Shown one piece after another: positions 1 to 64,000 of a stretch of 64,000 nucleotides of DNA (position 1 is its first letter; each line of letters opens with the position of its first letter). The translations under genes and the position numbers were made by a program. The DNA is taken from NCBI GenBank assembly GCA_021413845.1, contig JAIOPP010000059.1:1-64000 (forward strand), written 5' to 3'. The stretch comes from Planctomycetia bacterium (GTDB lineage Bacteria; Planctomycetota; Planctomycetia; Pirellulales; PNKZ01). The notes beneath the pieces were generated by a model. It did no database searches, was not told the origin of the DNA, and saw only the letters and a program-made list of their open reading frames with translations.

Positions 1-818
1 GTGAACTTATGCGGGCTCGAGCGATGCGAGCAAGCGGGCAACTCCAACAGGCCCGTCGCCAACGCGAACCGCAACACCCGACGCGGACTCTTCGTCGTCT
101 TCATACGACGAGAGTTGCCGAACCACCCTTGCTAGCTGACGAATATTATCCGATGTTTTCTACGGAGCAGCTGTTACTTATTTACGACACTTGCGAGACG
201 AGATACATCGCGTCACTCGAATCGCAATTCCACGAGCGTGATTGGTATTCGCATTTGCGATTACTTCAACCGTGATTTCTTCGTGGTTGGGAACATAAGA
301 TCGCCCTGGATCTGATGAGCCCGTCATTCGGAGCTCACAGTCGATGCATTGCGTGAATTATGCGAGGGCTCCGATCACGGTTCGCGCGGTGCCTCATTGA
401 GTGCGAAAGTGCTCAGCGGCGTGATCGTGAACATTCGCAAGTCGTCGCAGAATGAAAAGTCCCGTGCGAAAGCAAGAAATGCGCCTCCGCACGGGACCGA
501 AGTCCGTTGACGTGTTCAGGCTCGTACTAGGCAGCCGCTGTTGCAGAGTGAGCCAGGGAGTAATGCCATGTGCCGGCAGCAGCCGTGCCTCCACGAATTA
601 ATCGTTGCCGGATTCTCCCCGCGCGGAAACAGCTCGCCAAGCCTTCTAATGCCATGATCTGATTGAGCGACGTAAGTTCAGTCAAATCCCGAAACGTTTG
701 CGGACCGTTGCATCCATGCAGAGCATCCTCGAGCCTCAATCCGGACTCGCGGGCGATATCACGGATATGCGGTTGCGGACCTTGAGGCGTTCATCGCCAA
801 ACGGAGTTCCGATTCGGT
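1..818. other. No supportable gene; probable element DNA
   Basis: Short reading frames exist on both strands (for example 9-275 plus and 527-739 minus), but none shows a recognisable domain, a convincing ribosome binding site or the codon pattern of the neighbouring genes. A frame without a start that ends near 140 on the plus strand could be the disordered tail of a gene entering from the left, but this cannot be shown from here. Confidence 0.4.
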
Positions 819-824
819 ATGATC
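819..824 (+). promoter_or_regulatory. Possible -10 element (TATGAT) ahead of the integrase
   Basis: TATGAT matches the bacterial -10 consensus well, but no good -35 lies 16-18 bases upstream. If used, the RNA would start at about 831, exactly where the GC-rich hairpin begins, so that the integrase mRNA would open with a terminator-like structure. Confidence 0.25.
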
Positions 825-831
825 TTGGGAG

Positions 832-872
832 CGGGCGTCGTCGTGTCCCGGCGGCGCCCGCTTTTTTCTTTT
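832..872 (+). terminator. Intrinsic terminator-like hairpin just before the integrase
   Basis: The arms GCGGGCG (832-838) and CGCCCGC (855-861) pair perfectly and are followed at once by a T-rich run (862-872). This is a textbook Rho-independent terminator shape. It ends only 14 bases before the integrase ATG, overlapping the region where the integrase leader and its AGGA ribosome binding site (873-876) lie. It either ends an upstream transcript or attenuates integrase expression. Confidence 0.6.
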
Positions 873-885
873 AGGATTCAAAGCT

Positions 886-2214
886 ATGGCAAGCATCACG
901 AGCGAAGAGAACGACCGTCGCACGATTCAATTCAAGATCGGCGGGCAGAAGCGGAAGAGTATCCGCCTCGGCAAGATGACGATCAAGGACGCCGAGACGC
1001 TCAAGCTTCGAGTCGAGTATCTCATCACGGCCAAGATCGCCGGGCATGCGATCGACAACGATTCCTCGCGATGGCTCGCGAAGCTCGATCAGTCGCTGCA
1101 CGACAAGCTTGCCGATGTCGAACTCGTGCCGCGGCGGAATAATATCAAGCTCAAGCCGTTTCTCGACCAGTACATTGCCGGCCGCAAGGATCTCAAGCCG
1201 TCGACGATGATGCACATTCGGCAATCGGCCGGAAAGCTCGTCGAGTGTTACGGCGCCGATCGCGACTTGAAATCGATCGGGCCGACCGACGCCGAGCAGT
1301 TCCGCACGATGCTGCTCGATGAAGGGATGGCCGAGAACACGACTCGGCGGCACTGCGGTCGGGCGAAGCAGTTTTGGAATGCGGCGATTCGGAAAGACTT
1401 CGTCGCGAAGAATCAGTTCGTTGATATCGTGTCGAACGTCAGAGGGAACCCGAGTCGCTTCTACTATCTCACGGCCGAAGATGCCGCAAAGGTCTTAGAC
1501 GCTTGCCCCGATGCCGAATGGCGGTTGATCTTCGCCCTGAGTCGCTTCGGCGGCTTGCGTTGTCCTTCGGAGCATCTGCTGCTGAAGTGGAGCGATATCG
1601 ACTGGGGCAAGAACCGCATGCGCGTTTGGTCGCCGAAGACCGAGCATCACGAAGGGAAAGAATCGCGCATGGTTCCACTGTTCCCCGAGCTTCGACCGCA
1701 TCTCGAAGCATCCTTCGCACAAGCGCCTAAGAGCTCTGATTTCGTTATCACGCGGTATCGCTCGGCGAAGGTGAATCTTCGCACTCACTTCGAGCGAATC
1801 ATCCTCCGCGCGGGCCTGACGCCATGGGAAAAGCTCTTCCAGAATCTCCGCAGCACTCGGCAAAGCGAGCTCGTGATTCAGGGATTCGCGCCGCATATCG
1901 TCTGCGCGTGGATCGGAAACACCGAAGCGGTCGCGAATAAGCACTACTTCCAAGTGCCCGACTCGGAGTTTGAGCGGGCCGCGAAGGCTCGCACGCCCGA
2001 GGCTGCGAAGGTCGTCGAAACGACCGAAAGCGCGCTGCAAAATCCGGTGCAGTACGCGGCGGGTTCGGCTCGTAGCGAGCCGGATAGAAATACAGAAACC
2101 CTCGCAATTCCGGTGAATTACGAGGGCTTACGATACTGTACGAACGATCAAGCTCCCCGACAAGGACTCGAACCTTGGACCTTGCGATTAACAGTCGCGC
2201 GCTCTACCAACTGA
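886..2214 (+). CDS. Tyrosine recombinase/integrase
   Basis: A 442-residue site-specific recombinase of the tyrosine family. An N-terminal SAM-like DNA-binding part covers roughly residues 75-185 and the catalytic domain roughly 195-365. Visible catalytic positions are Arg225 (GGLRCPSE), Lys251 after the beta-hairpin, Arg322 in QNLR and the nucleophile Tyr354 (NKHYFQV). The first position of the usual HxxR box is Gln319, and the position of the second His is Asn345 in WIGN. The start has AGGA nine bases upstream. The last 20 or so codons (from about residue 423) lie inside tRNA-Asn on the opposite strand, so the native C-terminus was supplied by the integration target. It probably mobilises the element to its left. 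Confidence 0.88.
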   Translation: MASITSEENDRRTIQFKIGGQKRKSIRLGKMTIKDAETLKLRVEYLITAKIAGHAIDNDSSRWLAKLDQSLHDKLADVELVPRRNNIKLKPFLDQYIAGRKDLKPSTMMHIRQSAGKLVECYGADRDLKSIGPTDAEQFRTMLLDEGMAENTTRRHCGRAKQFWNAAIRKDFVAKNQFVDIVSNVRGNPSRFYYLTAEDAAKVLDACPDAEWRLIFALSRFGGLRCPSEHLLLKWSDIDWGKNRMRVWSPKTEHHEGKESRMVPLFPELRPHLEASFAQAPKSSDFVITRYRSAKVNLRTHFERIILRAGLTPWEKLFQNLRSTRQSELVIQGFAPHIVCAWIGNTEAVANKHYFQVPDSEFERAAKARTPEAAKVVETTESALQNPVQYAAGSARSEPDRNTETLAIPVNYEGLRYCTNDQAPRQGLEPWTLRLTVARSTN

Positions 2215-2225
2215 GCTATCGGGGA
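2153..2225 (-). tRNA. tRNA-Asn (GTT)
   Basis: The minus strand folds as a complete 73-base tRNA. The acceptor stem TCCCCGA/TCGGGGA is perfect, the D arm contains AGCTCAGTTGGTAGAGC, the anticodon loop is CTGTTAA with anticodon GTT, and the T arm contains GGTTCGAGTCC. The discriminator base is G, as expected for Asn. CCA is not encoded. It overlaps the 3' end of the integrase gene on the other strand and is the likely attachment site. Confidence 0.93.
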
Positions 2226-2396
2226 AAGTAGTAGGAATAAGATAAATCAATCGCGGAAGTTCGGCAAGTCCTGATCTGCAACCGACTTTGCCCTGCCGCT
2301 TAACCGAAACTCGGCCTTCTCCGGTGTTGCGTCCATGCTTGCACGGCCGCTTTGGCAACAGCGTGAAAGCTCTTGAAGGATACGACACCGCTTCGC

Positions 2397-3308
2397 TTAC
2401 GGTTTCATTTCTCCGTTGACGAATAATCGGTTGTGGCCGCCCGTGCGGACGATTGGCGGGGCGGGGTTTTCCAGCAGCTCGCACTGCTTCAGGCTCAGCG
2501 TCGAGTAGCCGTCGACGATGGTTTGCGCTGAGCCGTTATTACCCAACAAACAGCCGTCGGCTTCGACTTGCGAACTACCGCCGACGACGAGCCCGGCGCG
2601 ACCGTTGCCGCGTAGGATCAAGCCGCCAAGACGGGCATTGCGAACGCCGTCGTTAACGTTGACCCCGTCGCGACGAAAGCCTTGAATCGTCAGGTCGACG
2701 ATGCGCACGTCGTGGACGTGATAGAGCGTAATGCCGACCGGAAGCGCGGCGTAGTAGAGCGTATAGTCGTGCGGGATCTTGCTCGGTTCCAAACGGAAAT
2801 AGATGTATCCGTCGTGCGAGCACCATTGCCCCGGAGCGAGCGTCGGGAGCTTGCCTGAGGCTGCTTCGACCGGAATCTTCGCGACCGGCTTTCCGTCGGC
2901 GAAGAAGAGTTGGTGCCATCCGCCTTGCGGAGGATGGAAGCGATAAAGATCGCCTCGAACCGCCTCCCAAGCCTTGACCGGAATCGGCAAAGTGCCGTCG
3001 AGCACGGCGCCGTTGCCCAAGATCGTGAAAGGCTGAACCGCGCTACCCGATTGATCGGCCGACGAAAGACTCAAGCTCTCGCGGTAAGCGATGCCGGTAT
3101 TCGCGACGACCAGCAGGTCGCCCGGCCGCGCAAGCTGGATCGCTCGCCCGATGGTGCGGACGGGCCCGCCGTTCACGGTCGACTCGGGCGAGGTTCCGTC
3201 CGCTTGGTCGTCGCCGGCGATGTTGCTGATGTAAAGCTGACGTGCCGAGGCCGCGTCGGCGAAGCCGAGCAACAAACCGCAAAGCATCGCTAGTGGGCGA
3301 AAGCGCAT
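2397..3308 (-). CDS. Secreted right-handed beta-helix protein
   Basis: A 303-residue protein with an N-terminal signal peptide (hydrophobic core LAMLCGLLLG, cleavage likely after ADAASA near residue 22). The mature part begins with YISNIAGDDQADGTSPE, the opening of many pectate-lyase-like beta-helix proteins, followed by GPVRTIGRAIQLARPGD. The second half has the short glycine- and asparagine-rich turns of a parallel beta-helix (VNDGVRNARLGGLILRGNG, LGNNGSAQTIVDG). It is probably exported and may bind or cleave polysaccharide, but no catalytic residues can be assigned. It lies 193 bases downstream of the aas-like gene on the same strand. Confidence 0.75.
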   Translation of the reverse strand: MRFRPLAMLCGLLLGFADAASARQLYISNIAGDDQADGTSPESTVNGGPVRTIGRAIQLARPGDLLVVANTGIAYRESLSLSSADQSGSAVQPFTILGNGAVLDGTLPIPVKAWEAVRGDLYRFHPPQGGWHQLFFADGKPVAKIPVEAASGKLPTLAPGQWCSHDGYIYFRLEPSKIPHDYTLYYAALPVGITLYHVHDVRIVDLTIQGFRRDGVNVNDGVRNARLGGLILRGNGRAGLVVGGSSQVEADGCLLGNNGSAQTIVDGYSTLSLKQCELLENPAPPIVRTGGHNRLFVNGEMKP

Positions 3309-3501
3309 CTGGAAAACTCCGAAACGGAAAATCGTCCTCTAACTCTAGCACGCGGTTTGTGCCGAGCTTGACGATTTTCCCGCATCCCCTTTGCCGGATC
3401 GCTGTTTTCCTGCGTTTGCAGCGCAAGAACAAACCGCTCGCGATGGAGAGAAATGCCGGAATTGGGCAGTTCGGGGCAGGCTCAAGGAGCCGCTCAAGCG
3501 T

Positions 3502-6500
3502 TTAGCGAGGCCCGAACTTTTCCAACGCAACGGTTTTGATGCCGCGCAGATCGAGCTTCCCGGTCCCTAGAACCGGAATCTTCTCGACTTCGATGAAGCT
3601 GTCGGCGGAAGGGATCCAGAGGTTCGGCAAACCGGAAGTTTGCAAAGCCTTCACGATCGCGTCGGGAGTTTGTTCGAGCTTCGTATGCACCACGACGATG
3701 CGCTCGCCCCGCTTATCGTCGGGCACCGCCGTGACGACGTAGCTGGTCTCGTCTTCGCCGGATTTGATGATCGTGGCGAGCGTCTCTTCGATCTTGATGT
3801 GCGGCACCATTTCGCCGGCGATCTTCGAGAACCGGCTTTCACGGCCGGTGATCTTGATGAAGCCGTCGCGGTCGAGCAGGGCGACGTCGCCCGTCATGTA
3901 CCAACCGTCGCGAATCACTTGCGCCGTCTTGTCCGGTTGATGCAAGTATCCGAGCATCACGTTCGGGCCTTTGATCCAAAGCATGCCGGGCTTGTCGGCC
4001 GGCAGCTCTTCGCCCGTGTCGAGATCGGTAATCTTCGCAATGACGCCCGGCACCGCGCGCCCGACGGTTCCTTCTTTCGCAACTGCTTGATCTTGCTTCG
4101 GCGCTCGCGAAGCAGGAACGTTGACCGACACCAGCGGCGAAAGCTCCGTGCAACCGTAGCCTTCCGAGGGGCGAACGCCGAATTGTTTCTCGAACGCATC
4201 GCAAAGATCGACCGGCAGTTTCTCCGCCCCGGCAACGACGACGTCGACCGTCGCGAGATCTTCTTTCGGACAGCGGCGCAGATAAGAACGGAGAAACGTC
4301 GGCGTCGCGAGCAGAATCGTCACCTTATGGGTGCGGCAAAGCTCGCCGATTTGGCGCGCGTCGAGCGGCGAGAAGTGATAAGCCCCTTTAGGGGGCAGCG
4401 TGAGGATCGTCCAAAGCGTGACGGTGTAGCCGAACGAATGAAAGAACGGCAAGATGCCGGCGATCACGTCCGATTCGCGCAAGTGAACCACTTGATTGAT
4501 CGCCGCGACGTTCGTGCCGATGTTGTCGTAAGAGAGCATCACTCCCTTCGGTTCGCCGGTGCTGCCCGACGTGAAGATCACGGTGAGCAAGTCATCGGGC
4601 GAAATCGTGGTGAGGCCGAAGATTCGTTCGAGCAATGCAACCGGCAGCGCATAGGCTTGCGCGCCGACGACGACCTTATCGAGCGTCGTTACCTTATCGC
4701 GGAAGTCTTCGAGATACACGATCTCGGCGTCCAACTTCATATCGAGCTTCTGCATCACCTTCCGGCTCGTCAACACATGGCGAATGCCGGCTTGCTTGAT
4801 GCAGGCGTTCATCACGTCGGCAGACATCGTGTAGTTCAGGTTCACAGAAACACGCTTGCCGAGCGCCAGCGCCGAGTTCGCCAAGAGCCCGCCGACGGAA
4901 GGGGGAAGCAACACGCCGACGAAGCGTTCGTCGGCGGCCAAGGTGTGCCGGCGCAACAAGCGTTCGAGCATGAGCGTCCGGAGCAGCATCGTGCCGCCGG
5001 TGAGTTCGGCTCCCATCGTGTCGGCCGCTTTCGAGCGGCTCCGGCTCTTTCGGCATTCGCGCAGAAAACGTCGCGTAAGAATCATGGTATGAGGCTTTCG
5101 TAGTTCATCGGCGTGCTGCCAAACCATTTCCACCGCTCGGCGCACCGGTGCGACTTCCTCCGTGCCGACGAGCGGCGGCCCATAGTGAACGGCCAAAGGG
5201 TGTCGCCATTTCTTCGGCCGCTTCCAAAAAAACTTCCCTTCGGAGAAGCTGAAGATGGTCCCCCACAAGCCTTCGAGATACATCGGCACGATCGGCGCGC
5301 CGGTATCTTTCAGCACTTTGAGGAGGCCGGGCTGAAATTGCAAGAGCTGTCCGGTTCGCGACAAACATCCTTCGGCAAAAATGCAGACATACTCACCGTT
5401 GCGGATCGCTTCGCGCGCTTCTCGAATCGCGCCGACCGCTTGCCGAGTCCCGGGCTCGATCGGAATCACATTCGTAAATTTGCAAAACCAAGCCGTGGCA
5501 GGATGCTGCACGTAAGCCGCATAGGCGATCATTCGCGGCGGGCGCGGGCACGTGATGCCGATCAACAGACCATCGACCCAAGACAGGTGATTGCATACCA
5601 AGAGCGCGCCGCCGCGCGGTAAGTCGTCGCGGCCGTAAGCTTCGACGCGAAAGAAGCAGCGAAACAACATGCCGACGAGCACGCGCACCACCATCATGCG
5701 CGCCACGTAAAAGCCGAAGAGCGCTAGCGGCAACGACAACAACCCGGCCGAAAGAAATACGCCGCGCGGCGAGAGGAGCGGCTCTCGGTAGACGAAGATA
5801 TCTTGTGAGAGCAACAGGTAGAAGAAGCCGGTCGCGGCCAACATCGAGAGAAAGGCGACGAAGTTGTTGGCCGCTAAAATCGAGCCCCGTTTCTCGGGCG
5901 GACTGCGACCTTGGATGTAGGAGTAGAGCGGCACGTTGACCAAGCCGCCGCCGAAGCCGAGCACGAGCAGCGCCACGACCGTGGCGGCGTAGGAATCGAA
6001 TGTGAAATACAGGGCCGCGCTCGCCAGCGAGAAGAGCAACGCCCCGATCGGCACCAGCCCGAGTTCGATGATCCCGGCGGAGAGGATGCCCGCAGCAACG
6101 CTTCCCAGGCCGGCCCCGAGCGTGAGCGCTCCGAGCAACATGCCCCGATCCAAGTCTTTTACGTGCAATATCTCGGCGGCATACGAGAGCGTCGTCAGCG
6201 ACGAGAAGGTGCCGAGCGACCAATAGAAAGCATACGTCGCGACGACCATCGACATGTGTTTGCTGACTCGCAACGAACGGAGATCGGCAGCCATCGTGCG
6301 CGGGAAGTTCCACGATAGCCGAACCGTGGCGTCGGCCGCGGGCAGTTGCTTGATCAGGAGCGATGCGCCGACGCCGACGACGCCGATGCAAACGAACGCG
6401 ATCGCCATCAGCCACCAATCGCCGCCGTCGTCGCCGAACGAAGTCGACCCATACTGCGAAAAACTAAACGCAAACAGCCAGCTACCGAGCCCGTAACCGA

Positions 6501-6999
6501 CGACCAATGCGATCACGGTAACCAAGCCGATCACGGCGTTCGCTCCCGGAATGCGCTCGAAGCGAACCATGTCGGGAATCGAGCCGAGCTTCGACGGGTT
6601 GCAAAGGGCAAGCGTCGCCGCGAAACAAAACGCGACGATGCAGATCGCTTCCGGCAGCCGGCTCAGCAGCGCCGCCACGAGCCCGACCATGCAGACGAGC
6701 TCGGAAATCTTGCAAGCGACGAGCACGCGTTGCTTCGACACCCGATCGGCCAGATAACCCGCGACCGGCGACAGAATGATCCAGGGAACGAGAAAGCAAA
6801 TTGCCGGCATCGCGATCGCGAGGGCTTGCCGCTGCTCGGAGAGCAGGGCGGCGCAGGCCGTCGGCAGGATGTAGCGCAGCGAAGCGTCGTTCGTCGCCCC
6901 TAAGAATTGGGTCACGACGAGCGCGAGAAAGCTACGACTCAGGAGTTCGTTACGATCGACGGCAGCAGGAGCTGAGCTAGGAGTGGGCGGGGCCTTCAT
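3502..6999 (-). CDS. aas: LplT-PlsC-acyl-ACP synthetase fusion (lysophospholipid repair)
   Basis: A membrane protein of about 1165 residues that joins three functions kept in two genes in Escherichia coli. Residues about 20-440 form a major-facilitator transporter like LplT, which flips lysophospholipids inward. Residues about 445-640 are a PlsC-type acyltransferase with the HxxxxD box in NHLSWVDG (about residue 470) and the FAEGCLSR motif. The rest is an AMP-binding acyl-ACP synthetase with FTSGSTGEPKG (about residue 810), YGCTELSP and GWYMTGDVA. Together they would re-acylate 2-lysophosphatidylethanolamine. The frame is open to 7092, but the Met at 6999 starts just before the transporter domain and is preferred. 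Such fusions are known in other bacteria. Confidence 0.9.
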   Translation of the reverse strand: MKAPPTPSSAPAAVDRNELLSRSFLALVVTQFLGATNDASLRYILPTACAALLSEQRQALAIAMPAICFLVPWIILSPVAGYLADRVSKQRVLVACKISELVCMVGLVAALLSRLPEAICIVAFCFAATLALCNPSKLGSIPDMVRFERIPGANAVIGLVTVIALVVGYGLGSWLFAFSFSQYGSTSFGDDGGDWWLMAIAFVCIGVVGVGASLLIKQLPAADATVRLSWNFPRTMAADLRSLRVSKHMSMVVATYAFYWSLGTFSSLTTLSYAAEILHVKDLDRGMLLGALTLGAGLGSVAAGILSAGIIELGLVPIGALLFSLASAALYFTFDSYAATVVALLVLGFGGGLVNVPLYSYIQGRSPPEKRGSILAANNFVAFLSMLAATGFFYLLLSQDIFVYREPLLSPRGVFLSAGLLSLPLALFGFYVARMMVVRVLVGMLFRCFFRVEAYGRDDLPRGGALLVCNHLSWVDGLLIGITCPRPPRMIAYAAYVQHPATAWFCKFTNVIPIEPGTRQAVGAIREAREAIRNGEYVCIFAEGCLSRTGQLLQFQPGLLKVLKDTGAPIVPMYLEGLWGTIFSFSEGKFFWKRPKKWRHPLAVHYGPPLVGTEEVAPVRRAVEMVWQHADELRKPHTMILTRRFLRECRKSRSRSKAADTMGAELTGGTMLLRTLMLERLLRRHTLAADERFVGVLLPPSVGGLLANSALALGKRVSVNLNYTMSADVMNACIKQAGIRHVLTSRKVMQKLDMKLDAEIVYLEDFRDKVTTLDKVVVGAQAYALPVALLERIFGLTTISPDDLLTVIFTSGSTGEPKGVMLSYDNIGTNVAAINQVVHLRESDVIAGILPFFHSFGYTVTLWTILTLPPKGAYHFSPLDARQIGELCRTHKVTILLATPTFLRSYLRRCPKEDLATVDVVVAGAEKLPVDLCDAFEKQFGVRPSEGYGCTELSPLVSVNVPASRAPKQDQAVAKEGTVGRAVPGVIAKITDLDTGEELPADKPGMLWIKGPNVMLGYLHQPDKTAQVIRDGWYMTGDVALLDRDGFIKITGRESRFSKIAGEMVPHIKIEETLATIIKSGEDETSYVVTAVPDDKRGERIVVVHTKLEQTPDAIVKALQTSGLPNLWIPSADSFIEVEKIPVLGTGKLDLRGIKTVALEKFGPR

Positions 7000-7301
7000 G
7001 CCGGAAAAAATAGAAGTCCTAACGGTGCGAGAGAATGCGGAGGTCCGGAGCCGGGCAGGAGAGAACAGGCCGTGAATTTTGCCGGAAATCACAATCTAAG
7101 TGCCCCCCTGTCGGGCGTCAACGCGACAAGTGGAAAGCGTTGTGAATACGAACGCCGGCTAAGTCGCCTACCGCCTCCGACGGTTCAGCCTTCTCACGAA
7201 GCAGCGACTTCGCTAGACTCCCGCACCCAATTCCGATGCCGACCACGCAATCGGACTTTTCGGCGACGTTCCACCGACTATCGCAGGCAGGAGACGTGAA
7301 G
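7000..7301. other. Divergent intergenic region
   Basis: It separates the aas-like gene (minus) from a small membrane protein gene (plus) and should hold promoters for both. I see no strong paired -35/-10 boxes, RNA gene or repeat here. AGGAG precedes the plus-strand start at 7302. Confidence 0.4.
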
Positions 7302-7622
7302 ATGAGAGGTTTCGGCCCGTTTCTCATGGGATGCATTTTCGGGGGCGTCGCGGTGTTCGCGTCGTTGTCGTACCACTTCGTGCAAACGAAAGACGGCGTC
7401 GAAATGATTCCGAAACTCACTCCGACGTTCACGGAAACCTACGTGGATTGCCGCGCATTCGGTCCGACCGACTGGGCCCAACACAAACAGCTCACGGCCG
7501 CGATCACGCAGGCCAATAAGTTCGAGAAAGTTATCGGCGGCCAAGCCGTGCATCAGATCCAAGACGCCGCGCAAGGCTTCGTCGATCAATTCGGCCGAGC
7601 CCCGGCGAATCCGCAGCGCTAG
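7302..7622 (+). CDS. Small membrane-anchored protein of unknown function
   Basis: About 106 residues from the Met at 7302. That start is preferred over the longer frame from 7236 because GCAGGAG lies directly upstream and the hydrophobic segment then becomes N-terminal. Residues 5-25 (FLMGCIFGGVAVFASLSYHFV) form a single membrane anchor or uncleaved signal. The rest is soluble, containing YVDCRAFGPTDWAQHKQL and a C-terminal amphipathic part, probably on the outer face. I do not recognise the family. Confidence 0.65.
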   Translation: MRGFGPFLMGCIFGGVAVFASLSYHFVQTKDGVEMIPKLTPTFTETYVDCRAFGPTDWAQHKQLTAAITQANKFEKVIGGQAVHQIQDAAQGFVDQFGRAPANPQR

Positions 7623-7779
7623 CCCGACCGTGGCCCGGCGCGGTCGCTAGAATCGGCGCATTCGCTACCTGATTCGGAGCGTTGAAGTAACGCCGCTTGC
7701 GTGGTCGATCTTGAGGGTACGTCGTGAGCGCGACCGCACCTCTACGCACCCCGCCGGTTCGCCGTTTCGGAGACGTTCC

Positions 7780-8076
7780 GTGGAACTGAATCGCTACCAC
7801 TACTTCATCGCAGGAATCTTCATCCTGCTCGTCGGCATCCAACTACGGATGGTCGAGTCGTACGTGCTCAACGAAGAGTCGACCCGTTGGCTGATGGAAC
7901 AGTCGGAAGAACCGAGCGTGCAAATCGTCAACACGACGACGAAGCTGTTTCCGGCCGCGGGCCCTTTGCCGCGAAAAACGGTCGTGCCGCCGCAATGGAT
8001 CGGTTGGGCCGCGATCTCGCTCGGTTCCGTCTTAATTCTGCATAGCCTCGCGATGCCCAAGCCGGGCGGCGGCTAA
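7780..8076 (+). CDS. Small two-helix membrane protein, unknown
   Basis: About 98 residues from a GTG at 7780 (VELNRYHYFIAG), with GGAG upstream. The in-frame Met at 7711 gives an Arg-rich extension that looks like leader DNA. Two membrane segments are visible: FIAGIFILLVGIQLRMV at residues about 8-25, and WIGWAAISLGSVLILHSLA near the C-terminus. The intervening loop has about 45 residues. The gene converges on the following minus-strand gene with only five bases between them. No function can be assigned. Confidence 0.6.
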   Translation: MELNRYHYFIAGIFILLVGIQLRMVESYVLNEESTRWLMEQSEEPSVQIVNTTTKLFPAAGPLPRKTVVPPQWIGWAAISLGSVLILHSLAMPKPGGG

Positions 8077-8081
8077 GCGGA

Positions 8082-9005
8082 CTAGGGACCGTAGCTCGAC
8101 GACTCTCGGTGGCCCCGTCCGGTTTGTTCGTTCGGTAAAAACCGCGTACCGAAGGCTTGTTGCGCCCGTTCGCGAACCGGCGAGAATCTTCGCATCGGCA
8201 CGGCGTCGATGCTCGCCTCGAACGCTCCGTCTCCAGGCACCAACAACCGGACGTGTACGAGTGCGTGGTTGCTGAGCCAAAGCTGGTATTCAGGATGCAA
8301 CGCCTGAAACTCAAGCCGCGTCTTGAAGTAGCCGCCCGAGGCTTCCATCTCGGCCACGGTGACTTGGCGCGACCAACGAGCCAGCACGGGAAACGCATTG
8401 CCTCGCGAAAGCGGCGGTTGCCGATCGCCGATGAGCTCCACTTCGAGAGTGCCGTTGATCGGCATCGAAAGGCCGGTGCCATCGAGCGCTGCAAGCGAGA
8501 GGAGCAGACCGTCGGACTCGACATCGGCATCCCAATTGGCGAGGTACGCCTCGACGCTGATACTTCGGACGGGTGAGTATTCGCTTAGCGGTGCGGTCGC
8601 CGAGGCGGGCACGGTCGGCCACGTCCGGAACGTCCCTTTAGCGGCGCTTCCGACTACCGCTCGGCTTTCAATCGGAGCAGTCTTTTTCAGTGGCAGGGTT
8701 TTCCGCAGCGCGATCGCTTGGTCGCGGACACGCTCGATCGGCAGCACCGTGTTTCCCTGGCGCAGCTCGGTGATGGCCGACCATTCGATCGGCCGCAAGA
8801 TCGCCGAGGCTTCCTTGCTGAATCGGAGCCAAAGATGCGAGGCGTCCGAGCGAGGATCGATCTCCGCCGTGAATCGCCGACCGCTCTTCACATGCACCAC
8901 GACCGGTTCGGCCAACGCTTGCGGTACCATCGCCAAGACAACGCCGAACACGAAGCCGAAACGGCAAACGGCTCGAACACAGCGATGGTTGCAAAGACGT
9001 GACAT
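8082..9005 (-). CDS. Secreted protein of unknown function
   Basis: About 307 residues from the Met at 9005, which opens a good signal peptide (VCRFGFVFGVVLAMVPQALA, cleavage after ALA). The mature N-terminus, EPVVVHVKSGRRFTAEID, looks like a small beta domain that recurs in planctomycete exported proteins. The middle contains SPVRSISVEAYLANWDADVESDGLLLSLAALD, and the C-terminal half resembles a beta-sandwich. No catalytic motif is visible. The longer frame to 9077 would place extra charged residues before the signal and is less likely. Confidence 0.65.
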   Translation of the reverse strand: MSRLCNHRCVRAVCRFGFVFGVVLAMVPQALAEPVVVHVKSGRRFTAEIDPRSDASHLWLRFSKEASAILRPIEWSAITELRQGNTVLPIERVRDQAIALRKTLPLKKTAPIESRAVVGSAAKGTFRTWPTVPASATAPLSEYSPVRSISVEAYLANWDADVESDGLLLSLAALDGTGLSMPINGTLEVELIGDRQPPLSRGNAFPVLARWSRQVTVAEMEASGGYFKTRLEFQALHPEYQLWLSNHALVHVRLLVPGDGAFEASIDAVPMRRFSPVRERAQQAFGTRFLPNEQTGRGHRESSSYGP

Positions 9006-9327
9006 GAATCTCAGCGGAGTTTGCGGATCGGGCAACCGGCGACGGCTGATTCCAAAAGCAAACGCGATACCAGCCAAGCTCCCACGCCATGCCGAACGCT
9101 CCGAAAGCGATGACTGGGCAACGACTTAAGCTCGCGCGTGGAGATTTCCGGGAACGCCTAGCTCCGGAGCGGACGTGGCATTTTCGCATCATTCGTCGAA
9201 CCCTCATGCAGCCATATCTCCCCGTTCTCCTGCAACCCGGGCCTGTGCGTAGCCGAGGATAGTAGTAGCTAGTAGCTGCCTCATGGATGCCTCGTTTCGT
9301 ACCGCTCGCATTGCCGCAGGTCTCCCT
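9006..9327. other. Divergent intergenic region
   Basis: It lies between two divergent genes for exported proteins. I found no convincing promoter pair, RNA gene or repeat. A Met in frame at 9283 could extend the plus-strand gene, but it places fifteen polar residues before the signal peptide. Confidence 0.35.
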
Positions 9328-9903
9328 ATGCGTTTCCCCATCCGTAAGGTCATTGCGACGACAACCCGAGTGCTTTTCCTGTCGTTCGGGCTCGTCGCTC
9401 TTGGCGAGCAAGCGAATCCCGCCAGGGGCGAACAGCCACCGGCAGCCGGTGCCCCGGCACGGCCAGCAGCCAATTCTCCTGCCACGCCGCAGACGGTCGT
9501 CGATCCCGACCGAGTCGACAATGTCCTGGCCGGTCCGAAAGCCGGGAGCTTGCCTGCGGTAGACGACGACAACAGGCCCCGACTCCGGCAGCGCGAGGGG
9601 GCCAAGCTCGTCGACCGGCGGGGACGATTCGAGCTGCGTGGCGACCGAGTGATCTTCCTAGCGACGAATCCGGATGCCCACTTCGTCGTCTTGGAAAACT
9701 TGTCGCTGGAACGGGTTACACGCGTTTTGGAAGAGTCCGGCTCGCAGCTCGAGTGGAGCGTCAGCGGCACCCTCACGGAGTTCCGCGCCTCGAACTATTT
9801 GCAGATTTCTCGGGCCCTGGTGAAATCGCTCCCGGCGAAAGGGGAGCCGCGCAAGTTGGCCGATCCCCTGGCTTCCAGCCCCTTGGCCCCGGCGAAGCCC
9901 TAG
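9328..9903 (+). CDS. Exported protein of unknown function
   Basis: About 191 residues. The Met at 9328 begins a signal peptide (VIATTTRVLFLSFGLVALGEQA). Next comes a Pro/Ala-rich linker (residues about 35-60), then a folded part from about residue 85 (KLVDRRGRFELRGDRVIFLA) that reads as beta strands followed by a helical stretch (LENLSLERVTRVLEESG). The phrase RRGRFELRGDRVIF may be a small beta domain repeated in planctomycete secreted proteins. No enzyme motif is seen. Confidence 0.6.
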   Translation: MRFPIRKVIATTTRVLFLSFGLVALGEQANPARGEQPPAAGAPARPAANSPATPQTVVDPDRVDNVLAGPKAGSLPAVDDDNRPRLRQREGAKLVDRRGRFELRGDRVIFLATNPDAHFVVLENLSLERVTRVLEESGSQLEWSVSGTLTEFRASNYLQISRALVKSLPAKGEPRKLADPLASSPLAPAKP

Positions 9904-9962
9904 CCCTTTACCTAGCCGAGTGCGCCGCGATAATTGCTGACGGCGCGAGCGCTCGAAACTCC

Positions 9963-9990
9963 TTGACACCCCAAGGGGGCGGTATATCAT
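9963..9990 (+). promoter_or_regulatory. Probable sigma-70-type promoter for the STAS/kinase pair
   Basis: A perfect TTGACA (9963-9968) is followed after 16 bases by TATCAT (9985-9990), five of six matches to the -10 consensus. It lies about 160 bases upstream of the STAS gene start at 10160, with no gene between. Confidence 0.5.
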
Positions 9991-10159
9991 CAGACGGAGT
10001 AATGGCTTACGACGTGCTTAGTAAATAAGAAGCGTCGCGAGCAGAAGGATTTTCCGCTTAACGAGTCGTTGAATTTCCGTGCCGGCATCCGGTCGCGGAT
10101 CGTTCACGGGCTCGTTCCTTGATCCCGACTCCGTTCGTTTTCAGCAGGATATACGCTCC

Positions 10160-10519
10160 ATGGCCGGTCGTCGTCGTTTGGAAGTCTCGGAAGTCGGAGA
10201 TGTCACGGTTGTCCGCTTCGTCGATCGAAAAATCCTCGACGTGACCAACATTCACGAGCTCGGCAAAGAGCTGTTCGCGCTCGTCGAAGAGCAGAACAAG
10301 AAGAAGCTTTTGCTCAATTTTACGACCGTGGAATTTCTTTCGAGCGAAACGCTCGGAGAGCTGATTAAGCTGGAAAAGAAGGTCAAACAACACACCGGCC
10401 GGCTGTTGCTCAGCAACATCAAGCCTGAAATCTACGAAGTGTTCGCCATCACCCGTTTGAATAAGCTGTTCGATATTCGCGACGAAGAGGCCGAGGCCCT
10501 GGCTGCTTTCAGCGCTTAA
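10160..10519 (+). CDS. STAS-domain anti-anti-sigma factor (SpoIIAA/RsbV type)
   Basis: About 119 residues from the Met at 10160, with AGCAGGAT upstream. It is a single STAS domain: VTVVRFVDRKILDVTNIHELGKEL, then LLLNFTTVEFLSSETLGELIKL, where one of the two serines is the usual phosphorylation site. In this family the unphosphorylated antagonist binds an RsbW-like kinase and frees its target. The next gene is exactly such a kinase, 109 bases downstream, so the two probably form a partner-switching pair. No cognate sigma factor or PP2C phosphatase is nearby. Confidence 0.88.
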   Translation: MAGRRRLEVSEVGDVTVVRFVDRKILDVTNIHELGKELFALVEEQNKKKLLLNFTTVEFLSSETLGELIKLEKKVKQHTGRLLLSNIKPEIYEVFAITRLNKLFDIRDEEAEALAAFSA

Positions 10520-10628
10520 GGAAACCGATCACGACTCACCCTGTCGTTCTTCCCGCTTGCGATCGATTCCCGCGCACCTTGAAAGACGGCGCGACCTCCC
10601 ATCATACGGAAACTTGAGCATCGCCCTG

Positions 10629-11063
10629 ATGTCTATGTCGCTTGATGAATGGATCTGGCACCTCGAGGAGTCGTTTCCCAGCCGCACGGCCGAGGCGAAG
10701 CGCATTCTCGAAAGCATCCTCGCGCGGCTTGAGGGGGAAAACTGGTTTCCGCACGACATCTTCGGCGTGCATCTCGCCTTGGAAGAAGCCTTAGTCAACG
10801 CCGTGAAACACGGCAATCGGATGGATGAAGCCAAGTCGGTCCATGTCGAATGCAAGCTTTCGCCCGAGCGGTTGTATATCCGCATTCGCGACGAAGGGCC
10901 CGGCTTCAAAATCGACGACGTCCCCGATTGCACCGAGGAAGAGAATCTCGACAAGTGTTCCGGGCGCGGCATCATGCTGATGCGCAATTTCATGTCGTTC
11001 GTCGAGTACAACGACGTCGGCAACATGGTCACGATGGAAAAAAGCCGCAAGCACGCCCGCTAA
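10629..11063 (+). CDS. RsbW-like serine kinase / anti-sigma factor
   Basis: About 144 residues from the Met at 10629. It has a GHKL ATP-binding fold with the N box EEALVNAVKHGN, the G1 box DEGPGF and the G2 box GRGIMLMR. These are diagnostic of HATPase_c_2 anti-sigma kinases such as RsbW and SpoIIAB, which phosphorylate a STAS partner and hold a sigma factor or other target. It follows the STAS gene and is likely co-transcribed from the promoter near 9963. The upstream Met at 10557 would add a poorly conserved extension. Confidence 0.88.
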   Translation: MSMSLDEWIWHLEESFPSRTAEAKRILESILARLEGENWFPHDIFGVHLALEEALVNAVKHGNRMDEAKSVHVECKLSPERLYIRIRDEGPGFKIDDVPDCTEEENLDKCSGRGIMLMRNFMSFVEYNDVGNMVTMEKSRKHAR

Positions 11064-11173
11064 CCTATTTCCTCAGCACGCTTCGCTCCGGCCTCTTCGA
11101 TCGCCTCGTCTCTTCTTCGATCTAAGCCGACTCGCTTTCTAACCAGTAAGTCTTCGGCGAGGCATGAGGGTTC

Positions 11174-12643
11174 GTGACCTCCTATCCTAAAGTCGCGCAA
11201 TTAAAGTCCGTCGGCGCGCTTCGTGAGCGGCTAGCTGCCTTACGGATCGAGCTGCCGGTCGACGACGAGATCCTCACCGCCGTGCAAGGCTCGCCCCTTG
11301 CCGCACCGCTCGAAGTTCACGACTCGCGGGGCAACACGTTACGCGTCGGCAATCGTTGGTGCATCCATCCGATGGAAGGCTGGGACGCCGAACGCGATGG
11401 TTCTCCCTCGCCCCACACACTGCGTCGCTGGCGCAACTTCGGTCTGAGCGGCGCCAAGCTCATCTGGGGAGGCGAGGCCGCGGCCGTGCAACCCGACGGC
11501 CGCGCGAACCCGCGCCAAACGCTCGCCGTCGAAGCGAACAAGTCGGGCCTCGCCGAGTTGCGCGAAGAGTTGCTCGTCGCACATCGCGAGCGCTTCGACT
11601 CGACCGACGATCTCTTGGTCGGCCTTCAACTCACGCACTCCGGCCGCTTCTCGCGCCCGCACTCGAAGCAACTCGAGCCGCGCATCGCTTACCATCACCC
11701 GTTGCTCGACGCCAAGTTCGGCATCGCTCCAGACGATGACTCGGTGGTGTGGACCGACGACGACCTCGAACGCCTCATCGAAAGCTTCGTCGTCGCGGCG
11801 GGGCTCGCGGCGGACGTCGGATATCAATTCGTCGACGTGAAGGCCTGCCACGGCTATCTGCTACATGAATTCCTCAGCGCTCGTACGCGCCCGGGCCGCT
11901 TCGGCGGCGACTTAGCCGGTCGGGCTCGCCTTCTGCTCACGATCATCGATCGTATCCAAGCCGAGTATCCCCGGCTCATGATCGGCGTCCGCCTGAGCGC
12001 TTTCGACTTCGTGCCGTATCGAACCAGTCGCGAAGTCGGCGAGCCGATGGACTACGCCGATGCGCTTCCATATCGATATGGCTTCGGCACCGACACAGAA
12101 AACCCGCTCGCTTACGACCTGCGCGAGACCTTCGAGCTGTTGCGAATGCTCCAAGCGGCGCGAGTCGCGATGGTGAATCTTTCGTGCGGCAGCCCTTACT
12201 ACAATCCCCACATCCAACGCCCGGCGATCTTCCCACCGAGCGATGGTTATCAACCGCCGGAAGATCCGCTGGTCGGCGTCGCGCGACAAATCCACGCCGC
12301 ACGACTCTGCAAAGAAGCGGTGCCGGGATTGCCGCTCATCGGCACCGGCTACTCCTATCTGCAAGACTATCTGCCGCACGTCGCGCAAGCGGTCGTGCGA
12401 GCCGGCTGGATCGATTCCGTCGGGCTGGGTCGAATGGTTCTCTCGTATCCCGAACTGCCCGACGATTGCTTGAAGCTCGGCACCACGGCGCGCAAGAAGG
12501 TCTGCCGCACCTTCAGCGACTGCACCACGGCCCCTCGCAACGGCATCATCTCAGGCTGCTATCCGCTCGACCCTTACTACAAAGAGATGCCGGAGTTCAA
12601 CGAGCTACGGCTCACGAAGAACGAATTGAAAGAAAGCGAATAG
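11174..12643 (+). CDS. NADH:flavin oxidoreductase, old yellow enzyme family
   Basis: A 489-residue protein starting at GTG, with GAGGG upstream. It is an FMN-binding TIM barrel of the OYE/2,4-dienoyl-CoA reductase class, with the QLTHSGRFSRP motif (about residue 155), a GGEAAAVQPDGR segment near the flavin, and the late-barrel segment GWIDSVGLGRMVLSYPELP. After the barrel it keeps a cysteine-containing tail (VCRTFSDCTTAPRNG, SGCYPLD). That tail recalls the iron-sulfur region of dienoyl-CoA reductases but lacks the tight CxxC spacing, and the second flavin/NAD domain is missing. The substrate is unknown. It converges with the next gene. Confidence 0.82.
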   Translation: MTSYPKVAQLKSVGALRERLAALRIELPVDDEILTAVQGSPLAAPLEVHDSRGNTLRVGNRWCIHPMEGWDAERDGSPSPHTLRRWRNFGLSGAKLIWGGEAAAVQPDGRANPRQTLAVEANKSGLAELREELLVAHRERFDSTDDLLVGLQLTHSGRFSRPHSKQLEPRIAYHHPLLDAKFGIAPDDDSVVWTDDDLERLIESFVVAAGLAADVGYQFVDVKACHGYLLHEFLSARTRPGRFGGDLAGRARLLLTIIDRIQAEYPRLMIGVRLSAFDFVPYRTSREVGEPMDYADALPYRYGFGTDTENPLAYDLRETFELLRMLQAARVAMVNLSCGSPYYNPHIQRPAIFPPSDGYQPPEDPLVGVARQIHAARLCKEAVPGLPLIGTGYSYLQDYLPHVAQAVVRAGWIDSVGLGRMVLSYPELPDDCLKLGTTARKKVCRTFSDCTTAPRNGIISGCYPLDPYYKEMPEFNELRLTKNELKESE

Positions 12644-12683
12644 ATAGCGAACAAGTATCGACGAACGAAGCTCGCACCTCGGC

Positions 12684-14603
12684 TTACTTCGTGACCGGTG
12701 CCATTCTTCGTAGCGCCTGCATCTCCGCTTCCGTATCGACGCGATACGTCACGCCGAGGTTCGACATCTCATCCGTGCTCTCTTCGCCGAACAAGACCCG
12801 CGATTCCGGGTTCGGGTTGTTCGGGTTCAGTCGGGTGTTGTCCCAATGGCCGACGAATTTTAAGGTCGATCCGGCAGGCAGCCGCACCGGCTCGCGAAAC
12901 AGATAGCGCCGCTGCCAGTTGAAGTCGAACGCCGGTACGACGACCAACAACTCTTCGCGGCCGTCGGGATAAACGACTGTCAACTGAGCATCGCCGCCGC
13001 GCAAGTGCATGTGCGGGCGCACATCGATCAACAGGACGTTCTGCTTGAAGTACGGCAGCCACTCCGTGCGCGTATGCGGGGCGTGCGGCTCGATGTCGAT
13101 ATTGCGCGGACGGAGGAACAACTGATCGGCGATCAGTTTCGCCGGCGGTTGTGAATTCTTGCGCCACACGATGCCGACCGACGACCGATCGGTAGCGTCT
13201 TCGTCGATCGACGTGTAATGAATCTCGAATACGAGATCGAACCCGGCCGGGAAGTGTACTCCTTCATCCGGAGCAAACGTCCGGGCGCTATATTGATCGC
13301 CCGGTGTATAGCTGCCGATGCGCCAACAATCCTTGCCGCCGTAGCCGTTCACCTTCGCCATCATGAACGCGCCGCTCAAGGGCTTCGTCGTGTCGGCCGG
13401 TCGCTGTTTCTTCGAGATCAAGAACGCCTGCATGTGATGCACGACGCGACGATTCCCCGGCAACAACTCCAGCGCCTGAATATAGCGATCTTCGTTGAGA
13501 TCGTTCGGGACCCAAAAGTATTGATACTCGACGACCGACGACGCCTTCACCATAAACGGCTTCGGCATCCGCACGACGTAATCCGGTTTACCGCTGCCGA
13601 TCGTGAACTCGCCCGGCTTGGGGAGTTTCGGCAATGCCAAAGGAACCGCCGGCGGGGTTCCTGCGACCAGCCACTCGGCTTCGCCGCTCTTCTGTCGGGC
13701 CAATCCTTGATCGATCCAATCGATGATCGTGCGTCGCTCTTCGTCCGTCAGCGCTTGCACATCTTCGATCGCCAAGCCGCGCGAATCGTCGGCGTGCCAC
13801 GGCGGCATCCGTTGGTATGCGACTTCGCGACGGATCGTCGCCGCTTCATCGCGGACCGACTCGAACGTCGACAGCTCGAACGGTCCGATCCCGCCCGGAT
13901 AGTGGCAACTAACGCAACGCTTGTGAATGATCTTAGCGGCGTCGTCGTGATAGGTCAGAGTCTTCGCGGCGAGCTTCCGTTCGACGGGGGGGAGTTGCAA
14001 TTCGCATCCCTGAGCCCGGGTCTCGGCGATCGCCTTGCCGCCGGTGAGCAAGGCGTCGATCGCGTCGGCCAGATAATCGGTGTTCTTCGCGCCGGGGCTT
14101 TTCTTCCAGCCGCCATCGTTGATCATGCCCCGATAGCGGACGGCGAGTTTCTCGTCGAGCAAAAACGCTTCCGGCGTAGCGCGAGCTTTCAAGAGCCGCG
14201 CGAGGCCGCCGTCGACGTCGAGAAACACCGGAAACGCTAGGTCGAGTTTTTGCTTATGGCTCGCCATTTTCATGCGCGTCAGCCCGGCGTTGGAATACAC
14301 TCCGATGAACTGCACCCGCTCGGCAAGGTAGCGTCCGCTGAGTTCGTTCAACACGGGAGCCATGCGCGTAACGATCGGGCAATTCACGTCGAGAAAAACG
14401 ACGGCATAACCCCGCGCCGGTCCATCGGGCAGCGACGTGAGATCGGTAGACCAAAGATGCTCGACTCCCCACCGATCGACCAAGACCGGAGTGGCGTAAG
14501 CGGAGCCTGTCTCGGCAGCCGTCGCACAGCGAGCGAAGAATGCCGCACAGCTAGCCAAGCAGATGGCAAAGAGCATCGAAAACCGTAGGAATCGAATCGC
14601 CAT
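12684..14603 (-). CDS. Secreted redoxin / cytochrome c / copper-monooxygenase-like fusion
   Basis: About 639 residues from the Met at 14603, with a signal peptide (FSMLFAICLASCAAFFARCATA). Residues about 35-195 form a thioredoxin-fold redoxin whose active site reads CPIV (Cys about 73), a single-cysteine version. Near residue 229 is a c-type haem site CVSCH with a following MPPWHAD that could give the Met ligand. The C-terminal half resembles copper type II ascorbate-dependent monooxygenases, with HHMQAF (about residue 388), EIHYTS and PHMHLRG (about residue 529) as candidate copper ligands. It would act in the periplasm. Substrate and electron donor are unknown. Confidence 0.8.
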   Translation of the reverse strand: MAIRFLRFSMLFAICLASCAAFFARCATAAETGSAYATPVLVDRWGVEHLWSTDLTSLPDGPARGYAVVFLDVNCPIVTRMAPVLNELSGRYLAERVQFIGVYSNAGLTRMKMASHKQKLDLAFPVFLDVDGGLARLLKARATPEAFLLDEKLAVRYRGMINDGGWKKSPGAKNTDYLADAIDALLTGGKAIAETRAQGCELQLPPVERKLAAKTLTYHDDAAKIIHKRCVSCHYPGGIGPFELSTFESVRDEAATIRREVAYQRMPPWHADDSRGLAIEDVQALTDEERRTIIDWIDQGLARQKSGEAEWLVAGTPPAVPLALPKLPKPGEFTIGSGKPDYVVRMPKPFMVKASSVVEYQYFWVPNDLNEDRYIQALELLPGNRRVVHHMQAFLISKKQRPADTTKPLSGAFMMAKVNGYGGKDCWRIGSYTPGDQYSARTFAPDEGVHFPAGFDLVFEIHYTSIDEDATDRSSVGIVWRKNSQPPAKLIADQLFLRPRNIDIEPHAPHTRTEWLPYFKQNVLLIDVRPHMHLRGGDAQLTVVYPDGREELLVVVPAFDFNWQRRYLFREPVRLPAGSTLKFVGHWDNTRLNPNNPNPESRVLFGEESTDEMSNLGVTYRVDTEAEMQALRRMAPVTK

Positions 14604-14896
14604 AATCGTCGCTCGTAGGGCAGGCCGGCGGAGTATCACCATCTTGCGATAGCAGCGCGTACGTTCGTGCGCGAAGCTTCACTTCTCTAAAATCGGTCGA
14701 AGCGGGCCGGTAAATCCAATGCCACGCGTTTCTTTCGATTAAACGCGCTAAAATGAGGGGGTGTCGTGGCTGCTACAACCCGAATTTAAGGCAATCACTT
14801 CATCCCGGCGACTCTCTAGGGCGAATCTATCCCGGTAAGCGTACTTATCGTTGCGCGGAATCTCGTTCCCTCGAATCGAGCAGAAAAGAACTCCCT

Positions 14897-16768
14897 ATGT
14901 TGTGCCTCAGACGGCTCATAAGAGTCTTTTTCCTCACCGGCTTGCTAAGTCATTACGGAACCGCAAGCTACGGCTCCGAGATTGCGCCCGCCACGGTCGC
15001 CGCTTGGGAACGATTGCTGGTCGACGCCGCAGCGACACCCGTTTCGCCGACCGCGAACGATCTCGAACTTCGACGCCAAGATTTGTCTGCCGCGATCACG
15101 CACTTGCGCGGCGCGCTGGCCTCGCTCGCTCCAGCTGCGCGCAACGCTTGGGAAAGCTACCTGCATACGGAAGCCCTTGAAGATTCGTTCACGCGAAGCC
15201 ATGCCGATCAAGCGGCGACGTTGGAACTGGTCCGTCGCAGCCTCACGGCCGACGTCGAGGGCTTGGAAAGCGATGAAGTCGTCGCGTTGAGAACGGCCGC
15301 CAAAAACTACGCCTCGGCGCTGGCGAGAAATTCGACGAATTTACAAGCCGCGTATCTCGAGCAACTGCAAGAGCTCCGTGCGGCGATCCGACTCCATCGG
15401 ACCGGCGCTCATCAAGCAGCCGAGCAACGTATCGGGGTCGCTCTCGCTTGGCTCGAAGATGCCGGACAGGCCCCGGATCTCGTCGCCGCAATGCGGCGTC
15501 ACTGGTCGTATCCCAACGCCGTCGTTCGGATCGATACGAACTTCATCAGCCAATACGTCGGTCGCGACATCAACGAAGTCAGCATGCAGCGGGCCAATGT
15601 TCTCGGCACGCAAACGCGCGGCCCATCGCAAACCTTCGGGCGTCTGGAATTGGTCTCGATCGAGAACCCACGCCAGGCGCAAGTCGTGCTGCGAATGGCC
15701 GGCAACACCCGTTCGGCAAGCAACGTCGGCACGAACGGCCCGGCCGTGATCTACAGCAGCAGCAGCTCGCATTTCGATGCGAATAAGGTCCTCTTCTTCG
15801 ACCCCTCGAAGGGTCTCGCCGCCGCCCCTGCCGACACTCGCTGCAATGCCTCGATCGGGATTCGCCAGATCGACGTTACTCCGCCGGTCCTCAGCAGTTT
15901 GCTTAAGCCGGCGTTCACACGAGCCGCCTGGAGCAAAGCGAAGGAGCAGCAAAACGCCGTCGAAAAAGAAGTCGCCAGGTTGATCAGTCGGCGGATCGAG
16001 CAACGTCTCGATGAGGAAATGATCGAGCCGCTCAAGAAAGCGCAAGACTACTACCAAGACTATATGATTCGCCGCCCGCTCCGGATCGACGAAGTGCCGC
16101 TGGTCGGCTCGCGCTCGACCTCGAAATATATCGAGCTGCTAATCAGCCAAGCGCGCAACTCGCAACTCGCGGCATCGGGCCCACCGCCGGAGCTCGCTTC
16201 CGCAACGGCCGTCGGTATCGCTCTGCATCAATCGATCTTAAACAACGGCTCGGCGCGGGTCGTTTGGGGCGGAGCGGAAATCACCGACGAAGACATCGAG
16301 CACTATTCGCAAGTAGCGACGATGCACGTTCCGCCGGCGCTGCGTGTCTTTTCCAACAGCACCCCTTGGTCGGTCACGATCGACGTCGATCATCCGACCA
16401 CCTTGATCTTCGAGAACGGCTGCATCGACCTGACGATCCACACCGTCGGTTGGAAAATCGGTGAGCAGCGATTCGACCGCAAGATCGACCTGCATGTGAA
16501 GTACGCGGTCGAGAACACGCGGCTCGGGATGACGTTCAACCGCGTCGGAAATTACGAGATCGCCCCGCTCGACGGCAAGCCCTGGACCGACGAACAGCGG
16601 CGTACTCTCTTGCCGCACATCGAAGAGAAACTCGCCGCGTTTATGCAAGAGCAGGGACGTTTCAACAGCTTGATTCTGCCGAAGGGAGACGGCTTCGGCC
16701 CGCTCGGAAATATCAACCTCAAGCAACTCGAATGTCGCGACGGTTGGCTGATAATCGGTTATCAATAA
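14897..16768 (+). CDS. Large secreted protein of unknown function
   Basis: About 623 residues from the Met at 14897, which begins a signal peptide (LIRVFFLTGLLSHYGTASYGS). The frame is open further upstream to 14753, but that part has many cysteines and no signal. The N-terminal 220 residues are largely helical and coiled-coil-like (LELRRQDLSAAITHLRGAL, LQAAYLEQLQELRAAIRLH). The rest looks mixed alpha/beta, with a Glu/Lys-rich helical segment near residues 345-400. No known domain or catalytic motif was recognised. Divergent from the redoxin fusion, convergent with the FabD-like gene. Confidence 0.68.
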   Translation: MLCLRRLIRVFFLTGLLSHYGTASYGSEIAPATVAAWERLLVDAAATPVSPTANDLELRRQDLSAAITHLRGALASLAPAARNAWESYLHTEALEDSFTRSHADQAATLELVRRSLTADVEGLESDEVVALRTAAKNYASALARNSTNLQAAYLEQLQELRAAIRLHRTGAHQAAEQRIGVALAWLEDAGQAPDLVAAMRRHWSYPNAVVRIDTNFISQYVGRDINEVSMQRANVLGTQTRGPSQTFGRLELVSIENPRQAQVVLRMAGNTRSASNVGTNGPAVIYSSSSSHFDANKVLFFDPSKGLAAAPADTRCNASIGIRQIDVTPPVLSSLLKPAFTRAAWSKAKEQQNAVEKEVARLISRRIEQRLDEEMIEPLKKAQDYYQDYMIRRPLRIDEVPLVGSRSTSKYIELLISQARNSQLAASGPPPELASATAVGIALHQSILNNGSARVVWGGAEITDEDIEHYSQVATMHVPPALRVFSNSTPWSVTIDVDHPTTLIFENGCIDLTIHTVGWKIGEQRFDRKIDLHVKYAVENTRLGMTFNRVGNYEIAPLDGKPWTDEQRRTLLPHIEEKLAAFMQEQGRFNSLILPKGDGFGPLGNINLKQLECRDGWLIIGYQ

Positions 16769-16770
16769 CG

Positions 16771-16790
16771 AGCTCGATCGAGCTGTTTTA
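16771..16790. terminator. Possible shared hairpin between convergent genes
   Basis: The 14-base palindrome AGCTCGATCGAGCT (16771-16784) is followed by GTTTTA. It sits in the 19-base gap between two convergent stop codons. The stem can have few pairs once a loop is allowed, so terminator strength is doubtful. Confidence 0.25.
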
Positions 16791-17939
16791 CCGGACGTCT
16801 TGCGACAGCAGCCAATCTTCGAGCACGATCTGCTGCACGTAGGGAGCTCGCAACAGCGAAGCGCGCGTCGACAACAACGGCGCCAGCCACGCGCGGCGCG
16901 CGATCAACGAAACCGCTTGCTTGCTCCATTGATTGAGCCAGTTGCCTCCCATCTGCGCTCGCACGTTGTCGCTCAAGCGTTGAAACGTAGCGGGCAGCAA
17001 ATTGGGATCGGGACCGATATGCACGACAGTTTCGGCACCGCTAGCCAGGATCTCGCAGATGCCGTCCCACAAGCGCTGCGGCTTCTCCAGCCAAGCCACG
17101 ATGGTTTCCCGCGCGTTGTAATTGTTGTAGCTCAACTTACCGGTGACGAGCGAAACAATGTTCGGATGCGGTGCCGTCAGGCCTCCGCCGAGCGTGTGCA
17201 GAGCAAGACCCGCGCGCGCCGGTATGTTTCGCTCCCAAAGGATCGGCGTGTGCAACGGCGGCCACGCACCATCGGCTTTCCTCAGGTTCACGCGCTTCCC
17301 CAGGGCCGTCGGCACGCGCGCTTTGAACGTCGCCAGAGTCTCACGTTGGCCGAGCAGCAACACGGTGTTCGGCGACAGGTAAGACGAAACGGCGATGACG
17401 CCTTGGCCTTCCATGTTGACTTCGATGCAAAGCCGATGCACGGCCGCGAGGTCGAGTTCCGGCCCGCGTGAGAAGAGAATTCCCATCGAAAGATCATGGG
17501 CCAAGGCGGCGCAATCGCCCGCCAAACTCACCAGCGGCGGCAGCACCTGCTCGACGACGAACGTCCCGCCGGCGACGAGGGCCGTAATCTCGCCGAGACT
17601 GTAACCGAGCGATATCCGCGCGCCGCGATAATCGATGTCGAAAAACTGATCGAGTAATTCCAGCTGCGCCATCTCGGCGGCGATGATGAGCGCGATGTCT
17701 TCGGAAAACGAATCCAAGGTGCTCTCGCGCCGCGCCGCGACCCGCGCGACCAAGTCGGTCGCCCGATGCGTCGCTTCGGCATGAATCGTTCCGGCGAGCC
17801 TTAAGTGGCGTTCCACGATCGGCCCGTACGCCGGATGCGCGAGCAACTCCGGTGTCCGCCCCAGATTGGTCAGGTTGTAGCCGCGAAAAGCGAGCGCGGT
17901 CGAACCGATATGCTGCGTCCAAGTCGTCGGCATAGGCAC
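16788..17939 (-). CDS. FabD-like acyl (malonyl) transferase
   Basis: A 383-residue protein with the alpha/beta-hydrolase-like fold of malonyl-CoA:ACP transacylases. The nucleophile motif is GYSLGE with Ser114, where canonical enzymes read GHSLGE. A candidate catalytic His is His230 in PPLHTP, matching the FHSPLM region of FabD. The C-terminal part keeps VVHIGPDPNLLP, comparable with the late strand of FabD proteins. It is longer than standalone FabD (about 310 residues) and is not beside other fatty-acid genes, so it may load a different carrier protein or serve a special acyl chain. Its promoter region (156 bases) is shared with the H4MPT operon on the other strand. Confidence 0.68.
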   Translation of the reverse strand: MPMPTTWTQHIGSTALAFRGYNLTNLGRTPELLAHPAYGPIVERHLRLAGTIHAEATHRATDLVARVAARRESTLDSFSEDIALIIAAEMAQLELLDQFFDIDYRGARISLGYSLGEITALVAGGTFVVEQVLPPLVSLAGDCAALAHDLSMGILFSRGPELDLAAVHRLCIEVNMEGQGVIAVSSYLSPNTVLLLGQRETLATFKARVPTALGKRVNLRKADGAWPPLHTPILWERNIPARAGLALHTLGGGLTAPHPNIVSLVTGKLSYNNYNARETIVAWLEKPQRLWDGICEILASGAETVVHIGPDPNLLPATFQRLSDNVRAQMGGNWLNQWSKQAVSLIARRAWLAPLLSTRASLLRAPYVQQIVLEDWLLSQDVR

Positions 17940-18080
17940 AGCCCGTCCGGGAAGGAAATCGCTGGAAAACCGGTATGTAGATCAACGCGAATGTCGCAGG
18001 TTCGGCTTGGCGTGCCGCTTGCCGTTCTTGCCACGGCCAACTACAACGAAAGCTGCTCCGAGTCCCTCTTCTTGCCCCTC

Positions 18081-18086
18081 TATTAT
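18081..18086 (+). promoter_or_regulatory. Possible -10 box very close to the SDR start
   Basis: TATTAT fits a -10 consensus and stands nine bases before the SDR ATG at 18096. No ribosome binding site is visible between them, so transcription from here would give a nearly leaderless mRNA. No good -35 box is apparent. Confidence 0.25.
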
Positions 18087-18095
18087 ACCCCGCGA

Positions 18096-18938
18096 ATGCC
18101 TTCCGCCGTGAATCACGAACTGACAGGCCGAACCGCCGTCGTCACAGGTTCTTCCAGCGGAATCGGACAGGCCATCGCTCTCGAACTTGCCGCCGCAGGC
18201 GCGGCCGTCATCGTGCATGGCCGCAGCAATCCGGAAGGGGCGGAAACGACTGCCGCCGCGATTCGCGCCGGCGGCGGAGCCGCTACCGTGCTGCTCGCCG
18301 ACTTGGCCGACGAAGCCGCTTCGACCGCGTTCGCCGACGCCGCCTGGAACTGGCGCACAGGACTAGACATTTGGGTCAACAATGCCGGCGTCGACGTCCT
18401 CACCGGCGACGCCGCGAAGTGGTCGTTCGATCGGAAGCTCGCCGCGCTCTGGCAAGTCGACGTCGCGGCGACCATCCGCCTCTCGCGCATCGTCGGCCCG
18501 CGCATGCGCGAACGCGGCAACGACGGCACGATCATCAACATCGGCTGGGACCAAGCCGAGACGGGCATGGCCGGCGACAGCGGCGAGATGTTCGCCGCCG
18601 TGAAGGGGGCCGTGATTGCGTTTACGCGCAGCCTCGCGCATTCGCTCGCTCCTCTAGTGCGTGTCAATTGCGTTGCGCCGGGCTGGATCAAAACCGAATG
18701 GGGGGACGACGCCGCCGACTATTGGCAGCGCCGCGCCATCGGCGAATCGCTGCGCGAGCGTTGGGGCGCGCCGCAAGATGTCGCGCGCGCCGTTCGCTTT
18801 CTCGCTTCCCCCGCGGCCGACTTCGTGACTGCGCACGTCTTGCCGGTCAACGGCGGACTCCGTCGCTCGGCGGCGTATCCAGGTTCTCCCAGTCATTCGG
18901 CCGCCGATCCATCGACGAACGATGGCCGCTCCTTTTAG
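18096..18938 (+). CDS. Short-chain dehydrogenase-like protein with degenerate active site
   Basis: About 280 residues from the Met at 18096; the longer frame from 17805 would overlap the opposite gene's N-terminus. The Rossmann fold is clear: TGSSSGIG for the cofactor, an arginine-containing turn HGRSNPEG after beta-2 suggesting NADP, and NNAG. The catalytic residues are altered. The usual Ser position reads NIGWDQ (Gly150-Trp151), and the YxxxK box reads FAAVK, with Phe166 in place of Tyr and Lys170 kept. The gene ends 21 bases before the DHPS-like gene and should be in its operon. A pteridine-reductase-like role in H4MPT synthesis is attractive by context but unproven. Confidence 0.82.
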   Translation: MPSAVNHELTGRTAVVTGSSSGIGQAIALELAAAGAAVIVHGRSNPEGAETTAAAIRAGGGAATVLLADLADEAASTAFADAAWNWRTGLDIWVNNAGVDVLTGDAAKWSFDRKLAALWQVDVAATIRLSRIVGPRMRERGNDGTIINIGWDQAETGMAGDSGEMFAAVKGAVIAFTRSLAHSLAPLVRVNCVAPGWIKTEWGDDAADYWQRRAIGESLRERWGAPQDVARAVRFLASPAADFVTAHVLPVNGGLRRSAAYPGSPSHSAADPSTNDGRSF

Positions 18939-18959
18939 CGCTCGCGGACTTAGCCTGCT

Positions 18960-20381
18960 ATGACGCGCGAGCATATTCAATTCGTTACCGGTCGCCTGGC
19001 CGAGTTCTCCTTACGCAAGATGCTTGAAGCGCTTGCGCCGCAAGTCGGCTTCGATTACACGATCGACGTTCTCGGCATCACGGTCGCCGCGTTGATGACT
19101 CCCGCATGGATCGCGAAACGGATTGCGCATGTTCCGGAGGCGCATCGTGTTTTGATTCCCGGCTATTGCGGCGGCGACATTTCCGTCATCGCGGCGGCTT
19201 GCGGCAAGCCGGTCGAGCGCGGTCCGAAAGATCTACGAGCGCTCCCCGCTTTTTTCGGTCGCAAGCCTTCGGCGATGGAAGACTACGGCAAGTACGACAT
19301 CGAGATCCTCGCCGAAATTAATCACGCTCCTCGTCTATCGCGGGCTCGAATACTGCAGATGGCGCACGACCTGAAAGCGTCGGGTGCCGATCTGATCGAC
19401 GTCGGCTGCGATCCCGGCGAGCCTTGGTCCGAGGTCGGCGACGTGGTTCACATGCTGCGCGAGGAAGGGTTTCGCGTTTCCATCGACAGCTTGAACCCCG
19501 CCGAGATCGGGCCGGCCGTTCGAGCCGGTGCCGAGTTGGTGCTCAGCGTCAATTCTTCCAACGCCGAGTGCGCCGCCGATTGGGGCTGCGAAGTCGTGAT
19601 CGTGCCCGACGATCCTCATCTGTTGACCGGCCTAGAAGCGACGATCGAGCGCGTCGCCGACGCCGGAGTTCCCCTTCGAATCGACGCGATTCTCGAGCCG
19701 ATCGGTTTCGGATTTGCGCAGAGTCTCGGGCGCTACCTCGACGTGCGACGCCGTTATCCCGACGCCGAGATGATGATGGGAATCGGCAACCTCACCGAAC
19801 TTACGGATGCCGATAGCGGGCCGATCAACGTGCTGCTGCTCGGTTTCTGTCAGGAGTTGGGAATCCGCAGCGTGCTGACGATGCAGGTCATCAACTGGGC
19901 GCGCACCAGCGTCAAGGAGTGCGATCTCGCGCGCCGGCTCGTGCGCTATGCCGTCGCGACGAAGAACTTGCCGAAGCGGGTCGATGAAAGCCTCGTCACG
20001 CTGCGCGATGCGAAGCTTTTTGAGTATGGTTCCGATCAACTCGACCAACTCGCCGCGGAAATTCGAGACGACAACTATCGCATCTTCGCCGAGCAAGGAG
20101 AGTTGCACGTGCTCGCGGCCGGCGCACATCGCCACGGCGTCGACCCATTCGATCTGTTCGAGGAAATGACCGCGGCACGGCGCAAACCGCTCGAACCTTC
20201 GCATGCTTTTTATCTCGGCTATGAAATGGCGAAGGCCATGACGGCGCTCACGCTCGGCAAGGAATATCGCCAAGACCAAGCGCTCGATTGGGGGTTTCTT
20301 ACGAAGCCGGAAGAGAGCCATCGGGAGCGGAAGCGCCGTCGCAGCGAAGAAGCCTCGGGCAATGAGGAGCCCGAGCGTTGA
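18960..20381 (+). CDS. Dihydropteroate synthase-like protein of H4MPT biosynthesis
   Basis: A 473-residue protein. Residues 1-110 form an extra N-terminal domain (FVTGRLAEFSLRKMLEALAP, LIPGYCGGDISVI) seen in planctomycete and methylotroph relatives. Residues about 120-400 are a pterin-binding TIM barrel like dihydropteroate synthase (LKASGADLIDVGCDPGEPW, FRVSIDSLNPAEIGPAV, LVLSVNSSN). The tail is Arg/Glu rich. In H4MPT synthesis a DHPS-like enzyme joins the pterin pyrophosphate to beta-ribofuranosylaminobenzene phosphate rather than to p-aminobenzoate, and beta-RFAP synthase is encoded in the same operon. Its TGA overlaps the TTG start of pabB, indicating translational coupling. Confidence 0.85.
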   Translation: MTREHIQFVTGRLAEFSLRKMLEALAPQVGFDYTIDVLGITVAALMTPAWIAKRIAHVPEAHRVLIPGYCGGDISVIAAACGKPVERGPKDLRALPAFFGRKPSAMEDYGKYDIEILAEINHAPRLSRARILQMAHDLKASGADLIDVGCDPGEPWSEVGDVVHMLREEGFRVSIDSLNPAEIGPAVRAGAELVLSVNSSNAECAADWGCEVVIVPDDPHLLTGLEATIERVADAGVPLRIDAILEPIGFGFAQSLGRYLDVRRRYPDAEMMMGIGNLTELTDADSGPINVLLLGFCQELGIRSVLTMQVINWARTSVKECDLARRLVRYAVATKNLPKRVDESLVTLRDAKLFEYGSDQLDQLAAEIRDDNYRIFAEQGELHVLAAGAHRHGVDPFDLFEEMTAARRKPLEPSHAFYLGYEMAKAMTALTLGKEYRQDQALDWGFLTKPEESHRERKRRRSEEASGNEEPER

Positions 20382-21835
20382 CTTCCTTCGACACGCAGCG
20401 TCCTCACGATGTCGCCGAGTTTCCACTCGTGGAAGAATTACTTCCCCCTCCCGATCCGGAAGTGGCGTTTCTTCGTTTCGCGGCGCTTCGACATTGCGTT
20501 TTTTTCGATAGCGCGCGGCGCGATCCGAAGCTCGGCCGCTATTCGTTCCTCGCTGCCGAGCCGTTCGAATTCGTCAGCAAGACCGCCGAAGATACCGATG
20601 CGATCGGCGCGCTCCGGGCCTCGCTCGCGCGCTACCCCGCGGTTCGCCGGCCCGAATTGCCGCCGTTTCAGGCCGGTGCCGCGGCGATGCTGAGTTACGA
20701 ACTCGGGCGACAATTGGAAACGCTGCCGACTGCCGCGATCGACGAGTTCTCCTCTCCCGCACTCGCGTTCGGGCTCTACGATACGGTCGTCGCCTGGGAC
20801 CACGAGCGAAACCAAGCGTGGCTGATCTCGCAAGGCTTTCCGGAAATCGATCTCGCGGCCCGACGGCAACGAGCGGAACAAAGGATACGGTACTTTCGCG
20901 ACATCTTAGCCGCACCGCTTCCGAACCCGGCGAGCGATCTGCCGCCGACCGAACACGCTCGAACCGCGTACATCGGCGCGGCGAATCTAGCGCCGCAGTT
21001 TCCCATGTCTGCGATGCCGGGCCTGACGAGCAACATGAGCGCCTCCGGCTATATCGAGGCCGTGCGACGTGCGATCGAATACATTCGCGCCGGCGATATC
21101 TTTCAAGTCAACCTTGCGCAGCGTTTGCTCTATCCGGCCGCCGATGACACGCGAAGCCTGTATCTAAGGCTCCGGCGGCGTAACCCAGCCACGTTCGCCG
21201 GCTATTTCGACTGGGGGCCTTCGCAAATCGCCAGCGCTTCGCCGGAGCGATTCTTGCGCGTCGTCGACCGGCACGTCGAGACACGCCCGATCAAAGGGAC
21301 ACGGCTTCGTACCTCGTTGCCGGAAGCCGATTTCTACTCCGCGCTCGAGCTCATGGAAAGCGAGAAAGATCGGGCCGAAAACGTGATGATCGTCGACCTC
21401 CTGCGCAACGATCTCTCGCGGGTTTGCACCGACGACAGCGTGTTTGTGTCGCAACTTTGCAAACTGGAGAGCTACGAATACGTGCAGCATTTGGTATCTT
21501 CCGTGGAAGGGTTGTTGCGGCCCGAGCATGACGCGCTCGATGCTTTAATCGCTTCGTTTCCGGGCGGATCGATCACCGGTGCGCCGAAGATTCGCGCGAT
21601 GCAGATCATCGCGGAACTAGAGCCGACGGCTCGCGGCCCCTATTGCGGTTCGCTCGCCTACTTTAGTTTCGACGGCTCGATGGACGCCAGCATTCTCATC
21701 CGTACGATTACCGCCGGCGGCGGCTGGTGGCAGGCTCCGGTCGGTGGAGGAATTACCTCGCATAGCGATCCCGCGCGAGAATACGAAGAGACGTGGCACA
21801 AGGCCGAGGGAATGTTGCGAGCTTTTAAGCCTTAG
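20378..21835 (+). CDS. pabB: Aminodeoxychorismate synthase component I
   Basis: A 485-residue chorismate-binding enzyme starting at TTG in a TTGA overlap with the preceding gene. The PIKGTR motif near residue 304 contains the lysine typical of PabB, where anthranilate synthase TrpE has alanine (PIAGTR); this separates it from TrpE. Other motifs are GDIFQVNLAQR, ENVMIVDLLRNDLSRVC and GGSITGAPKIRAMQII (about residue 395). With PabA it amidates chorismate to 4-amino-4-deoxychorismate, the precursor of p-aminobenzoate. In this operon the p-aminobenzoate is most simply a substrate of beta-RFAP synthase, though it also serves folate. Confidence 0.92.
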   Translation: MTSFDTQRPHDVAEFPLVEELLPPPDPEVAFLRFAALRHCVFFDSARRDPKLGRYSFLAAEPFEFVSKTAEDTDAIGALRASLARYPAVRRPELPPFQAGAAAMLSYELGRQLETLPTAAIDEFSSPALAFGLYDTVVAWDHERNQAWLISQGFPEIDLAARRQRAEQRIRYFRDILAAPLPNPASDLPPTEHARTAYIGAANLAPQFPMSAMPGLTSNMSASGYIEAVRRAIEYIRAGDIFQVNLAQRLLYPAADDTRSLYLRLRRRNPATFAGYFDWGPSQIASASPERFLRVVDRHVETRPIKGTRLRTSLPEADFYSALELMESEKDRAENVMIVDLLRNDLSRVCTDDSVFVSQLCKLESYEYVQHLVSSVEGLLRPEHDALDALIASFPGGSITGAPKIRAMQIIAELEPTARGPYCGSLAYFSFDGSMDASILIRTITAGGGWWQAPVGGGITSHSDPAREYEETWHKAEGMLRAFKP

Positions 21836-21861
21836 GCTCCCCTCCAGACAACGGCGTTCGC

Positions 21862-22524
21862 ATGATTCTGCTCATCGACAACTACGACAGCTTCGTACAC
21901 AACCTCGCGCGTTACGTGCGTCGGCTCGGCAGCGACACGCAAGTCGTGCGAAACGATGCCGTCGACGTCGCGGCGATTCGCCGCTTGCGCCCTTGCGCCA
22001 TCATTCTTTCGCCGGGCCCTTGCACACCGCAGCAAGCCGGTTGCACGTTGGAGGTCGTACGCGAGTTGGCAGGCGAAGTTCCGATCTTAGGAATCTGCCT
22101 CGGGCATCAAGCGATCGCCGAGGTGTTCGGCGGGAAGGTCGTCAGGTCGCCGGTGCCGGTACATGGCCGGACGGCGAACATCACACACGACGGACGACGG
22201 CTTTTCGCCGGGCTCCCCTCGCCCCTTACGGTTTGCCGCTACCACTCCCTCTGCGCCGAAGCCGCAACGCTCCCGAAATCGCTCCGCGCCACGGCCCATG
22301 CGCCGGACGGCGTCGTCATGGCCGTCGAGCATGAAAGCCTGCCGGTCTTCGGCGTGCAGTTTCATCCGGAGTCGGTTCTGACCGAGGGAGGCTATCGATT
22401 GTTGGCTAATTTTTGCTCATTGGCCGGATTACCGATTTCCGCAACACTTCCGACGTTGAACGAGGAGCGTTTGCTGGTGAAAATCGAAGAACGCCCGCTG
22501 CCGAGCTCTCCCGTCACGTTTTAA
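21862..22524 (+). CDS. pabA: Aminodeoxychorismate synthase glutamine amidotransferase
   Basis: A 220-residue class I glutamine amidotransferase. The catalytic triad is visible: Cys79 in GICLGHQ, and His and Glu in VQFHPES (about residue 170). The oxyanion region is SPGPCTP. It supplies ammonia to the PabB protein encoded 26 bases upstream. A shared role with anthranilate synthase cannot be excluded, because PabA and TrpG are not distinguishable by motif. The C-terminal extension after the amidotransferase fold is about 30 residues (LLVKIEERPLPSS). Confidence 0.92.
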   Translation: MILLIDNYDSFVHNLARYVRRLGSDTQVVRNDAVDVAAIRRLRPCAIILSPGPCTPQQAGCTLEVVRELAGEVPILGICLGHQAIAEVFGGKVVRSPVPVHGRTANITHDGRRLFAGLPSPLTVCRYHSLCAEAATLPKSLRATAHAPDGVVMAVEHESLPVFGVQFHPESVLTEGGYRLLANFCSLAGLPISATLPTLNEERLLVKIEERPLPSSPVTF

Positions 22525-22550
22525 TCCTTCGCAAGCAACCCTGAGTTCGC

Positions 22551-23174
22551 ATGATCCTCGAAGGCCTGATGACGACGATCAACGCCGACGGCACGCCGAA
22601 CGTGTCGCCGATGGGTCCGCGCGTCGATCTCGAATTGAAGACGTTCGTCTTACGGCCGTTTCAAACCTCGACCACCTATCGCAACGTCAAGCGTTCGGGC
22701 GTCGGTGTGTTCCACGTGACCGACGACGTCGAGCTGCTGGCGCGCGCCGCCGTCGGCAAGCTCTCACCGTTGCCGCCGCTGGAGAAAGCCGACGCCGTCG
22801 AAGGATTCATTCTCAGCGGCGCGTGCCGTTGGTTCGCCTTGCGCGTCGAATCGCTCGACGATTCCGCCCCGCGCACGACGATCACGATGCGGGCCGTCGC
22901 TAGCGGAACGCTGCGCGATTTCTTCGGGTTGAATCGCGCGAAGCACGCCGTCGTCGAAGGGGCGATCCTAGCCACACGGCTGCATCTACTCTCCAAAGCC
23001 GAGATCTTAAGACAATTCGCCGACTTGAAACCGCTGGTCGAAAAAACCGGCGGCGAGGCGGAACATCGGGCCTTCGCCTTCTTGGAACGGTTCATCCGCG
23101 AGGCCGACGACGGAGTAGCTCCGCTCAACGACCTTGAGCGCAGCGCCGACCGGACCGAGGTCGCGCATGACTGA
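22551..23174 (+). CDS. DUF447-family protein, H4MPT-linked
   Basis: A 207-residue protein. The opening ILEGLMTTINADGTPNVSPMGPRVD and the phrase LRPFQTSTTYRNVKRSGVGVFHVTDDVELLARAA match the DUF447 family, found in archaea and in bacteria with H4MPT genes. The family is thought to adopt an FMN-binding split-barrel fold, and the NVSPMGP start resembles flavin-reductase-like proteins. The function is unassigned; a flavin-dependent step in H4MPT synthesis is possible. Its last eight bases overlap the start of the beta-RFAP synthase gene, so the two are translated together. Confidence 0.82.
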   Translation: MILEGLMTTINADGTPNVSPMGPRVDLELKTFVLRPFQTSTTYRNVKRSGVGVFHVTDDVELLARAAVGKLSPLPPLEKADAVEGFILSGACRWFALRVESLDDSAPRTTITMRAVASGTLRDFFGLNRAKHAVVEGAILATRLHLLSKAEILRQFADLKPLVEKTGGEAEHRAFAFLERFIREADDGVAPLNDLERSADRTEVAHD

Positions 23175-24159
23175 TAAGCTTACGAGCGGCAAGCTTCCGG
23201 ACGGCAAGGAAGTCACCGTTATCGCGCCGAGCCGATTGCACTTCGGTATGTTTTCGTTCGGCGTGCCCGAATCGCGACAGTTCGGCGGCGTAGGGGTGAT
23301 GATCGATCAACCGGTGACGAGCTTGCGCATCGAACCGGCAAGCGTCGACGAATGCGTGGGAACACATGCGCAGCGGCTCCGTCAAACACTCGAGATCGTG
23401 CGGCGATCGGCCTGGGGCTCCGCCGTTCCTCCGTGCCGACTTTCGCTCAGAGCCGCGCCGAGATCGCACGTCGGTCTGGGAAGCGGAACGCAAACGGCGC
23501 TCGCCGTCGTGGCGGGCTTGCGCGCTTTCGCGAAGCTCCCGCCGCTCGACGCGCTCGAGCTCGGCGAAACCTCGGGGCGCGCGAAACGCTCGTCCGTCGG
23601 TCTGCACGGGTTTCTCAACGGCGGCTTGATCGTCGAAGCGGGGAAGCTCCCGCAGGAGAAAGTGGCGCCGCTCTTAGCGCAAACCGCGGTGCCCGGCAAT
23701 TGGCGGTTCGTGCTGATCTGCCCGCGCCACAAAGAGGGCCTGTCGGGAGAAACGGAACGGGCTGCGTTCGCCGCGCTGCCGCCGGTGCCGACCGCGATTA
23801 CCGAAGAACTGCAGCGAATCGCCTTAGACCAGTTGGTGCCCGCCGCGCGGCACTCCGACTTCGCGACGTTCGCCGAAGGGCTCTATCGGTTCGGCCTCGC
23901 GGCCGGCCAATGCTTCAAAAGTCATCAAGCCGGCGTCTATGCGACGGAGCAACTCGCGCGGCTCGTCGAGCGCGTGCGAGGCGCCGGAGTGCGCGGAGTC
24001 GGGCAGTCGTCGTGGGGGCCGACGCTCTTTTCTTTGCATCCCTCGGTCGACGCCGCCGAACGCTTTCTCGACGATCGCACGCTCTGGCCCGATGCGTATG
24101 AATACGACTTCACGATCGCGCGGCCGAGCCCTGCGGGGGCGGACATTCACACGGTCTAG
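23167..24159 (+). CDS. mptG: Beta-ribofuranosylaminobenzene 5'-phosphate synthase
   Basis: About 330 residues from the ATG at 23167, inside the last codons of the DUF447 gene (ATGACTGA overlap). It is a GHMP-kinase-fold protein, with VIAPSRLHFGMFSFG at the N-terminus, the phosphate-binding-like loop SHVGLGSGTQTALAV near residue 100 and the C-terminal GVRGVGQSSWGPTLF. In H4MPT synthesis this enzyme condenses p-aminobenzoate with PRPP, releasing CO2 and pyrophosphate; it commits p-aminobenzoate to the C1 carrier. It is the most diagnostic gene of the operon and its last member. Confidence 0.9.
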   Translation: MTDKLTSGKLPDGKEVTVIAPSRLHFGMFSFGVPESRQFGGVGVMIDQPVTSLRIEPASVDECVGTHAQRLRQTLEIVRRSAWGSAVPPCRLSLRAAPRSHVGLGSGTQTALAVVAGLRAFAKLPPLDALELGETSGRAKRSSVGLHGFLNGGLIVEAGKLPQEKVAPLLAQTAVPGNWRFVLICPRHKEGLSGETERAAFAALPPVPTAITEELQRIALDQLVPAARHSDFATFAEGLYRFGLAAGQCFKSHQAGVYATEQLARLVERVRGAGVRGVGQSSWGPTLFSLHPSVDAAERFLDDRTLWPDAYEYDFTIARPSPAGADIHTV

Positions 24160-24174
24160 CCGGCCGGCCTCCGA

Positions 24175-25068
24175 CTACTTCGCAGCCGGCGCGGCGGTCT
24201 TTTCCGGGTCCGATTTGCGCCACAGCCATTCGAGCGATTCCGGCAAGAGCGCGCCTCCTTGCTTGCCGTTGTGTCCGCCGTCGCCGAACTCGAAGCGGTA
24301 GTCGTAGCCCTTATATTTCAATGCCGCCGCCATTTGCTGATTCGCCAGGGGCCAGTTGCCGTGCTCGTTGTCGAGATCGCCGGAGCCGTCTTGCAGGAAG
24401 GCGCGGATCGGTTTTCGCTCCGTCTTACGGATCATCGCTTCGTAGTTGTGGCCTCCGCGAATGTTCGTGAAGCTGCCGACATGGCTCAGCACTTTGCGAA
24501 ACGCGTCGGGCCTTTGCCAAGCGACCGTAAACGCGCAGATGCCGCCGGAGCTGATCCCGCAGATCGCGCGCTGGTCGGGATCGGTCGTCAAGTTGTACGA
24601 CTTGCCGACTTCCGGCAGCATTTCTTCCAGCAATAGCCGAGCATACTGATCGCTCAACGTATCGTATTCGAAGCTCCGATTGCGAATCGGCTGGCTCTTC
24701 GGATCCTTCGCAGGCACATTACCGGGGTTGATGAAGATGCCGATCGTGACGGGCATTTTCTTTTGATGGATCAGGTTGTCGAACACGATCGTCGAGCGGA
24801 ATTGTCCCTTCTCGTTCAGATAGCTCTGACCGTCTTGAAACACCATCACGCTCGCCGGCTTCGCGGCATCGTACTGCGCCGGAACGTAGACCCAATAGTC
24901 GCGCACGGTGCCGGGGAAGACCTCGCTCTTCCATTCGTGTTGCGTCACTTTCCCTTGCGGCACGTCGGCTTGGCGCTGCGAATCGGGCCCCAGCTGATAG
25001 TCGTCGGCGGCACGTGCGACATCGACGGCCACGATCAAAGCAAGAGCGACGACAAGGCGGTAAAACAT
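24175..25068 (-). CDS. Secreted esterase (enterochelin-esterase-like)
   Basis: A 297-residue exported alpha/beta hydrolase. The signal peptide is [20 protein letters not shown]. The mature part has [10 protein letters not shown], then [12 protein letters not shown] as the oxyanion region, the nucleophile elbow [11 protein letters not shown] (Ser near residue 173), a candidate Asp in QDGSGDLDN, and the catalytic His in FGDGGHNG. The family cleaves ester bonds of siderophores, xylan acetyl groups or other small esters; the substrate cannot be told here. It follows the DUF6807 gene on the same strand with a 52-base gap. Confidence 0.83.
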
Positions 25069-25120
25069 GGCAGACTCCGTAGGGCTGGTCGACGATGCGC
25101 CGAGCGGGATTGCGAGGAGG

Positions 25121-26134
25121 TTATTTCTGCGGGGGTTTCGGTTTCACCAACGTATCGAGCGACGGCAACTTCGAGAAGGCTTGCCATTGGCCGTCGATCG
25201 TCGGCACGTCGAGTAGTTTGTCGTGGATGTAGAACCCATAGCGCAATCGGAGCGGCTTGCCCGGCTCCAACGTGCGCGGAGCGGCGAAAGTGAGCGAGGC
25301 TCCCATCCAGCCGTCGTCGCGCACATGAAAGACGGTCGGATGGTTCGGATTCATCGGGTGGTCGAAAAGCGTCAGACCTTCGGTCGCCGTGGCAGTAACG
25401 GGGCCGGAATAGTCGCACCAACGGGCCGGCTTCCAAAACACACCGTCTTTGCCGGCGATACCTTTTTCGTTCACCGCCCCTGCCGAATTGAGAATCCGGC
25501 CGCCGCCGTCGTGAACGCCGATCGTCTTCCGCATCCGCACGCCGACCAAACCGAACGGCGTCTTCTCGAGCACGGTCGGCTGCTTATCGGCCGAGAGTTC
25601 GAGATCGACGACGATGAGGTAATCTTTCCCATTAAGCGGGCGGACCTCGATCCGCCTTCGCTCGACGAGCAACACCGTGCGAGCTTCCTCGTCGATCCAG
25701 TGATTCAACGCCGTCAGCCAGGCGGAGTCGTCGGCGTCGTCGAGTTGTTCGATCTGCTTCGTGACGATCCGCCCGAGCTTCGGGCCGGCATCGCCCCAGA
25801 AATTGACGCCGTTCACGATATGGTGCGAGATCCAAATCGAGTTGTGATGGCTATGGCCGACCGGGTCGCGCGGATGGCCCATGCGCGTTAGAGAACGGCC
25901 CGAGGGACCGACGACCGGGTACAAGAACGGACGCCTATCGTCGGCGGCGAAGTGGTAGCGAATCAACTCCCGATCGTGGTGGAGAAACCGCGCTTCGGAG
26001 TGCGGCAGCGGCTCGACCTGCATCGCAGGCACCGGCTTCGGCGGCGACAACTCCGAGGCAGGCTTCTCCTCGGCGCCGACGACGGAACCCCATGACGAAA
26101 GTGCAACGCAGACCAAGATACATGAGCGAAACAT
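25121..26134 (-). CDS. Secreted DUF6807 (PmoA-named) family protein
   Basis: A 337-residue exported protein with a signal peptide ([20 protein letters not shown]). The core is [18 protein letters not shown] followed by [21 protein letters not shown], the His-rich signature of this large planctomycete and Bacteroidetes family. Databases once labelled it methane oxygenase PmoA, but that label is misleading: it is soluble and resembles carbohydrate-related beta-sandwich proteins, not particulate methane monooxygenase. It probably works with the neighbouring secreted esterase on an external polymer. The ligand is unknown. Confidence 0.82.
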
Positions 26135-26244
26135 TCCGGGCGCTCAACGAAAGGCGAGATGCAAAGAGAGATGGCGATCCGCCTATCGTAGTCGACGCCC
26201 GAGCACGAGTGAAGCTTGTGCGGCACGGCCCGCAATCGAACATT

Positions 26245-26280
26245 GCAAGGCCGGTCGTTAGCGCGCGAGGCCGGCCTTGC
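26245..26280 (-). terminator. Perfect 10-bp hairpin over the stop of a minus-strand gene
   Basis: The arms GCAAGGCCGG (26245-26254) and CCGGCCTTGC (26271-26280) pair completely across a 16-base loop containing the stop codon of the gene at 26258-26764. No T run follows on the minus strand, so it may be an RNA-stabilising or weak terminator structure. Confidence 0.3.
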
Positions 26281-26764
26281 GCCGGGCTTCGGCGACGCTC
26301 ATCGTCGGACGACCGGCGGTACTTTCCTTCGCTCGCTCGACCCTGGCGATCCAGCGCTGCTCGGCCACGGCTTGAGCATCTGGCGGTTTCCTGTCGCCGA
26401 GCAAGGCCCGATCCATCGCGCGGAGATCATGAACTTGCACGCTGATCGACATTCCGCCGGCATCGACACCCGACGCCCCGGCGCGCGAGCCGAGGCCGTT
26501 CGATCGCGTACCGCTTCCCGCACCGCCGACGCCGCCGATGAAGGCGGTGCCGGAATCCGGAACGAGGACCGTCGTCGAAATGGTGAAGAAGTTGAACGTC
26601 GGCAGTTGCACCGTGGTTGCTGCGTGCGGGGCGATCATCAACGGCGGCCCGACGACTTCTCCGGCGGCGTGTGGATGCAACTCGGCCTGATGCGGCAGTT
26701 GCTGCGCGCCGACCGTCGACGCCCAGACCGACGCACCGATCACGAGGGGCAAAGCTTTCCACAT
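26258..26764 (-). CDS. Small exported protein, unknown
   Basis: About 168 residues from the Met at 26764, which opens a signal peptide (KALPLVIGASVWASTVGA). The longer frame to 26989 places Arg-rich sequence before it and is rejected. The mature part has a hydrophobic strand-like section (VQLPTFNFFTISTTVLVPDSGTAF), a Gly-rich stretch (GGVGGAGSG), and a charged helical C-terminus with EQRWIARVERAKE. The first third resembles planctomycete proteins related to type II/III secretin C-termini, where VLVPDGGT motifs occur, but it is far too short to be a secretin. Confidence 0.6.
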   Translation of the reverse strand: MWKALPLVIGASVWASTVGAQQLPHQAELHPHAAGEVVGPPLMIAPHAATTVQLPTFNFFTISTTVLVPDSGTAFIGGVGGAGSGTRSNGLGSRAGASGVDAGGMSISVQVHDLRAMDRALLGDRKPPDAQAVAEQRWIARVERAKESTAGRPTMSVAEARRKAGLAR

Positions 26765-26868
26765 CAGATGTGCCTCCGCACAACGAACCGCTGCGAATCG
26801 AGCCACGATCCTACACCATCCTACGAGCCACGCCCGTATTCTAGCGATTCGTCCCAAGCGGGGGCAAC

Positions 26869-28260
26869 TTAATCGAGCCGATTCGTTCCCAGCCTTACGT
26901 CGGCCGCGGGATCGATCTCGATCGCGCCCGAAGTTCCCGGCTGAATGGAGTTGCCGTCGAGAAAGTTTCCCTGGCCCGCACCGCGCCAAACCAGCGAACT
27001 TACCGTGAGTTTAGTGGTGCGCGACTCCGCGATCTGGCAGCCTGTCACCGACGTGCGGCTGCAACCGTCCAACAACAAACCGATTGGAACACCGTCGACG
27101 ATGTGGCAGCCGCTTAGCGTCGCGCGGCGGCAACGAATCAGTTCGACCAACGCATCGCGCTCGTATTGTTCGGCGTTCTTCACGGTGTGCTTGCCGGTTT
27201 GGCTATCTTGAATCACCGTGCCGCTCATCGCGACATCGGAACTATCGACGATGCGAATGCCGGTGCAAAGCTCGTTGGGGGCGTAGTCGGGATTATGATC
27301 GAAGCAATTCCCGTTGAGCACGATGTTGCGAGAACCTTCGACGACCAAGTTTCGGCGATGCCCGCTATAGATCACGTTGCCCGACAGCACGACGCCGCGC
27401 ACCGCTTGCAGATCGACGTTCACTTCTTGACTGCCGATCAGATTGCCGGCGATCGTCGTGAGCCCGGCCTTTTGATTGTTCTCGGGATCGCGACCGACGA
27501 TCCGCACATTCGCGCCGCCGGGGCTTAACGTCGCCTGAATCGTGTTGCTTGCGATCGTCGCTTCGCGGACCGAAGCCTTGTCGTCGGTCGAGTCGATCCA
27601 AATATCGGCCGACTCTTTCTCGTTTTTATCGAAATTGTATTCGATGTCGTTGCCCGTGATTTGCAGATTGCGAATCTCGGAAGCGAGGATCTTAATGCCG
27701 CCCCGTTTGCAATAACTGATGTGCGAGCCGACGATGATCGCTTGGTGCAGATTCAGATGATCGAAGAAGATGCCGATGCCGGAATTGTCGTAGATATGGC
27801 AATGCGAGACGAGGACGTTGCGAGCGCGATTGCGAATGTGGAGCCCATGCTTGAGCTTGCGCAGCAACACTCCCTCGAACGTCGACTGCATCGTCCCTTC
27901 GAGCAGCACGCCGCAAGCTTCCGGGTGCCGGCCTTCGATTTCGAGGTTCATCAGCGTCGGCATTCGTTGTCGCTGCCAGATCTCGGGCTTGAAGCCGGTC
28001 GGTTGTGCAGTGGCGCCGTGCGTGCCGACGATGTGAAACGCCGGCCCGGCCGCCGCCATCACGATCGTCGGGGTGCCGCCGAAACCGACGAGTCCGATCC
28101 GACCGAGCTTATCGAGCTCGATCTTGATCGTGCGCGTGATCAGGTATTCGCCGCGGCTGAAATCGACGGTCCCTTCGCCGTCTTTCAAGGCATGCTCGAT
28201 GGCCTCGGTGTCGTCGGTTCGTCCGTCGCCTGCTGCACCGAACATGCGAACGTCGCTCAT
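26869..28260 (-). CDS. Right-handed beta-helix (pectate-lyase-superfamily) protein
   Basis: A 463-residue protein. The start [25 protein letters not shown] is the hallmark opening of the pectate_lyase_3 beta-helix family (VxDFGAxGDGxxDDTxAI). Many beta-helix coils follow, for example [47 protein letters not shown] and [14 protein letters not shown]. No signal peptide is visible, so it may be cytoplasmic, phage-tail-like or exported by another route. Catalytic residues are not identifiable. It lies downstream of ridA and thrC on the same strand, but a 35-base gap does not by itself imply common function. Confidence 0.8.
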
Positions 28261-28295
28261 AAAGTCAGTCTCCGAGTAGAAGGGGTCGGCGCTCG

Positions 28296-28760
28296 TTACG
28301 GCGTAATTTCAAAAGTAAATTCGATCTCGACCGGTGCGTCGAGCGGCAGAGCGTTCACTCCGACCGCGGCCCGCGCGTGCTTCCCGGCATCGCCCAATAG
28401 CGCTACGAGCAACTCACTCGCGCCGTTCGCCACTTGCGGCTGTCCGCCGTAGCCGTCGTCGCTCTGAATAAACGCGCCGACACGGACCACACGGACCAGC
28501 CGCGACCAATCGCCGCCGAGTTCCGCTTTGAGTATCGCTAGGCCGTTGAGGACGCATTGTCGGGCACACTCTTGCGCTTGCTCCAAGTCGACTACCGACG
28601 GAACCTTTCCCGTCGTCAAAAGCTTCCCCGCCGCCATCGGCAGTTGACCACTGACGAGGACAAGGCTCCCGGTTCGGACGCACGGCACATACGCCGCGAC
28701 CGGTTTCGGCGCCGCAGGGAGTATTAAGCCGAGTTCGGCGAGCTTCGTTTCGATCGACAT
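28296..28760 (-). CDS. ridA: RidA-family enamine/imine deaminase
   Basis: About 154 residues from the Met at 28760; upstream in-frame sequence is the antisense of thrC. It is a YjgF/RidA fold protein of the longer subtype ([31 protein letters not shown], then [20 protein letters not shown]). The conserved Arg in the active-site region is in KHARAAVGV. RidA proteins hydrolyse reactive 2-aminoacrylate and related imines released by PLP enzymes. It sits 43 bases downstream of threonine synthase, itself PLP-dependent, which fits a protective role. Confidence 0.85.
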
Positions 28761-28803
28761 CGCGAGCACCTCAAAGATACACAAGAGAGTAAGTTCGGCC
28801 TGC

Positions 28804-30048
28804 CTAACGATTCCATTTTGCGAAGTCGATCGGTTGCGTGCAATCGAGCACGGCATCGGCACGAGGAAGTTCATACTTGAGCCCGCTGGCGCAATTGAAC
28901 AACACACACGACTCGCTCGATGCGATGCGCCCCGAGGCGATCTCTCGGCGATACGCCGCATAGACGGCGGCTCCTTCGGGACACATAAGAAAGCCCTCGC
29001 GCTCGGCCACTTCGCTGCGCGCGGCCAAGATGGCTTCATCGTCTACGGCCGTCGCGAAGCCACGGCTTTCGCGAATCGCGCGGAGCATCAGAAAGTCGCC
29101 CACTGCGACGGGCACCCGAATGCCCGAGGCGACCGTATGAGCGTTCGGGAACAACTCGGCGAACTCCGCGTTATCGTCGTACGCGCGCACGATCGGCGCG
29201 CAGCCCGTCGCTTGCACCGCGACCATGCGCGGCAGCTTGCCGGTGAGCCAGCCGATCGTTTGCAACTCTTGAAATGCCTTCCACATGCCGATCAACCCGG
29301 TACCGCCGCCGGTCGGGTAGAGAATCACGTCGGGCAATTGCCAAGCGAATTGCTCGGCGAGCTCGAGCCCCATCGTTTTCTTTCCTTCGATCCGATACGG
29401 CTCTTTCAACGTCGAGAAATCGAACCAGCCCATCGGTTCCTTCCCTTGCCCGACGATGCGGCCGCAATCATTGATCAGGCCGTTGACGCGCCAGACCTTG
29501 GCTCCCTGCGCGGCGATCTCGCGCACGTTCACTTCCGGCGTATCGGCAGGGCAGAAGACAAACACTTCCATCCCGGCTCGACGACCATAGGCGGCCAACG
29601 CAGCCCCCGCGTTGCCGTTGGTCGGAATCGCCACGCGGCGAATCCCGAGTTCCTTCGCCATCGATACCGCCACGCACAAGCCGCGTGCCTTAAACGAGCC
29701 GGTCGGTAAACGTCCTTCGTCTTTGATGAAAAGCTCGCCGGTGCCGGTTTTCAGAGTCGGGCACGGTATCAACGGCGTCAACGCTTCGCCGAGGCTGACG
29801 ATGTTCTCGGTCTTCCTTACCGGCAAGAATTCGCGATAGCGCCAAAAGTCGTGCGGGCGATCGCGGAGCGCGGCTTTCGAGACGGCACCGGCCAGCGCCG
29901 CAAGATCGTAGCGAACCAACAACGGGCGGCCGGCTTCGGAGAGACCGTGGATCCGATCGGCTTCGTAGCGCTTTCCGGTGAGCCCGCATTCGAGATGCGA
30001 GACGAACGTGGGGCGGTCGGTCGTAAGGTTATCTAAAAAAGAGTTCAT
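28804..30048 (-). CDS. thrC: Threonine synthase
   Basis: A 414-residue fold-type II PLP enzyme. It starts with a small zinc-ribbon-like remnant (SHLECGLTGKRYEAD), then SLGEALTPLIPCP, the PLP lysine in LPTGSFKARG (about residue 120), and the phosphate-binding glycine loop PTGGGTGLIGMWKAF. It converts O-phosphohomoserine to threonine. Length and the CGLTGK zinc-ribbon start fit the class of longer threonine synthases rather than threonine dehydratase. RidA follows directly on the same strand. Confidence 0.9.
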   Translation of the reverse strand: MNSFLDNLTTDRPTFVSHLECGLTGKRYEADRIHGLSEAGRPLLVRYDLAALAGAVSKAALRDRPHDFWRYREFLPVRKTENIVSLGEALTPLIPCPTLKTGTGELFIKDEGRLPTGSFKARGLCVAVSMAKELGIRRVAIPTNGNAGAALAAYGRRAGMEVFVFCPADTPEVNVREIAAQGAKVWRVNGLINDCGRIVGQGKEPMGWFDFSTLKEPYRIEGKKTMGLELAEQFAWQLPDVILYPTGGGTGLIGMWKAFQELQTIGWLTGKLPRMVAVQATGCAPIVRAYDDNAEFAELFPNAHTVASGIRVPVAVGDFLMLRAIRESRGFATAVDDEAILAARSEVAEREGFLMCPEGAAVYAAYRREIASGRIASSESCVLFNCASGLKYELPRADAVLDCTQPIDFAKWNR

Positions 30049-30228
30049 CGTTCGGGCGGTGTTTCGTTTCCGTGAGTGATCGATCGGCGGCGGCTAAGGT
30101 TCCTAACGTCTGGGTGAAATCGGAGCATAGCGACCGGCCCGACACAAGCAATACCCGGGGCCGGTTGCGAACTCCCCGCGCCAGGCCTAGAGTAGCGTCA
30201 TTCCCCTCGACTTCGGAGTTTACTCGCG

Positions 30229-31920
30229 ATGACGCGCCTGCATGTTGTCTGTGGAATCTTGTTGTCGTTCATCGCCGGCTACATCGGCTGCGGAGCCGCG
30301 CCGCGACTCAGCGCGGCAGCGGCAGCGGCAGACGACGCGTCTCGCCCGAGATTATTGGTCGTCGTCAGCATCGATCAGTTTCCGTTCGAGTATCTCCTAC
30401 GGATGCGGAAGGGCTTCGCCGCCGACGGCTTTTTCAACACCATCGCGCGCGACGGAGCGACCTACGCCAACGCCCACCACGGCCAAGCGTTTACGCTCAC
30501 CGGACCCGGCCATAGCGTGCTTTGTTCCGGGGCGTATCCGAACACGACCGGCATTATCGACAACGACTGGTTCGATCGCGAAACCGGCAAGACGATGTAC
30601 TGCGTCGCAGACTCCGGCACGACCATCGTCGGTGCGGCCGGCAAGAGCGGCATGTCGCCGAAGAATCTCGAAGTCGGCACGATCGGCGACCAGCTCAAGC
30701 TCGCGTCGAACGGACGAAGCAAGGTCGTCGGCGTCGCGCTGAAGGATCGCGCTTCGATCCTCATGGCGGGCCACGCCGCCGACGGCGCCTATTGGTACGA
30801 TCCGAACTCGGGCCATTGGGTGACGAGCACCTACTATCGCCCTCGACTCCCCGACTATCTCGAAGCCTACAACGCGACGGGGCAAACCAAACGATACAGC
30901 GGCGGCACGTGGGACTTGTCGGCGGCACCCGAGCTTTACGAGCGCTACTATGCCGACGACGCGCCGTTCGAGGCGAACTTGCCGGTCCTCGGCCGAGCGT
31001 TTCCGCACCCCTTACCGACGGCCGACGACAACGGCTTCGCCAAGCTCATCACGACTTCCCCGCGCGGCAGCGAGATGACGCTGGCCGTCGCCCGTCTGGT
31101 GTTGACCGAAGAAAAGCTCGGCCTCGACGACGACACCGATCTGCTGTGCGTCAATCTTTCGAGCAACGATTACGTCGGCCACGCCTTCGGGCCCTATAGC
31201 CTCGAAGTGCAAGATATGACCTATCGCACCGATCGGCTGCTCGGCGAGTTCATCCAGTTTCTCGATCTCAAGGTCGGTGCCGGGCGCTGGACGCTCGCGC
31301 TCTCATCGGACCACGGAGTCGCGCCGGTGCCGGAGCATGCCGTAACGATGAAGCTCCCCGCGCGGCGCGTATCTTCCGAGCATTTCGCCGCTTTGCGGGC
31401 ACGCATCGAAGCGGCGCTCAGCCTGCAGTTCGGCACGATCGCCGACGGAAAGAAAAAGTACGTGCAAAGCTTCGACTCGAGCACCGTGTATCTCGACCGC
31501 GGGCTCGCGGAACTGCAAGGAGAGCATTATGCCGCCGCACAGCGCATCGTGCGCGATATCGTGACGGCCGACGATGCCGTGGCGATCGCCTTTACGCGCG
31601 ACGAACTCGTGCGCGGCGGAAACGAAACGGAGTTGTTCCATCGCATGACGCTGGCCTTTTATGCGCGGCGCAGCGGCGACGTGCTGTACTGCTTGAAGCC
31701 GTACTACATCGCCGGCAGCACGACGGCGACGCACGGCAGCCCCTGGGAATACGACACGCATGTGCCGGTGCTGCTGCTCGGCGCGGGCATTCAGGCCGGC
31801 CGCTTCGATCGGATGGTCTCGCCGCCGATGATCGCCCCGACGTTGGCTCGCATCGCTAAGGTCGATGCTCCGAGCGGTTGCACCGTCGAAGTATTGCAGG
31901 AAGCGCTCGGCGGCCGCTGA
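30229..31920 (+). CDS. Secreted alkaline phosphatase (PafA-like)
   Basis: A 563-residue exported metallo-phosphatase of the type I phosphodiesterase/alkaline phosphatase superfamily. The signal region is VVCGILLSFIAGYIGCGAAP, perhaps a lipobox GYIGC. Metal ligands include Asp49 (VVSIDQF) and the SSDHGVAPVPEH segment. The nucleophile is probably Thr91 in TLTGPGHS, as in PafA-type enzymes, which use Thr and two zinc ions and act on phosphate monoesters. The C-terminal HGSPWEYDTHVPVLLLG is the usual last metal-binding block. It likely scavenges phosphate outside the inner membrane. Confidence 0.88.
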   Translation: MTRLHVVCGILLSFIAGYIGCGAAPRLSAAAAAADDASRPRLLVVVSIDQFPFEYLLRMRKGFAADGFFNTIARDGATYANAHHGQAFTLTGPGHSVLCSGAYPNTTGIIDNDWFDRETGKTMYCVADSGTTIVGAAGKSGMSPKNLEVGTIGDQLKLASNGRSKVVGVALKDRASILMAGHAADGAYWYDPNSGHWVTSTYYRPRLPDYLEAYNATGQTKRYSGGTWDLSAAPELYERYYADDAPFEANLPVLGRAFPHPLPTADDNGFAKLITTSPRGSEMTLAVARLVLTEEKLGLDDDTDLLCVNLSSNDYVGHAFGPYSLEVQDMTYRTDRLLGEFIQFLDLKVGAGRWTLALSSDHGVAPVPEHAVTMKLPARRVSSEHFAALRARIEAALSLQFGTIADGKKKYVQSFDSSTVYLDRGLAELQGEHYAAAQRIVRDIVTADDAVAIAFTRDELVRGGNETELFHRMTLAFYARRSGDVLYCLKPYYIAGSTTATHGSPWEYDTHVPVLLLGAGIQAGRFDRMVSPPMIAPTLARIAKVDAPSGCTVEVLQEALGGR

Positions 31921-31970
31921 GAGACTTTTAAGTCGCTGCCGAGCGGCAACGCTGCGTGCCGAAATGCAAA

Positions 31971-32004
31971 CGGCTACCGCCTCCGATTGGGGAAGCGGTA
32001 GCCG
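31971..32004. terminator. Hairpin between convergent genes
   Basis: The perfect 10-base arms CGGCTACCGC (31971-31980) and GCGGTAGCCG (31995-32004) enclose a 14-base loop in the 120-base gap between convergent genes. On the minus strand the stem is followed by TTTGCATTT, a weak T-rich tail, so it could end the EF-hand gene transcript. Confidence 0.4.
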
Positions 32005-32040
32005 CGCAGTGATTAATCGAACGCGAGTCCTACAAGACCC

Positions 32041-32646
32041 TTAATTCTTTTCGGGCTTCTTGCCGCCCGGTTGATCGCCATTCCCTTTATTATTGCCGGG
32101 CTGGTCACCATTACCTTTATTATTGCCCGGTTGATCACCGTTGCCTTTGTTATTGCCGGGCTGGTCACCGTTGCCCTTGTTGCCCGGCTTGTCGCCGTTG
32201 CCCTTTAGGCCGGGTTGATCTCCGTTGCCGCGGAACTTGCCCATCGCTTCTTTCATGGCGGCGCGTTCCGTATCGTCGAGCTTGCCGTCGCCGTTCTTGT
32301 CGAACTTCTTCATCATGTCGGCTCCGCGACCTTCGCCCGGCTTGCCGTCTCCGCTCTTACCTTCACCCGGCTTCCCTTCGCGCGTCTTTTGAAAAGCTTC
32401 GCGCATCGCCGACTTTTCTCCGTCGTCGAGCGTGCCGTCGTTGTTCTTATCGAAGCGCTTCATCAACTCTTGCTTCCGTTCCGGGGTCATCTCGGGGCCT
32501 TTTCCGCCGCGCTTTCCCGGCCCACCTTCTTGGCCTTTGTTCGCCCCCTTTTCGGCCCCTGGTTTTCCTTCTTCGGCTTGCACCACGGTTCCAAGTGCGA
32601 GCGACAAGAACACGACAAACGTCGAGCGAATCCAAACGTGCGACAT
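32041..32646 (-). CDS. Secreted EF-hand protein with tandem Gly/Asn repeats
   Basis: About 201 residues from the Met at 32646, with a signal peptide (STFVVFLSLALGTVVQA). Two calcium-binding EF-hand loops are clear, DKNNDGTLDDGE and DKNGDGKLDDTE, each inside KRFDK/KKFDK helices. They are separated by a Gly/Lys-rich linker. The C-terminus consists of tandem GNGDQPGNNK-type units that may add more Asp ligands or a flexible surface tail. Low-complexity EF-hand proteins of this type are frequent in planctomycetes and may mediate calcium-dependent adhesion. It is the last gene of a minus-strand block of surface proteins. Confidence 0.82.
   Translation of the reverse strand: MSHVWIRSTFVVFLSLALGTVVQAEEGKPGAEKGANKGQEGGPGKRGGKGPEMTPERKQELMKRFDKNNDGTLDDGEKSAMREAFQKTREGKPGEGKSGDGKPGEGRGADMMKKFDKNGDGKLDDTERAAMKEAMGKFRGNGDQPGLKGNGDKPGNKGNGDQPGNNKGNGDQPGNNKGNGDQPGNNKGNGDQPGGKKPEKN
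32071..32230 (-). repeat. 30-base coding tandem repeat
   Basis: Units of 30 bases start at 32071, 32101 and 32131, then shorten to 27 bases at 32161 and 32188, with a partial unit to 32230. Odd and even units begin alternately with TTGATC and CTGGTC, so the array looks like a duplicated 60-base pair of units. It encodes the GNGDQPGNNK repeats and keeps frame throughout. Confidence 0.8.
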
Positions 32647-32874
32647 AGGGCTACCTCGGCTCATGGAATGGTTCAGTGAAGGGGCGGCGGACGCGGAAAC
32701 CAAACGGCTTCACGCAAACAATGCGCGCCGGCAAGCATCTCCGAGGAAATGATACCCCGAGGGTTGCGGCAAGTTCCGCGGCAGGGCGGAACTTTTCGCC
32801 GCCTAGGCGCAGGGCTGCCCGGGAGCACGACGTCGAACGCCGAAGGAACGCTATAACCGGCCGAAAACTACCGC

Positions 32875-35800
32875 TTACTTGCGGCTAGCCTGTTCGGTGC
32901 TGACTTCCGTCGGCACCGGGAAATTGCGAACTTCCAAGCCCGTGTCGACATTCCAAACCCGCAAGGTGCCGTCTTGCCCCCCGGCGGCGACGACTTTTCC
33001 ATCGGCCGTAACGGAGCAAGAGTAGAGGAAGTCGGTGGCCCCGCTGAAGGTCTTCAAGACGTTGCCGCCGTCGCCGTTGAGCAGTTTGAGCGTCTTGTCG
33101 CCGCAGGTTGCGACGACGTTCGGGCCGTCGCCGGCGTAGATGACCGAGGTCACTTCCTTGCCGAAGCCGATGACCGTTTTCTTTTGCTCGCCCGATGCCA
33201 AGTCCCAGGTCTTAACGACGGAATCGGCACCGCCGGTCGCAATCGTCTTCCCGTCCGACGACCAAGCCGCGCCCAACACATGGTGCGTGTGCCCTTCGTA
33301 GCCTCGGATGAATTTGCCCGTGGCGACATCGAACGTCTTCAAGAATTTATCCGCTCCGCACGACGCGAGCATCTTGCCGTCGGGCGAAAAGCGAACGCCG
33401 AATACGACGTCGCTATGCGCGTCGGCCACTTCGCGAACCAGCTTGCCGTCGGCGACGTTCCAGATCTTCAACTCGCCGCTGCGCGAAGGAGCGCCGCCGC
33501 CGGAAACCAGCAGCTTGCCGTCGGGGCTGAAATCGAGAGCCGTCACACGGTCGACCAAGGTTTCGCTCGCCGGATCGCCGATCGTGCGGAGCCAGGTCCA
33601 TTCGGGATAGAGAGTCCAAGCGAGGACGCTCTTGTCCGCCGAAACCGAGATCAGCTTCTCGCCCGAGAAGGCAACCAATTCGACGGCACCGGCATGGCCG
33701 ACGCAGACGTCGAGCGCCAGCCCGTCTTCGTTGTAGGTGTGTACGAGCTTGTCGTCGCCGCCGGCGACGATCGTTTTGCCGTCGTTCGAGAACGTCACGG
33801 AGCGGAGCGGCAGTTGCGCGTCCAAGGCCGTTTTCGTATCGACGACGAGTTTGGCTTCGAGTTCTTTTTGCGTCGCTTCGGCCGTCTTGAGCCGGGCCTG
33901 CGCCAAAGGAACCGCTTCATCGGCCCGCTTCGACGAATTCTTCGCCGAGACGATGGCTCGTTCGGAAGATTGACGCACCGCATCGGCGTCTTGCTTCGCC
34001 TTCTCGGCATCTTCGGCCGGCTTGGTAAGACGCGTGACGGTGTCGAGAGCGGTCTTCGCCTTCGCAGCGGCGGCGGCCGCGGCTTGGGTCGCCGTGGTGG
34101 CCGCAGCACGAGCCGTCTTCGCTTTCGCGGTCTCGTCGACGACCGCTTTATCGGCCGCCGTCTTCGCATCGACGAGTGCTTTATTCTTCGCATCCTTCGC
34201 CACGGCGGCTTGAGCTTCGGTCGCTTTTTGCGTGGCCGTCTTCACGACCGCTTCGGCATCCGTCGCGACTTTTTCGGCCGCGAGCTTCGCGTCGTCGGCT
34301 TTCTTTTGCTCTGCGGCGGCGAGCGTCGAATCGGCTTCCGCCTTTTTCTTTTCGCCGGTTGCTTTCGTCGCTAGGTCGGCCTTCTCTTTCAACGTCTTTT
34401 CGGCGACGACCTTCGACTCTTCCGCTTTCTTGATCGCTTCGGCTTCCGTCTTGGCGTTCTTTTCCGCTTCGACGATCGCCGCTTTCTCCGCCGCGACACG
34501 CGCGATCGAGAGCTTTACCGAGCGATCGAGCGTCGCGAGTTGCAGCGTCGTACGGACGTCACCCTTCGACTCGCCGAGTTGCTTGCCGTCGGCGAAGTTC
34601 CACACGCGGAGCGATTTATCGAGCCCGACCGCGGCGATGCGCGTGCCGTCGGGCCGGATCGCGAGGCCGGTCACTTCGCCCCCATGCTTCAACGGCCTCA
34701 CGGCTTTACCGTCGACCGTGTTCCAAATCACGACGTTGCCGAGCTCGTCGCCCGAGATGATTTGCGTCCGGGCCGTCGGCACGGTCGTGAGGATGTTGAC
34801 CTTCTTGCCCGTGATCGGAAACTCTTTGACAGGCGCGAGCTTCGGATCGCCGGCCTTCAAACCGAAGACGCGAATCTTGCCGTCGCTTGCTCCGACCGCG
34901 ATCTGCGAACCGTCGCCGACGACCGTGACGGCCGTGAGCTCGACGGCCGGTACTTCGACGGCCGCGGCCAGCTTGCCGTCGGCAATCGTCCAGACGCGCG
35001 CCGTCTTATCGGCAGCCGTCGCAGCGAGCTTCGTACCGTCGGCCGACCAAGCCAAAGCGTTCACGGCTCCCTTGGCGTCGACGAGCTTCGGGCCGTCTTT
35101 CTTGGTGGTGAAGTTCCACAAGCGAATTTCGTTGCCGAGTGCCAGCGCGGCCCAAACGCCGTCTGGCGAGACCGCCAGCGTCTTCGGAGCGGCAGCGAAC
35201 GTGCCGTCGAGTGCGGGCTCTTTCACATCGCGCGGACGATTCCAGAGCTTGATCGTGCGGAAGCCGCCCGAGGCGAGAATCTTGCCGTCGGGGCTCATCG
35301 CGAGCGACTGAACCAGGTCCAAGTCGGCCACGCCGGGCTTCGTGTATAGGCCCGACTTCAAGAGCGCCGGATCGGTCAACTTGCCGACGAAGCGACTCGT
35401 CGGAACATGGTAGATGAAGATTTGATTCGCACGACCGCAGGCGGCGTATTGACCGTCCGACGACAGCGTGACGGCGTAGATCGGTTGCACGCCCGGCGGC
35501 AGGGGTTGCCATTCGATCTTCTCGGCCGTGGCCGCGGCGCCGATGGCTCCTTGATCGATCCAGAGCTTGATCAAGCCGAGCTCTTGCGAGGTGAAACGCT
35601 TGGCGCCGACCTTGTTGTCCTTCGGCGGCATCTGTTCGTCGTCGGTCGCCGCGGCGCGAGCGAGCAGCAAACTTTCGGCCCCCTTCTTCACGATCGCCGA
35701 AGGTCCGGCCGAGCCTCCCTTGAGAATCGATTGCGGCGATTCGAGATTCAAATCGCCTTCTTTTTTCGACGCGTTGTGGCAAGCCGTGCAGTTCTTTTTG

Positions 35801-35967
35801 AGCAGCGGCGAGATCTCGCGTTGGAAATCGACCGGCCCGTCGTGTTTCACTTCCGCGATCGCCGTCGGAGCGGAATCGGCCCCGATCGCCGGCAAAACGG
35901 AAGACGCCGGCGCTGCGAACGCGGCGAGCAACAACGAGCAACGGAGAAGTCGGAAAGATGGAGACAT
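32875..35967 (-). CDS. Exported cytochrome c / WD40 protein with internal coiled coil
   Basis: About 1030 residues from the Met at 35967, which opens a signal peptide (FRLLRCSLLLAAFAAPASS). A planctomycete-type cytochrome c domain follows, with CTACH near residue 58 and MPPKDNKVG as likely distal-ligand region. Next is a first WD40 block (residues about 140-475), an Ala/Lys/Glu-rich coiled coil of about 230 residues (about 480-720), and a second WD40 block to the end (SPDGKLLVSGG, SSDGKTIATGGADSVVKTWD). The two WD40 sets may complete one or two propellers. It probably binds partners in the periplasm and may pass electrons. It is followed 155 bases upstream by the PPC gene. Confidence 0.85.
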   Translation of the reverse strand: MSPSFRLLRCSLLLAAFAAPASSVLPAIGADSAPTAIAEVKHDGPVDFQREISPLLKKNCTACHNASKKEGDLNLESPQSILKGGSAGPSAIVKKGAESLLLARAAATDDEQMPPKDNKVGAKRFTSQELGLIKLWIDQGAIGAAATAEKIEWQPLPPGVQPIYAVTLSSDGQYAACGRANQIFIYHVPTSRFVGKLTDPALLKSGLYTKPGVADLDLVQSLAMSPDGKILASGGFRTIKLWNRPRDVKEPALDGTFAAAPKTLAVSPDGVWAALALGNEIRLWNFTTKKDGPKLVDAKGAVNALAWSADGTKLAATAADKTARVWTIADGKLAAAVEVPAVELTAVTVVGDGSQIAVGASDGKIRVFGLKAGDPKLAPVKEFPITGKKVNILTTVPTARTQIISGDELGNVVIWNTVDGKAVRPLKHGGEVTGLAIRPDGTRIAAVGLDKSLRVWNFADGKQLGESKGDVRTTLQLATLDRSVKLSIARVAAEKAAIVEAEKNAKTEAEAIKKAEESKVVAEKTLKEKADLATKATGEKKKAEADSTLAAAEQKKADDAKLAAEKVATDAEAVVKTATQKATEAQAAVAKDAKNKALVDAKTAADKAVVDETAKAKTARAAATTATQAAAAAAAKAKTALDTVTRLTKPAEDAEKAKQDADAVRQSSERAIVSAKNSSKRADEAVPLAQARLKTAEATQKELEAKLVVDTKTALDAQLPLRSVTFSNDGKTIVAGGDDKLVHTYNEDGLALDVCVGHAGAVELVAFSGEKLISVSADKSVLAWTLYPEWTWLRTIGDPASETLVDRVTALDFSPDGKLLVSGGGAPSRSGELKIWNVADGKLVREVADAHSDVVFGVRFSPDGKMLASCGADKFLKTFDVATGKFIRGYEGHTHHVLGAAWSSDGKTIATGGADSVVKTWDLASGEQKKTVIGFGKEVTSVIYAGDGPNVVATCGDKTLKLLNGDGGNVLKTFSGATDFLYSCSVTADGKVVAAGGQDGTLRVWNVDTGLEVRNFPVPTEVSTEQASRK

Positions 35968-36122
35968 CGCGAAACCTTCTCGATGGGGCGGGGCGGAACA
36001 GGTGGGACCCGATGATTCGATTATGCGCAACCGAACGTCGGGAGAAAACGATTACTTCGGGGGTGCGCCGCGGAAGGCCCGCGAAGCAGCGATTCACTTC
36101 CAGGGGTTACTTACGGCCGACA

Positions 36123-38609
36123 TTACTTCCCGGCTGTCTTCTTCGGCTCTTCCTTCGTTTCGTTGACGCGCACGATCGTCTGCGTCGAGACGATCAACAC
36201 GTTGTTGAGCGGCTTCGCTACGGCGGCCTTCTGCTTCGTGTCGGCGTCCGTGGTCGCCACGCGGGCCATGTCGGCGGCGGCTTTCGCCTTCGCCGCGGCG
36301 GCTGCGGCGGCTTGATCCGCGGCGGCCTTCTTTTCCTTCGGCGCTGCGGCGGCCGCTTTCTTCGCAGCTTCGGCGGCGGCCGTGAGATCGGTCGAAGTCT
36401 TATCCAGGGCCAGCTTCGATTTCATCGCCGCTTCGGCACCGGCCTTATCGCGCACGTAATTCATTTTGGTCGACGCGGAGACATAGAAACTGAAGTCGCC
36501 GAGCGGAGCGGCCGGAGTCGGCTCGACCACCAGCTTCCCTTCTTTCGCGTTGGCGGGAATCGTCAGAGGCGCGACTTTGAGCGATGCCGGAACACCGATC
36601 GCATTGATCACGAGCGCCTCGGCGAAGCCGTCGCGGCGCTCGATTCGAATCGGCACCTCGACCGCCTTCCCCTTGCGATCGATCACGATCGGCGCGCCGG
36701 TCCCGAGATGGATCGCCACGGGAACTTGCTCGACGCCGCCGGTGGAATACAACATTTGCTGCGCGAGCCGAGCTTCGGCCGGCTTCGCCTGACCACCTTG
36801 CGCGATGATCGAAACCGGGCGGGCCGCACGAACGATCTCGCGGCCATCGACCGTCGCACGGCCGACGATCTTCAACGTACCGTTCCAACGCACCGCCTTA
36901 TCGGCGACGGATAACGAGAACGGCGCACTATCCAGACCGGCGCCGATCACGGCGGGGGTGAATTTGACGTCGGGCGGGAGCCCTTCGGCGGTCAATGTGA
37001 TCTCGCCGGCGAAGCCGTCGCGGCGAGCGGCCAACACGGTGAGCACCGCGATGTCGCCGGAGCGAACGTAGGTGCCGGCCGGCTTGTAGTTTACGCCCGA
37101 GACGTTCACCTTTTCCGCACCGATCGCCACGGGCATGACCGCGAGGCGGAAATCGGAGACCGGCTTGCGCATGATCAAGCGATAGATCAAGAGCGGGTCG
37201 CCGCGCGAATCGCCGTAGAGATCGCGCAGGATGACGCGGTAATCGCCGTCGACGGTCGCTTTGAAGAGGAAGTAGGGATCGCTGCTGCGCGCGTCGAAGG
37301 CGACGCTGCCGATATTCTTCGGCTCGTCGTCGATTTCCTTCACGTCTTTATAAGTGATCTTCCCTTCGGCATCTTTCACGATCTGCTGCACGACCACGAC
37401 CGGATCGGACTTGAAGCCGAGCCGTTGCGACACGGCCTCGATCGCCACGCTGTCGTCCTTCTTCGCCGAGAACGTGAACCCATCGACGTCGCCGCGCGGC
37501 ATGAACTGCCCGATGATCTCACATGGAATCGTCACGGCTTGGCTCTTCCCGTCGGCGTCGTTCGGCTCTTTCTCCAGCACCACGGGCGCTTCGGCATAGC
37601 CGAGCACGAACCCGTTGGACCGGCCGGCCGACGACTTTAACCGATACTCGCGACCGTCGATAAACACTTCGGCCCCGCGCACCAGCGACGGCGCCGCGCG
37701 TTGGTCGATGACTTCGGAAGCGGGAACGTCGAGTTCGACTTCGACTTTTTCCAGCGGTCGACCGGCGAGGTTCATTCCCTCGGCCTTCGTGCCGCCTGGC
37801 AGATTGCGACCGTAGACCGTGAGCTTATTCTTCTGACCGACCGTAACGACCGGCGGGTAGACGAAGTCGATGTAAGGGCCCGTATGCACGGCCAAGCGGT
37901 AGAAGTAGTCGGCGCCGCCGCCGTAGGTGAAGTCGTAGACCTTGAGAAAGTATTCGCCGTCGGCAGGGACGAGGAAATCGACCAGCGGATCACGGCGATT
38001 CGCATCGCGGCTGCGAGCCACTTCCAGCAATTTCGCATCGTAGAGCACGAGCGTCGCGTCGATCTTCGAGTCGAGCCGTTGGCCGAGGATGTCGACTAGG
38101 AGCCGTTGCCCCTTCTTGGCGGGAAACTTGAACCAGTCTTCGCCGTTGGCGGCGACCGAGCCGTTGACGACCGAGCCGACTTCGATCGGCATTGCGGCGG
38201 CCGAAGCGATGTTCGTCGCCGGTTCGACCAGTTCCTTCAATTCATCGACCGCAAAGGCCCGCGGGTTGGAGACGCCGAAGGTGCCGACGGCCCGCACATC
38301 GTAGACGCCGGGAGGAACGTCGGCGGCGATCGTGACCTTGAACTTATTCGGAACGACGATCGTCTTCCCATCTTCGATCGGCGAAGGATCGACGGCCGGA
38401 ACCGCGCGAATGCCGGGATGTGAGAAGAGCAACTGATCGACTCCCTCGCCGTCGACGACGCCCGTCAGGAGTACGTCGCAAGTGGTGCCGCTTTGGCCTC
38501 CGGGAGGCTGGATCGCGGAAAGTGTGAGGGCGGGAAGTTGCGCTCGAACGGAGCCGACCGATGCGCACACGATCAGCGCGGCCGTCAATATGTGGCGATT
38601 GCAGAGCAT
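36123..38609 (-). CDS. Exported PPC-domain protein with Ala/Lys-rich C-terminus
   Basis: An 828-residue protein with a signal peptide (ILTAALIVCASVGSVRA). An Ig-like opening (LSAIQPPGGQSGTTCDVLL) is followed by a bacterial pre-peptidase C-terminal (PPC) domain around residues 150-240 (GEDWFKFPAKKGQRLLVDI, ADGEYFLKVYDFTYGGG), then further Ig- and PPC-like beta modules. The last 120 residues turn into an Ala/Lys-rich helical segment (KKAAAAAPKEKKAAAD, AKAKAAADMARVATTDAD) similar in composition to the coiled coil of the neighbouring WD40 protein. No protease domain is present. It is likely a surface or periplasmic scaffold. Confidence 0.82.
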   Translation of the reverse strand: MLCNRHILTAALIVCASVGSVRAQLPALTLSAIQPPGGQSGTTCDVLLTGVVDGEGVDQLLFSHPGIRAVPAVDPSPIEDGKTIVVPNKFKVTIAADVPPGVYDVRAVGTFGVSNPRAFAVDELKELVEPATNIASAAAMPIEVGSVVNGSVAANGEDWFKFPAKKGQRLLVDILGQRLDSKIDATLVLYDAKLLEVARSRDANRRDPLVDFLVPADGEYFLKVYDFTYGGGADYFYRLAVHTGPYIDFVYPPVVTVGQKNKLTVYGRNLPGGTKAEGMNLAGRPLEKVEVELDVPASEVIDQRAAPSLVRGAEVFIDGREYRLKSSAGRSNGFVLGYAEAPVVLEKEPNDADGKSQAVTIPCEIIGQFMPRGDVDGFTFSAKKDDSVAIEAVSQRLGFKSDPVVVVQQIVKDAEGKITYKDVKEIDDEPKNIGSVAFDARSSDPYFLFKATVDGDYRVILRDLYGDSRGDPLLIYRLIMRKPVSDFRLAVMPVAIGAEKVNVSGVNYKPAGTYVRSGDIAVLTVLAARRDGFAGEITLTAEGLPPDVKFTPAVIGAGLDSAPFSLSVADKAVRWNGTLKIVGRATVDGREIVRAARPVSIIAQGGQAKPAEARLAQQMLYSTGGVEQVPVAIHLGTGAPIVIDRKGKAVEVPIRIERRDGFAEALVINAIGVPASLKVAPLTIPANAKEGKLVVEPTPAAPLGDFSFYVSASTKMNYVRDKAGAEAAMKSKLALDKTSTDLTAAAEAAKKAAAAAPKEKKAAADQAAAAAAAKAKAAADMARVATTDADTKQKAAVAKPLNNVLIVSTQTIVRVNETKEEPKKTAGK

Positions 38610-38728
38610 GGGTATTTAGGCGGGTAGGCGGGCGGGAGGAGCAAACGGAAACAGCGATACGAGCAGGTCTCGTGATCGGCTTGGGCGACTCGCGCTGGCG
38701 AATCGCCCAAGCGGGATCGATTACGAGA

Positions 38729-41275
38729 CTAGTGGTTGAACAAGAACTCTTTCGTGTTCAGCAAGGCCCACAGAATGTCTTCGTAGGCTTGGCGCTGATT
38801 GGCGGCATCGGCGCGGGCGATGTAGGCCTCGGCCGTGGCCGTCTCGTCCGCCGATGGTGCGCGGGAGAAGGCCGCCATGTACAACATGCGAATCTTTTCC
38901 TTCACCGGTTGCTCGGTGTTCTTCACGAGATTCGCGGCTCTGGCTCCGTTGCCGGAAAGCTTCCCTTGCACCTCTTGCGAATTCAGCAGGTGCAGACTTT
39001 GCGCCAAGCTGGCATCGGTCGATCGCTCGCATTCGCAAGCGCTCGCACCTTCCGGCTTGCCGAACACGGTGAGAAAGTACGAATTCACGCCGTTGTCGGG
39101 AATCTGCACGGCGCGCGTGCCGGACGGCAGACCGGCGAACTGCGTCGTGCTTTCGGCGACGGCGTCGAGCGCGTCGAGCAACACTTCGGCGTTCAAGCGC
39201 TTCGGATAGTAGCGCGAGAAGTTTTGCTTGTCTTTGACGTTGAACTCGTTCGGTTCCGAGCTGAGCTGATACGTTTGGCTCTTGCAGATCGTCTTCACGA
39301 GATCCTTAAGGTCGAACTTCGATTGAATGAAGTGCTTCGCAAGCGCTTCGAGCAATTCCGGATTGGTCGCCGGATTCGTCAACCGCATGTCGTCTTCCGG
39401 ATCGACGATGCCCCGATTGAAGAAGTGCTTCCAATAGCGGTTGACCAACGCCGGCGCGAAGAACGGATTCCGCGAATCGGACATCCAATCGACCAACGCT
39501 TGACGCGGATCACGCTCGGCGGCGATCTCGAGCGACGGACCTCCCAGTCCCTTCGGAGCTAAGACTTCCGTCGTCTTCGGATTCGTCGCCTTCGCTAAGC
39601 CGCGCTTGTGGAACACACGTTCTTCATCGGCATCCACGCCCGGCTTGCGGCCGACTTGGGAGAAGAACGCCGAGAAGCCGTAATAGTCTCGTTGGCTCCA
39701 AGCCTCGAACGGATGATGGTGGCAACGGGCGCATTGAATCCGCAAACCGAGGAACAATTGCGCCGCGTCTTCGACTTGCTGATCGATATCCTTCACTTCG
39801 CGATACCAAGCGACCGGCGGATTCTCGCTCATTTCGCCCGATGCCCCGACCACTTCCCGCACGAACTCGTCGTACGGCTTGTTCGCATACAGGCTCTCGC
39901 GAATCCAGGCATGGAAGCCGTAAGTGCCGCGCATGTAGGTCGGGCCCTTGCGGCGGTTGCGCAATACGGCGCTCCACTTGTTTGCGAAGTAGTCGGCATA
40001 GTCGGAGCTGTCGGCGAGGCGATCGACGAGGCGATCGCGCTTCGCCGGGTCTTTGTCGGCGAGGAAGGCCGTGGTTTCGGCCGCGGTCGGCAAACGTCCG
40101 GCGATGTCGAGCGAAGTGCGGCGAATAAAGCTGGAGTCGTCGCAAACCGCCGACGGCGGCATGCCGAGCCGCTTCAACTTGGCGAACACGAGGTCGTCGA
40201 TGAAGTTCTTCGTCGGCGGCAGTTGATCGACCTTGGCACCCATCGGCACCGTGGCGCGATAGACCGAAACGAGCCCTTGAAAACGGGTCATAATCGCCGC
40301 ATCGCCGGCCAGGTCCGTGGTCTTCACCAAACCGGTGCGAGCGACTTCGGCCATTTCCGTGCTGTTGGAATCGAACTGCGCCATGCGCGTGACGTCGGCC
40401 GTCGAGCCGTCGCTATAGTGCGCCGTGACGATCATCTGTTGCTCGCCGTTCGGGGCCATCGTGCGACGGGTCGGGAAGACTTCGATCTTCGTGACCTGCG
40501 GATCGGTCTCGTTGCCATACGGCATCCCTTGCACGATCCAACGTCGCAACAGGCGGAACTCCAACGAGTCGGCTTCCATGCGTGCGCCGCCGCCGTGGGG
40601 AACGGCGTTCACCGCCTTGGTGAGTAGCAAGCTGGTGTCGGGCGAGGCAGGCGAGAGCCGGCGACCGCGACCTTCCTTCACGAGATGTTCGAAATCTTCC
40701 GTAGGCTCGAAGCCGAGCAACGAGAGTTTGAATCCGTTTTGACCGCCGGCCTTGCCGTGGCAACCGCCGCCGTTGCAGCCGAACTTCGTGAACAGCGGCG
40801 TGATTTGATTCGGGAAGTTGACGAGCGGTGAGTTCTTATAATGTTCGACCGTCATCGGCAGCGAAGCAGTCTTGCCCGAGGCTTCGGTCGCGGTGATCGT
40901 GGCGGTGCCGTCGGCCAAAGCCACGACGAGTCCCGTCGCATCGACACCCACGATGCCGGCCGGCGCGGCGGTGAACTTCACCGTGCGGGTCAGGTCTCGC
41001 TCGACGCCGTCGGCATAAACCGCGGTGACGACGAGCTGCGCCTGAGCGTCTTGTCCGCGAAGCGGAGCGGCCTTCGTGCCGTCGCCGGCGGCCATAATCG
41101 AGAGCTGTGTCACCGGGCCGTGATCGTCGTTCTTCGCAGCGGGAACGGAAGGCTGCGCCGAGGCCGGTGCGTTCGCACTTGCCTGCATCGGCGCAACGAT
41201 GCCGGCGATGCCGAGCATCGAGAGCAGCGTGATAACGAAACGACGGCAGGGTGCTTCAAAGCCAAAGCGGGGCAT
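38729..41275 (-). CDS. Exported DUF1549/DUF1553 protein with Ig-like domain
   Basis: An 848-residue planctomycete protein. After a signal region (ITLLSMLGIAGIVAPMQASA) comes a bacterial Ig-like (Big_2) domain (residues about 80-150), then a cytochrome-like patch with CNGGGCHGKAGG and the GRGRRLSPASPDTSLLLTKA block. The DUF1549 part starts at DDLVFAKLKRLGMPPSAVCDDSSFIRRTSLDIAGRLPT, and has the CARCHHHPFEAWSQRDYYGF motif. DUF1553 follows (NRYWKHFFNRGIVDPEDDMR). Such genes are almost always paired with DUF1501 genes, as here 291 bases upstream. The biochemical role is unknown; they are proposed to act in polysaccharide handling. Confidence 0.9.
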   Translation of the reverse strand: MPRFGFEAPCRRFVITLLSMLGIAGIVAPMQASANAPASAQPSVPAAKNDDHGPVTQLSIMAAGDGTKAAPLRGQDAQAQLVVTAVYADGVERDLTRTVKFTAAPAGIVGVDATGLVVALADGTATITATEASGKTASLPMTVEHYKNSPLVNFPNQITPLFTKFGCNGGGCHGKAGGQNGFKLSLLGFEPTEDFEHLVKEGRGRRLSPASPDTSLLLTKAVNAVPHGGGARMEADSLEFRLLRRWIVQGMPYGNETDPQVTKIEVFPTRRTMAPNGEQQMIVTAHYSDGSTADVTRMAQFDSNSTEMAEVARTGLVKTTDLAGDAAIMTRFQGLVSVYRATVPMGAKVDQLPPTKNFIDDLVFAKLKRLGMPPSAVCDDSSFIRRTSLDIAGRLPTAAETTAFLADKDPAKRDRLVDRLADSSDYADYFANKWSAVLRNRRKGPTYMRGTYGFHAWIRESLYANKPYDEFVREVVGASGEMSENPPVAWYREVKDIDQQVEDAAQLFLGLRIQCARCHHHPFEAWSQRDYYGFSAFFSQVGRKPGVDADEERVFHKRGLAKATNPKTTEVLAPKGLGGPSLEIAAERDPRQALVDWMSDSRNPFFAPALVNRYWKHFFNRGIVDPEDDMRLTNPATNPELLEALAKHFIQSKFDLKDLVKTICKSQTYQLSSEPNEFNVKDKQNFSRYYPKRLNAEVLLDALDAVAESTTQFAGLPSGTRAVQIPDNGVNSYFLTVFGKPEGASACECERSTDASLAQSLHLLNSQEVQGKLSGNGARAANLVKNTEQPVKEKIRMLYMAAFSRAPSADETATAEAYIARADAANQRQAYEDILWALLNTKEFLFNH

Positions 41276-41566
41276 GCGGGATCCTCCCAGAGAGACAGAG
41301 CAAGCAAGCGGTGGGGTGTTAGGTGGGAGCTACGAATGCAGACCGTAGCTACGAAGAATTATCACGGTTTTGAAAAGAAAAATCAACACAAATGCCCGAG
41401 CCCGTATCGACTTATCGCGAATCCGCTCCGATCAAGCGGAAAAGTTGCGAAATAGGGGCGGCACCGTGTTTCCGACTCCGACCGGCGTCGGCCGCTCGCA
41501 AACCGAGAAAACGCCTGCATACGCGAGCGGATTCCGGGGGGCGGGGCATGGTCCCTCGGCCTAAGC

Positions 41567-42940
41567 TCACACCAACTCGCGGATCGGGTGAATCCCGTCT
41601 GCGACCAGATTTCGGGGCGTGCCGCTGACGTCGAACTCCCGAATCCGTTCCACATCGAGCCCGATGTTATGGTAGAGCGTGGCGAACACTTCTTGAAACT
41701 TCACCGGCCGGTCGGCGGCGTACTCGCCGTTGCGGTTGGTCGAGCCGATCACCTGGCCGGCCTTCATGCCGCCGCCGGCGAGCATGGCGCAGCTGACTTG
41801 CGGCCAGTGATCCCGGCTGTTGTTCTTGTTGATTCGCGGGGTCCGGCCGAACTCACCCCAGACGACGACCGACACATCGCGATCGAGCCCGCGCTCGTGC
41901 AGATCGGTTACGAGCGCCGACAAGCCTTGGTCGAGCCGCGGAAATTCTTCGCGCGACAAAGGAAAGTTCATTCCATCGACGCCGTGCCAATCCCAGCGGC
42001 TGTAGTTGAGCGAAACGAATCGAGCGCCGGCCTCGACCAACCGCCGGGCGACGCAAAAGTTTTCGATCATGCGCGGGGAGCCGTCCCGTTGAAACTTCTC
42101 ATCGCTCGTGCCGTAGCGCGCCAAGGTGCGCGGATCTTCCTTGGAGAGATCGAGCGCGTCGGCGAGTTTGCTGTCGGTTAGGATGTCGAGCGCCTGCTGT
42201 AGATAATTGTCGACTCCCGACATCGCTTCGGTGATGTCGAGGTCGCGGCGAAGCTTATCGAGAGCGCCGCGCAGCTGCGCTCGGTCGCGCAAGCGCTCCA
42301 GGTTGATTCCGTTCAGCACCATGCTCTCGGCTTTGCTGCGGGCCGTCGAGCCGACGAGGTTGAACGGACTGTGCGGCACGCCCAAGAATCCGCCCGTGCC
42401 CGGCTGACCCCAAGGGCCGTTGCCTGTCTTGTACATCAATGCCACGTGCGGGGGCATCGCCGTGTTGACTTTGCCTTGGAGCTTGCTGACCCAAGCTCCC
42501 GCCGCAGGGAAGCCTCCCGGCGGGACGCGCTCGGCTTTCTTATGACCGGTCATGCACTGGTAACCGTCGTGCGCGCCGTCGGCATCGCAGATCGAACGAA
42601 CCGGGATGAACTTGTCCATCATCTGCGCCATGCGCGGAAACAATTCGCAAATCTCGATCCCCGGTACGTTCGTCGCGATCGGCCGGAACTCGCCCCGAAT
42701 CTCAGCCGGGGCGTCGGGCTTAAGATCCCAAAGATCGAGATGCGACGGACCACCGGGCAGGTAAATGTTGATGATCGCTTTGTGCGAACGGCTCGTCGCC
42801 CGCTTCGATTCGGCCCGTAGCGTATCGGCCAGGCAGATGCCCCCCATCGCCATGCCGCCGACCGTGAGAAAACTGCGGCGACTGAATTGGTCGCAACTTC
42901 CGGCTTCGCGACGACGAGAACGGCCGAAGATCGTCAGCAT
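41567..42940 (-). CDS. Tat-type exported DUF1501 protein
   Basis: A 457-residue protein of the DUF1501 family, a sulfatase/phosphatase-like fold. A twin-arginine signal is visible at the N-terminus (SRRSFLTVGGMAMGG), implying folding before export, perhaps with a cofactor. Family motifs are NIYLPGGPSHLDLWDLKPDAP, FPRMAQMMDKFIPVRS, and near the end VVWGEFGRTPRINKNNSRDHWPQ. It is the standard partner of the DUF1549/DUF1553 protein encoded next on the same strand. The exact reaction is not known. Confidence 0.92.
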   Translation of the reverse strand: MLTIFGRSRRREAGSCDQFSRRSFLTVGGMAMGGICLADTLRAESKRATSRSHKAIINIYLPGGPSHLDLWDLKPDAPAEIRGEFRPIATNVPGIEICELFPRMAQMMDKFIPVRSICDADGAHDGYQCMTGHKKAERVPPGGFPAAGAWVSKLQGKVNTAMPPHVALMYKTGNGPWGQPGTGGFLGVPHSPFNLVGSTARSKAESMVLNGINLERLRDRAQLRGALDKLRRDLDITEAMSGVDNYLQQALDILTDSKLADALDLSKEDPRTLARYGTSDEKFQRDGSPRMIENFCVARRLVEAGARFVSLNYSRWDWHGVDGMNFPLSREEFPRLDQGLSALVTDLHERGLDRDVSVVVWGEFGRTPRINKNNSRDHWPQVSCAMLAGGGMKAGQVIGSTNRNGEYAADRPVKFQEVFATLYHNIGLDVERIREFDVSGTPRNLVADGIHPIRELV

Positions 42941-43163
42941 GCAAGGCTCCGATGCGAAGCGGGGAAAGTCAGGGGTGCGGGAGCGAGCGTTTTTCGCCAG
43001 GGAGGGAGGCGCGGGCGAGTTGCGGGCGGGGATCGAAGGCGTGCGTTTACAGCAAACTATCGACCGGAATAACGCATCAGTATTACCTGATCTGCATGCT
43101 AGCTGGAAAACCGCTTCGATACAACATCGAGTTTCATGCCGATCCGAGGCCCGCAGGCCTTGA

Positions 43164-44681
43164 TCACTCGGGTTTCTTTTCGTCCGGCTTTTCGGCAGGT
43201 TTCTTTTCTTCGGGCGATTTATCTTCGGGCTTCTTTTCCTCCACTACAACCGGCTCGGGCTCCGGTTCGCCGAGCGTTACTCGAAACGGAGAGGCAGGGA
43301 AGCCGTCTTTATTGCAGAGGTTGCCGATCGGAAAATCGGTCCAGTTGTAGCGTACGAACTTCGGGGCTTTCACCTCCGGATTCTTCACGACGACCTTATT
43401 CTCCACGACCTCGGCTTCGGCAGCGACGAACTCTTTGTCGGCTCCGGCAATCGAGAAGCCGGTCAGTTTTCCTTCCTTTCCTTCCTTGGCCAGCAGACCG
43501 TCGCCGACATGGTCGAACGTAAGGGTCGCTACGTTTTTCCTGAGCGTCGCATCTTTGAATACCGGTCCGGAGTATCCGATCTTTTCGCCGTAGACCAGTG
43601 CTCGCGCCGCAAACGCCAGCCGCTTGCCGATCGGCTCCTTCACCCTCGGCACCGAGCTATAAGCGTCGCCGAAATCGGTCGACACGATCATCGCAGTGTT
43701 GGGAGTTTGCTGCCAAGTGGCGAGCTGCGCGTCGCGCAGTTCGGCCATCTTGCTTTCGTTCGGCTTAAAGCTTCCCGGCTTGAAGCCCGTGATCTGCACG
43801 AACAGAAACGGCAGGTCGGGATTGTTCCAGGCCTTGCGCCAATCGGCGATCAACAGCGGAAACAAGAGGCGATAATCCTCCGCCCGCTCGACGTTCGTTT
43901 CCCCTTGATAGAAGATCACGCCTCGAATCGGATATCTCGAGATCGGGCTGAGCATGCCGTTGAAGAGCCGACCGGGCGTTTGCGAGTCGAGCCTTCCTGG
44001 CGGGGCATCCTCGACGAGGCGCTGGAGTTTCGGTTCGGCGAGGATCGATTCGCGCGTCGTCCACGCTTCGGCCGACGAGGCGAAATGATTGCAGGCGATC
44101 AAACCGATCGGCACTTTCGTCGCCGCTTGAATGTCGCGCCCGAAATAATATCCCACGGCGGAAAAGGCCCCGACCGAAGCCGCACCCCCTTCGGACCACC
44201 GCGTCGCGTTGGATTGGCGCGGGGTCTCGGAGCCCGACCGCTTGACGTTGAAGAAATGGAGTTCGCGGTTCTTGCGCGAGAGAATCGCGGCGGAGAAGTC
44301 GCTCGAGTTTTGCACTGTCGACTGCATGTTCGATTCGCCGGCGCAGACCCAAACATCTCCGACGAACACGTTCTTGACGTTGAGGGAACTGGTGCCCGAC
44401 AGAGACATCGTATAGGGCCCGCCGGCTTCGAGCGGCCCGACCTCGACGCTCCACTTACCGTCCTTGGCGACGGTCGAAACGTTGAACTTCTGAATCGCGA
44501 TCGTGATCGTATCGCCGTCGTCCGCGGTTCCGAAAATCGGCACCTTCACGTCTCGTTGCAGCACCCCGCCGGGACTAAACAAGCCATCGAGCTCGACCTC
44601 GGCGCGTGCCGTCTCGCTAAGAAATGCCGGCAGCAAGGCGACCAGCAAAACGCAGAGCTTCCAACGCGTCGTCCGTGACAT
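43164..44681 (-). CDS. Sialate O-acetylesterase-like SGNH hydrolase
   Basis: About 505 residues from the Met at 44681, which starts a signal peptide (WKLCVLLVALLPAFLSETARA). An N-terminal beta domain (LFSPGGVLQRDVKVPIFGTADDGDTI) precedes an SGNH-type esterase with block I CAGESNMQ (canonical GQSNM), block III-like GVIFYQGETNVE and a later Asp/His region. The family removes acetyl groups from sialic acids or hemicellulose. The C-terminus is a Pro/Glu/Lys-rich tail (residues about 480-505, EEKKPEDKSPEEKKP) that may anchor or tether the protein. It is first in the block of minus-strand exported proteins. Confidence 0.85.
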   Translation of the reverse strand: MSRTTRWKLCVLLVALLPAFLSETARAEVELDGLFSPGGVLQRDVKVPIFGTADDGDTITIAIQKFNVSTVAKDGKWSVEVGPLEAGGPYTMSLSGTSSLNVKNVFVGDVWVCAGESNMQSTVQNSSDFSAAILSRKNRELHFFNVKRSGSETPRQSNATRWSEGGAASVGAFSAVGYYFGRDIQAATKVPIGLIACNHFASSAEAWTTRESILAEPKLQRLVEDAPPGRLDSQTPGRLFNGMLSPISRYPIRGVIFYQGETNVERAEDYRLLFPLLIADWRKAWNNPDLPFLFVQITGFKPGSFKPNESKMAELRDAQLATWQQTPNTAMIVSTDFGDAYSSVPRVKEPIGKRLAFAARALVYGEKIGYSGPVFKDATLRKNVATLTFDHVGDGLLAKEGKEGKLTGFSIAGADKEFVAAEAEVVENKVVVKNPEVKAPKFVRYNWTDFPIGNLCNKDGFPASPFRVTLGEPEPEPVVVEEKKPEDKSPEEKKPAEKPDEKKPE

Positions 44682-45089
44682 ACGGCAGGCCTTCGTCGGG
44701 GCGAACGAACCCAAGATCGAACCAAAGAACATCGTGCAATTCCTAACTCGAAGCGAAAACAGGACATCCCGGACGAGACTCGCAGCGACGCTAGCAGGCG
44801 CTGGACGAACGGATTACGTCACATTGCTACGAAGGTAACGGAAGCCGTTATTTTCCCGCCCACGCAACCGGACGCAACCGGAATTCCCCGCGGCCCATCT
44901 TCGAGGCCCATTTCCGAAGCCCGATGATGGTTACCTTTCGTTGCTCGCATCTTGCCGGCGGTCGCTCGCGATTCGAGCCCTTTTTCTCGCTCGCGCGCTC
45001 GGCTTTCCCGCTTTCGGCGATCCTGATATGCTCCGCCGGCACTCATCGAATTGGGTTACGAAGTTCCGCACGGTCAGGAGGAGCGCAGT
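44682..45089. other. Divergent intergenic region
   Basis: About 400 bases between divergent genes for an esterase (minus) and a metalloprotease-like lipoprotein (plus). Only short, unconvincing reading frames occur. A strong Shine-Dalgarno, AGGAGGAG (45077-45084), marks the end of the plus-strand leader. No RNA gene or repeat was recognised. Confidence 0.4.
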
Positions 45090-45905
45090 TTGATCGGTAG
45101 GCCGCTCATCACGCGTCGCTCGCTTCTCGGCGGACTCGTCACCACGGCCGTGTGGGGCTGCTCCACGGTCGGCGACCGGCGCGAAGTGCTCCCGGAGCGT
45201 AACGCGAAGACCTACGATCAGCTCGTCATCCACTCGAACGTCGACCTTCCCGAACAACATCGCCTGCTGGAAGACCTGCGCATCTTGCGCGTCGACTTGC
45301 TCCAGACCTTGGCTCTGCCCGCTTCCGACGAGCCGATCCACGTCTATCTGTTCGAGACGGAGCAAGCGTTCGACGAGTTCATGCGCCGCAAGCATCCGAA
45401 CTTTCCGACCCGCCGCGCGTTCTTCGTCGAAAGCGATACGAAGCTCTCCGTGTTTGCCTTCTGGGGCGATCGGGTAGCGGAAGACCTGCGCCATGAGACG
45501 GCGCACGGCTACCTGCATTCGGTCGTCCGCCACATTCCGCTTTGGATCGACGAAGGCTTAGCCGAATACTTCGAGGTGCCGCGCGGAGCAGGGGGGCTCA
45601 ACCCACCGCACGCCCAACAGTTGCTCACGCTCCTCATCACCCAGGCCCGCCGGCCCGACATGGCAAGGCTGGAGAACCTGACGTCGGTCGGCGACATGCG
45701 CCAAGAAGACTACGCCGAAAGCTGGGCCTGGGTCCATTGGCTGCTCAACACCGAGCCCGAACGGCGCACGGTGCTGCAACAATTTCTCCAGTCGATCCGC
45801 TCGCAAGCGCTCTACGTGCCGCTATCGGCCGTCGTGAAGTCGCGCTGGCCGCAAGCCGAACGCGAACTCTGCGACCACCTCTTCGCCATCAGCAAACCGG
45901 CCTAG
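45090..45905 (+). CDS. Metalloprotease-like lipoprotein (DUF1570-like)
   Basis: About 271 residues from a TTG at 45090, chosen because AGGAGGAG lies six bases upstream; a Met at 45051 is in frame but has no such site. The N-terminus (ITRRSLLGGLVTTAVWGC) ends in a probable lipobox, so the protein may be lipid-anchored. A gluzincin-like zinc site is present: HETAH near residue 150, followed by DEGLAEYFE, whose Glu would be the third ligand. Relatives in planctomycetes are annotated DUF1570. The substrate is unknown. It converges on the citrate synthase gene. Confidence 0.75.
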   Translation: MIGRPLITRRSLLGGLVTTAVWGCSTVGDRREVLPERNAKTYDQLVIHSNVDLPEQHRLLEDLRILRVDLLQTLALPASDEPIHVYLFETEQAFDEFMRRKHPNFPTRRAFFVESDTKLSVFAFWGDRVAEDLRHETAHGYLHSVVRHIPLWIDEGLAEYFEVPRGAGGLNPPHAQQLLTLLITQARRPDMARLENLTSVGDMRQEDYAESWAWVHWLLNTEPERRTVLQQFLQSIRSQALYVPLSAVVKSRWPQAERELCDHLFAISKPA

Positions 45906-45931
45906 CGACGGCAACTTCTGCCCGAGGCGAG

Positions 45932-45951
45932 CGGCCGGTGTAAACCGGCCG
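45932..45951. terminator. GC-rich hairpin with GTAA tetraloop between convergent genes
   Basis: The perfect 8-base arms CGGCCGGT (45932-45939) and ACCGGCCG (45944-45951) enclose GTAA, a stable GNRA-type loop, in the 60-base gap between convergent stop codons. No T run follows on either strand, so it could be a weak bidirectional terminator or an RNA end protector. Confidence 0.4.
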
Positions 45952-45965
45952 TTGAACCCTACGAT

Positions 45966-47255
45966 CTATTTCCGTTCCGCAAGCGGTACGAAATCGCGTT
46001 TCGTCTTGCCGTTGTAGATCTGCCGCGGACGACAGATCTTCTTCGACGGCGACATCTGCATTTCTCGCCAATGGGCGATCCAGCCCGGCAGCCGACCGAG
46101 CGCGAACAGCACCGTGAACATTTCCACCGGGAAGCCCATCGCGCGATAGATGATGCCCGAGTAGAAGTCGACGTTCGGGTAGAGCTTCCGTTCGATGAAG
46201 TACGAATCGCTCAGCGCGGCTTGCTCGAGCTCTTGCGCGATATCGAAAATCGGGTCCTTGATCGCGAGCTTCTTCAAGAGCTTATCGCAGGTGCGCTTGA
46301 TGATCGTGGCGCGCGGATCGTAGTTCTTATAAACGCGGTGGCCGAAGCCCATCAGACGGAAGCCGGACTTCTTGTCCTTCGCCATGTCGATGTATTTCTT
46401 ACTGTTGCCGCCGTCGGCCTTGATCGCTTCGAGCATTTCGACGCAGGCTTGGTTCGCCCCGCCGTGCAGCGGGCCCCACAAAGCGCAAATGCCGGCCGAG
46501 ATCGAAGCGAAGAGGTTCGCATCGCTCGAGCCGACCATGCGGACGGTCGACGTGCTGCAGTTTTGTTCGTGATCGGCGTGCACGATGAACAGCAGGTTCA
46601 ACGCGTCGACGAAGTCTTGATCGACCTGATATTCTTCGCTGGGGACCGCGAACATCATGTGCAGGAAGTTGTCGACGTAGCCGAGTGAATTCTTCGGGTA
46701 GATCGACGGCTGGCCGACCGACTTCTTATGGCTCAACGCCGCGATGGTCGGGAGCTTCGCCATCAGCCGGAAGATCGACATTTCGACCTCGACCGCATTC
46801 TTCGGGTCGAGCGAATCTTGATAGAACGTCGAAAGCGCGCCGACGACCGAGCTCAGGATCGCCATCGGATGGGCATCGCGCGGGAAGCCGTTGTAGAACA
46901 TCCGCATATCTTCGTGCAGCATCGTGTGCCGACCGAGCGATGCGCGGAAATTCGCCAACTGCTCCGTATTCGGCAGTTCGCCGTAGATGAGCAAGTAGCT
47001 CACTTCGACGAAATCGCACTTCTCGCACAGCTGCTCGATCGGGTAGCCGCGATAACGCAGAATTCCTTCCTCGCCGTCGAGGAAGCAGATGGCGCTTTGC
47101 GTCGAGCCCGTGTTGACGAAGCCTTCGTCGAGCGTGATGTAGCCCGTCTGCGCGCGAAGAGCCGAGATGTCGATCGCCTTTTCTCCCTCGGTTCCTTCCA
47201 AGGTAGGAAATTCGATCTCTTTTCCTTCGACGCGTAACTTAGCGACCTCGCCCAT
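45966..47255 (-). CDS. gltA: Citrate synthase
   Basis: About 429 residues from the Met at 47255, preceded on its strand by AGAAGGAG. The longer frame to 47423 adds a non-homologous extension. It is a type II (hexameric-class) citrate synthase: the N-terminal beta domain VEGKEIEFPTLEG, GFVNTGSTQSAICFLDGEEGILRYRGY, catalytic His in the VHADHEQNCSTSTVR block, GPLHGGANQACVEML, and MGFGHRVYKNYDPRA with Asp in PNVDFYSG. It condenses acetyl-CoA and oxaloacetate to start the TCA cycle. The adjacent CYTH gene lies upstream on the same strand. Confidence 0.95.
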   Translation of the reverse strand: MGEVAKLRVEGKEIEFPTLEGTEGEKAIDISALRAQTGYITLDEGFVNTGSTQSAICFLDGEEGILRYRGYPIEQLCEKCDFVEVSYLLIYGELPNTEQLANFRASLGRHTMLHEDMRMFYNGFPRDAHPMAILSSVVGALSTFYQDSLDPKNAVEVEMSIFRLMAKLPTIAALSHKKSVGQPSIYPKNSLGYVDNFLHMMFAVPSEEYQVDQDFVDALNLLFIVHADHEQNCSTSTVRMVGSSDANLFASISAGICALWGPLHGGANQACVEMLEAIKADGGNSKKYIDMAKDKKSGFRLMGFGHRVYKNYDPRATIIKRTCDKLLKKLAIKDPIFDIAQELEQAALSDSYFIERKLYPNVDFYSGIIYRAMGFPVEMFTVLFALGRLPGWIAHWREMQMSPSKKICRPRQIYNGKTKRDFVPLAERK

Positions 47256-47424
47256 CGAGGCTTCTCCTTCTGACGACGAAATACCGACCGACCGGTCGAA
47301 CGCATACGAACGTCCTACCGCAACAGAAGCTAGCAGTGTAACGGTCGGGATGCGTTTCTTCAAACCGTTTGCAGGGGTGAGGATGCGCACCGGAAAATCT
47401 TGCGAATCCGCAAGGTCTTGCAAA

Positions 47425-47943
47425 TTATCGCGGCATCATATCCGAGTACGAATGCTCGATGAGATCAGCCGCATGAAGCTGAAATGCGGTTTGCAAAAAT
47501 TCGACTTGCGCTCGCCCCGCCGCGTCGTCGATCGTGGGCCCGAGAACCGCTTCGAATTCGATGAAGCTCCCCAGTTCGGCGACTTCGTCGATATGGATCC
47601 TGACATTGCCGTACAGGAAAACCAAACGTTGCTTATCGACGACGACGAGCACCCCCATCGCAGACGCTAAGGCTCGCTTAAGCGATTCAGGTTCGCCGAC
47701 CGGCACCAGCCGATAGTCGCTCCCTTTGGCGCTTGCTTGATCGGCACGGGCATACCAGACGAGCTGCGCCGTCTGCCCGAACACCTCGCGAAGTTTCAAG
47801 CGTCCGTACGGCGACTTGAAATAGGTGTCGATCTGGTGCTGCTTCTCGGGCGGCTCGGTCGAGAGCGACTGTGCGATCTTGATCGCTCCGCTCGGGTCGG
47901 AGAGCCGCGCCTTGAGTTCGATATTGCGCGCAGCGTGCGACAT
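47425..47943 (-). CDS. CYTH-domain protein (class IV adenylate cyclase-like)
   Basis: About 172 residues from the Met at 47943 (MSHAARNIELKARL). The N-terminal IELKAR is the ExK signature of the CYTH superfamily, which binds triphosphates through basic and acidic residues lining a beta tunnel. Further barrel strands are QIDTYFKSPYGRLKLRE, DYRLVPV and VRIHIDEVAELGSFIEFEAVL. Bacterial members include class IV adenylate cyclases and inorganic triphosphatases; which of these applies cannot be decided by motif. It is 169 bases upstream of gltA, and co-transcription is possible. Confidence 0.82.
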   Translation of the reverse strand: MSHAARNIELKARLSDPSGAIKIAQSLSTEPPEKQHQIDTYFKSPYGRLKLREVFGQTAQLVWYARADQASAKGSDYRLVPVGEPESLKRALASAMGVLVVVDKQRLVFLYGNVRIHIDEVAELGSFIEFEAVLGPTIDDAAGRAQVEFLQTAFQLHAADLIEHSYSDMMPR

Positions 47944-48045
47944 TGCGGGAGACCGGGCGAGCGCGAAGCTCAAGAAAAACTCGAAGCGAACAAGAAACGC
48001 TTCGAGATTGTAGCCGTGACGGTCGGAGTTGCGTAGCCGTTCGGC

Positions 48046-49560
48046 TTAGCGAATCGTCGGGGTCGGATACCGAGCGCTCTCGGCGGCGGACGCGCCCCCT
48101 GCGCCGGCGATCCCCTTCGGCTTCTCATCATCGAACACGGTCCAGACCGTGGTCTTCTTTTTTATCTCTTCGACGTACTTCACTTTCGCGACCACGGTTC
48201 GTTCTTCGGTGATTTTCTTTCTGATCTCTCCCTGCACCTCCGTAAACGGCTTCCGGCCCGCATCGCGGCGATCGATGACGCGGACGATATGAAAGCCTCG
48301 TTCGTCTTCGATGATCGGGCTGAGCGTGCCGATCGGCAGCGTGAATACGGCCGTATCAAGCGGCTGCGAAACGAGGCTCCCTCGCTTCGTCCAATTCACT
48401 TCGCCCCCTTGGGCCGCGGTCGAACCTTGCGACATCGTTTTCGCCACTTGCTCGAAGGGACGGCCATCGACGACGAGGTTGCCGGCCTTCGCCGCTTCGG
48501 CGTAAGCGGCTTGCTTCGTGGGAAAGTTCTCGAACTTCATCGAGATTTGTTCCCACCGAGAAGCCCCCGTGAATTCAAACTCCGCCAAGTGCGACTGGTA
48601 GTAAGCGAGCATCTGCTCGTGCGTCACTTCTTGCGTAACCTTCACGTTCTGCGAAATCCACGAACTGCGCAACACCGACTCGGCAAAGGCTTTCTTCTCA
48701 CGTTCCAAAGTCGTGCCGTCGCGGCGCAGCATCGCTTCGAGTTGCTGTAGATCGCTCGCCTTACGATCGCTGAGCATTTGCGGAACGACCGTTTTGTCGA
48801 ACTCTTCGTCGAACTTCTCCATCGCTTTGGCGAAGCCCGCTTCGGGAATCTTGCGCTTCGCTTCATTGACGATGATCCGCGTGTCGATCAGTTGTTGAAG
48901 ACGCATCTTCACCAACTGTTCGCGCTGTTGAATCACTTCGGGATCTTTGAAATCGACGCCGTTGCGCGCCAAATAGCTGTTCACGGAGCAAAGCACCTCG
49001 CCGGCGAAGATCACATCGCCGCCGACGCGCGCCAACACTTTCGTTCCTTCGAGCTCTTGCGTCGGAAACTGTAGTCCCGTCGTGTCGGCCGAAGGAGCCA
49101 GCACCGAGCTCATCGAAGCAGCCGGCGCAGCGCCGAACGCCGGACCTGCGATTGCCGGAGCGGTAGCGGCTCCCGGAGCGACGTACGACGTGGCTTGTGT
49201 TTGATAGGGCGAAGACGCCACCGGAGCGACGGGAGCGATCGGCGATTGAGCGATGGACTGAATAGTGGATTGTGCAGGCGGTTGTGCATAAACCGGCGGC
49301 TGCGAATAACCGCCGGGCTGTGCGGCAGCGGGCGATGCCGTCGTGGGAAACGAAGCGCTCGCAGCGCTCGTGGACGGGAACGGCGAAGGGGATTGAGCGC
49401 GTGCGCGCTCCAGCCCGACGAAGTTCAGGTCGGTCGAAGATAAGCCTTCGTGCGGCAACCACTGCGCAGCGGCAGCCGTCAGCGTAAGACTCGCCATCAC
49501 AAGATAAAAGATTCTAGTCACCGGGCACTTCCATGTGTCCGCGAGTTCGGAACTCCGCAT
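48046..49560 (-). CDS. Periplasmic PpiC/SurA-type peptidyl-prolyl isomerase
   Basis: Up to 504 residues. A signal segment (TRIFYLVMASLTLTAAAAQ) suggests export; an alternative GTG start at 49521 has GGAAG upstream and begins immediately before it. A long Ala/Pro/Gln-rich disordered region covers residues about 60-150. A SurA-like helical chaperone part follows (GGDVIFAGEVLCSVNSYLAR, LQQLIDTRIIVNEAKRKIPE), then a parvulin domain at about residues 330-440 (GSTAAQGGEVNWTKRGSLV, LSPIIEDERGFHIVRVIDRR). It probably assists folding of exported proteins. Confidence 0.88.
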   Translation of the reverse strand: MRSSELADTWKCPVTRIFYLVMASLTLTAAAAQWLPHEGLSSTDLNFVGLERARAQSPSPFPSTSAASASFPTTASPAAAQPGGYSQPPVYAQPPAQSTIQSIAQSPIAPVAPVASSPYQTQATSYVAPGAATAPAIAGPAFGAAPAASMSSVLAPSADTTGLQFPTQELEGTKVLARVGGDVIFAGEVLCSVNSYLARNGVDFKDPEVIQQREQLVKMRLQQLIDTRIIVNEAKRKIPEAGFAKAMEKFDEEFDKTVVPQMLSDRKASDLQQLEAMLRRDGTTLEREKKAFAESVLRSSWISQNVKVTQEVTHEQMLAYYQSHLAEFEFTGASRWEQISMKFENFPTKQAAYAEAAKAGNLVVDGRPFEQVAKTMSQGSTAAQGGEVNWTKRGSLVSQPLDTAVFTLPIGTLSPIIEDERGFHIVRVIDRRDAGRKPFTEVQGEIRKKITEERTVVAKVKYVEEIKKKTTVWTVFDDEKPKGIAGAGGASAAESARYPTPTIR

Positions 49561-49661
49561 CCGTTTGCCTCGTGCAAACGTCGTCGGGCCGGGAAAAGTC
49601 GCACGCTTGCGGAGCGTCGGAGTTTTCCTAAGGCCTCACCGCGGCGGAGTATAAGGAGACC

Positions 49662-52600
49662 CTATTCCGGCTGCAACAGTGATTTGATGAACTCCGCAAT
49701 CACGTCAGGGTCTTTCGTCTTCGGAGGCATCGTCACGTAGGCGCTTTTCCTATCGGCGATTCGTAATCGACCCTTGAGAATTTTGCCTAACCGGTCCATT
49801 TTAGCGCTGTCGTTGTAGCCGAACGCGACATACGCATCTTCCAAATGAATCGACTCCACGCCCCAGCGGTGCGCCAGCACTCTCAACTGCATGCGCCGCA
49901 ACAAACGATCGACCACTTCCGGCCGAGGCCCGAACCGGTCGAGCATCTCAGTTCCTAATTCATCCAACTCTTGAAATGTCGACACACGCGAGAGCCGTCG
50001 ATAGAGATCGATCTTATGCCGCTGGTCGGGCACGTAACGTCGCGGCAGATACGCTTCGCCCGGCAAGTCGAGATTCACTTCGACGTGCTCTTTCGGCGGC
50101 AGCTTTTGCAACTGACGAACCGTCTTCTCCAACAACTCGCAATACAGCTCATAGCCGACCGACGCGATATTGCCGCTCTGCTCGGTGCCGAGAATGTTTC
50201 CGGCGCCGCGGATTTCCAGATCGCGCATCGCGATGGCAAAGCCGGCCCCCATCTCGCTGAACTCTTCGATCGCGGCCAAGCGCTTCGCGGCGGTCGTCGT
50301 CAGCGGCTTGTTCGGATCCAAGAGCAGATAGCAGTACGCGCGATGCTTGTAGCGGCCGACCCGTCCGCGCAGCTGATGCAAGTCGGCGAGCCCGTAATGG
50401 TCGGCATCGTCGATGAACATCGTGTTCGCGTTCGGGATGTCGAGGCCGGATTCGATGATCGTCGTCGCGAGCAAGCAATCGTATTTGTGCGCGATGAAGT
50501 CGAGCATCACCTCTTCGAGCTCCCCTTCCGGCATCTGTCCGTGGCCGATGCAGATGCGCATCTCCGGCACGATCGACTGGAGCTTATCGGCGACCTGCTT
50601 GATGTCGTGAACCCGGTTGTGAACGAAGAACATCTGCCCGTTGCGATTCAGCTCGCGCAGCGCGGCCGAGCGGAAAATGTCGGGCGTGAAACGAGTCACG
50701 CGCGTTTCGATCGCAATCCGATCGGCCGGAGGCGTTTCGAGGTTCGAGATATCGCGCAGCCCTAAGAGCGACATATGCAGCGTGCGCGGAATAGGCGTGG
50801 CGCTGAGCGTCATCACGTCGACCACATGGCGAAACGCCTTCAAGCGCTCCTTCACGCCGACGCCGAAGCGCTGCTCTTCGTCGATCACCAACAGACCGAT
50901 GTTATGAAACTTGACGTCTTGCGAAGCGAGTCGATGCGTCCCGACGACGATATCGAGCGAGCCGTCGGCCATGCCTTGCAGGATCTCCCGTTCTTCCTTA
51001 CCGGTACAGAAGCGACTCAGCACGCCGATCTTATAAGGAAACTCCGCCATTCGTTTGCGAAACGTCCGGCCATGCTGATCGGCGAGCACGGTCGTCGGCA
51101 CGAGCACCGCGACCTGATAACCGGAGTCGACCGCCTTGAACGCCGCGCGCATCGCGACTTCGGTTTTCCCATAGCCGACGTCGCCGCAGATCAGCCGATC
51201 CATCGGCCGCGGCAGGCTCATATCTTCCTTCACGGCCCGAATCGCGACGGCTTGATCGGGCGTTTCGGTATAAGGAAAAGAAGCATCGAACTCGCGGCAC
51301 CATTCGGTATCGGGCGGGAACGAGATTCCCTGCCGCACCGAGCGCGCGGCCTGCAGGTCGAGCATGTCGCCGGCCATGTCGAGCACCGCTTCTTGCACCG
51401 ACGCTTTCTTCTTCGCCCACGAAGGGCTGCCGATCTTCGCCAGCGCCGGCCGAGTCTTCTGACCGCCGACGTACTTCTGCACGAGATCGATCTTCGTCGC
51501 GGGTACGAAGATCTTTGTGCCGCCGTCGAACTCCAGCTCTAAATGCTCTTCGGCCCGATCGTCTTTCTCGAGCAGCCGCATGCCGCGATATTTGCCGATG
51601 CCGTGGCCGATATGGACGACGTAGTCCCCCTCGCGCAGATCGAGAAAGCTATCGATCACCCGGCCGAGCCGGCGGCGCGACGGCCTGCGCACCTCTTCAC
51701 GATGGAACAACTCGCCGCCACTGAGCAGCGTCATCCGTTCTTTGAGCAACCGAAAACCGGTTCGCAGAAAGCCGAGGCAATAGTGCAGCTTGCCTGCCGC
51801 CGCGGGCTTCGTGCCGGCGAACACATCCGAGAGCCTCGTCGCTTCCGCTTCCGTCTGGCAAACGATGAACAACTCCTGATTTTCCGCCACGCTCTCCAAC
51901 TCGCCCCGCACCTTGCCGATGTCGCCGCTGAACCGTTCGACCGATTCGATCCGCAAGTGACATGTCGTTTCGAGCGAGGCCGTCGAGATCGCCGAAGCCG
52001 TGACCGACGGGAACTTATAAAGTCGCGACAGAGTCTCGTTGACCGTAAACAAGCCGTCGGTCTTATCGAGCCGCGACAGATAATGGCGTCCTTCCTCTTC
52101 GAGCTCCCCCGGCTCGATCAGCAACACCCAAGTGTTCGCCGGGAGGTACGTCGTGAGATGATCGCCGCGCGCGTTCTCGGGCTTGAGCACCGTGACGTCG
52201 ATCATCGCCAGCGGCGCGAGGCTTCGTTGCGTCGCGAGATCGAACCTGCGAATCGACTCGACCTGATCGCCGAAGAACTCCACGCGCACCGGGTCGTACC
52301 AGTCGGGAGCGAACAAGTCGATGATCCCGCCGCGCAGCGAGAACTCGCCCGGCAACTGCACGGCTCCCGTATGCTCGAACCCTTGCTCGACCAACCACCG
52401 CGCCAACAGTTCCGGGTCGATCGTTTCGCCGGCGACGATCTTGCGCGTCTGTCGGGCCAGCAACTCCGGCGGCGGCACCGGTTGCAGCAAACTCTGAATA
52501 CTGGTGACGATCAGTTCCGGCCCAGCCTGTCGCGACACGGCATCGTCGCCGAACTTCTTGAGCAGCCGCATTCGGTCGCCGTAGATCTCGTCGCGCACGA

Positions 52601-52913
52601 CGAGCTCGGCCGGCAGCGTTTCCCACGCCGGAAACTTTTCCGTGCGCCGCGAAGTGAAGAGCGCGAGTTCGTCGCAAAATTCATCGATATCGGCCGGGTG
52701 CGGGCAGACCACGCACAACGGCCCAGGGCTATGTTCGACCAAGCCTCCCACGACGAGCGCGCAGCTCGACCCTCGGACTCCGTCGAGCGTTGCGCCATGC
52801 CCTGCTTTCAGGCTGGCGATCACGTCGTCGAAACCTTGTTCTGCGTCCAACCGGCGTGCGAGCGATCGTAATCTCTCGGCCGCACCGGCTTGCGTGTCGG
52901 CGACGGCGTTCAT
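49662..52913 (-). CDS. mfd: Transcription-repair coupling factor
   Basis: About 1083 residues from the Met at 52913 (MNAVADTQAG). Mfd removes RNA polymerase stalled at DNA lesions and recruits UvrA. Domains in order: a UvrB-like N-terminal module (residues about 1-340), the RNA-polymerase-interacting CarD-like domain beginning at DLREGDYVVHIGHGIGKYRG (about 430), and a SF2 helicase with the P-loop GDVGYGKTEVAM, the Walker B DEEQ in VIDEEQRFGV and LSATPIPRTLHMSLLGL. The C-terminal TRCF domain includes DLPGEAYLPRRYVPDQ. The length is normal for the family. Confidence 0.95.
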   Translation of the reverse strand: MNAVADTQAGAAERLRSLARRLDAEQGFDDVIASLKAGHGATLDGVRGSSCALVVGGLVEHSPGPLCVVCPHPADIDEFCDELALFTSRRTEKFPAWETLPAELVVRDEIYGDRMRLLKKFGDDAVSRQAGPELIVTSIQSLLQPVPPPELLARQTRKIVAGETIDPELLARWLVEQGFEHTGAVQLPGEFSLRGGIIDLFAPDWYDPVRVEFFGDQVESIRRFDLATQRSLAPLAMIDVTVLKPENARGDHLTTYLPANTWVLLIEPGELEEEGRHYLSRLDKTDGLFTVNETLSRLYKFPSVTASAISTASLETTCHLRIESVERFSGDIGKVRGELESVAENQELFIVCQTEAEATRLSDVFAGTKPAAAGKLHYCLGFLRTGFRLLKERMTLLSGGELFHREEVRRPSRRRLGRVIDSFLDLREGDYVVHIGHGIGKYRGMRLLEKDDRAEEHLELEFDGGTKIFVPATKIDLVQKYVGGQKTRPALAKIGSPSWAKKKASVQEAVLDMAGDMLDLQAARSVRQGISFPPDTEWCREFDASFPYTETPDQAVAIRAVKEDMSLPRPMDRLICGDVGYGKTEVAMRAAFKAVDSGYQVAVLVPTTVLADQHGRTFRKRMAEFPYKIGVLSRFCTGKEEREILQGMADGSLDIVVGTHRLASQDVKFHNIGLLVIDEEQRFGVGVKERLKAFRHVVDVMTLSATPIPRTLHMSLLGLRDISNLETPPADRIAIETRVTRFTPDIFRSAALRELNRNGQMFFVHNRVHDIKQVADKLQSIVPEMRICIGHGQMPEGELEEVMLDFIAHKYDCLLATTIIESGLDIPNANTMFIDDADHYGLADLHQLRGRVGRYKHRAYCYLLLDPNKPLTTTAAKRLAAIEEFSEMGAGFAIAMRDLEIRGAGNILGTEQSGNIASVGYELYCELLEKTVRQLQKLPPKEHVEVNLDLPGEAYLPRRYVPDQRHKIDLYRRLSRVSTFQELDELGTEMLDRFGPRPEVVDRLLRRMQLRVLAHRWGVESIHLEDAYVAFGYNDSAKMDRLGKILKGRLRIADRKSAYVTMPPKTKDPDVIAEFIKSLLQPE

Positions 52914-53103
52914 GGTGCGGAATTCTAGCGCGCTCGGCCCAAGCGGCAAAGGGCTATTGCTTGCGACCGTCGGATTATCCGACCGCGGCGGTTGCTTCGT
53001 TGCTGCGCCGACTCGGCGGTCCTATAATCGCTCCGTCCGCATCCAGGGCGGCGCTTCGACGTTTCTCCGCACCACTTGAAACTACTACCAAGGGCTTTCT
53101 CGT

Positions 53104-54195
53104 ATGGCATTCGGCTTCGGCATTATCGGTTGCGGGATGATCGCGAACTTCCACGCCAAAGCGATCGCCGACATTAAGGGAGCCAAGCTCGTCGCCTGCT
53201 TCGACAACTATCCGGCCGCGGCCGAGAAGCTGGCGGCGACGTACAAGTGTAAGGCCTACGCGAAGCTCGAAGACATGCTCGCCGATCCGGCCGTGAACGT
53301 CGTCACCGTCGGCACTCCGAGCGGAGCGCACATGGAGCCGGCCATCATGGCCGCCGAGGCCGGTAAGCATGTGATCGTCGAGAAGCCGCTCGAGATCACG
53401 CTCAAACGCTGCGATGCCATCATCGAGGCGTGCGACCGGAACAAGGTGAAGCTCTCGGCCATCTTTCCGTCGCGCTTCCACGATTCGAGCCGCGAGATCA
53501 AAAAAGCGATCGAAGCCGAGCGCTTCGGCAAGCTCACGATGGGAGATGCCTACGTGAAATGGTTTCGCACGCAGCAATACTACGACGCCGGAAAATGGCG
53601 CGGCACCTGGGAGCTCGACGGCGGCGGAGCGCTGATGAACCAAGCGATCCACTGCGTCGATTTGCTGACATGGTTGATGGGCCCGGTCGTCGAGATTCGG
53701 GCCCAAGTCGCCACGCTCGCGCACGAGCGGATCGCTGTGGAAGACACGGCCGTCGCCACGTTGAAATTCGCCAACGGAGCGCTCGGCGTCGTCGAGGCGA
53801 CCACGGCCGCGTATCCCGGCTACTTGAAGCGCATCGAGATTCACGGCGCCGAAGGCTCGGCCTGCATGGAGGAAGAAGACCTCGTCAAATGGGACTTCGC
53901 CAAGGCCGACAAGCGCGACAAGATGATTCTCGAAGCGATGAATTCTCACAAGAGCACCGGCGGCGGAGCGGCGGATCCGACGGCGATTGGCCATCACGGT
54001 CACTCGCGGCAGTTCGAGGATTTGCTCGATGCCGTGAAGAAGAACAAGACGCCGAGCGTCGACGGCCGCGAAGGACGTCGCTCGGTCGAGATCATTCTCG
54101 GCATCTACAAAGCCGCCGAGTCGGGCAAGCCGGTTTACTTGCCGCTCGAAAAAGACCCGACCTTGAACGCGCGCAAGCTCAAGGTCGCCAAGTAA
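53104..54195 (+). CDS. Gfo/Idh/MocA-family oxidoreductase
   Basis: A 363-residue NAD(P)-dependent dehydrogenase. The N-terminal Rossmann fold begins FGFGIIGCGMIANFHAKAI, with VTVGTPSGAHMEPAIMAAEAGKHVIVEKPLEIT, where EKPLE carries the conserved catalytic Lys. The C-terminal alpha/beta domain has GGGALMNQAIHCVDLLTWLMG with the usual His/Asp region. Members act on sugars, inositols or related polyols. A Rieske protein gene follows three bases after the stop, so electron transfer between the two products is possible. Confidence 0.9.
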   Translation: MAFGFGIIGCGMIANFHAKAIADIKGAKLVACFDNYPAAAEKLAATYKCKAYAKLEDMLADPAVNVVTVGTPSGAHMEPAIMAAEAGKHVIVEKPLEITLKRCDAIIEACDRNKVKLSAIFPSRFHDSSREIKKAIEAERFGKLTMGDAYVKWFRTQQYYDAGKWRGTWELDGGGALMNQAIHCVDLLTWLMGPVVEIRAQVATLAHERIAVEDTAVATLKFANGALGVVEATTAAYPGYLKRIEIHGAEGSACMEEEDLVKWDFAKADKRDKMILEAMNSHKSTGGGAADPTAIGHHGHSRQFEDLLDAVKKNKTPSVDGREGRRSVEIILGIYKAAESGKPVYLPLEKDPTLNARKLKVAK

Positions 54196-54198
54196 CCG

Positions 54199-54498
54199 AT
54201 GTGGACCACGGTTGCTAAAGTCGCCGATTGTCCGCCGGGCAGCTCGCGCGAAGTCGTCGCCGGCGATCAGATCGTGGCGTTGTTCAACGTCGCCGGGGAA
54301 TTTCACGCGCTCGACGGCGTCTGCCCACACCAAGGGGGCCCGCTCGGCAAAGGAGCGCTCCGCGGTTGCATCGTCGTCTGCCCGTGGCACGGCTGGCAGT
54401 TCGACGTAACGAATGGCGAATTCCAAACACGCCCCAGCTTAGTGCAGCCGTGCTTGCAGGTGCGCGTGATGGGAGAAGAAGTTCAAGTCGACGTCTGA
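54199..54498 (+). CDS. Rieske [2Fe-2S] ferredoxin-like protein
   Basis: A 99-residue Rieske protein like NirD or dioxygenase ferredoxins. The cluster ligands are visible as the CPHQG and CPWHGW motifs (Cys-x-His and Cys-x-x-His), separated by 15-16 residues. No membrane segment or signal is present, so it is cytoplasmic. The start ATG at 54199 is three bases after the stop of the Gfo/Idh/MocA gene, indicating one mRNA. It probably shuttles an electron to or from an unknown oxygenase or reductase. Confidence 0.88.
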   Translation: MWTTVAKVADCPPGSSREVVAGDQIVALFNVAGEFHALDGVCPHQGGPLGKGALRGCIVVCPWHGWQFDVTNGEFQTRPSLVQPCLQVRVMGEEVQVDV

Positions 54499-54507
54499 AA
54501 CGCAAGA

Positions 54508-54570
54508 GTCAAAGTGCAAAATGCAAAAGTGCGCACAGTTGGCCTTCACTTTTGCATTTTGCATTTTGAC
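54508..54570. repeat. AT-rich near-perfect inverted repeat
   Basis: Two 24-base arms (54508-54531 and 54547-54570) match with a single mismatch around a 15-base spacer. They are built of the repeated word TGCAAAA, which stands out in this GC-rich DNA. It lies after the Rieske gene and before a plus-strand gene, so it may be a terminator. Its internal word repetition suggests a dispersed repeat element. Confidence 0.85.
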
Positions 54571-54674
54571 TTCTCACTTACCCCGCGCCTTGCTGCCGAC
54601 GCGCTTCTGCGGATAATCTCAGGATCGCACCCCCCGAGATTTGCAGAAGTCTTTCGCTCCGCCGAGGCCTTAGC

Positions 54675-55643
54675 TTGCCGATCCGTTACCGTACGTTTCG
54701 CAATTCCGATCCGCCGCACTTAGTCGACATCTGGCGCTCGCAGCCTCCCGAGCGAGCGCTGGTGCAGCCGATGTCGGTGGCGCTGTTCGATCAGCTGGTC
54801 TTAGCGAAACAGTACTTCGATCCTGCCGGGCTCACGATCGCTTGGGACGGTGATCTTCCGGTCGGTTTCTCGCATGCTGCGTTCGGCCCGACGGCCGATG
54901 GCTCCGGCGTCGATACACAGCTCGGCGTGACGCATCTGGTGATGACCCGACCGCACTACCAACGCCGCGGCATCGGCAGCGAGCTCCTGACGCACTCCGA
55001 AGAATACCTGCGGCGCAACGGCGCGGAGCTGCTCTACGCCGGCGGAATCGGCCCCCTCAACGGCTTCTACCTCGGCATGTACGGCGGCAGCGAACTCGGC
55101 GGCGTGCTCGATTCTTCCCACGCCGCGCAATGCCTGTTTCGCTCGGCGGGTTACCGCGAGATCGATCGGACGTTGGTTCTACACCGAGAAACCGGCAGCT
55201 TTCGCCCGCCGGTCGACCGCCGGCTCATGCAGCTGCGCCGCAACGCTTCGATCCGCACGATCAACGATCCTGCGCCGGCATCTTGGTGGCAAGCCGGCGC
55301 ACAAGGAGACTTCGCACAACTTCGCTTCGAGCTCGACTTGAAGCAACCGGCTCTGCAAGCGGTCGCAACCGTTACGTTCTGGATGATGGAGACGATCTCG
55401 GCCGCTTGGGGTGTCCACGCCGCAGGGCTGATCGAGTTGCAGACGAAGCCGGAGTTTCAGCGGCAAGGGATGGCAATGTTTCTCCTCGGAGAAGCGTTCC
55501 AACAGTTGCGCAACTACGGTGTCTCGCTCGTCGAGACCCAGACAATGGTTCACAACGCTCCGGCACTCGGGCTCTATAAGAAGCTCGGCTTCAACGAAGT
55601 CGACCAAGGCGCAGTGTTTAGAAAAGCAGAAACCAAAAACTAG
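54675..55643 (+). CDS. Tandem GNAT-domain acetyltransferase
   Basis: A 322-residue protein starting at TTG. It carries two GNAT folds. The first (residues about 1-165) has the acetyl-CoA-binding phrase LVMTRPHYQRRGIGSELL (RRGIGS loop) and LYAGGIGPLNGFYLGMYGG. The second (about 230-322) has LQTKPEFQRQGMAMFLLGEAF and ends with HNAPALGLYKKLGFNEV, the normal closing motif of GNAT proteins. The second copy keeps Q-x-G-M in place of R-G-x-G, so it may be less active. The target amine is unknown. Confidence 0.82.
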   Translation: MPIRYRTFRNSDPPHLVDIWRSQPPERALVQPMSVALFDQLVLAKQYFDPAGLTIAWDGDLPVGFSHAAFGPTADGSGVDTQLGVTHLVMTRPHYQRRGIGSELLTHSEEYLRRNGAELLYAGGIGPLNGFYLGMYGGSELGGVLDSSHAAQCLFRSAGYREIDRTLVLHRETGSFRPPVDRRLMQLRRNASIRTINDPAPASWWQAGAQGDFAQLRFELDLKQPALQAVATVTFWMMETISAAWGVHAAGLIELQTKPEFQRQGMAMFLLGEAFQQLRNYGVSLVETQTMVHNAPALGLYKKLGFNEVDQGAVFRKAETKN

Positions 55644-55692
55644 AAACCAGAAGAGGAATGCGGCTGTTCTGGTTTCTAGTTTCTGATTTCTG
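55627..55692. repeat. Inverted repeat between convergent genes (bidirectional terminator-like)
   Basis: The left arm (55627-55652) and right arm (55667-55692) are A/G-rich and T/C-rich complements with about three mismatches, built on the word AGAAACCA. The left arm starts inside the GNAT gene's final codons and the right arm ends just before the stop of the minus-strand dehydrogenase. The T-rich ends on both strands fit a shared terminator. Confidence 0.75.
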
Positions 55693-55695
55693 GTT

Positions 55696-56697
55696 TTAAA
55701 ACCAAGCTTTCTTATCGACGACGTTCCGCAGCGGCTCGTCTGCTTCGAAGCGGCGCAAGTTGTCGAGCAGCACTTCCAAATGGCGCTCGGCGATTCTCGG
55801 CGAGCATGCGGCAACGTGCGGCGTGAGTAAGACGTTCGGCATGCGCCAGAGCGGATGCTCCGCCGGCAGCGGCTCGATCTCGAACACATCCAACGCCGCT
55901 CCGGCGATCTTGCCGGCCTCGAGCGCCGCGGTGAGGTCCGCCAAGTCGACGATCGCACCTCGCCCGATATTGATGAAGTAGCTTGTCGGTTTCATCTGTT
56001 GAAACCGACGGCGCTCGAACATCCGTACGCTCTCCGGCGTGTGGGGAGCGGCGACGACGACGAAATCGCTCGTCGCCAACAGCGCGTCGAGCCCGTTCAA
56101 GGAATCCAAACGCTCGACGCAATCCGGCCGAGCGGTTCGCTGCGGATCGACCGCGACGACGCGCATTCCGAACGCCGCGGCGCGTCGAGCCGTCTCCTCG
56201 CCGATCGCCCCGAGGCCGACGATTCCCAGCGTGCAATCGGCCAAGTGCAGATGTGCCCGATCCATCGAGCTGACGATTCCCGGTCCGACGGCGAAGTCGG
56301 GCCGAGTCTGCTCGCCGCCGATCGGTTGCCAACGCCCCGCTTGCTGTTGCCGCAAATACAGATGCAGGTTGCGCGCGAAGCAGAGAATGTAGCCCAGCAC
56401 ATGATCCGCAATGACGTCGGAGAAGATCCCGCGCATGTTCGTGAGCGTGCAGGGATGACGGACCAACTCGTCGAACACGTAATGCTCGAGGCTTGCCGTC
56501 GGGGATTGGACCCAACGGAGTTGTCGAGCCGCGGCTAGCAGCGGCGGCGTAAGCTTGCCGAAAAAGGCATCGGCCTCGACGATCGAGGTAACCGCTTCGT
56601 CCTGAGTCGCGGCGTTGACGAACGTCGAGCTCGTCAGCACATCTGCGACGCGCTGCCGGCGAGCTTCATCGAGCGGAGGAAAGCAGACGAGCTTCAT
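55696..56697 (-). CDS. NAD-dependent D-2-hydroxyacid dehydrogenase
   Basis: A 333-residue 2-hydroxyacid dehydrogenase. The NAD-binding loop is GIVGLGAIGEETARRAAAFGMRVVAVD. Catalytic residues are the Arg in NIGRGAIVD (about residue 245), the Glu in EIEPLPAEHPL and the His in LLTPHVAAC (about residue 293). The family reduces 2-keto acids such as hydroxypyruvate, phosphoglycerate or pyruvate. The substrate cannot be fixed by motif, but the length matches glyoxylate/hydroxypyruvate-type enzymes. The preceding gene converges on it across the inverted repeat. Confidence 0.9.
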   Translation of the reverse strand: MKLVCFPPLDEARRQRVADVLTSSTFVNAATQDEAVTSIVEADAFFGKLTPPLLAAARQLRWVQSPTASLEHYVFDELVRHPCTLTNMRGIFSDVIADHVLGYILCFARNLHLYLRQQQAGRWQPIGGEQTRPDFAVGPGIVSSMDRAHLHLADCTLGIVGLGAIGEETARRAAAFGMRVVAVDPQRTARPDCVERLDSLNGLDALLATSDFVVVAAPHTPESVRMFERRRFQQMKPTSYFINIGRGAIVDLADLTAALEAGKIAGAALDVFEIEPLPAEHPLWRMPNVLLTPHVAACSPRIAERHLEVLLDNLRRFEADEPLRNVVDKKAWF

Positions 56698-56730
56698 AAC
56701 GTCGCGCGAGAAGCGAATGGTTGTCGGAGC

Positions 56731-56925
56731 TCAAGCGCGAGCATCGAACTCGAGGCCCTTGCCGAGTTGCTTCGCGATCTCGGTCGCGGTTTGCAGGAGC
56801 TCTACGGCAGCGTCTCCTTGCAATTGCTGCGCGTCGAGCGACTTGCGCGCCACGGCGATGCCGATTTGGTTCGACACCATATCGGCCTTCGCTTGAACGA
56901 CACTTCCGATCGCGTCGGTACACAT
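56731..56925 (-). CDS. Small YjfB-like putative motility protein
   Basis: About 64 residues from the Met at 56925. The pattern DAIGSVVQAKADMVSNQIGIAVARKSLDAQQLQGDAAVELLQ resembles the YjfB motility family (V.KK.LD.Q..QG.A...LL), short helical proteins found near flagellar genes in other bacteria. The frame also has a Met at 56958. The match is by eye over a short sequence and no flagellar gene is present in the window. It lies 34 bases upstream of the hydroxyacid dehydrogenase on the same strand. Confidence 0.5.
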   Translation of the reverse strand: MCTDAIGSVVQAKADMVSNQIGIAVARKSLDAQQLQGDAAVELLQTATEIAKQLGKGLEFDARA

Positions 56926-57371
56926 AGCGAGACGTCGCTCGAGAACTCTCTGAAGCATGAGCCCGACGAAAACAATCGGGCCTACAAAGTTACCTTACGT
57001 TTTCGTCGGCATCACGGTCGACTATCGACGATCGAGCCCGCGGGAATGCGCGTGGTAACGATTGTAGGATGCGGCGTACGAGCCCTGACGATGCCAACCG
57101 GCAACACGCGGCAACGGCGCATGTTGCCGCAGAGCAACGCCGAATGTGGCAATACACAGACCGCACGATTTTTCGCAGCGGGCGGCAGAGCATAAAACGC
57201 CGTAAAACAGGGCATTTCACGCGACTTCTCAGATTCCGGCACGGACTTCGGCACACCTTCTGCTTTTAGTCTCTTCCGTCATCAACCGGTTCTCACGCCG
57301 CAACGCCTTCATATTCCGAACATCGGAAAAGGCTTCGGTCCGGAAGATGAAAACAACCGGGGATTTACGTT
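56926..57371. other. Intergenic region without recognisable gene
   Basis: About 446 bases between the YjfB-like gene and the pilin-like gene. Short frames on both strands lack recognisable features. It should contain the promoter for the pilin-like gene, but no strong -35/-10 pair was found. Confidence 0.35.
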
Positions 57372-57707
57372 ATGAAGATTGCATTCGCACGTTTGTGGAA
57401 CGAAGAAGTCGGTGCCATCGTGTCGGCGGAAATCATGCTCATCGCGACCATTTTGGTGCTCGGCGTCATCGTCGGCCTGAAGAGCGTCCGCGACTCCGTC
57501 GTGACCGAATTGGCAGACGTTGCCCAAGCCATCGCTAACGTAAATCAATCGTACAGCTACAGCGGCGTCACCGGCCACGCGGCCTTCAGCGGCGGCGGCA
57601 ACTTCGGCGACTCGGCCGACTTCTGCGACAACAACTCCTATCCATACAACAACAACCAAGAATCGAAGTGCGTGAACGTCGCCGCTTACGCCGCCTCGGA
57701 GAACTAA
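57372..57707 (+). CDS. Small pilin-like membrane protein
   Basis: A 111-residue protein. A short charged leader (KIAFARLWNEEVGAIV) precedes a hydrophobic segment (SAEIMLIATILVLGVIVGL, residues about 18-36) and a longer exposed part. The Glu in SAEIM just before the hydrophobic core recalls Flp-type and other class III pilins, in which a Glu follows the cleavage site. The C-terminal region has two cysteines (Cys near 82 and 97) that could form a disulfide loop in DFCDNNSYPYNNN. It may be a minor pilin. A strong terminator follows immediately, so it is probably monocistronic. Confidence 0.55.
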   Translation: MKIAFARLWNEEVGAIVSAEIMLIATILVLGVIVGLKSVRDSVVTELADVAQAIANVNQSYSYSGVTGHAAFSGGGNFGDSADFCDNNSYPYNNNQESKCVNVAAYAASEN

Positions 57708-57751
57708 ACCCTGCTCGATGGTTTCCGATTCTTGAATGTCGCCATGACTCC

Positions 57752-57788
57752 AAGCCGCCTCGGTCGCACGACCGAGGCGGCTTTTTTT
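57752..57788 (+). terminator. Strong intrinsic terminator
   Basis: A perfect 14-base GC-rich stem (57752-57765 with 57770-57783) and a GCAC loop are followed by a run of seven T. It ends the pilin-like gene's transcript and, on the other strand, has A residues that give a T tail for the opposite direction only weakly. Confidence 0.92.
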
Positions 57789-57804
57789 GTTGATCGGTTC
57801 GAGA

Positions 57805-58548
57805 TCAAACCTCGAATAACCTCGTGATGCGGCGCGACACGATCCGGCGATCGCTCGACGTGCCTCGCGCAAGCGCGATCGCGGCCGGCAAACCCGGTCC
57901 GCAGTCGACTTCGGCGAATTGCCAATGCGCAGGCGAGTCGTCGATCTCGGGCGTGAAGGAAATCGTAGGCGTTCGAGCGGCGTCGAGCTCGAACGAGAAA
58001 TGATCGAGCGGGATCGAGAGGCCCAAACCTCGGGCCTTAATGTAGGCTTCTTTCAGCGTCCAAAATCGAAAGAAGAGCTCCTTCTGCCGCTCCGCCGGCG
58101 CGCGACGCAAGGCTGCCGTTTCGAGCGGCGAAAAGTAACGCTCCGCCAGCCCGACGCACTCCGTCGCCCGGTCAAGCGTCTCGATATCGACGCCCACTTC
58201 CACATCGCGAGCCACGCCGCAGAGGGCTCCGCCGCGGGTATGCGAGAGGTTGAACCGAAGCCACGCGTAGCCGGCCGGCTCGCTGATTCTCGGCTTCCCG
58301 TGGGCATTCGACTCGAACCGCCAAGCGGCAGGATCGACCCCCGTGAACGCGGAGAGCATCGTCCTAACAAGCATGTGCGAAAGGGTATAGGTTCGCCGAT
58401 CGCGATCGAATAGGAACCGCCCGGCTCGGGCAAGCTCCGTTTCGTCGAGCAGCGGCGCCGGCGCCTGCCCGTGGTCGGCATCGAAGAGCTCGTCGAAGCG
58501 GACGAACCACAGGTGCAATTCGTCGTCGTTTAGCGGGCAAGTTGCCAT
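57805..58548 (-). CDS. 4'-phosphopantetheinyl transferase (Sfp type)
   Basis: A 247-residue enzyme that transfers phosphopantetheine from CoA to carrier proteins. Motifs seen are the metal- and CoA-binding GVDIETLDRATE, the FSPLETAALR segment, and the signature FWTLKEAYIKARGLGLSIPLD. Length and two-domain pattern match Sfp/Gsp enzymes rather than the shorter AcpS. It implies that the cell has carrier proteins for secondary metabolism or fatty acid synthesis; none of those genes is in the window, apart from the FabD-like gene at 16.8 kb. It is divergent from the response regulator gene. Confidence 0.92.
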   Translation of the reverse strand: MATCPLNDDELHLWFVRFDELFDADHGQAPAPLLDETELARAGRFLFDRDRRTYTLSHMLVRTMLSAFTGVDPAAWRFESNAHGKPRISEPAGYAWLRFNLSHTRGGALCGVARDVEVGVDIETLDRATECVGLAERYFSPLETAALRRAPAERQKELFFRFWTLKEAYIKARGLGLSIPLDHFSFELDAARTPTISFTPEIDDSPAHWQFAEVDCGPGLPAAIALARGTSSDRRIVSRRITRLFEV

Positions 58549-58749
58549 GCGGATGGTCTGCTCGACGGCCGGAATCTGGTTGCGACACCATCTTACACTT
58601 AGGCTCCATTGTCGTCGTCGTCGTCGCGGAAACCCACATAGAAAAAATTACGGAAGGCTATATCCGGCAAGGGGTTCGCAGCCCGTGAGAAGTCGTTGTC
58701 CTTTACCATTCTCCAATGTGATGCTAGGGTAACACTGTCGGAAGGCGGG

Positions 58750-59433
58750 ATGAACACCCCCCCGATAGAATCTGCCTTAGCCACCCTGAGCCTGCACACG
58801 ATGTCGATCCGAATCCTCCTAGCCGACGACCACGAGGTCGTCCGCAGCGGCCTGCACCACCTTTTCGAAACGACGGAAATCAGCGTCTGCGGCGAAACGG
58901 ACTCGATCGACAAAGTTCTCGCCCTGGCCGAAACCACGAACCCGGACCTGGTTTTACTCGACGTCCGGCTGGGCGAAGGGGATGGCCTTACGATCGTGCG
59001 TGCTCTGCGAAACCGCCGCCCGCCGGTCAATGTGCTTCTTTTCTCCGCCCACGACAACCCGACGCATGAAGCTCGGGCCTACGCCGACGGAGCCAACGGC
59101 TACATCTATAAGTCGGCCGATCGCGATCAGCTTCTAGCGGCCGTCCGCAAGGCAGGGACAGGCGAAATGCTCTGGGACCGAACCGACCAGCGCCGGCTCA
59201 CCAACTTCGTAAAAACGACCCGACCTTCGATCGGCGAACACGCTCCGCTTACCGCCCGCGAGCAAGAGATTCTCGCGATCCTCTCGACCGGCGCGACCAA
59301 CAAGCAGATCTCCGAGCAATTGAGCATCAGCGCGGAAACAGTCAAGGAACACGTGCAGCACTTGTTGCGGAAGATCGGCGTGAACGATCGGACCCAAGCA
59401 GCCGTCTGGGCAGCCCGCAACGGCCTGATCTAG
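58750..59433 (+). CDS. NarL/FixJ-type response regulator
   Basis: About 227 residues from the ATG at 58750, which has GGAAGGCGGG upstream; a Met at 58801 lies right before the domain but has no clear binding site. The receiver domain has ADDHEVV with the acidic pocket, LVLLDVRLGEGDG containing the phosphorylated Asp, and LLFSAHDN with Lys later in YIYKSAD. A LuxR-type helix-turn-helix follows (LTAREQEILAILSTGATNKQISEQLSISAETVKEHVQHLLRKI). No partner histidine kinase is adjacent, so it is an orphan in this window. Confidence 0.93.
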   Translation: MNTPPIESALATLSLHTMSIRILLADDHEVVRSGLHHLFETTEISVCGETDSIDKVLALAETTNPDLVLLDVRLGEGDGLTIVRALRNRRPPVNVLLFSAHDNPTHEARAYADGANGYIYKSADRDQLLAAVRKAGTGEMLWDRTDQRRLTNFVKTTRPSIGEHAPLTAREQEILAILSTGATNKQISEQLSISAETVKEHVQHLLRKIGVNDRTQAAVWAARNGLI

Positions 59434-59462
59434 CTCAAGCCGGCCCGCGGGAAGGCTTCCCC

Positions 59463-60041
59463 CTAGCGAGTCTTAATCGGTCGGGAAGCGTTCAAGACCG
59501 TCCATTGAGCTTCGACCTTCTTCAAGTTGCCGAGAAATTGCGGAGCCGGAATGAACCCGGCCATCCGCGCCACCTCGACCTTGTCGCTTCGCAGAACCAC
59601 GGTCGTCGGGTACGACTTCACTCCAAGTTGTCGCTCCAGTGCCGGGCTCGAGCCCCGTTCGACACGCAGCGGAACGAACTTCGCCCCCAGCTCTTGAACG
59701 ACGGTCGCCGTGCGGAAGGTTTGATCTTTCATCTTCACGCAGTAAGGGCACTGCGCCGAGGTAACGAACACGAGTACCGGCAAGTTATTCTGCCGTGCCA
59801 AGCGGCAGGCCTCTTCGACATTGGTTTGCCAAGCAACAGGTGCAGCAACAGCAGCCGCAGCGGTCTTCGCTTCCGGTGCGGAAGTCGCCGCTACCTGGAC
59901 TACCGTTTTCTGATTGCGGCGCGAGCTCTCCCCTTCGGGAATGCCGCGCGAGGCCGAACCGACCGGTTCGATAGCGCTCGTCGCCGAGCATAGCCCGAGC
60001 AACATGATCGACGCAGCATGAAATCGAAGCGAAGCGCGCAT
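59463..60041 (-). CDS. Exported thioredoxin-like protein
   Basis: About 192 residues from the Met at 60041, with a signal peptide (HAASIMLLGLCSATSA). The thioredoxin fold is clear from VAWQTNVEEACRLARQNNLPVLVFVTSAQCPYCVKMKD. CPYC is the active site, as in glutaredoxins and some secreted thiol reductases. The cis-proline segment is KSYPTTVVL. A disordered Ala-rich region separates signal and fold. It would act in the periplasm, reducing or sensing disulfides. Another thioredoxin-fold protein, the redoxin fusion at 12.7-14.6 kb, lacks the second active-site Cys. Confidence 0.85.
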   Translation of the reverse strand: MRASLRFHAASIMLLGLCSATSAIEPVGSASRGIPEGESSRRNQKTVVQVAATSAPEAKTAAAAVAAPVAWQTNVEEACRLARQNNLPVLVFVTSAQCPYCVKMKDQTFRTATVVQELGAKFVPLRVERGSSPALERQLGVKSYPTTVVLRSDKVEVARMAGFIPAPQFLGNLKKVEAQWTVLNASRPIKTR

Positions 60042-60213
60042 CGTAGGCCTCCTTGCCGATGGCGAGCCGATCCTTGGCTCGCAACTTGGTTCCGCAAATC
60101 TGTTATCGTCGTGCGACAGACCGGACAAGCGCAAGAACACCCACCGCGAAAACAATCGCTTCGTTCGGAATAGATTAACGTCCGTGCGGCACGCTACCGT
60201 ACGAAATCCGCAG

Positions 60214-62304
<2,091 letters not shown>

Positions 62305-62818
62305 GGGACGCGTTTCTGCAAAGCTAACGAGGGAACTAGAGCTCAATAACATACCATCAGTCCGGGGCTTCGTCGGGGGGCCATGCATGTCCGACATCGG
62401 CTGCGGCGAATCGTCGGAACGTAGCGATGGGGCGGAATCTGCCGATCGCCCCGACTCCGCATCCGATTTCAGCCGCAGCCGGCGACGAAAATACCCGGCC
62501 ATTGGATCGTCCTTTCCGTGAACAAAGTTTGAGCCCATCCCCCGAGCCCGTCGCATCCGCGAAGTTATCCCTAATCGGAACCGGCAAGGGAAAACTATTT
62601 GGAAAGCACCGGCCGGCGACTCACGGCTCTTTCTCCGCACACAGCGAAGGAAGTTCGACGAACGCTTCAACATACGGATGGTCAGGCCTAATAACCATTA
62701 CAACCGTCGTGCGGAGCGGTGCAATTTTCGGAGCAACACTTGAATTCCGATCGGACGCAAGTAGCGTGAAATAGACACGCCGACGGTTCGACTCTTAGCC
62801 CTCTGAATCAATACCCGA
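62305..62818. other. Divergent intergenic region
   Basis: It lies between glgX and the plus-strand GT87-like gene. Part of it (62305-62502) may be an N-terminal extension of glgX. No RNA gene, repeat or strong promoter pair was recognised. Confidence 0.35.
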
Positions 62819-64000
62819 ATGGCCTCGTCTATGGAGTCGAATTGCCCGACACTCAATGGGCCGACGATTGACGGCCCCGCGATCGAACGGGCGTCGGTCG
62901 CCCGCGCATCGCTCGAGGCCGCCGCGAGCGATTGGCCGACGACGCGCCGCTTCGTCTGGGCCTGCCTGCTCGTATTGTCGTGCTTCGCCTATGGTCCAGG
63001 CTTTTATCGCGGCTTGGTCGAGCCGGGCAAAAACTTCGCCGACTTCTTCCAAGAATGGGCCTCGGCCCGCAACTACTTCACCGGCCGACCGATCTACACT
63101 CCGCAGCGCGAGGCGGCTCAACTTTATTTGAAGGTCACTCCGAGTCGCGAGGAGTTCTTCGTCGAGATCAACGGCCATCCTCCCTCGGCGGTTCTGCTCG
63201 CTCTGCCGTTCGGAGTCTTGACCTACGGCTTCGGATTTCTGCTGTGGAATTGGCTGTCGGTCGCGGCGTTGGGCACCAGCGCTTGGCTGATCCTGAGAGA
63301 AACCGGAATCCGCTTCAGCCGTTGGGCTTGGCTGCCCGCGCTCACGCTGGCGACCGGCAACCCGGTGTTGCAGCATTTAGGATGCGGTCAGCTGGGCGCT
63401 TTTCTGTTGCTACTGATCACGGCGACTTGGATCGCCGATCGACGCGGATACGTTGCCTTGGCCGGCGCGATACTTGCCGTCGCGACCGCCGTGAAGCTTT
63501 TTCCCGGCTTTCTGTTTCTCTACTTCGTGCTCAAGGGGAAGTGGCGCGCGGTGTTCGTCGGCGCCTTCGTCTTCGTCCTGACGATCGCACTCACGGCAGT
63601 CGTGCTCGGGCCTCAGGCGTTCGAGAGCTACATCACGAAATCGCTCCCCGAAGTGAGTACTTATCGGGCCAGTTGGGCCAACACCTCGCTCGACGGCTTC
63701 TGCCTCCGGCTCTTTAGTGCCGACTCGAAATACGCGGTCCCTCTCGTCCGTAGCGTGTGGTTGCCGCGCGTCGCTTACTTGCTCGCCGTCGCGATCTTGA
63801 TCGGAGTCGTGGCGTTCGTCACGCGTCGAAGTCGCACGCGCGAGACCGAAGACATGGCCTTCGGTCTCCATCTGATTGCGCTGGTGCTGGTGTCGCCGAT
63901 CTGTTGGGACCACTACTTCGTGCTCCTCATGCAACCGATCCTGCTCATCGCTTACCGCCTCGGTCGGCCAAGCCCGCTGCGCGGCATGTTCCGACTTTCG
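62819..64000 (+). CDS. GT87-like multi-pass membrane glycosyltransferase, cut by window end
   Basis: At least 394 codons are open from the ATG at 62819 to the last base; the stop is outside. The early part has RRFVWACLLVLSCFAYGPGF as a first membrane helix, then FFQEWASARNYFTGRPIYTP, and an exposed GHPPS-like loop (EINGHPPSAVLLALPFGV), the early Asp/Glu and HPP features of GT87 (DUF2029) polyprenol-linked mannosyl/arabinosyl transferases. More hydrophobic helices follow, including AKLFPGFLFLYFVLKGKW-like VKLFPGF and SPICWDHYFVLLM. It probably works with lipid-linked sugar donors at the membrane. Confidence 0.75.
   Translation, partial: MASSMESNCPTLNGPTIDGPAIERASVARASLEAAASDWPTTRRFVWACLLVLSCFAYGPGFYRGLVEPGKNFADFFQEWASARNYFTGRPIYTPQREAAQLYLKVTPSREEFFVEINGHPPSAVLLALPFGVLTYGFGFLLWNWLSVAALGTSAWLILRETGIRFSRWAWLPALTLATGNPVLQHLGCGQLGAFLLLLITATWIADRRGYVALAGAILAVATAVKLFPGFLFLYFVLKGKWRAVFVGAFVFVLTIALTAVVLGPQAFESYITKSLPEVSTYRASWANTSLDGFCLRLFSADSKYAVPLVRSVWLPRVAYLLAVAILIGVVAFVTRRSRTRETEDMAFGLHLIALVLVSPICWDHYFVLLMQPILLIAYRLGRPSPLRGMFRLS

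Follow-up and report, generated by a model that had tools for sequence, protein, structure and literature searches.

The window, that is, the whole stretch of 64,000 nucleotides analysed here, carries six genes on the forward strand between positions 18096 and 24159, which follow one another in its map of open reading frames from an SDR-family reductase gene (SDR) to a beta-RFAP synthase homologue (Table 1). The gaps measured 21 nt between the SDR and the DHPS-like gene and 26 nt both between pabB and pabA and between pabA and the DUF447 gene. The remaining junctions were overlaps, of 4 nt between the DHPS-like gene and pabB, and of 41 nt between the DUF447 and beta-RFAP synthase genes when the latter is read from its TTG start, or 8 nt from the ATG at 23167. 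The compact run of six co-directional genes with gaps of at most 27 nt described in the original prediction was thus confirmed. Since the neighbouring genes on both sides (16788-17939 and 24175-25068) are encoded on the minus strand, the six-gene unit is bounded, and its spacing and conserved order suggest that it is transcribed as one unit. A promoter scan did not find a sigma-70-like site, and terminator-like matches showed no excess over shuffled sequences. The minus-strand gene divergent from the SDR (16788-17939) codes for a 383-aa FabD-like protein (27 bits against TIGR00128, with no Pfam match), homologues of which appeared in 47 of the planctomycete loci that were fetched. These homologues frequently lay upstream of the SDR gene in divergent orientation, including at loci where the SDR gene has no DHPS-like neighbour.

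Table 1. Genes of the six-gene operon and substituted active-site positions of the SDR.
Feature	Position	Strand	Basis and remarks
SDR-family reductase, 280 aa	18096..18938	+	Profile, alignment; dihydropterin reductase role proposed
SDR residue D122, in place of canonical catalytic Asn	codon 18459..18461	+	Alignment
SDR residues W151-D152, catalytic Ser position	codons 18546..18551	+	Alignment
SDR residue F166, in place of catalytic Tyr	codon 18591..18593	+	Alignment
DHPS-like protein (DUF6513 + Pterin_bind + PterinBD-DUF4346), TIGR00284-like	18960..20381	+	Profiles; H4MPT-branch condensing enzyme proposed
pabB, aminodeoxychorismate (ADC) synthase component I	20378..21835	+	TTG start; profiles, PIKGT signature
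pabA/trpG-type glutamine amidotransferase, component II	21862..22524	+	TIGR00566, 215 bits
DUF447 protein, split-barrel flavoprotein relative	22551..23174	+	Profiles
beta-RFAP synthase homologue, GHMP superfamily; first committed step of H4MPT synthesis	23134..24159	+	Profiles

Regarding the protein families, the SDR matched PF13561 with 148 bits and PabB the Pfam profile Chorismate_bind with 281 bits, while the score of PabA lay above the TIGR00566 cut-off of 121. The DHPS-like protein matched DUF6513 (93 bits) and Pterin_bind (31 bits), with PterinBD-DUF4346 also present, and obtained 166 bits against TIGR00284, under the NCBIfam trusted cut-off of 257; a PDB sequence search with it returned matches only at E ~0.2. 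For the beta-RFAP synthase homologue, 107 bits were reached against NF040726 (cut-off 328) and 81 bits against TIGR00144 (cut-off 113.5), this being by far its best family, and its solved relatives included the ForT-PRPP complex and PDB entries named RFAP synthase. Because both scores are lower than the NCBIfam trusted cut-offs, the terms 'DHPS-like' and 'homologue' are used here. The profile searches support the predicted assignment of these two proteins, with scores that fall short of those cut-offs. In the RFAP synthase of Methanothermobacter, the conserved residues R26 and D19 have been linked to the binding of p-aminobenzoate (pABA) (PMC6787355). As judged by eye in an alignment with no archaeal sequence, R48 would correspond to R26, being variable in the relatives, and S41 occupies the position of D19. 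Finally, the DUF447 protein matched DUF447_N (71 bits) and DUF447_C (48 bits) and may be an H4MPT enzyme. Proteins of this kind are shared with archaea, have relatives in the PDB and weakly resemble PPOX-class flavin/F420 split-barrel proteins. Their gene was also kept beside that of beta-RFAP synthase in loci without nearby pabAB and SDR (L078, L079 and L086).

The signature PIKGT was found in the PabB of the window and in all 17 relatives examined, and PLAGT in the other chorismate enzyme of the genome. The lysine of this signature marks ADC synthase, anthranilate synthase having alanine at the same position. A profile search of the contigs revealed exactly two chorismate-binding enzymes in the whole genome, the pabB of the window being the only ADC synthase gene found. 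Outside the operon, a canonical folP was located on contig C109 and folK on contig C94. As the genome has a single PabB, its pABA must also feed folate, which rules out a supply dedicated to H4MPT; what remains of the proposal that the operon makes its own pABA is the presence of a true ADC synthase within it. Moreover, three class-IV aminotransferases were detected, all on other contigs, and two of them were scanned with profiles (the one on contig C99 being left out), the best ADC-lyase score falling far below the cut-off. The genome-wide search for pabC that had been advised thus provided three class-IV aminotransferases and no unambiguous ADC lyase. The linkage of pabAB to the other genes suggests that pABA is the aromatic precursor of H4MPT in these bacteria.

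Genome-wide profile searches located two fae genes, an mtdB adjoining one of them, mch and two fhcD genes. The mtdB product (methylene-H4MPT dehydrogenase) obtained 110 bits against PF09176, and both fhcD genes scored over the NCBIfam cut-off. All these matches, like those for pabC, lay on other contigs, and the absence of pabC and C1-transfer genes noted earlier for the window was borne out for the whole contig. The cofactor thus has users elsewhere in the genome, as had been anticipated, and these enzymes, together with the family profiles, support the reading of the locus as an H4MPT biosynthesis operon.

The two fae paralogues are on contigs C84 (L012, 5522-9258) and C64 (L013, 10914-11501). 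One adjoins mtdB, near an ATP-grasp gene, and the other, with a Lys-rich N-terminus, lies apart from other C1 genes. The only methenyl-H4MPT cyclohydrolase of the genome (mch, contig C34; L177, 1660-16956) lies in frame at the C-terminus of a 5098-aa reading frame for a hybrid polyketide/peptide synthetase, with the domain order AMP-binding, KS, AT, DH, KR, condensation, AMP-binding, PP, thioester reductase and MCH, and is followed by a RimK-like ATP-grasp gene. A stand-alone mch precedes the same ATP-grasp gene in genome G194 (L059). The joining of mch to the synthetase may be either a real fusion or an artefact of assembly or frame.

The comparison of gene order across planctomycetes called for in the original prediction showed the full six-gene order in 11 of 40 genomes of the class sampled around beta-RFAP synthase, with subsets of it in others, and in 20 of 80 named planctomycete loci, which were fetched by the SDR and represent the best 80 of 537 relatives. 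Among those of the best 80 loci with at least 6.5 kb downstream of the SDR, the full order was the commonest arrangement (16 loci). The closest named relatives were planctomycete MAGs; in particular, Pirellula sp. PB1.007 (L098) had the same operon, with an SDR ~75% identical, and these names point to a Pirellulales-like lineage. Orthologues of the SDR were also present in the cultured species Bythopirellula polymerisocia (L146) and Lacipirellula limnantheis (L139). Since the complete order recurs across sampled genomes and named loci, the arrangement is not a matter of chance. The embedding of pabAB, initially regarded as the distinctive point, is common across the order and not peculiar to one genome, the SDR being more informative.

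Canonical folate operons, such as that of Bacillus subtilis, carry pab genes. They resemble the present operon in combining pabA and pabB with a DHPS-type gene; however, here the DHPS-type gene is a TIGR00284-like paralogue, its partner is beta-RFAP synthase, and neither pabC nor folK is included. H4MPT-linked genes in planctomycetes were already known (PMC5020050), and the H4MPT islands of methylotrophic proteobacteria and planctomycetes described by Chistoserdova and co-workers (PMC5020050) likewise bring C1-transfer enzymes and cofactor synthesis genes together in a bacterium. In contrast to these islands, the operon for cofactor synthesis includes pabAB and a special SDR here, with the C1-transfer genes dispersed over other contigs. 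The operon is a conserved planctomycete arrangement that adds coupled pABA synthesis to the H4MPT gene islands known so far. A literature search returned nothing direct on the six-gene operon, on DUF447 in an operon context or on the ribitol-forming step.

The SDR was aligned to canonical SDRs from the same loci, which keep the catalytic tetrad N, S, Y, K. At these positions the SDR has D122, W151, F166 and K170, as well as an extra Asp at 152 and a loop two residues longer. Of 110 aligned family members, 109 had D122, 110 W151, 109 D152, 108 F166 and 110 K170, so the replacements are conserved to the degree seen in a functional active site. Furthermore, the cofactor motif is TGSSSGIG and the conserved loop reads WDQ..GM.GDSGE. 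A different loop, W[DG][GA]...G[IM]ETD..Q, was found at four loci where the SDR is beside pabB only (L157, L175, L178 and L179, of which L178 and L179 belong to genomes scored without beta-RFAP synthase), with D122, W151, F166 and K170 unchanged; the likewise pabB-only locus L180 kept the usual loop. This change may mark a switch of substrate, and it was counted as one event because the four loci probably belong to one lineage. The nearest proteins by sequence were classical SDRs, FabG-like and hydroxysteroid dehydrogenases, PTR1/FolM not being among the best 60 matches. The predicted structure (pLDDT 90.5) had an ordinary SDR fold resembling hundreds of classical SDRs about equally, and the absence of PTR1/FolM from the matches listed excludes nothing. 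Placing the SDR with PTR1/FolM on structural grounds led nowhere for the same reason, and the modelled fold alone does not decide between substrates.

Orthologues of the SDR (E ≤1e-45) were present in 277 of the 297 genomes of the class, and beta-RFAP synthase in the same number, some absences stemming from incomplete MAGs. Both were missing in 11 genomes versus ~1.3 expected (Fisher P = 6.6e-10, kinship ignored). The SDR was kept in 9 of the 20 genomes scored without beta-RFAP synthase, some of them nearly complete, and is thus not confined to H4MPT; conversely, it was missing in nine genomes with beta-RFAP synthase, two of which were at least 99% complete (G039 and G224). In three of the genomes scored without beta-RFAP synthase (G059, G266 and G170), the SDR directly preceded pabB with no DHPS-like gene, and such pairs rule out a strictly H4MPT-only role. 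Among 60 genomes compared for DHFR, 20 had a strong match, and 19 of these kept the SDR, as did 38 of the 40 lacking one; since DHFR-bearing genomes keep it, the SDR is not a simple stand-in for DHFR, and it tracks beta-RFAP synthase more closely than the absence of DHFR. In the genome of the operon, profile searches found no DHFR and no match to the AfpA-type dihydromethanopterin reductase (TIGR02699), for which 0 of 60 class genomes scored over the cut-off. Two nearly complete genomes (G011 and G043) had neither SDR nor beta-RFAP synthase, DHFR or a convincing AfpA match, so there must be at least one other dihydrofolate reductase.

Outside the operon, the contexts of the SDR all concern pterin and p-aminobenzoate. 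At two loci (L145 and L168), a single protein was composed of an N-terminal HPPK (FolK) domain (~6-135) and the SDR (~172-411) according to Pfam, and the same fusion was recognized by motif at two others (L156 and L163). FolK was matched in 28 genomes of families f18 and f21, each time once and in a frame of 408-568 aa, and the SDR came directly after FolK in the six of six genomes with both positions listed. Moreover, the SDR was beside pabB without a DHPS-like or beta-RFAP synthase gene at L178, L179 and L180, and adjoined pabB only at L157 and L175. The SDR loci without a DHPS-like gene nearby had no fae, mtdB or mch neighbour in common.

Taken together, the genomics and the residue chemistry lead us to lean, if only just, towards a single unit linking pABA synthesis to H4MPT steps, in which the SDR would fill the vacant place of dihydropterin reductase, with dihydromethanopterin and probably dihydrofolate as its substrates. 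In this scheme, PabAB would form aminodeoxychorismate, which a lyase encoded outside the operon would convert into pABA; beta-RFAP synthase would join pABA and PRPP with loss of CO2, and the DHPS-like enzyme would condense the product with the pterin pyrophosphate from FolK, encoded elsewhere. The last step, from dihydromethanopterin to H4MPT, would fall to the SDR, which in genomes lacking DHFR would probably reduce dihydrofolate to H4F as well. An SDR with these substrates would account for most of its distribution. Not accounted for are G011 and G043, in which SDR, beta-RFAP synthase and DHFR are all absent, and the nine genomes with beta-RFAP synthase and no SDR match.

As to chemistry, PTR1 has an Asp-Tyr-Lys triad, in which Tyr donates the proton in the first step; in the second step, from the dihydro to the tetrahydro form, the proton comes from activated water, as it does with DHFR (PMC1618733). 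With water as the proton source of that step, the Tyr donor could be lost in the SDR; Lys170 would hold NADPH and water would give the proton, in the manner of this DHFR-like step of pteridine reductase 1 (PTR1). The retention of Lys and loss of Tyr would fit a dihydro-to-tetrahydro specialist. With PTR1/FolM (PMC1618733, PMC1971073) the SDR shares the fold, an invariant Lys and an active-site Asp, as well as the proposed reduction of a dihydropterin with NADPH. However, PTR1/FolM have the motif TGX3RXG in place of TGX3GXG (PMC1971073), unlike the TGSSSGIG of the SDR; the SDR family replaces the triad Tyr (PMC1618733) by Phe in 108 of 110 members, with Lys kept and an Asp after the Ser position, and the gene contexts also differ. 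The dihydromethanopterin reductases DmrA and AfpA/DmrB/DmrX (PMC6193120) catalyse the last H4MPT step proposed here for the SDR, but DmrA is DHFR-like and AfpA belongs to an FMN flavoprotein family, both being unrelated to the SDR.

Other explanations were weighed against this dihydropterin reductase. The SDR could be a replacement dihydrofolate reductase serving folate only, placed in the operon because pabAB is there and without part in H4MPT synthesis, which we regard as unlikely. The genome without DHFR, the FolK fusion in relatives and the SDR genes beside pabB at L178, L179 and L180, and also at L157 and L175, would agree with such a function. However, it is disfavoured by the DHFR-bearing genomes that keep the SDR, unexpected for a mere replacement, and by the loss of the SDR tracking that of beta-RFAP synthase; moreover, the loop is altered at the pabB-only loci L157, L175, L178 and L179 around a constant tetrad, as if substrate contacts differed without H4MPT. 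It is quite improbable that the SDR performs another reduction of H4MPT synthesis, in which the ribofuranose ring is opened to give the 1-deoxyribitol chain, with the final dihydropterin step left to, for example, the DUF447 flavoprotein relative. To our knowledge, that ring-opening reduction has no assigned enzyme, DUF447 has relatives in the PDB and archaea, and the co-occurrence with beta-RFAP synthase would fit equally well; yet the loss of the Tyr and Ser acid catalysts argues against carbonyl or sugar chemistry, and the FolK fusion and the presence of the SDR without beta-RFAP synthase point to a pterin or folate part.

An essentially folate/pABA operon, in which the DHPS-like protein and the beta-RFAP synthase homologue do something else, appears very improbable. 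Both proteins score under the trusted cut-offs, and there is a precedent in the haloarchaeal homologue HVO_2628, for which catalysis of the RFAP reaction is considered improbable (PMC8305020). Unlike in haloarchaea, however, two fae, mtdB, mch and two fhcD are found here as users needing H4MPT, and a separate canonical folP exists in the genome. Finally, hardly any credence is given to a catalytically dead subunit that stabilizes or regulates the pathway: although three of the four tetrad residues are replaced, the replacements are near-invariant, the family retains Lys170 and its NADP-binding motif, and the loop shows strong conservation, a pattern of an active enzyme with altered chemistry.

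The dihydropterin reductase reading bears on two gaps. The enzyme of planctomycetes for the final reduction to H4MPT is unassigned (PMC5020050): AfpA has been reported as unrecognized in them, DmrA being described as its replacement in Methylobacterium (PMC5020050), and the planctomycete DHFR homologues of one tree all grouped with DfrA, not DmrA (PMC6193120). Furthermore, many bacteria have no recognizable dihydrofolate reductase, the responsible genes being stated as unidentified (PMC1971073). More tentatively, and with less confidence than in the role within the operon, SDRs with the D-W-F-K tetrad might constitute a hitherto unrecognized class of dihydropterin reductases that differs from PTR1/FolM by its motif and from DHFR, DmrA and AfpA by its protein family. 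Such a class would take the place of dihydromethanopterin reductase in planctomycetes and of dihydrofolate reductase in those of them without DHFR, the loop changes marking the switch of substrate. How H4MPT-linked C1 metabolism originated is debated, and planctomycetes hold a key place in that discussion. Specialist attention is best directed at the SDR family. The operon, the fusion to FolK and the substituted active site together offer one testable candidate for both reductase gaps.
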